From: Chloroflexota bacterium
Lineage (GTDB): Bacteria > Chloroflexota > Anaerolineae > Anaerolineales > Villigracilaceae
DNA: 10,000 bases
Assembly (NCBI GenBank): GCA_020217065.1
Contig: JAIWOB010000121.1
Span: forward strand, 1 to 10,000
Direction: 5' to 3'
The notes under the pieces are model-generated. The model was not told where the DNA came from. It ran no database searches and saw only the letters and a list, made by a program, of their open reading frames with translations. Both the position numbers and the translations under genes were made by a program. This document shows, in pieces, positions 1 to 10,000 of this stretch (position 1 is its first letter; the number at the start of each line of letters is the position of its first letter).

Positions 1-217
1 GTCTGTAATAAACCTTTTTTCATATCAACGCAAAAAGACCTCAGAGAAAACCTCTGTGGACTCTCCCAAAAGACATCGGGACGATGTGTGTTTTCAAGCG
101 GTAAGAAATTCCCTAGCCCATCTTTTTAGACACTCCCAAAAGTTCCCGCCCCGCTTTGGGGAAAAGAGGCGGGGCGGACGCCGCGCTTGCCGAAACATTT
201 GGTAGTAAAATTTTGTC
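1..217. other. Gene-free, hairpin-rich upstream region
   Basis: I see no convincing gene here. The region holds three potential hairpins. The first is an imperfect 8-bp stem at 39-59 (CC-t-CAGAG / CTCTG-t-GG, loop AAAAC). The second is a perfect 6-bp stem, ACATCG-GGA-CGATGT, at 73-87. The third is a GC-rich 9-bp stem at 146-154 with 169-177 (CCGCCCCGC / GCGGGGCGG, 14-base loop). A 10-base direct repeat, CTCCCAAAAG, occurs at 63-72 and 133-142. I found no sigma-70 promoter with acceptable spacing ahead of the gene starting at 218. The direct repeat and stacked hairpins could be remnants of a mobile-element end or intergenic repeats, but nothing proves that. Confidence 0.5.
32..59 (-). terminator. 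Possible weak intrinsic terminator (minus strand)
   Basis: Read on the minus strand, an 8-bp stem with one A-A mismatch (CCACAGAG / CTCTGAGG, loop GTTTT) is followed after two bases by five T residues (36-32). That is the form of a Rho-independent terminator. No minus-strand gene lies directly upstream of it, so it could also be a chance hairpin. Confidence 0.25.
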
Positions 218-607
218 ATGACGCTGACCGCGCTGCAACTCTCGCCCGAAGAACTGAAAAAATACAACCCGCTGCCAGCCATGCGTAAGCGGCGCGAGGA
301 GGAGCGTCCCGCGCGGAACAAGCGCCGCCGCCGCGCCATGCGAATCGCCCGTCAAGCCGCCGATTTGCTGCGAAAGGAGTTTGGCGCAAAAAAGGTGATT
401 TTGTTTGGCTCTCTGGCAAAACGCGGGGCGTTTACGTTGTTCTCCGATATTGACTTGGCGGTGGAAGGAATGCCAAAGGAAAATTACTACAAGGCGGCTG
501 ACGCCGTTTATTATTTGCGTCCCGATATTAAGATAGACCTTGTCGAGTTGGAAACTTGTCCGCCTGCCATGCGGGAAAATATCAAAAAGGACGGGAAATT
601 GATATGA
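218..607 (+). CDS. MNT-type nucleotidyltransferase (HEPN/MNT antitoxin-like)
   Basis: This 129-aa protein is a minimal nucleotidyltransferase of the DNA polymerase beta fold. The fold's signature is visible as GS (residues 64-65), then S-D-I-D (76-79), with a third likely carboxylate at D107 in IKIDLVELE. In characterised HEPN/MNT toxin-antitoxin pairs, the MNT protein silences its HEPN partner by attaching AMP to a tyrosine. The same role is inferred here from motifs and gene order. GS and the first Asp are 11 residues apart, against the usual 10. An Arg/Lys-rich stretch (residues 22-44) precedes the domain. The ATG at 218 is kept because related proteins carry a similar N-terminal SPEE...Y extension. 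However, no Shine-Dalgarno sequence precedes it, so a leaderless start or the later ATG at 281 is possible. Its stop overlaps the next start (ATGA), implying coupled translation of antitoxin then toxin. Confidence 0.85.
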   Translation: MTLTALQLSPEELKKYNPLPAMRKRREEERPARNKRRRRAMRIARQAADLLRKEFGAKKVILFGSLAKRGAFTLFSDIDLAVEGMPKENYYKAADAVYYLRPDIKIDLVELETCPPAMRENIKKDGKLI

Positions 608-1077
608 AAGCTAACGCTCTCGCAGAACGTATTCGCCAGGAATTGAATGACCTGAACCGCGCTTTGGCGCGAATTAAGGAAGGCTGGGAGCGAGCCCGCC
701 GTTCCAATGATGATTATTATCTCGACGCTGTCGCGTTGAACTTACACAGCGTCTATTCAGGCTTCGAGCGGATTTTTACGCACATTGCCGAAACCATAGA
801 CGGCGGTTTGCCGAGCGGCGATAACTGGCATTTGCTGCTTTTGCGGCAGATGAAAAAAGAAGTTGCCGGAATGCGTCCCGCCGTGATTTCGAGCGAAGTC
901 GAGGAAATACTGGATGAACTTCGCAGGTTTCGTCATCTTATCCGCAATGTATATACTCACAATCTCGACCCCGAACGCTTGGGAAAACTTGTCCTTTCAA
1001 CTTTGGAAAAATTTCCGCAGTTGAACGCCGAATTATTGGCGTTTGCCGCGTTTGTAGAGTCATTGGGTAACCAGTAA
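604..1077 (+). CDS. HEPN ribonuclease, HepT-like toxin
   Basis: This is a 157-aa, mostly alpha-helical cytoplasmic protein of the HEPN class. The key motif is R114-NVYT-H119, matching the R-x4-6-H active site of HEPN RNases, with a polar Asn right after the Arg. The flanking sequence (SGFERIF at 52-58, GDNWH at 72-76, LDPERL at 121-126) resembles HepT-like proteins that I recall from cyanobacteria and Chloroflexota. It probably cleaves RNA as a dimer unless its MNT partner restrains it; that is inferred. In studied HepT toxins the AMPylated tyrosine sits two residues after the His (HxY). Here that position is Leu121, and the nearest Tyr is Y117 inside the motif. The start at 604 overlaps the upstream stop by 4 bp. 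A longer reading from 556 would bury most of the antitoxin's end and is not preferred. Confidence 0.83.
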   Translation: MKANALAERIRQELNDLNRALARIKEGWERARRSNDDYYLDAVALNLHSVYSGFERIFTHIAETIDGGLPSGDNWHLLLLRQMKKEVAGMRPAVISSEVEEILDELRRFRHLIRNVYTHNLDPERLGKLVLSTLEKFPQLNAELLAFAAFVESLGNQ

Positions 1078-1083
1078 AAAATT

Positions 1084-1098
1084 AGCCCCGTGCGGGGG
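1084..1098 (+). other. Small GC hairpin between hepT-like gene and STAND gene
   Basis: CCCC at 1086-1089 can pair with GGGG at 1094-1097 (loop GTGC), a few bases after the toxin stop. There is no T-run after it, so it is not a terminator. It could tune read-through or RNA stability between the toxin pair and the ATPase gene. The AGGTGA ribosome-binding site of the next gene lies just downstream, at about 1103-1108. Confidence 0.3.
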
Positions 1099-1112
1099 AC
1101 ACAGGTGAAGCC

Positions 1113-2870
1113 ATGACAGAACAATCATCAGAATCAAAAGTTGAAATCGGCGGCAACATCGAAGGCGGAACCGTCATCGTGGGAAACCACAACACAGTGA
1201 ACAATATCCTGCCGCAGCCCAAAGAACGCGACCCCAAGCCGCTGTTCGGCTCGATTCCCGCGCGCAAGACGGAGGAGCAGTACGTCCGGCGCGGATTGGA
1301 GGACGAAGTCCGCGCGACCTTGAAGCAAGCCCGCGCCGCCGTCATCGTCAGCGGATTTGGCGGCATGGGCAAGAGCGAACTGGCGAAGCACATTGACGAA
1401 AACGCGCTGTGGGTGAACGCCAGCGGAAAAAACGCCGCCGCCATTTTGAACGAACTGCTGCAACGCTGCGACTTGAACCTGCCGGACGCTTCGGACGCGC
1501 AAAAACTCGCCCGCCTGCGCGAGCTCTTCCTTCGTCAATATCCCGATTCGCTGGTGGTGTTGGACGACGTGCGCGACGCCGCCGTCAGCCCGCTGCTGGA
1601 CGATATTCTGGCGCTGCCGTGCAAATTCCTGCTCACCAGCCGCCGAATCCAAATCAAGGGCATTCGCTCGCTGACGCTGGACAAGATGACCCCCGAACAA
1701 GCCTTCGAGTTGATGCGAAGAATCGTCGGGGACAAACTGATTCGCCCCGAAGCCGAAACCGCGCAAAAAATTGCCGAGCGCGTCAAATTCAACCCGCTGG
1801 GATTGGAGATTTGCGCCCGCTGGGTCTGGCAGCAACAGCACGGATTAAATCCGTTTGCCCAATTTTATAAGAACACCGAAAAGGATTTTCAAAAATTGAA
1901 AGCCGAAGGCGACGAACGCTGGAACTTGAATTTTGTCTTCGACGTGAGTTACAACGACCTGGACGAAGCCGACCAAAAGCGCTTCAGGCAATTAGCCGTC
2001 TTTGCGCCGACGGGATTCAGCCCGCAAGCCGCCGCCGCTGTGTGGGATATGGACATAAGCGAAGCCGAGAGCGCGCTGGAACGCTTTTTGAACCTCTCTT
2101 TGATACAGGCGGTAAAAGGCACAGAGAACCGTTACCGCCTGCACGACCTGTTGGACGAATACGCCGCGCTGAAATTGAAAGAAGCAGGCGAAGAAGAAGC
2201 AGCCCAAACCGCGCTGGCAAACTGGCTGATTGAATTATTTGGCAAACGTTACCATGTAAAAACTGAAAGCATCCCTGTAATTGCGCCAGAATTTGATAAC
2301 CTTGCCAAATCCTGCGAGTGGGTGCTCAAAAACTCCAAAGGCGCCTTGCTCGCTTTGCTCGCGACGAAACCTCGCAACTGGCTGTTCAACTACTTCCGCC
2401 AGATGAGCGATTGGCTGCGCTGGCTCAACGGCGCGCTGCCCCTGCTCGGCGAAAATGAAAAACGTCTCAAAGCGGATGCGCTTCAATCCATCGGCGACGT
2501 GCAGCAATTTCGAGATGAGCGGGACGCCGCGCTGGAAAGTTACAACGAAGCCTTGAAACTCTTCCGCCAAGTTGGGGCGAAATTGGGCGAAGCCAACGTG
2601 CTGGCGGCATTAAGCCGCATGATGGTTTCAAGCGGGGAAATAGAAAAAGCGGAAGCGCAAATGGCGGAAATCATCCAAATCCGCCGCGCCTTGCAAGATA
2701 TTTACAGCGAAGGCGCGGACTACGGAAACTTTGCGATAGCGTTGTTGAACAGCGGGCGGAAACAAAAGGCAAAGGAATACGCGCTGAAAGCCCGCCCGAT
2801 TTTTGAAAAGATTCAATTGCCCGCCATTGTGGAAATGATGGACAGAGTCATCGCCGCGTGCGAGGGTTAA
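1113..2870 (+). CDS. STAND/NB-ARC ATPase with C-terminal TPR repeats (NLR-like)
   Basis: This 585-aa protein is a signal-transduction ATPase with an NB-ARC core. Walker A is GFGGMGKS (81-88) and Walker B is LVVLDDV (147-153). A sensor Arg lies in FLLTSRR (172-178), the GxP-like motif is NPLGLEI (227-233), and an MHD-type motif, RLHDLLDEY, is at 342-350. Three TPR-like repeats lie at about 453-487, 493-527 and 534-568 and would act as the sensor or oligomerisation arm. There is no N-terminal effector domain. Residues 9-32 instead carry a Gly/Asn-rich motif (IGGNIEGGTVIVGNHNTV) resembling bacterial amyloid signalling motifs. Proteins of this class can act as NLR-like defence switches that oligomerise on detecting a trigger. 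The gene starts 35 bp after the HepT-like gene, with an AGGTGA site about 5 bases before the ATG, so co-transcription is likely. Family assignment is firm; the defence role is inferred. Confidence 0.88.
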   Translation: MTEQSSESKVEIGGNIEGGTVIVGNHNTVNNILPQPKERDPKPLFGSIPARKTEEQYVRRGLEDEVRATLKQARAAVIVSGFGGMGKSELAKHIDENALWVNASGKNAAAILNELLQRCDLNLPDASDAQKLARLRELFLRQYPDSLVVLDDVRDAAVSPLLDDILALPCKFLLTSRRIQIKGIRSLTLDKMTPEQAFELMRRIVGDKLIRPEAETAQKIAERVKFNPLGLEICARWVWQQQHGLNPFAQFYKNTEKDFQKLKAEGDERWNLNFVFDVSYNDLDEADQKRFRQLAVFAPTGFSPQAAAAVWDMDISEAESALERFLNLSLIQAVKGTENRYRLHDLLDEYAALKLKEAGEEEAAQTALANWLIELFGKRYHVKTESIPVIAPEFDNLAKSCEWVLKNSKGALLALLATKPRNWLFNYFRQMSDWLRWLNGALPLLGENEKRLKADALQSIGDVQQFRDERDAALESYNEALKLFRQVGAKLGEANVLAALSRMMVSSGEIEKAEAQMAEIIQIRRALQDIYSEGADYGNFAIALLNSGRKQKAKEYALKARPIFEKIQLPAIVEMMDRVIAACEG

Positions 2871-2892
2871 CCCTGTTCCTCCGAAATTTCCC

Positions 2893-2929
2893 AAGACCTG
2901 ACGGGTTTCTATAAAACCTGTCAGGTCTT
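2893..2929. repeat. Palindromic repeat pair forming a 16-bp hairpin between convergent genes
   Basis: The left arm at 2893-2908 pairs with the right arm at 2914-2929 over 16 bp (one G-T wobble on the + strand) around the loop CTATA. Each arm is a copy of the unit AAACCTGWCAGGTCT, which recurs at 6921-6935 and 6970-6984. The hairpin lies between the stop of the STAND gene and the stop of the convergent ABC gene. It may block transcription or protect 3' ends on both strands, but neither strand shows a proper T-run after the stem. Confidence 0.8.
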
Positions 2930-2936
2930 CAATTTA

Positions 2937-4805
2937 TTAATCCGCCGCCACAGATTCGCCTGCCATCACTTCCTTTTCTTTCAAAACATCAGCCGCCTCA
3001 TCGTCGGAAACCCCATACGCCGCCTCCAACTCGTGGCGGAACTGCCGGGTATACAACCGGTAATAATGTCCGCGCCGTTTGAGCAGCTCGGCGTGCGTTC
3101 CCTGCTCGGCAATCCTCCCGTTCTCGATGACCAGAATGCGGTCCGCGCGGCGGATGGTGCTTAAGCGGTGGGCGATGACGAAAGACGTGCGCCCCCGCAT
3201 CAGGGCTTCCATGCCCTTTTGAATCCGCGCCTCGGTCAGCGTATCCACCGAGGAGGTCGCCTCGTCCATGATGAAGAGTTCGGGGCGGGCGAGGGCGGCG
3301 CGGGCAAGCGAAATCAACTGCTTTTGTCCCACCGAAAGCAGGCTGCCGCTTTCGCCCACGTTTTGCTCATAGCCCTTTTCCAGCGTTACGATGAAATCGT
3401 GCGCGCCGGCAATCTTGGCGGCCTCCTCCACCTCCGCGTCGCTGGCTTCCAGCCGTCCGTAGCGGATGTTCTCGCGCACCGTCCCGCTGAACAAATGCGG
3501 GGTTTGCAGCACAATGCCAATCTTGTTGTGGATGGATTCCAGCGTGTAATCCATGTAATCCCTGCCGTTGATGCGGATGACGCCCTTGCGCGGCTCGTAG
3601 AAGCGGCAGAGCAGATTGACGATGGTGGACTTGCCGCCGCCGGTGGGACCCACCAGCGCAATCATCTCGCCGGGATTGACCTTGAGCGTGAAGTCGGTTA
3701 GCACCGGCTTGCGGTCTTCGTAATAGAAATCCACATGGTCGAATTCGATTTCGCCAAGCAGGGTCCTCGCCTCCACCGCGCCGGGGCGGTTGTGGACCTC
3801 GGGCGGGGTATCCGCCAATTTGAAAATTCGCTCCGCCGAGGCGACGCTGTGCTGCATTTCGGAATAGACCCGCGCCAAATCCTGAATGGGCCACATCATG
3901 AAGGTCAGGTACGAGACGAAAGCCTGAATCCCGCCGATGGTCATCAGCCCCAGTTCGATTTGCAAGCCGCCGTAACCGACGATGAATCCCAGCGCGAGGG
4001 CGGCAATCAACTGGACGGTGGGCAGGAAGAGCGCGGAGAGCCACGCGGCGCGGTACGAGGCGCGGTACATGGCGGAGGTCAGCCCTTGAAATTCGCGGGT
4101 GTTTTCGTCTTCGCGCCCCAGCGCCTTGACCACGCGAGTCCCCTGAAAATTTTCGTTGTACGCGCCCGTAATTTTGCTGTTGGCGCGGCGCGAGATGCGG
4201 AACTGCTCCAGAATCCGCTTGCGGAACTCGACGGCAATCCACATCATGACGGGGATGATGGTGAAGACAATCAGCGCCAGTTTCCAGTTGATGACCAGCA
4301 TGAAAATCGTGGAGGAGGCGATGTTCATCACCGCCCAGGTCGTGTCCACGATGCCCCAGGTCAACAGGTCCGAGACGCGCCCCGTATCCGAGGTGACGCG
4401 GGCAATCATGCGCCCGACGGCGTTTTGGGCGTAGTACGAGAGCGAGAGTTCCTGCAAATGGTTGAAGAGCATTTTCCGCAGGTCGTATTGAATCCGCTCG
4501 CCAAGCACGCCCGCGAGGTAGATGAAGGTGAACACCGCGCCCGCCTGAATCACAATCAGCCCGCCGTAGATTTCAGCGAGTTGTATCAGCCTGTCTTTAT
4601 CGCCGAGGGCGATGCCCTGGTCAATGAACTGCTTGCTGAGGTAGGTGAAGTAAGCGTCCAGTCCCGACACGAGGGCGATGGTGACGAAGAATCCCGCCGC
4701 CCATTTCCAATGCGGTTTGAGCAGCCCGCCGATTCTTTTCAGCACGGGCAGGGTCAGTTGTGAGGTGAATTCTTCTTCTTCGAGTTCGATGAGTTCGTCG
4801 CTCAT
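2937..4805 (-). CDS. ABC exporter half-transporter (catalytic-Glu subunit)
   Basis: This 622-aa protein is a fused membrane/ATPase half-transporter of the type IV (MsbA/multidrug) exporter class. About six hydrophobic segments lie in residues 34-315. The nucleotide-binding domain (about 350-590) has Walker A GPTGGGKST (386-394), Q-loop Q434, Walker B LFIMDEATS with D514 and catalytic E515, and H-loop H546. The signature motif is LSVGQ (490-494) instead of LSGGQ. The mirrored defect in the other half (see 5055-6905) marks them as the two subunits of a heterodimer with one consensus and one degenerate ATP site, as in TM287/288 or BmrCD. The substrate cannot be read from sequence; drug or lipid export is typical. 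An acidic N-terminus (ELIELEEEEF) and a charged C-terminal tail extend it slightly. A GGAGA site lies 9 to 10 bases before the ATG, which overlaps the preceding stub's stop (ATGA). Confidence 0.93.
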   Translation of the reverse strand: MSDELIELEEEEFTSQLTLPVLKRIGGLLKPHWKWAAGFFVTIALVSGLDAYFTYLSKQFIDQGIALGDKDRLIQLAEIYGGLIVIQAGAVFTFIYLAGVLGERIQYDLRKMLFNHLQELSLSYYAQNAVGRMIARVTSDTGRVSDLLTWGIVDTTWAVMNIASSTIFMLVINWKLALIVFTIIPVMMWIAVEFRKRILEQFRISRRANSKITGAYNENFQGTRVVKALGREDENTREFQGLTSAMYRASYRAAWLSALFLPTVQLIAALALGFIVGYGGLQIELGLMTIGGIQAFVSYLTFMMWPIQDLARVYSEMQHSVASAERIFKLADTPPEVHNRPGAVEARTLLGEIEFDHVDFYYEDRKPVLTDFTLKVNPGEMIALVGPTGGGKSTIVNLLCRFYEPRKGVIRINGRDYMDYTLESIHNKIGIVLQTPHLFSGTVRENIRYGRLEASDAEVEEAAKIAGAHDFIVTLEKGYEQNVGESGSLLSVGQKQLISLARAALARPELFIMDEATSSVDTLTEARIQKGMEALMRGRTSFVIAHRLSTIRRADRILVIENGRIAEQGTHAELLKRRGHYYRLYTRQFRHELEAAYGVSDDEAADVLKEKEVMAGESVAAD

Positions 4806-5065
4806 GGCGTGGTTCTCCGTGGTAATGGTGAAAGAGGGAAAATTATGAAATCAGAATCAGACTTGGCGCGTTGGCTTTCACGGAATTGCGCGCCGACAGA
4901 AGTCCCGGACCGCAAGACCTGTTTGCCCAATGTCTGTGCAACAACCGCCTTCGGCAGGCTCGAATACATGCGTACAATTCGCAAGGCAAAATTCGTCATC
5001 CGTTCTCTCAAGTCGTTTTGATTCTCATCCATTTCTCGCCGCTTCTTTCTGAATTCATCCTTCAT
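4802..5065 (-). CDS. Truncated four-helix-bundle protein (S23-like) remnant
   Basis: Residues 18-74 of this 87-aa ORF match the N-terminal half of the four-helix-bundle family related to the 23S rRNA intervening-sequence protein. The landmarks are ERMTNFALRIVRMYSSLP, then QVLRSGTSVGAQFRESQRAKSDSDFI. Full members run to roughly 115-125 aa and continue with a helix containing KEA-ET-YWL. Here the similarity stops right after DFI, and 13 unrelated residues lead to a stop that overlaps the ABC start. The 3' half is absent, with no room for it in another frame. It is probably a decayed gene caught between the exporter halves. Its reading frame still overlaps the upstream gene by 11 bp and the downstream gene by 4 bp, so it may survive as a coupling bridge. 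An internal ATG at 5032 is an alternative start. Whether any protein is stable is unknown. Confidence 0.62.
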   Translation of the reverse strand: MKDEFRKKRREMDENQNDLRERMTNFALRIVRMYSSLPKAVVAQTLGKQVLRSGTSVGAQFRESQRAKSDSDFIIFPLSPLPRRTTP

Positions 5066-5074
5066 AATTCAGAA
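5047..5074. repeat. 9-bp inverted repeat at the ABC stop / stub start
   Basis: TTCTGAATT (5047-5055) and AATTCAGAA (5066-5074) are perfect inverse complements around a 10-base loop. They span the stop codon of the first ABC gene and the start codon of the four-helix-bundle stub. In the mRNA this hairpin would cover the stub's start, which could limit its translation. It could also mark an insertion junction. Confidence 0.55.
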
Positions 5075-6905
5075 TTTCTTTTTCCAGCTCCTCGTCAATC
5101 CTGGTTTGGATGTCGTAAATTCTGCGATACATGCCGTCGGCGTCCTTCAACAGCTCTTCGTGCGTTCCCATTTGCGCGACCTCGCCCTTATCCAAAACGA
5201 GAATCAAATCGGCGTTCATCACCGACTGGATGCGGTGCGCGATGATGAATGTCGTGCGGTCTTTCATCAGCGCGTTCAGCGCTTCGCGGATTTCGGCTTC
5301 GGTCTCGGTGTCCACCGAGGAAGTCGAATCGTCCAAAATCAAAATGCGCGGATTCTTCAACAGAGTGCGGGCAATCGCCACGCGCTGTTTCTGTCCGCCG
5401 GAGAGGGTCACGCCCTTTTCGCCGACCAGGGTGTTGTAACCGTCGGGAAAACCCATAATCACGTCATGCACGGCGGCGGCTTTTGCGGCGCGCTCCACTT
5501 CCTCATTCGGCGCGTCGCGCCCCACGCCGTAGCGGATATTCTCGCGGATGGAGCGGCTGAACAAAAACGGCTCCTGCTCCACGATACCGATTTGCTGCCG
5601 CAGGTACGAGCGCGAGTAATCCTTCAACTCCACGCCGTCGAGCAGAATTCGTCCGCCTGTGTATTCGTGAAAGCGCGGCAGCAGGTTGACCAGCGAGGTC
5701 TTGCCCGACCCCGTGGAACCCAGCAGGGCGACCGCCTGTCCGGGTTTGACGTGGAAAGAGATATTTTTGAGCGCCTCGGATTTCCCGTCCGAATACATGA
5801 ACGAGACGTTTTCGAAGCGGATATCTCCCTTCGCCGGTCCCTTGGGCTGATGCCTGCCGTCGAAGAGCGGTTCGCGCTGCTGCTTGACCACTTCCATCAG
5901 GCGTCCGTACGAGACCATGCCCGTCGAAGTCTGCACGATGATGCGTCCCAGGTTGCGGATGGGCCAGATGAGCCAGACCACCAGTCCCGCGTAGGCGATG
6001 TACTTGCCGAGGGTGATGTCGCCGTCAATCGCCATGAACGCGCCATAGATGAAGCCAAACAGCATTTGGAATCCCAGCGCGATGTCGGAGAGCGGCCAGA
6101 ACATCGAGTGCATGAAAAGCAGAATCTTGCCTTTCAGGTACTTGCCCCAGTTGTCCTTCTCAAACTTCTTCTTTTCGTAGTCCTGCCGCGCAAAGGCTTT
6201 GACCACGCGCACGCCCGTCAGGTTTTCCTGCAAGGTGGTGGAAAGCACGGCTTCCTGCGCCTGGTATTCCTCGTAAGCCTTTGTCACTTTCTTGAAGAAC
6301 CAAATCGAAACCAGCAGGATGACGGGGATGACGACCACCGAAACCAGCGCCAATTCCACGTTGAGGTTGAGGATGGCGATGAAGTTGATGACGAAGAGCA
6401 GGACGATGCGTCCCACGCCGATGGCTTGTTCGCTGAAGAAGCGGCGCAGGGCGTCCACGTCGGAGGTGACGCGCTCGATGAGGTCGCCTGTGGGAGTGAC
6501 GGCGTGATACGAAAAACTCAAGCGCTGGATGTGGTCGAAGAGAAAGTCGCGCAGACGGCGGGTGATGCCTTCGGCGGTGTACGCCGCCAGCCGTCCCGAA
6601 AGGAAGGCGAATCCGCCCTCGACGGCTGCCAGCCCGATGAATCCCGCCCCAATCCAAACCAGGGTGGAGGTCAGCGAGCCGCCGAGGTATTGTTTTTGAG
6701 TCAACACATCGTCTGCGAAGAACCGCAGGAGGATATAGGTATAGGTCTTCGCCAAAGCGGAAATCGCCAGCGAAATAGTCGCGGCAATGTACGGCAGGCG
6801 GTAATCGGACATCATCTGCCACAACCCTTTGAGGCGGTTGGCTTGCAGGGTGCGGCGGAAATCGAAGGTGAGAGCGGGTTCGTAAGGTGGGTGTAGTGTG
6901 GCCAT
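5055..6905 (-). CDS. ABC exporter half-transporter (degenerate-site subunit)
   Basis: This 616-aa protein is the first gene of the exporter operon and the partner of the half encoded at 2937-4805. A six-helix transmembrane domain fills about residues 35-330. The ATPase domain has Walker A GSTGSGKTS (396-404), Q444, a canonical LSGGQ signature (501-505), Walker B ILILDDSTS (521-529) and H-loop H557. The residue after the Walker B Asp is D526 rather than the catalytic Glu, a change typical of the degenerate-site subunit of heterodimeric exporters. Its LSGGQ would complete the active site built by the partner's Glu. The start is placed at 6905 because GAGGA lies about 6 bases before that ATG. 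The longer frame, from 6956, would run through a palindromic repeat in the leader. Expression is probably controlled by the upstream attenuator. The substrate is unknown. Confidence 0.93.
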   Translation of the reverse strand: MATLHPPYEPALTFDFRRTLQANRLKGLWQMMSDYRLPYIAATISLAISALAKTYTYILLRFFADDVLTQKQYLGGSLTSTLVWIGAGFIGLAAVEGGFAFLSGRLAAYTAEGITRRLRDFLFDHIQRLSFSYHAVTPTGDLIERVTSDVDALRRFFSEQAIGVGRIVLLFVINFIAILNLNVELALVSVVVIPVILLVSIWFFKKVTKAYEEYQAQEAVLSTTLQENLTGVRVVKAFARQDYEKKKFEKDNWGKYLKGKILLFMHSMFWPLSDIALGFQMLFGFIYGAFMAIDGDITLGKYIAYAGLVVWLIWPIRNLGRIIVQTSTGMVSYGRLMEVVKQQREPLFDGRHQPKGPAKGDIRFENVSFMYSDGKSEALKNISFHVKPGQAVALLGSTGSGKTSLVNLLPRFHEYTGGRILLDGVELKDYSRSYLRQQIGIVEQEPFLFSRSIRENIRYGVGRDAPNEEVERAAKAAAVHDVIMGFPDGYNTLVGEKGVTLSGGQKQRVAIARTLLKNPRILILDDSTSSVDTETEAEIREALNALMKDRTTFIIAHRIQSVMNADLILVLDKGEVAQMGTHEELLKDADGMYRRIYDIQTRIDEELEKEILNYEG

Positions 6906-6920
6906 GGCTTTCCTCGTAAT

Positions 6921-6984
6921 AAACCTGACAGGTCTTATTAAATCGGTTTCCATCATTGGCGTTTCGTGGAGACCTGTCAGGTTT
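6921..6984. repeat. Palindromic repeat pair in the ABC leader
   Basis: AAACCTGACAGGTCT (6921-6935) and its exact inverse complement (6970-6984) form a perfect 15-bp inverted repeat with a 34-base spacer. Both arms are copies of the unit found at 2893-2929, with the central A/T base varying. Each arm is itself near-palindromic (ACCTG-W-CAGGT). In the ABC mRNA the hairpin lies after the terminator and about 15 bases before the first start codon, so it could affect translation initiation. Confidence 0.8.
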
Positions 6985-6991
6985 TGGCAAC

Positions 6992-7021
6992 AAAAAAGGC
7001 TGCGGCGGTTGCGCCACAGCC
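6992..7021 (-). terminator. Intrinsic terminator in ABC operon leader (attenuator)
   Basis: Read on the minus strand, GGCTGTGGCG (7021-7012) pairs with CGCCGCAGCC (7007-6998) through 10 bp with one G-U, around the tetraloop CAAC. Six T residues (6997-6992) follow at once. This is a textbook Rho-independent terminator. No complete minus-strand gene lies upstream of it within the same transcript. The transcript from the promoter at 7169-7198 would meet it about 170 bases in, before the first ABC gene, so it is read as an attenuator. Confidence 0.87.
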
Positions 7022-7137
7022 CAAAACAAACAGGGGACAGAAAGAGACCTAGTTTCGGTCTACAGGCGCACTCCGAGAAAGTAATTTGCCAGCCGCGCTG
7101 GGAACAATGTAGAGTGTGTTGGACATCAAGAGTGCGC
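7010..7137 (-). promoter_or_regulatory. Candidate ribosome-mediated attenuator with exclusive pairings
   Basis: On the minus strand, four segments can pair alternately. Segment 1, GCGCACTC (7137-7130), lies between the leader-peptide ribosome site and its ATG. It complements segment 2, GAGTGCGC (7073-7066), inside the leader ORF. Part of segment 2, TGCGCC (7070-7065), complements segment 3, GGCGCA (7015-7010), which overlaps the terminator's left arm and loop. Segment 3 with segment 4 forms the terminator. If 1 pairs with 2, the terminator is free to form. If a ribosome held at the leader start covers 1, then 2 can pair with 3 and permit read-through. The pairings are directly visible; the mechanism is inferred by analogy with leaders such as bmrB and ermK. 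The 2:3 pairing is only 6 bp. Confidence 0.55.
7049..7126 (-). CDS. 25-aa leader peptide (upstream ORF) of the ABC operon
   Basis: A short ORF begins MSNTLYIVPS, ends VDRN and stops with TAG at 7051-7049. It is preceded by AAAGGAG (7143-7137), a near-perfect Shine-Dalgarno sequence, 10 bases before the ATG. It lies between the predicted operon promoter and the intrinsic terminator, and its codons 18-21 make one arm of the alternative hairpins. There is no run of a single amino acid's codons as in amino-acid operons. Sensing of ribosome inhibition, or of the peptide itself, is therefore more likely than starvation for one amino acid. The peptide is recognised by position and ribosome site only; I know no homologue. 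Confidence 0.55.
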   Translation of the reverse strand: MSNTLYIVPSAAGKLLSRSAPVDRN

Positions 7138-7168
7138 TCCTTTCTTTAGAATTTGTCTTGCGGGGTCG

Positions 7169-7198
7169 AGTTTACACCTTGCGCTTGAAAAGTGTCAA
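7169..7198 (-). promoter_or_regulatory. Sigma-70-type promoter of the ABC exporter operon
   Basis: On the minus strand, a perfect -35 box TTGACA (7198-7193) is followed after 18 bases by TAAACT (7174-7169), which matches 4 of 6 bases of the -10 consensus. Transcription would begin near 7162. That gives a leader of roughly 255 bases before the first ABC gene, containing the leader ORF, the terminator and the palindromic repeat. Confidence 0.6.
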
Positions 7199-7199
7199 G
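7184..7199. promoter_or_regulatory. Dyad shared by divergent promoters (possible operator)
   Basis: CTTGAAAAGTGTCAAG has 5-bp inverted arms (CTTGA / TCAAG) around six bases. It covers the -35 box of the ABC promoter and the weak -35 region of the divergent promoter ahead of the oxidoreductase gene. A regulator bound here could control both. No regulator gene is visible in the window. Confidence 0.35.
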
Positions 7200-7222
7200 G
7201 ATTTTAGGCGGATGGTTATAAT
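7192..7222 (+). promoter_or_regulatory. Promoter of the deazaflavin oxidoreductase gene
   Basis: A perfect -10 box TATAAT lies at 7217-7222. The best -35 candidate is GTGTCA (7192-7197, 4 of 6 matches) with a long 19-base spacer. Transcription would start near 7229, just before the AAAGGA ribosome site, so the leader would be very short. Confidence 0.45.
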
Positions 7223-7244
7223 TGAACAAGAAAGGACTCCCGCC

Positions 7245-7796
7245 ATGCCTCCGCTCATGCGACGTATCTTCTGGTTTTTGAACAAGTTTTTCATGGTTCC
7301 CATGTTCCGTCTTGGTTTCGCGCCCTTCTTTGGCAACCCGTTCACGGGCTACATCATGGTGATGAAAGTCATCGGGCGCAAGACGGGCAAAGCGCGGTTT
7401 ACGCCGGTCAACTACGCCATCTATAAAGGGGATGTCTACTGCGTCTCTGGCGGACGCGCCGCCTCGGACTGGTTTCGCAACCTGCTCGCCAATCCCGAAG
7501 CGGATTTGATTCTGCCCGGCGGCAGCGTCTACGCCCGCGCGGAAGAAGCCGCCGACCCTAAACTGAAACTTATCCTTGTCCGCCAGATTTTGAAGAACGC
7601 GGGCTTTGCCGGCTTCTTCGAGGGCTACAACCCCTTCGCCATCGCCGACGATGAACTGGCTCGAAAAATCGAAGACTTGCCGCTGCTGCGCTTCCGCCCG
7701 CTGGGGATTGGCGGCGGACCGTCCGACGCCGGCGGCTGGGCTTGGGTTTGGCTTTTCGGAATTGCCGCGATTTTGATTGTTTTGCTTGCGCGATAG
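7245..7796 (+). CDS. Nitroreductase-family deazaflavin (F420)-dependent oxidoreductase
   Basis: This 183-aa protein carries the hallmarks of the Ddn/F420H2-quinone reductase fold: GRKTGKARFTPVNY (44-57), then VSGG (67-70) and DWFRNLLANP (75-84). Such enzymes use reduced cofactor F420 (some use FMN or other cofactors) to reduce quinones or nitro compounds. The physiological substrate here is not evident. Residues 165-182 (WAWVWLFGIAAILIVLLA) form a C-terminal membrane helix, and the N-terminus is hydrophobic and aromatic, so membrane attachment is likely. The start at 7245 is chosen because AAAGGA (7231-7236) lies 8 bases upstream. The longer frame, from 7116, would cross the promoter and the antisense ABC leader. 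It is divergent from the ABC operon and converges with the cyclase gene across only 15 bases, with no clear terminator between. Confidence 0.86.
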   Translation: MPPLMRRIFWFLNKFFMVPMFRLGFAPFFGNPFTGYIMVMKVIGRKTGKARFTPVNYAIYKGDVYCVSGGRAASDWFRNLLANPEADLILPGGSVYARAEEAADPKLKLILVRQILKNAGFAGFFEGYNPFAIADDELARKIEDLPLLRFRPLGIGGGPSDAGGWAWVWLFGIAAILIVLLAR

Positions 7797-7811
7797 GAAG
7801 CCGCCCTGGCG

Positions 7812-9323
7812 TCAGCCATCGTAAACAACCACTTGATTCCGCCCTAACGCCTTCGCCGCGTAAAGCGCGTTGTCGGCGTGAGACATGGCTTCTTCGCCGT
7901 TTGAGCCGTGTTTGGGAAACAAAGCGACTCCCATGGAGGCGGTGATTTTAATGTCCGCCCCGTTGTATTCGATGGGCATTTCGTTGATTTTTTGCAATAG
8001 AAAATTTGCGCGCTCAAGCGTCGTTTCCAGCGACGCGCCGGGCATCATGACCGTAAATTCTTCGCCGCCATAGCGGCAGGCGACATCTTCCGCGCGCAAA
8101 TTCTTGAGCAAGAGATTGCCGAGTTGCTGCAGCGCCATATCTCCAGCCTTATGCCCGTGCCTGTCGTTGACCCGCTTGAAGTGGTCGAGGTCCATGATAA
8201 TAAAACCGATGGATTTGCCTTCCCGGTTGGCGCGCGCCACCTCGCGGTCGAGGGTTTCTTGAAGGTAGCGGCGGTTAAACAGCCCCGTCAACGGGTCGCG
8301 GACGGCTTGCTCGCGCAATTGCTGATGGAGCTCTTTTACTTCCCGCATCTGTTCCTGCAGCGCCGCATTTAATCGCTTTAACTCGTCTTCGGTTCTTTTC
8401 CGTTCCGTAATGTCGCGTCCCACCCCCACAACGCCGACCACTTCGCCATGCGAATTTCGCATGGGGGATACGACCGTATGGTAATAAACGGTTTCCGTCC
8501 CGTTTGGAAGCGACCATTCATACGATACAACTTCTCCGTTTAGCGCGCGGCGGTTGGCGTCTTCATGGACGAATGCGTTTTCCGCGCCGAGAATCTCGCG
8601 CGCGGTTTTTCCCAAAAAGTGGTCCTCGCTCAATCCCGCTTTCTGAACCCAGTCTCCAAAGACGCCGCTATGTCTTTGCTCCGCGTCCAGCGTGTAAATG
8701 ATGTCGCTCAGCGAAGTCACCAGCGAACGAAAGCGTTCTTCGTTGACCTGCAACTCCGTCTCCATGCGTTTCCGTTCGGTAATATCGGTCATCACCGCGC
8801 GCCAGAGCTGCGAAGAGTCGTTCGAAGCGTCCAGCGCGACGGTTCGGGCGTGAACATGGCTTTCGCTCCCTTTGCGGCGGCGGATGGTCAAATCGCATCC
8901 CTGGGGCAGTTTTGTTTCGAGCGCAGCCTGGCGGGTCTCGATGAATTTTTGAAACGAATCAGGAGTCAAATAGGGCGCAATGGGATGACCGATTAGATAT
9001 TTGCGTTCATTTCCCAATAATTCCGCGGCGTTCAAATTCAGGTCCAGGATGATGTCGCGCTCGTCTAAAGTGAAATAAGCGACCGGCGCAAAGTTATATA
9101 AGTCCGCGTATTTTTCCCGTTCCCAGGCAAGTTGTTCCTGGGTTCTGCGCAATTCGTCGTTCTGCAATTCAAGTTCAATTTGATGCACCTGCAATTCGGC
9201 GATAAGCCGCCGGGCGTCTTCGATGGAGGTTATCTTTGGCTCCGTAAGCCGCCTTTCGGAAAGGAGTTTTAGAGCCTGCCGCCTAAGGTTTGAGAAATTC
9301 GATTCGGAAGGTTTCCCGTTCAT
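7812..9323 (-). CDS. PAS-PAS-GGDEF diguanylate cyclase
   Basis: This 503-aa protein makes cyclic di-GMP from two GTP. A helical N-terminus with LQVHQIELELQNDELRRTQ (44-62) leads to a first PAS domain (about 73-185, ending DITERKR) and a second (about 195-310, again ending DITERKR). A short coiled coil (about 312-340) connects to the GGDEF domain (341-503). The catalytic motif is GGEEF (419-423), with metal-binding D378 in IIMDLDHF. The inhibitory RxxD site is present as R410-A-E-D413, five residues before GGEEF, so product feedback is expected. No transmembrane segment is seen, so it is cytoplasmic. The start is supported by a strong GGGAGGGG site just upstream and overlaps the stop of the preceding PAS gene by 4 bp, implying translational coupling. 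The PAS ligands cannot be told from sequence. Confidence 0.93.
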   Translation of the reverse strand: MNGKPSESNFSNLRRQALKLLSERRLTEPKITSIEDARRLIAELQVHQIELELQNDELRRTQEQLAWEREKYADLYNFAPVAYFTLDERDIILDLNLNAAELLGNERKYLIGHPIAPYLTPDSFQKFIETRQAALETKLPQGCDLTIRRRKGSESHVHARTVALDASNDSSQLWRAVMTDITERKRMETELQVNEERFRSLVTSLSDIIYTLDAEQRHSGVFGDWVQKAGLSEDHFLGKTAREILGAENAFVHEDANRRALNGEVVSYEWSLPNGTETVYYHTVVSPMRNSHGEVVGVVGVGRDITERKRTEDELKRLNAALQEQMREVKELHQQLREQAVRDPLTGLFNRRYLQETLDREVARANREGKSIGFIIMDLDHFKRVNDRHGHKAGDMALQQLGNLLLKNLRAEDVACRYGGEEFTVMMPGASLETTLERANFLLQKINEMPIEYNGADIKITASMGVALFPKHGSNGEEAMSHADNALYAAKALGRNQVVVYDG

Positions 9324-10000
9324 TTCCCCTCCCTAATCGCCGGCGGCGGAGCGTCAATCTCTCGATAGGCGACAACGACCCCATAATCGCCCAAAGGCGC
9401 GGCGGTCACGGAAATCCATGCGACCCGTCCTTCCTTCTTGACGACGCCCATTTGAACGTTTTCAACCAGGCGTTTTTCTTTTAGCGCGCGCACGCTGGCG
9501 TACTCATCGGGCGGCATGAGAGAGCCGTCGGGGCGAACGATTTTCCATTCCGCGCCGTCTATGCCGCGGTTGATGTGTTCCGCTTTACTTAAACCCAAAA
9601 TACGCTCCGCTTCGCGGTTGCTTTCCAGAATTTTCCCGTCCCGGTCGGCGACCGTAATTCCCAAGGGAAGGGCGTCAAACAAAACCTGGTATTTTTCCAG
9701 GCTCAAACGCAGGGCGTTTTCCATCTTGACCCTGTTGGTGATATTTTGCATCACCGCCATGCCCGCGTATATTGTTCCGTCCTCATCCCGCAGGGGAACG
9801 ATTGTCTGATGGTAGGTTTGACCGTTCCATTCATGCTCAAAGGAAGACGACTCGCCCGCCAAGACCTTGCGGTATATAGGGAAAAACATCTCAACCGCCT
9901 GCGGCGGGAATGCCTCCATCAGGGCGCGGTCTTCCATGCGCGATGGGTCAAAACCAGCCCGCTCCAATTCTTCGCCGCCGGCAACCAGGCAACGAAACTC
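9320..10000 (-). CDS. Multi-PAS sensor protein, C-terminal part (cut by window edge)
   Basis: The frame is open to the window edge, so only the last 226 residues are visible and the true start lies beyond base 10000. The visible part has two PAS-type sensory domains. The first (about 12-88) contains YRKVLAGESSSFEHEWNGQ and ends in a NITNRVK variant of the usual DITERK linker. The second (about 101-216) contains LFDALPLGITVADRDGKIL and RPDGSLMPPDEY. No kinase, GGDEF or EAL output domain follows, because the protein stops just after the second PAS. An output domain may lie upstream. Alternatively, the protein may signal by docking onto the co-translated cyclase. The stop overlaps the cyclase start (ATGA). 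Confidence 0.82.
   Translation of the reverse strand, partial: EFRCLVAGGEELERAGFDPSRMEDRALMEAFPPQAVEMFFPIYRKVLAGESSSFEHEWNGQTYHQTIVPLRDEDGTIYAGMAVMQNITNRVKMENALRLSLEKYQVLFDALPLGITVADRDGKILESNREAERILGLSKAEHINRGIDGAEWKIVRPDGSLMPPDEYASVRALKEKRLVENVQMGVVKKEGRVAWISVTAAPLGDYGVVVAYREIDAPPPAIREGK

Follow-up and report, generated by a model that had tools for sequence, protein, structure and literature searches.

A putative ribosome-mediated transcription attenuator before an ABC exporter and other genes in Anaerolineae

Ribosome-mediated attenuators of resistance genes are, to our knowledge, known mostly from Bacillota, one gene at a time. The locus described here raises the question of whether such a switch exists in the Chloroflexota, what it might sense, and whether it belongs to one exporter or to many genes. 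The window (the whole 10,000-nt stretch of DNA analysed, from a Chloroflexota bacterium of the order Anaerolineales) carries on its minus strand, in this order, a promoter, a Shine-Dalgarno (SD) sequence, a leader ORF, a hairpin at the leader stop codon, a terminator and two ABC exporter subunits (Table 1). A preliminary description had read this arrangement as the attenuator of a heterodimeric exporter, similar to the bmrB leader of the Bacillus subtilis bmrCD genes and possibly undescribed in this lineage. In bmrB/bmrCD, translation of the leader is needed, and chloramphenicol, erythromycin and lincomycin induce, as found by experiment (available text of PMC4191407).

Table 1. Positions of the features of the window that are discussed in the text.
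Feature	Position	Strand	Details
Sigma-70-type promoter, TTGACA-N18-TAAACT	7169..7198	-	TTGACA 7198-7193, 18-nt spacer, TAAACT 7174-7169
Shine-Dalgarno of leader ORF, AAAGGAG	7137..7143	-	read in the sequence
Segment 1 (GCGCACTC)	7130..7137	-	between SD and start codon; pairs with segment 2
Leader ORF, 25 codons + TAG, MSNTLYIVPSAAGKLLSRSAPVDRN	7049..7126	-	ATG 7126 to TAG 7049
Segment 2 (GAGTGCGCC)	7065..7073	-	alternative partner of segment 1 or 3
Small hairpin AGACCGAAACTAGGTCT (AGACC..GGTCT) enclosing the leader stop codon	7045..7061	-	
Segment 3	7010..7021	-	terminator 5' arm and first loop bases; antiterminator partner of segment 2
Intrinsic terminator	6992..7021	-	10-bp stem 7021-7012/7007-6998, loop CAAC, U6 (T6 6997-6992)
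Segment 4	7007-6998	-	terminator 3' arm
ABC exporter subunit A	5055..6905	-	PF00664, PF00005; likely start ATG 6905
Four-helix-bundle / 23S rRNA intervening-sequence-type protein	4802-5065	-	PF05635, TIGR02436; between exporter subunits
ABC exporter subunit B	2937..4805	-	PF00664, PF00005
Dispersed palindromic repeat around AAGACCTGACAGGTTT	2893-2929 and 6920-6985		
NB-ARC/TPR protein	1113-2870		adjoins the two small MNT/HEPN-like ORFs

The promoter, a 10/12 match, has the top score among the promoter-like sites listed for the window, and the terminator ranks first in the list of its predicted terminators. Both lie where the preliminary description placed them, as do the SD, the 25-codon leader ORF and three mutually exclusive pairings: segment 1 with segment 2 (1:2; GCGCACTC 7137-7130 with GAGTGCGC 7073-7066, 8 bp), segment 2 with segment 3 (2:3; TGCGCC 7070-7065 with GGCGCA 7015-7010, only 6 bp), and the terminator stem itself (3:4). 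The stop-codon hairpin (7061-7045) is absent from that description. The 171-nt RNA of the window folds at -60.8 kcal/mol, versus -44.8 (sd 3.8) for shuffled sequences (z -4.2; 1 of 200 shuffles as good). The arrangement is the one expected of a ribosome-mediated attenuator: the terminator lies between promoter and gene, antiterminator and anti-antiterminator exclude each other, and an SD-led ORF overlaps the switching segments.

A further pairing proposed around the terminator, GTTTTGG (7027-7021) with CCAAAAC (6987-6981), exists in the window but is not conserved. It was dropped, CCAAAA following the T-run in 1 of 27 sequences, namely the window itself (27 being those of 30 same-genus loci in which the run was located). 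The CCAAAAC side abuts the dispersed palindromic repeat, whose pattern AAGACCTGNCRGGTYT has 27 matches in the 1.6-Mb assembly and, reversed, none. One copy of the repeat lies between the terminator and the exporter start codon; by eye, this is also the case in some relatives (L002, L020 and L025), though not in others.

Subunits A and B look like the two halves of a heterodimer, because A carries DD instead of the expected catalytic DE and B a degenerate signature, LSVGQ, with DE present (both by eye). In a search of solved structures, the top matches listed for both subunits are eukaryotic ABCB proteins, and the prokaryotic ones include TM_0288 and YheI or YheH; for subunit B, the best prokaryotic chain among the matches listed is TM_0288, behind eukaryotic ABCB proteins. 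We take YheI/YheH to be BmrC/BmrD. A stretch similar to the small protein encoded between the subunits occupies the same place in some relatives (for example L008, L009 and L015, by eye), while others differ. Elsewhere in the window, two overlapping small ORFs on the plus strand (218-1077) resemble, by eye, an MNT-type nucleotidyltransferase and a HEPN-type partner.

Conservation was examined in 61 genomes of the same genus, every one of which has some match to subunit A, since ABC ATPases are common. Full-length orthologues at no less than 74% identity number 32 (the window's own included), with one more split over two contigs (G035); 30 loci were read (alignment A2, the window's own and 29 others at 76% identity or higher). 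Promoter, SD and leader ORF occur in 30/30 loci, with TTGACA-N18-TANNNT preceding the leader in each; AAAGGA is invariant or nearly so, and the final G of the SD is variable. The distance from the terminator to the aligned exporter coding start ranges from 19 to 187 nt (24 loci measured). A strict regular expression recognizes the terminator in 24 of the 30 loci, yet its stem cells are 100% paired in the alignment, three pairs having changed on both sides. Pairing is found in 94.6% of the cells of 1:2 and in 97.3% of those of the stop-codon hairpin, where A-U has become U-A in three sequences. The structure combining 1:2, the stop hairpin and 3:4 is paired in 97.5% of cells (slid controls 30-54%), with five pairs changed on both sides, a number that 0 of 500 shuffles reach.

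The antiterminator structure (2:3 with the stop hairpin) is paired in 93.8% of cells in the same 30 loci (slid controls 23-51%), and the 2:3 helix itself in 91.6%, with one-sided changes only. Two-sided changes in this structure are not above controls among these close relatives (324/500 shuffles as high), and a version slid by +2 out-scores it on covariation (0.094 vs 0.070); the evidence for 2:3 comes from the wider set of leaders. The preliminary description had named absence of the leader ORF and stems from orthologues as one observation that would count against it, and had asked whether the stems covary: all 30 loci retain the element, and covariation was borne out for the structure of 1:2, stop hairpin and 3:4, though not, in its two-sided form, for 2:3 within this close set.

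The wider set comprised 170 leaders, the 30 of alignment A2 and 140 fetched loci (80 from order-wide matches and 60 from class and phylum matches, not all matches being fetched; L031-L060 were left out of tallies), and its counts are non-independent trials, as the leaders are related. In each leader, the region from SD to terminator was searched for its best ungapped duplex with the SD-proximal stretch and with the terminator 5' arm and loop. These best 1:2 and 2:3 duplexes share a stretch (overlap of at least 4 nt) in 130/170 leaders, versus 271/1700 region shuffles; overlapping duplexes are missing from 40/170 by this simple ungapped search. Inspected by eye, some of the 40 are wrong terminator calls by the script, and some may be degenerate or different. 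Both pairings covary across the 170 leaders: the base that would extend the 1:2 helix is complementary in 72 of 81 measurable leaders (50.6 expected) and that extending 2:3 in 52 of 74 (40.3 expected), with 0/5000 permutations as high in either case. The 2:3 pairing was not in the structure given to the covariance models used below. Segments 1/2/3 have also changed together between gene families: many exporters of the window type, L003 for example, have CTC/GAG/CTC, and some members of a second exporter family, such as L069 and L071, have TTC/GAA/TTC.

The stop-codon stem reaches at least 4 bp in 119/166 leaders (30% of shuffles) and at least 5 bp in 82/166 (9% of shuffles); outside the 30 close relatives the figures are 89/136 and 56/136, respectively. 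Its sequence is variable, with 5' arms GACC, CAGG, TCCT and others. A looser promoter pattern, TTGAC-N17..19-TANNNT, is present in 122 of 139 loci of the wider set, versus 0.5% of shuffles. An SD-led ORF of 14-35 codons was found by script in 166/170 loci (the exceptions being L127, L233, L237 and L256). Its frame stays open throughout segment 2 in 156 of 158 measurable leaders, compared with 46 and 71 for the other frames, and in 133/158 segment 2 is separated from the stop codon by 10 or 13 nt, a near-fixed distance which implies that a ribosome on the stop codon would lie over segment 2.

How far the element extends was assessed with two covariance models, R1 (built from the 30 same-genus loci) and R2 (built from 52 diverse matches); the genomes are mostly MAGs and related, so that the fractions given here are not independent counts. 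R1 matches 98 of 301 genomes of the order, in 41 of 112 genera, at E 0.01 or better. With a limit of E 0.001, R2 matches 86 of 346 genomes of the class, and 63 of the 86 belong to other orders. In a sample of 400 genomes of the phylum, R2 matches 30, corresponding to 30/55 genomes within the class Anaerolineae and 0/345 outside it, a split that assumes one and the same sample of 400 genomes behind the match list and the taxonomy rows (the rows that appear in both are in agreement). The filters applied in searches over 40 genomes were stricter and lose weak matches, and absence there is not proof. Among 12 genomes searched singly, six well-assembled others of the genus carry 3-5 copies each within a limit of E 0.1, their weakest copies scoring E 0.01-0.08, and two, from the order and the class, have no copies. 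The window's own incomplete genome contains a second copy (L116, G000:C8:9536-9690), located before a GNAT acetyltransferase gene.

A pattern scan of named genomes returned 58 stretches, 56 of them matched by R2. Almost all of the 56 come from genomes with the name Anaerolineae, Anaerolineales, Anaerolinea or Chloroflexi/Chloroflexota; L173 and L170, from MAGs labelled Herpetosiphon and Aquidulcis, are also matched, and these two names may not reflect lineage. Two Pseudomonas stretches (L143, L166) do not match R2 and were discarded. Rfam 15, searched with the whole window, gives no match at gathering score, and the weak matches of a further Rfam search all fall far below their gathering scores. 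Among the open-licence papers listed in our searches, none described such an element in Chloroflexota. RF01698 (Chloroflexi-1) appears in a list in the available text of PMC2864571.

The genes behind the attenuator were classified in the 140 further loci, taking as downstream gene the longest ORF with a start no more than 900 nt away in the first 80 loci, or 700 nt away in the 60 later ones; this ORF is sometimes the second gene. Such an ORF was available in 138/140 loci and was classed by its best BLAST match to Pfam-typed representatives, on which NCBIfam was also run; the resulting counts are raw tallies, and a few assignments are weak (L224, 30% over 82 aa; L247, 28%). ABC exporters account for 72/138 (45 like the window exporter, 26 of the second family, 1 other) and other drug-type ABC parts for 9 (7 DrrA-like ATPases, 2 ABC-2 permeases). 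GNAT acetyltransferases follow with 34, one by Pfam alone, and the rest are RsgA (7), RIO1 (5), RtcB (2), ABC-F (2), HAD (3), MFS (1), methyltransferase (1) and two ORFs with no family given. One ABC-F protein scores 455 bits with the NCBIfam model for ribosomal protection, above its cut-off of 380. The six GNATs of group GN5 are 535-731 nt away from the attenuator, and in L125 and other loci another GNAT precedes them. In L125, L126, L132, L241, L244 and L254 one attenuator seems to be followed by two GNAT genes, the second GNAT being different. As for the claim that the element is the attenuator of a heterodimeric exporter, it is indeed present before that exporter, but it is not a single exporter leader: it occurs class-wide, before about a dozen gene kinds.

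RtcB-family RNA ligases lie downstream of the attenuator at 59 nt in L095 and at 519 nt in L203. The leader of L095 (MILFSKAKRDRKSISSRSALVDD) is similar to leaders found in the second exporter family, as though one gene had acquired its switch as a copy from another. RIO1-domain kinases occupy this position in further orders of the class (L210 and L213 were assigned by Pfam; L215, L217 and L221 by BLAST). RsgA, RIO1 and RtcB are tied to ribosome assembly or RNA repair rather than to export. RsgA and RIO1 are, as far as we know, not resistance genes, so that a translation-stress signal wider than antibiotics is possible. The RIO1 partners, odd beside resistance genes, are a possible lead to a ribosome-maturation response in bacteria.

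Comparison across these genomes has thus shown, at the level of sequence, the element's anatomy, covariation, distribution and gene association. The conserved SD and ORF, the near-fixed stop distance, the covarying exclusive pairings, and the resistance and translation-stress genes downstream support the bmrB-like reading, and the element is very probably a ribosome-mediated transcription attenuator that senses slow ribosomes on its leader and has been replicated before many translation-stress genes. From this architecture we infer its ON/OFF logic, its inducer and a pausing role for the stop-codon hairpin. RNA polymerase would start near 7162, judging from the promoter, and transcribe segment 1, the leader ORF, segment 2, the stop-codon hairpin and the terminator in turn. 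A ribosome that reached the stop codon would cover segment 2, leaving the 3:4 terminator to form and the exporter off. If no ribosome were loaded, 1:2 would form, 3:4 would be free, and the exporter would likewise be off. A ribosome that lagged or stopped within about the first half of the leader would instead hide segment 1 and free segment 2, allowing 2:3 to form, which would block the terminator and let the exporter be transcribed. Under such logic the signal would be delayed elongation, most likely caused by ribosome-targeting antibiotics, and induction by ribosome inhibitors is what we would expect. The stop-codon hairpin may act in polymerase pausing or timing.

This scheme was modelled by masking the RNA under a ribosome in silico, with its edge assumed to lie 16 nt away from where the P-site codon starts and equilibrium folding up to the terminator loop, a calculation that ignores kinetics and pairing around the ribosome. 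Averaged over 166 leaders, the result is a clear ON window: the expected pairs between upstream sequence and segment 3 number about 12 when the P-site lies at least 13 codons before the stop, 7 at 10 codons before it and about 1 at the stop, with an intermediate 8.65 when no ribosome is present. In the window leader, the expected segment-3 pairs are 9.3-10.8 for codons 1-14, 0.1 at codon 19 and 4.4 without a ribosome; they climb back to 5.3-5.4 at codons 22-24, presumably via other pairs. Within this model, the calculation supports antitermination upon an early stall and termination upon full translation, while the branch in which no ribosome means OFF is the weakest and is supported only in part.

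What would slow the ribosome is the point on which the most serious alternative turns. Each leader may encode a drug-specific arrest peptide, with a stalling motif for one antibiotic class (as in the erm, msrD and hflXr leaders), each gene answering its own drug; we regard this as possible but somewhat doubtful. Leader bodies do vary with the target family (several GNAT leaders start M-x-M-N-K-F-Y, and many leaders of the second exporter family, exporter-2, are R/K-rich), and codons 2-9 show mild constraint (pN/pS 0.48 in 10 GNAT leaders and 0.58 in 19 exporter leaders; other frames 0.69-1.04), as do codons 10-17 of a four-sequence exporter-2 set (0.45; other frames 0.96 and 1.37). According to the mask calculation, a stall within such codons would free segment 2. 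Elsewhere, however, constraint is weak or absent: pN/pS for codons 2-17 of the 19 genus exporter leaders is 0.75, with 0.94 and 0.76 in the control frames; eight 23-codon leaders of exporter-2 give 1.05 and 0.89; and codons 10-17 give 1.29 in the exporter set and 0.84 in the GNAT set. The leader peptide is weakly constrained, and the macrolide +x+ stalling motif (R/K-x-R/K) does not occur in codons 1-13 of the window leader (MSNTLYIVPSAAGK). The most conserved part of the peptide is its C-terminus, S-R-S-A-P-V-D-R-N in the window and alike in other leaders, which raises the possibility that R-S-A-P-V-D-R works as an arrest sequence in its own right, much like the RAPP-type arrest peptides. By script, 149/166 leaders retain the S-A-P frame (the script misplaced segment 2 in a few; L010, L064, L202 and L258 also keep an S-A-P-like frame by eye), and this may reflect relatedness or function. 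RAPP-type peptides carry R-A-P-P, R-G-P-P or R-A-P-G (available text of PMC12992588), none of which is found at the C-terminus of the window leader, whose motif is R-S-A-P-x-D, and a stall there would cover segment 2, favouring termination. RSAPVDR was set aside as a functional peptide because segment 2 is written in those codons, its pairing explaining their conservation; because the same nucleotide motif also occurs in other frames, as V-R-L or A-R-L (L087, L088, L119, L131, L214, L215, L216, L232) or as E-C-A-C or Y-C-A-C (L118, L209), and in L224 and L234 even beyond a stop; and because constraint specific to the frame is lacking in codons 18-24 (0.87 in frame 0, versus 0.53 and 0.68). We consider this version highly unlikely.

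Three further alternatives were weighed. The terminator might be a constitutive one, ending a small RNA or unrelated transcript, with the exporter served by its own downstream promoter, for which a weak promoter-like site (6980-6952, 9/12) is available; the promoter-leader unit nevertheless precedes the gene in 30/30 loci despite the variable 19-187 nt between terminator and exporter, making this decidedly improbable. A riboswitch that binds a ligand or a protein, with an incidental ORF, would likewise be a structured RNA with a terminator, but no conserved core is seen beyond the pairing segments, SD, ORF and stop hairpin, the ORF is open far more often than the other frames (156/158 vs 46 and 71), and there is no Rfam match, all of which renders it very improbable. 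Amino-acid starvation attenuators of the trp/his kind have identical four-segment logic, yet a regulatory codon run is absent (within the leader body, runs of one residue extend to no more than 1 or 2 in 151/158 leaders and to 3 in 7) and the downstream genes are not biosynthetic, so that this explanation appears extremely improbable.

Read as a ribosome-mediated attenuator, the element has several known counterparts, and its logic is already known from bmrB, from rli80/hflXr and, as regards breadth of signal, from toiL. The likeness to bmrB is one of architecture by description rather than of alignment, with no shared family in Rfam, and unlike bmrB the Anaerolineae element recurs before many kinds of gene. 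The whiB7 leader feeds one transcription factor, whereas each target gene here has its own attenuator copy. In Actinobacteria, the whiB7 uORF senses several inhibitor classes and controls resistance (available text of PMC12121999). With bmrB, the window shares an ABC exporter pair, leader ORF, terminator, antiterminator and anti-antiterminator, but the bmrB terminator lies inside a 162-nt coding region, whereas that of the window starts 28 nt past the stop of the 25-codon ORF (available text of PMC4191407). The Listeria rli80/hflXr leader, which precedes a ribosome-acting resistance gene and is induced by lincomycin and erythromycin, likewise combines a short ORF with anti-antiterminator, antiterminator and terminator; it is described for a single locus, and its 14-codon ORF carries an R-L-R macrolide motif, which the window leader lacks (available text of PMC6310831). 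The toiL uORF of Escherichia coli topAI-yjhQ is a multipurpose sensor in which stalls at different places in the uORF relieve repression; it is described for one locus and acts through translation repression and Rho, in contrast to the intrinsic terminator found here (available text of PMC12121999). A predicted terminator, antiterminator and anti-antiterminator also precede the heterodimeric ABC exporter PatAB of Streptococcus pneumoniae, as here; terminator mutations raise patAB expression, the inducing signal is left unresolved in that paper, and the term 'leader peptide' does not occur in its available text (PMC4319486).

One broader reading, whose chances we judge to be about even, is a regulon that needs no regulator protein. 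A single attenuator architecture, usually with its own promoter, would have been copied to stand before about a dozen gene kinds across the Anaerolineae (two exporter families, DrrA-type ABC parts, MFS, GNATs, ABC-F, RtcB, RsgA, RIO1 kinase and others) and would read ribosome position rather than a specific arrest peptide. Slowing at any point within the leader's first half would then jointly turn on export, the protection of ribosomes and their assembly or repair, with the variable stop-codon hairpin as a polymerase pause or timing device. A class-wide Chloroflexota family of this kind would offer a sequence handle on intrinsic antibiotic-response genes in a phylum known largely from MAGs, and would illustrate how a translation-stress regulon can arise when an RNA switch is copied from gene to gene. 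The sharing of the switch by RsgA, RIO1 and RtcB with exporters and ABC-F proteins would point to ribosome assembly and RNA repair as parts of the antibiotic response.
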